Shown one piece after another: positions 1-5,274 of a stretch of DNA of 5,274 nucleotides. The translations under genes were made by a program, and so were the position numbers. The notes under the pieces were generated by a model, which did no database searches, had not been told where the DNA came from, and saw only the letters and a list, made by a program, of their open reading frames with translations. The stretch is from JBDROU01 sp043809745 [NCBI: bacterium]. Its GTDB lineage: Bacteria; Elusimicrobiota; JBDRMW01. Numbering within the stretch: position 1 is the first letter of the stretch; every line of letters starts with the position of its first letter. The stretch covers positions 1-5,274 of the forward strand of contig JBDROU010000045.1 in the NCBI GenBank assembly GCA_043809745.1, in the 5' to 3' direction.

Positions 1-1
1 T

Positions 2-334
2 GGCACAACCAACCCTGAACTCCTAAAAGAAAAAGAACCGGCGGCTTTTTACTATTGCCTCGATGCTCTTCAAAGATTTGATAATAAATCACGAGAAGAA
101 ATTTTTAATATTGTTTCAGAAATCGGCATGCTCGGAACAAAAGGCATAGATTATAGCGACCCTGACAGGACACATCTCTTAAAAAGTATCCCACAGAAAA
201 AATTTACCGGGCTTCATCTTTTGTGCCTGATGTACACAGGCTTCAAGATTATTGAACCTGATCTTGATACAGGGCTTGACTTTGCAGATGCATACAAGAT
301 GGCTCTTGATGTTCATAAATCAAACGTTCATTAA
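2..334 (+). CDS. C-terminal part of an unrecognised protein (5' end outside window)
   Basis: The frame is open from the first complete codon in the window to the TAA at 332-334, giving 110 residues of a longer protein. An internal ATG at 128 has no Shine-Dalgarno sequence before it and the frame runs open upstream, so I read this as a truncated gene, not a 68-residue one. The visible part is soluble-looking and mainly helical: a charged start (LLKEKEPAAFYYCLDALQRF), then a GMLGTKGID stretch, a basic stretch, and a hydrophobic helix LHLLCLMYTGFKII followed by an acidic tail. I see no catalytic motif, membrane anchor or nucleotide-binding site. The stop lies 12 bases before the MazG-like gene on the same strand, which suggests a shared transcript. 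I cannot assign a family. That it is a real gene is supported by the continuous frame and protein-like composition; the function is unknown. Confidence 0.72.
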   Translation, partial: GTTNPELLKEKEPAAFYYCLDALQRFDNKSREEIFNIVSEIGMLGTKGIDYSDPDRTHLLKSIPQKKFTGLHLLCLMYTGFKIIEPDLDTGLDFADAYKMALDVHKSNVH

Positions 335-336
335 TT

Positions 337-341
337 GGGAG
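337..341 (+). promoter_or_regulatory. Shine-Dalgarno site for the MazG-like gene
   Basis: GGGAG lies five bases before the ATG at 347, in the 12-base gap after the previous stop. It fixes the start of the MazG-like gene and shows that it is translated independently of, but close behind, the upstream gene. Confidence 0.75.
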
Positions 342-346
342 TTTAA

Positions 347-694
347 ATGCAAAAGCTCATTAAAAAGCTCAGAGAGTTTGCTAAGGAGCGAGACTGGGAT
401 CAGTTCCATTCGCCTAAAAACCTGTCTATGGCGCTCAGCGTCGAAGTAGCGGAGGTTGTTGAACATTTTCAGTGGCTTACTGAAGAGCAAAGCAAAAATC
501 TTTCACCTGATAAACTTAAAAAAATAAAAGAAGAAATCGGAGATGTTTTTATTTATCTGGTCAGGCTTGCAGACAAGTTAGACATAGATCTTTTTGAAGC
601 AGCAGATGAAAAGATTGAAAAAAACAAATTAAAATACCCTGCAGAAACAGTAAGGGGAAAATCATTCAAATATTCGGAGTATAAAAATGACTAA
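347..694 (+). CDS. MazG-like nucleotide pyrophosphohydrolase, dCTP pyrophosphatase (RS21-C6/DCTPP1) type
   Basis: This 115-residue protein would be a cytosolic all-alpha NTP pyrophosphatase that converts a (d)NTP to the monophosphate and pyrophosphate using Mg2+. The MazG-superfamily metal signature is complete: E33-x-x-E36 (EVAE) and E63-x-x-D66 (EIGD). The segment ERDWDQFHSPKNL (residues 14-26), then FQW at 41-43, closely follows the DCTPP1/RS21-C6 pattern as I recall it (ERDWEQFHQPRNL, FQW), and N93 and the KYP-RG ending also fit. The length is normal for a single-domain member, which works as an oligomer. DCTPP1 is known to prefer dCTP and 5-substituted dCTPs; substrate choice here is inferred from similarity. 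The start is supported by GGGAG at 337-341. The stop overlaps the start of the McrB-like gene by 8 bases, so translational coupling is likely. The alternative is a general house-cleaning pyrophosphatase that happens to lie next to a defence operon. Confidence 0.93.
   Translation: MQKLIKKLREFAKERDWDQFHSPKNLSMALSVEVAEVVEHFQWLTEEQSKNLSPDKLKKIKEEIGDVFIYLVRLADKLDIDLFEAADEKIEKNKLKYPAETVRGKSFKYSEYKND
676..679 (+). promoter_or_regulatory. Shine-Dalgarno site for the McrB-like gene, inside the MazG-like gene
   Basis: GGAG lies seven bases before the ATG at 687, within the last codons of the upstream gene. It supports the start at 687, and hence the 8-base gene overlap, over the out-of-frame ATG at 694. 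Confidence 0.65.
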
Positions 695-2372
695 TGTTAA
701 AGTCTATGAAATAGCGCAAAGCGCCACTCCAAATGCTAAAAAATTATTGTTCCCCGATCAAGGCTTTTTTTATTGGAACGACAAAAAATTTAAACAAATG
801 AGTTCAGGTGAAAAAGTCTATTTTATTAATAAATCAGATATGTACTCGTTGTTTACTGAAATAGATATAACAGACATTCAAGCTACTATCGATTCCGATA
901 AGTCTTCTTTTGAGGATGCCGGACAGCAAATTAAGGTGGATAGAGAATTTGAAAGATTTATAAGATTCAAAATAATAGAAAAAAAGGAAATTCCTCAATC
1001 TTGGCGGTGGACAACATTGGGGGCTGCAGAAGCTACAAATTTAAGAAGCAATGGTGAGCAAGGGCAAAGTATAAAAGAAAATAATATTCAAAGAATCAAT
1101 CAGCTTCTGGAAATTTACACTGACCCTTTAACAGAATCCCACATACTTTTAAATGATTGCAAAAACAGACTTCAGCAACTCATTGCCACCACCGAAGGAA
1201 CAGAAGTGAAAGCAACTAACGGAGATTTAATGACAATCCAAAATTACTGCAAGGCGAAAGGTTTTATATTCGAACCTTGGCAGATAGCGACCTATATAAC
1301 CGCTCTTCGCACAAAACCTTTTGTCATTCTGGCGGGTGTTTCAGGTACCGGTAAATCAAAACTTCCAGCGCTTGTGGCGGAGGCCACCGGAGGAAAAGCA
1401 GAGCTTATCCCTGTCCGTCCCGACTGGACCGACAGTTCGGATATTTTAGGTTACTGTGATCTACAGGGTAATTTCCGTCCCGGAAGGTTGCTGGAAATAA
1501 TCAAGGATGCCTATGCCAATAATGATAAGCACTATGTTTGTATTATTGATGAAATGAATCTTGCTCGGGTTGAGCACTATTTTGCCGAAGTGCTCAGTAG
1601 AATTGAAGACCGTAGAGAAGTGGAAGGCGGCGGATTTAAAAGCGGCCCCCTAGTTTCGCAAAAACTGTCAGAAAACGATGCGGAATGGGCACAATATGGA
1701 CTTCCTCCAAATCTGGCTATCGTCGGCACGGTAAACATGGATGAAAGCTCTCATGGATTCAGTCGCAAAGTTCTTGATCGTGCCTTTACTGTTGAACTTT
1801 CCGATATAGATCTTGGAAAATGGGAAGCTGGTAATATGCAACCCGCCGGGAAAATAAATTGGCCGTTAAATAACTGGTATCCACGTGCCATACAGCTTGG
1901 GAAGCTTGAAAAATATTCAGATGAAGAACGGCAAACAACAGAAGAAATCATAGCCAGATTGAAAGATATCAATAATATTCTTGTTCATGCACAGCTTCAG
2001 ATTGGTTACCGCACGCGTGATGAAATTGTTATGTTCGTTCTTCACGCAAAGGAGTTAAGCTCTTCTTTTAAGACCCATGGTGGTAATAATGTTGACCCGT
2101 TTGATCTTGCATTGCAGATGAAGATTTTGCCCCGCATTGTCGGCGGCAGTTCTCCTGTAAGGCGGGTTGTTTATGAGCTTTTAGGTTGGACAACAAATAA
2201 AGGACAGCTCTACCAGAACGAAGAAGATGCCCAATCTTTGCTTAATAAGTGGGATACATCAGGCAGGCCCAGCAGAATTAATGATGATGTCAAATATCCC
2301 TTTACGGCCGCAAGGCTATGTCTGATGCTGGATAGAATAAAGAATGAGGGGTTTACGTCCTTCTGGCTTTAG
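687..2372 (+). CDS. McrB-like AAA+ NTPase, motor subunit of a type IV (McrBC-like) restriction system
   Basis: This 561-residue protein is the likely motor and DNA-recognition subunit working with the nuclease encoded next. The AAA+ core is complete: Walker A GVSGTGKS at 217-224; an IPVRPDW-type segment with the SSDILGY stretch after it; Walker B CIIDEMN ending in D288-E289, with N291 giving the D-E-x-N pattern typical of McrB; a sensor-like GTVNMDESS with N350 and D352; and a likely arginine finger in VLDRAF (R365). The C-terminal lid ends in a typical RLCLMLDRIKNEGFTSFW pattern. The first 190 or so residues lie outside the AAA+ core. They include FFYWND (27-32), a GEKVYFIN stretch (41-48) and PQSWRWTTLG (103-112), and probably form a target-recognition domain, perhaps PUA/EVE-like; that fold is a guess. 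E. coli McrB is 459 residues and uses GTP; whether this one uses GTP or ATP cannot be told. The gene sits 8 bases before the nuclease gene. Confidence 0.93.
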   Translation: MTNVKVYEIAQSATPNAKKLLFPDQGFFYWNDKKFKQMSSGEKVYFINKSDMYSLFTEIDITDIQATIDSDKSSFEDAGQQIKVDREFERFIRFKIIEKKEIPQSWRWTTLGAAEATNLRSNGEQGQSIKENNIQRINQLLEIYTDPLTESHILLNDCKNRLQQLIATTEGTEVKATNGDLMTIQNYCKAKGFIFEPWQIATYITALRTKPFVILAGVSGTGKSKLPALVAEATGGKAELIPVRPDWTDSSDILGYCDLQGNFRPGRLLEIIKDAYANNDKHYVCIIDEMNLARVEHYFAEVLSRIEDRREVEGGGFKSGPLVSQKLSENDAEWAQYGLPPNLAIVGTVNMDESSHGFSRKVLDRAFTVELSDIDLGKWEAGNMQPAGKINWPLNNWYPRAIQLGKLEKYSDEERQTTEEIIARLKDINNILVHAQLQIGYRTRDEIVMFVLHAKELSSSFKTHGGNNVDPFDLALQMKILPRIVGGSSPVRRVVYELLGWTTNKGQLYQNEEDAQSLLNKWDTSGRPSRINDDVKYPFTAARLCLMLDRIKNEGFTSFWL

Positions 2373-2374
2373 AG
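2371..2374 (+). promoter_or_regulatory. Weak ribosome binding site for the McrC-like gene
   Basis: AGAG overlaps the McrB-like stop codon and lies six bases before the ATG at 2381. It is a poor match to the consensus, so the nuclease is probably translated by coupling to the motor gene, which would tie the amounts of the two subunits together. Confidence 0.4.
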
Positions 2375-2380
2375 TAAATT

Positions 2381-4891
2381 ATGGATGACCTGACGCTTTT
2401 TAGAATTGAGACAGATAGGGTTTCTCTATCCTGGAGCAAGTTAAGCTATAAGCAACCCCCCTCTTCAAAATTCATTTCAAATGTCTCCGGCCTATTGAAA
2501 ATCATCCCAAAAAGAAGGGATATAGTATTTTTCCACATAGAACGTTCGGGTACCCCGGTAGTTTTAGCTGACGATCTACAGCGATCCGAAGGGCCACATC
2601 TTTTTGAACAATGCAATTATGATGTATATGCGTCAACTGCAAAGCCTGGCGACAAGGTAAAAATCATTCACAATGATCCCTTGATTACACAAAATCTGCA
2701 CAAGAGAGAAAACAGCAGAACCCACCAGGGCATTATAAATTTCGGTTCACAGATAGGCACAAGCGAATTTTCAGTTTTTGTCAATGGCAAGCCGGAATTT
2801 GATTTTCTTGTCGAGATATTTCCATCCAAGCTTGACTACAAATCAGATTATGATGAGATGATAGCCGAAGTACAGGATGTTCTTACAGGACTCGCTTTTG
2901 AATATCTGCGCTCAACTTTTAAATTGGGAGTTGAGTCCCATGTCCCCCAACCAACACAACTTGAATGGCTGTATCTCTTGAAAAATGTTGCAAACAAACT
3001 TGAAGAGGCATTTCAGCAGATTAATCGACATCCGATACGTGGACTATTGCGGGAACCAACCTTAACAAAAGCCGGTAAAATAAAAAAAATAGATTCAACC
3101 ATAAGATCGGCTGTCAGACGGGGTGCTGGCTCAGGTGATTTGCTGAAGCTTGAAAACGGCCTTAAGGTTCGGCAAATGCTCATCGAACGACGAGCACGCA
3201 CCACCTTAAACACTCCCGAACATCGATGGCTCGCGGCGCAGCTTAATAGAATCTGCCAAAAAATTTCCATTTTAAAACAGCAGGAAGCACTCGAGATAAG
3301 GAGTTTGCGGCGGGATCAGGCTATTAGCGAACTTGGCAAGCTGGAGTGCCGTATGCGGCAGCTAACCAAATATGAATCGATTGCCACTGCTCAGGGTGAT
3401 CCGCCACAAGGATTTACTTCGCTCCAACTGCAGGGAGCACCGGGATATCGTGAAGCTTATCAGAATTGCCTCATTCTGCAATTGGGCCTTCGTATTGAGG
3501 GAGGGCCGCTGCGCCTTTCAGTAAAGGATTTAAATGTACTGTATGAATACTGGTGTTACATTGCACTTTTAAAAATCATAGCAGAGGAAACAGGCCAGCC
3601 AATTTCGGCAAAAAATATTTTCTCTATAAGACAGCAAGGGCTTCGTGTAATGCTGCAAAAAGGACAAACTACAACGGTGGATTTTAAAATGCGAGGAGAT
3701 CGAACAGTAAATGTTGCTTATAATCGCTTTTTTAAAAATGAACCTGTTCTGGTTCCTCAAATGCCTGATATGCTGATTACCTTCCATGATCCTGCCTGGC
3801 CTGATATGCATCTTATAGTTGATGCAAAATACCGCTTAGATTCTTCACAGGAATATTATAATCAATATAAATCTTTTGGTCCGCCCGATGATGCTATTAA
3901 TGTGCTTCATCGTTATCGTGACGCAATTTTAGAGCAACCGAGTATTCAATCGTCAAAGAGAAGTCCCAAAAGAACATCTGTGCAAGCTGCAGCACTGTTT
4001 CCATTGAGTATGGATGAGGGCGATGATTTTACAAACAGCCGACTTTGGATGGCCCTGGATAAAATAGGAATTGGTGCAATACCATTTCTGCCTGGGAATA
4101 CAAAATATCTGAAGAAATGGCTCAGAAAAATGCTACATCAAGGCGGCTGGTCTTTAGCGGAGAGAGCAATTGGGAACGTGTCTGATGAAAAAGCCGAAGA
4201 CTGGCGCAAGGCTGCTTCAGAATCTGTTTTGATAGGCATTCTTCGGAGTAAAGAAAAAGGGTCAGAAGCACGCCATTTGGAATGGATTAAACAAAACAAG
4301 CGTTACTATATTCCGGTACCGGTAAAAGAGTCTCAAAGACGTTTTCATGTGACAAAATGGGTTGCCTTGTATTTGCCTTTGGAAATTCGCAAACCTGGTG
4401 CTGTTGCATATCGGGCGCAAGTTCAAAAGGTAGAAGTAGTACCTCGAAAAAAAATCCACACACGGTGGAAATCAACTCGGGATAAAGATCATCTGCAGTT
4501 TTTGTATTATCTTGAAAATTTTATGGAATTGCCTCAACCTATAATTAATTTCGAAAATGGTATTGGTAAACGATTTTCGGGCCACCGCTGGACATCGCGC
4601 CTCGCTCTGGAAAGAGCAAAGAATTTAACCGAGCTTTTTTTAGAGACAGAGCCTGAATGGTGTCTTTATGAAGATTTAAATGCTGCAGACATAAATTTTA
4701 AGCTTAAACCAGGAATTCCCAAAGTGCTTGATCCAGACGATCCAAAGGGACGCGCACTGTTTGACGTAAATGGCAAGAAAATTCAATATTTGGGATCAGG
4801 CGGTTTTAAGGTAAAGACACCAAACGAAAACCGTTATTTTGCATCGCCATCCGATGTTGTTATATATTTAAAAGGAGAACTGAATATATGA
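2381..4891 (+). CDS. McrC-like DUF2357 / PD-(D/E)XK nuclease, effector subunit of the McrBC-like system
   Basis: This 836-residue protein is the likely DNA-cutting subunit, activated by the AAA+ partner encoded 8 bases upstream. In order: a beta-rich N-terminal part; a DUF2357-like stretch at about 128-180 (a VFVNGK segment, then VEIFPSKLDYKSDYDEM); helices with INRHPIRGLLREP (214-226); a charged helical or coiled-coil region at about 280-335; and the nuclease domain. The nuclease shows E389 in LYEYWCY, P462-D463 in MPDMLI, and D481-A-K483 in IVDAKYR, which together give the PD-(D/E)XK active site. They are followed by the conserved-looking AINVLHRYRDAI and a GIGAIPFLPG stretch. From about residue 641 there is an extra C-terminal part. 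Its first half (WVALYLPLEI, VAYRAQVQKVEVV) looks like a PUA/ASCH-type beta fold. E. coli McrC is about 348 residues, so this protein is more than twice as long, as is usual for the DUF2357 type. All the catalytic residues are present, so I expect it to be active. Confidence 0.9.
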   Translation: MDDLTLFRIETDRVSLSWSKLSYKQPPSSKFISNVSGLLKIIPKRRDIVFFHIERSGTPVVLADDLQRSEGPHLFEQCNYDVYASTAKPGDKVKIIHNDPLITQNLHKRENSRTHQGIINFGSQIGTSEFSVFVNGKPEFDFLVEIFPSKLDYKSDYDEMIAEVQDVLTGLAFEYLRSTFKLGVESHVPQPTQLEWLYLLKNVANKLEEAFQQINRHPIRGLLREPTLTKAGKIKKIDSTIRSAVRRGAGSGDLLKLENGLKVRQMLIERRARTTLNTPEHRWLAAQLNRICQKISILKQQEALEIRSLRRDQAISELGKLECRMRQLTKYESIATAQGDPPQGFTSLQLQGAPGYREAYQNCLILQLGLRIEGGPLRLSVKDLNVLYEYWCYIALLKIIAEETGQPISAKNIFSIRQQGLRVMLQKGQTTTVDFKMRGDRTVNVAYNRFFKNEPVLVPQMPDMLITFHDPAWPDMHLIVDAKYRLDSSQEYYNQYKSFGPPDDAINVLHRYRDAILEQPSIQSSKRSPKRTSVQAAALFPLSMDEGDDFTNSRLWMALDKIGIGAIPFLPGNTKYLKKWLRKMLHQGGWSLAERAIGNVSDEKAEDWRKAASESVLIGILRSKEKGSEARHLEWIKQNKRYYIPVPVKESQRRFHVTKWVALYLPLEIRKPGAVAYRAQVQKVEVVPRKKIHTRWKSTRDKDHLQFLYYLENFMELPQPIINFENGIGKRFSGHRWTSRLALERAKNLTELFLETEPEWCLYEDLNAADINFKLKPGIPKVLDPDDPKGRALFDVNGKKIQYLGSGGFKVKTPNENRYFASPSDVVIYLKGELNI
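4871..4877 (+). promoter_or_regulatory. Strong Shine-Dalgarno site at the end of the McrC-like gene
   Basis: AAAGGAG lies ten bases before an ATG at 4888 that overlaps the nuclease stop codon (ATGA). This is the best ribosome binding site in the window, yet the frame it serves is only seven codons long. Confidence 0.5.
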
Positions 4892-4911
4892 ATGTAAGGA
4901 TCCATAAATAA
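4888..4911 (+). other. Seven-codon ORF coupled to the mcrC stop; possible remnant of a lost downstream gene
   Basis: ATGAATGTAAGG starts on the last base before the TGA of the nuclease gene and ends at TAA 4909-4911, encoding MNVRIHK. The ATGA overlap together with AAAGGAG at 4871-4877 is what one expects at the junction to a fourth, translationally coupled gene. No other frame continues it for any useful distance. It may be the start of a gene whose body was deleted or replaced, a tiny translated ORF, or chance. I favour a remnant, with low confidence. Confidence 0.3.
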
Positions 4912-4960
4912 GTAAATAACTATCTTTAAAGCATGGGAAGACTTATACATTTTTACTGGA

Positions 4961-5000
4961 CGTTCGAACAGAACGCAGCTTATTCCCTTTCGATTTTTTT
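4961..5000 (+). terminator. Weak candidate transcription terminator after the operon
   Basis: CGTTC (4961-4965) can pair with GAACG (4971-4975) across a five-base loop, and a T7 run follows at 4994-5000. The stem is only five base pairs and the T run begins 18 bases after it, so this does not fit a standard intrinsic terminator well. It is listed because nothing better lies close behind the operon. Confidence 0.2.
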
Positions 5001-5026
5001 CTTAGAAAAATACCTGCACCACCCCA

Positions 5027-5055
5027 ATTGGAGGTCGCAAATTGCGACCTCCAAT
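5027..5055. repeat. Perfect 14-bp inverted repeat with a one-base centre
   Basis: ATTGGAGGTCGCAA (5027-5040) and its exact reverse complement TTGCGACCTCCAAT (5042-5055) flank a single A at 5041. As single-stranded DNA or RNA it would form a strong hairpin, with the central AAA or AAATT as the loop. No T run follows on either strand, so a simple terminator is unlikely. A REP-like mobile palindrome or a binding site for a dimeric protein fits better. The dyad is seen directly; its role is inference. Confidence 0.85.
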
Positions 5056-5079
5056 CTTCAAACTCCGTTTTAGGCATTC

Positions 5080-5099
5080 AAAGGGGGACAAAGGGAGAC
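5080..5099 (+). repeat. Two tandem 10-bp G-rich units
   Basis: AAAGGGGGAC (5080-5089) is followed directly by AAAGGGAGAC (5090-5099), which differs at one base, then by GGGG (5100-5103). With only two copies this is a small repeat. It lies 24 bases after the inverted repeat and is part of the same G-rich, non-coding stretch. Confidence 0.6.
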
Positions 5100-5274
5100 G
5101 GGGTTGAATTTAGGCGTTTCTTTTTTAAATGAGGGGGGGCAGGTTAGTTAGATTGTAAAAGATATTTGGGTAACAGGGATACGGCGTAAAGCGGCAGATT
5201 ACATATTTTACCATCCTTTTTGAAGTTAAGCAGATTTGTCCGCGCAAGCAAGGGCGGTTTGAACTGTAAATCAT

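Follow-up and report, generated by a model that had tools for sequence, protein, structure and literature searches.

The 5,274-nucleotide stretch of DNA analysed here (the window) carries, on its plus strand, a DCTPP1-like MazG gene followed by genes for an McrB-like and an McrC-like protein (Table 1). Our analysis tentatively suggests that this operon is a modification-dependent variant of McrBC in which MazG might act as a guard of the nucleotide pool. The exact pairing of MazG with McrBC is rare, and MazG is a promiscuous neighbour of defence genes. The MazG-like and McrB-like genes overlap by 8 bases (687–694). Reading frames, coordinates and overlap are as stated in an earlier note on this DNA, and its suggestion that the two proteins are probably produced jointly is backed by the overlap, which is of the co-translation type.

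Table 1. Features of the window with their coordinates and the basis of each assignment.
Feature	Coordinates	Strand	Basis
TPR/HExxH-peptidase-like protein, C-terminal 110 residues, cut by the window start	2..334	+	relatives of the family
MazG-like/DCTPP1-like nucleotide pyrophosphohydrolase, 115 aa	347..694	+	ORF call, Pfam, solved relatives, residue check
McrB-like AAA+ GTPase, 561 aa	687..2372	+	Pfam AAA_5, E. coli McrB structures, PADLOC
McrB N-terminal part, residues 1-185, without relative or fold	687..1241	+	sequence and model searches
Walker A GVSGTGKS, McrB residues 217-224	1335..1358	+	residue check
NxD signature N350-M-D352 of McrB	1734..1742	+	motif meaning from PMC11090510
McrC-like protein, 836 aa	2381..4891	+	ORF call, Pfam
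DUF2357 domain, McrC residues 117-363	2729..3469	+	Pfam 7.7e-51
PD-(D/E)xK nuclease domain, McrC residues 387-543	3539..4009	+	Pfam PDDEXK_7 1.2e-40; D463, D481, K483
EVE/ASCH/YTH-like domain, McrC residues 604-748	4190..4624	+	AlphaFold2 model, VIA-align 2

The MazG-like protein matches the Pfam families MazG-like (1.2e-13) and MazG (1.1e-6), and Pfam reveals no further domain in its 115 residues. Its top matches among solved structures are RS21-C6/DCTPP1 (E 6.6e-23, residues 9–111), with which it shares the catalytic acidic residues E33, E36, E63 and D66 in the ExxE...ExxD arrangement of the all-alpha NTP-PPases; W17, H21, W43 and Y70 are present as well. The earlier assignment to the RS21-C6/DCTPP1 type is therefore upheld. 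Unlike RS21-C6/DCTPP1, however, the protein is bacterial, has 115 residues and is encoded in a defence operon. As to the RS21-C6 base pocket, which we take to be formed by His38, Trp47, Trp73 and Tyr102, the window MazG has W17, W43 and Y70, and the place of His38 is taken by Leu8. Leucine, isoleucine or valine stands there in 82 of the 86 aligned MazG rows. The catalytic and tryptophan positions are alike, almost without exception, in the MazG of every genomic context, so they show no feature peculiar to MazG beside McrBC. The substrates of DCTPP1-type enzymes include dCTP. Passages of PMC10742078 describe MazG family enzymes that also hydrolyse other altered dNTPs.

The McrB-like protein matches Pfam AAA_5 (2.3e-8) and the E. 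coli McrB structures (6.2e-7). It carries Walker A, Walker B and the Nx(x)D signature of McrB-type AAA+ GTPases, the last in its NxD variant. As in E. coli K-12 McrBC, an McrB AAA+ GTPase is followed by an McrC with DUF2357 and PD-(D/E)xK domains. However, the window differs from that system in having NxD rather than NxxD, in the lack of a Pfam match to the DUF3578/MrcB_N reader at the McrB N-terminus, in the extra EVE-like domain of McrC and in the MazG gene overlapping mcrB. The motif and the missing DUF3578 match do not fit a classical McrBC, the type to which the earlier note referred. The NxD clade described in PMC11090510 shares the NxD followed by E and an additional domain fused to McrC, and includes elaborate McrC fusions; in contrast to that clade, no methyltransferase is present in the window, which has only 346 bases before MazG. 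The main text of PMC11090510 makes no mention of MazG. Among the NxD GTPases are the CoCoNuTs, for which PMC11090510 predicts RNA as the target. These have a long coiled-coil on McrB and a McrC nuclease that is often inactive or missing. In the window, the nuclease residues D463, D481 and K483 of the DUF2357-bearing McrC are intact. A match of the window McrB to the PADLOC candidate model PDC-M26A (7.4e-47) indicates that such McrB proteins have already been listed as defence candidates; MazG and McrC matched no PADLOC model.

Residues 1–185 of McrB gave no relative in Pfam, by tblastn in plasmids and phages, or among the N-termini of McrB relatives, and AlphaFold2 modelling yielded no fold (pLDDT mostly below 50). 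A likeness to the 'WWVNQG' domain of loci L071, L018 and L014 was dropped, as 382 of 1711 scored shuffles were equally good. An MrcB_N-like stretch is seen in 9 of the 30 nearest McrB loci, the query's own locus included. No relative of McrB, McrC or the McrB N-terminus was found in viral contigs, two McrB matches came from phage records, and nothing in E. coli genomes matched positions 2000–5274 of the window.

The C-terminus of McrC models as an EVE/ASCH/YTH-like fold. In VIA-align 2, with the whole 836-residue AlphaFold2 model as query, residues 604–748 aligned with EVE, ASCH and YTH chains at Z 9.1 to 6.7, four of them at 8 or above: 2p5d (9.1), 1wmm (8.3), ZmASCH 5y6c (8.0) and VcaM4I 6yex (8.0), with YTHDC1 at 7.6. 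Foldseek alone gave no E below 0.02 for this part. VcaM4I is described in PMC7897488 as an EVE-HNH enzyme sensing 5mC/5hmC. Joining of an EVE-type fold to a nuclease system is also known from EVE-HNH endonucleases and EVE-McrB fusions (PMC7641849, PMC7897488); there, unlike in the window, the domain sits on the HNH protein or on McrB and not at the McrC C-terminus. Among relatives of the McrB, the 15 loci with the McrC C-terminal domain have no match to four DNA-methyltransferase queries, whereas four others (L029, L031, L032 and L033) have a linked methyltransferase and lack the domain; in a further 12, several of them cut short, neither was seen. This split is consistent with modification-dependent cutting in the first group and restriction-modification in the second. 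One of the 15, L015, carries a methyltransferase-HNH gene on the opposite strand.

EVE-type folds also read adenine or RNA modifications. It is conceivable, but highly improbable, that this McrBC senses another modification, such as N6-methyladenine or modified RNA, and that MazG removes the matching non-cytosine nucleotide. The YTH domains among the fold matches and the inclusion of CoCoNuTs among NxD GTPases would suit such a role; the MrcB_N-like readers of some nearest relatives and the nearness of MazG to the cytosine-acting DCTPP1 argue against it.

In the pool-guard model, the EVE-like domain of McrC, perhaps together with the N-terminal part of McrB, would sense a modified base in invading DNA, McrC would activate the McrB ring and the PD-(D/E)xK domain would cut. 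Breakdown of this DNA or, more generally, of DNA bearing methyl groups would release modified deoxynucleotides, which kinases could convert to 5-methyl-dCTP or 5-hydroxymethyl-dCTP. MazG may hydrolyse these to the monophosphate, and replication would then keep the modified base out of host DNA, so that the host would not become a target of its own nuclease. MazG would act as a pool-level self-protection factor that stands outside the cutting machine and is exchangeable between nucleases. To our knowledge, no protective methyltransferase accompanies type IV enzymes. How self-cutting is avoided once the pool contains modified nucleotides is a testable question, and a pyrophosphohydrolase encoded alongside the nuclease offers an answer.

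The model is supported by RS21-C6/DCTPP1 being the nearest solved relatives of MazG, by the fold shared between the McrC C-terminus and the 5mC/5hmC-sensing VcaM4I, by the split between this domain and methyltransferases and by the MrcB_N-like stretches. Further support comes from MazG relatives beside other presumed modification-dependent nucleases, from the gene row of a L. plantarum plasmid and from MutT homologues found beside SauUSI homologues, as passages of PMC7641849 report. That row (L003) reads NUDIX, PLD-helicase-DUF3427, MazG, GIY-YIG/SLFN helicase, a gene of unknown kind, McrB and McrC; its NUDIX protein scores below every equivalog cut-off and may be of either MutT or Orf135 type. 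On the other hand, the model is weakened by the other altered dNTPs taken by the MazG family, by the leucine at the His38 place, by the breadth of modifications read by EVE-type folds and by the methyltransferase-HNH gene of L015. The commonest MazG partner, a Schlafen-group-3 helicase without any sign here of sensing modified DNA, weakens it further. Most McrBC of this lineage have no MazG nearby, so there is no general need for such a guard.

Conserved adjacency of MazG to McrBC, for which the earlier note had proposed a survey, is not supported. MazG lies directly upstream in only one of the 27 nearest McrB loci with an upstream flank (30 loci minus L013, L024 and L026, which have none). 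In 395 Bacteroidota genomes it adjoins one of 27 DUF2357 genes, that one being in the genome used to choose the set. When the two genomes selected by way of McrB are set aside, McrBC stands beside none of the 75 MazG loci in the survey. Adjacency as a general rule was rejected after 80 McrB loci, 395 Bacteroidota and 299 Pseudomonadota genomes. The proposed link to modification-dependent restriction survives in a wider sense, through the EVE-type fold of McrC, the MrcB_N-like stretches and the HNH neighbours, presumably EVE-HNH enzymes, at 5 of 29 Bacteroidota MazG loci, but not as adjacency to this McrBC.

Neighbourhood counts took in some 9 kb to either side, or less where a contig ended, and came from two phylum sets, the centre of each being a genome selected via McrB. 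With Bacteroidota MazG matches of E above 1e-5 dropped, 29 loci were left, of which 17 have a Schlafen-group-3 helicase, 5 an HNH protein presumed to be an EVE-HNH enzyme, 1 McrBC and 6 none of these; the profiles were made from few proteins and loci supplying a profile match by construction, as do L122, L125 and L138, three of the five HNH loci. Plain tblastn using two plasmid proteins only returned the same 17 helicase loci. In Pseudomonadota, the helicase is found at 9 of 48 loci and the other 39 match none of the other profiles. This helicase, the commonest partner, was unforeseen in the earlier note. The HNH protein of L122 resembles VcaM4I in its C-terminal part (E 0.0016), and its N-terminal domain shares homology with the one in a MazG-linked Chitinophaga McrB (E 7e-14, 13 sequences compared). 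Full-length relatives of the DUF3427 helicase are few in plasmids (7 of 388 records cover 80%), and the one neighbourhood examined has no annotated pyrophosphohydrolase.

The downstream genes that abut or overlap MazG are of several defence-type kinds, a helicase being the most frequent. Known defence systems include dCTP deaminases and dGTPases that deplete dNTPs and so starve phage replication, and MazG could likewise form a second, offensive layer that depletes dCTP or other dNTPs upon sensed infection. The contacts with defence-type genes and the action of DCTPP1-type enzymes on dCTP favour such a role, as does the entry for the MazG domain among predicted, unvalidated defence domains in PMC13092281. 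We consider it unlikely nonetheless, since Pfam shows no other domain in MazG and family copies commonly lack such neighbours (39 of 48 in Pseudomonadota), a pattern more in keeping with housecleaning than with a toxic effector.

A MazG tree, built without L157 and L231 (too short), groups the window MazG with the helicase-linked L185, the most similar MazG found (67% identity), and L015 (support 96/78, fork not starred). In both, MazG forms a pair with a Schlafen-group-3 helicase of the kind whose genes often touch or overlap; unlike these, the window has McrBC downstream. Two of the next nearest rows, L194 and L200, have no such partner. The McrBC link of the window MazG therefore looks like a separate event, although the grouping is not firm. 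MazG may be a general defence-island companion or housekeeping passenger that is functionally unconnected with McrBC; the 8-base overlap would then reflect simple packing of the operon once another downstream gene had been exchanged for McrBC. This is a real possibility, if a doubtful one. It would account for the tree position, for the three McrBC-linked MazG needing three separate changes (starred forks force two) and for the absence of McrBC from the 75 MazG loci; the upstream TPR/HExxH protein likewise occurs by BREX and type III genes. Against it, context labels are clustered on the tree (14 changes versus a shuffle mean of 30.4; 0 of 200 shuffles as low) and touching or overlapping pairs recur, so that MazG seems selected in such company.

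A broader form of the guard model, which we regard as speculative and improbable at present, would make DCTPP1-like MazG genes a 'pool immunity' module that can be swapped among modification-dependent nucleases, moving between EVE-HNH enzymes, Schlafen-group-3 helicases and McrBC. If true, MazG would keep modified dNTPs low and thereby allow the cell to retain a nuclease cutting modified DNA, and the prediction would follow that the MazG-paired helicases also act on such DNA. From the survey comes a defined set of loci in which MazG has partners of three distinct kinds.

The frame upstream of MazG, absent from the earlier note, is open to the window start and stops 12 bases before MazG; the operon start therefore probably lies outside the window. 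A search of 398 Pseudomonadota genomes with the entire TPR protein (A5) was dominated by hits to ordinary TPR repeats; from it only L158 and L159, the two loci with C-terminal matches, were kept, and the C-terminal domain alone was used afterwards, all but 3 of its 25 matches being examined. The window product matches a Hymenobacter plasmid TPR protein (51% over 93 residues). Full-length relatives contain TPRs, with HExxH in five of the five examined.

The operon is real and unusual. Reading frames, Pfam and a residue check confirm the coordinates and motifs that the earlier note had assigned to it. The MazG-like and McrB-like genes overlap by 8 bases and a gap of 8 bases separates the McrB-like from the McrC-like gene. 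The inverted repeat behind mcrC is possibly a terminator that lacks a T-run, or else a mobile palindrome.

Features of the operon and its flanks
Feature	Position	Strand	Description
Upstream frame, open at window start	ends 334	+	12 bases 5' of MazG
MazG-like gene	347-694	+	115 aa; Pfam MazG-like 1.2e-13
McrB-like gene	687-2372	+	561 aa; Pfam AAA_5 2.3e-8
McrC-like gene	2381-4891	+	836 aa; Pfam DUF2357 7.7e-51, PDDEXK_7 1.2e-40
Perfect inverted repeat	5027-5055		14-base arms, 1-base spacer; 135 bases 3' of mcrC

The GTPase core of the McrB-like protein matches E. coli McrB structures, and its signature (N350-M-D352-E) is the NxD variant, which PMC11090510 places on a branch of its own together with CoCoNuTs, CoCoPALMs and methyltransferase-linked systems. 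Its N-terminal 185 residues have no relative or fold by Pfam, plasmid and phage tblastn, comparison with the N-termini of relatives or AlphaFold2. MrcB_N, which we take to be DUF3578, is absent from this protein by Pfam, and an MrcB_N-like stretch is present in 9 of the 30 nearest McrB loci (the query's own locus counted). The McrC-like protein keeps its nuclease residues (P462-D463, D481-A-K483). Structure search with its whole AlphaFold2 model (18-sequence alignment, mean pLDDT 82.5) matches residues 604-748 to MJECL36 (2p5d; Z 9.1, rmsd 3.9, 125 residues), PH1033 (Z 8.3), Zymomonas ASCH (8.0), the 5mC/5hmC-sensing enzyme VcaM4I (8.0), YTH domains (about 7) and the S. marinus McrB N-terminal domain (6.7), with no significant Foldseek E-value for this region when the whole model is the query. 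In the model this region has an EVE-type fold, which says nothing beyond the fold.

The special tie of MazG to McrBC that the earlier note proposed is not conserved. A scan of genome contigs with the McrB of the window and that of M. abscessus gave 82 relatives, of which 80 were kept. At least 400 bases lie 5' of the McrB frame in 27 of the 30 nearest loci (L010-L035, L042, L070, L071 and L083), and MazG is immediately 5' of McrB in one of these 27, Chitinophaga rupis (L035), where MazG, McrB and McrC each overlap by 4 bases. At the Ectothiorhodospiraceae locus L015, MazG is located about 4 kb off on the opposite strand, with a methyltransferase-HNH gene on one side and a Schlafen-group-3 (SLFNg3) helicase on the other. 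Across 395 Bacteroidota genomes, the window MazG has 29 strong matches (27 genomes) and DUF2357 has 27 (26 genomes); the two are adjacent only in Chitinophaga, the centre genome, itself found through its McrB. PF10117-type McrC is present in 3 of the 27 MazG-bearing genomes, in one of which (G099) it and MazG share a strand and are about 11 kb apart, outside the scanned stretch. Among 48 MazG matches in 47 of 299 Pseudomonadota genomes (E up to 1e-12), McrBC is near one, L015, again in the centre genome. With the two centre genomes left out, McrBC is found within about 9 kb of MazG at none of 75 loci.

A wider bond, of DCTPP1-like MazG with defence-type nucleases and helicases, recurs. Profiles built from the collected proteins, scanned over the MazG neighbourhoods (28 fetched besides Chitinophaga), place an SLFNg3 helicase at 17 of the 29 Bacteroidota loci, and plain tblastn returns the identical 17. 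The helicase is directly 3' of MazG in 16 of these, overlapping by 4 bases in 7, and one gene intervenes at L148. HNH proteins of presumed EVE-HNH type occur at five loci (L122, L123 in pieces, L125, L136, L138), McrB at one, and six have none of these partners. In Pseudomonadota, SLFNg3 is near 9 of the 48 loci (L015 among them; L230 is a fragment). The other 39 Pseudomonadota loci have no profile match except MazG. MazG could also be a general companion or passenger. On the MazG tree the context labels, taken together, cluster strongly (14 changes against a shuffled mean of 30.4; 0 of 200 shuffles as low).

MazG and SLFNg3 are often found as paired genes that touch or overlap (L126-L143, L185, L205, L209, L214, L217); one class of the paired helicases has a GIY-YIG N-terminus (Pfam, Lactiplantibacillus plasmid L003) and another is AbiO/Nhi-like (PADLOC). 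MazG-adjoining HNH genes lie at L122:9327-10295 and L123:7314-8243; the latter copy, matched in several separate pieces, looks broken.

The same tree has 86 rows and 112 columns, and many of its forks are not resolved. In it, L185 (67% identity) and L015 form a group with the window MazG at a support of 96/78, which is under the tool's threshold for a firm fork. SLFNg3 is linked to both, while L194 and L200, two of the next nearest rows, are without a partner; the window's MazG is perhaps derived from helicase-linked stock. The three McrBC-linked MazG require three changes, two of them forced by firm forks, so that their linkage looks like repeated, separate events.

Further cases, on plasmids, came from biased searches. 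The Hymenobacter canadensis plasmid carries a TPR/HExxH protein, MazG (8-base overlap), a hypothetical protein, McrB (NxxD type) and a PF10117-family McrC, with two SLFNg3 helicases farther upstream. The Lactiplantibacillus plasmid (L003:8674-19097) carries NUDIX, PLD-helicase-DUF3427, MazG, a GIY-YIG/SLFNg3 helicase, an unknown gene, McrB and McrC, so that NUDIX and MazG, nucleotide pyrophosphohydrolases of two kinds, stand in one gene row. PLD-helicase-DUF3427 is presumably the make-up of SauUSI. MutT homologues adjoin SauUSI homologues in excerpts of PMC7641849. On the Thauera plasmid, a TPR C-terminal domain follows the McrBC pair by about 4 kb, with no MazG within the stretch.

The cut frame upstream of MazG in the window shares 51% identity over 93 residues with the end of the Hymenobacter TPR protein; its full-length relatives have TPRs, and 5 of 5 inspected have an HExxH motif. 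Searches of the 395 Bacteroidota genomes give 25 matches to the TPR C-terminal domain, spread over 20 genomes. It adjoins MazG at 2 of 22 loci seen (L128 and L148, SLFNg3 next in both), and none of the 22 has an McrB profile match. Three of five other TPR loci read gene by gene adjoin BREX genes (L250), a type III methyltransferase (L247) or a DISARM/BREX-like helicase (L248). This gene, too, looks like an exchangeable accessory, common to several defence systems. At L250:7360-14074 the TPR/HExxH protein directly precedes brxA-brxB-brxC, and at L247:7330-11264 it precedes the methyltransferase with one short gene between them.

RS21-C6 and dCTP pyrophosphatase 1 are the solved structures closest to the window MazG (E 6.6e-23); E33, E36, E63, D66 and the tryptophans are all in place, and these acidic residues and tryptophans are common to MazG of every context, almost without exception (86 rows). 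In the proposed mechanism, McrBC would cut DNA bearing a modified base, and MazG would keep modified dCTP out of host DNA, so that the host is spared. The same enzyme could instead deplete dNTPs, or the target could be a non-cytosine base. Leucine stands at the position of His38, a base-pocket residue of RS21-C6. MazG family enzymes also act on other altered dNTPs (PMC10742078). Sanitising is worth testing because DCTPP1-like MazG recurs beside defence-type nucleases and helicases. MazG is unmentioned in the main text of PMC11090510 and of PMC7641849, and the portions of the open-licence literature covered contained no paper on MazG paired with McrBC, a Schlafen helicase or an EVE domain, or on a pyrophosphohydrolase paired with type IV restriction. 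PMC10783111 alone combines the terms MazG, McrBC and defense, and PMC13092281 names MazG as a predicted, unvalidated defence domain.

The C-terminal part of the L122 HNH partner resembles VcaM4I (E 0.0016). In a 13-sequence comparison its N-terminal domain is also found in the MazG-linked Chitinophaga McrB (E 7e-14), and the N-terminus of the window McrB shows no likeness to it; the L125 N-terminus matches PH1033 at E 0.069 only. These two likenesses of the L122 protein are the strongest direct hint that MazG may go with a type of DNA reader rather than with a type of nuclease.

Among the McrB relatives, tblastn with four DNA methyltransferases matches L029, L031, L032 and L033, which all lack the C-terminal domain of McrC. 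It matches none of the 15 loci having that domain; 12 more have neither. The pattern is only suggestive because several loci are short contigs. With L001, these four form a sister group of this McrBC, with a linked DNA methyltransferase and no McrC C-terminal domain, and are probably restriction-modification rather than type IV systems. A PDDEXK_13 gene lies close by in two of them, L001 and L029.
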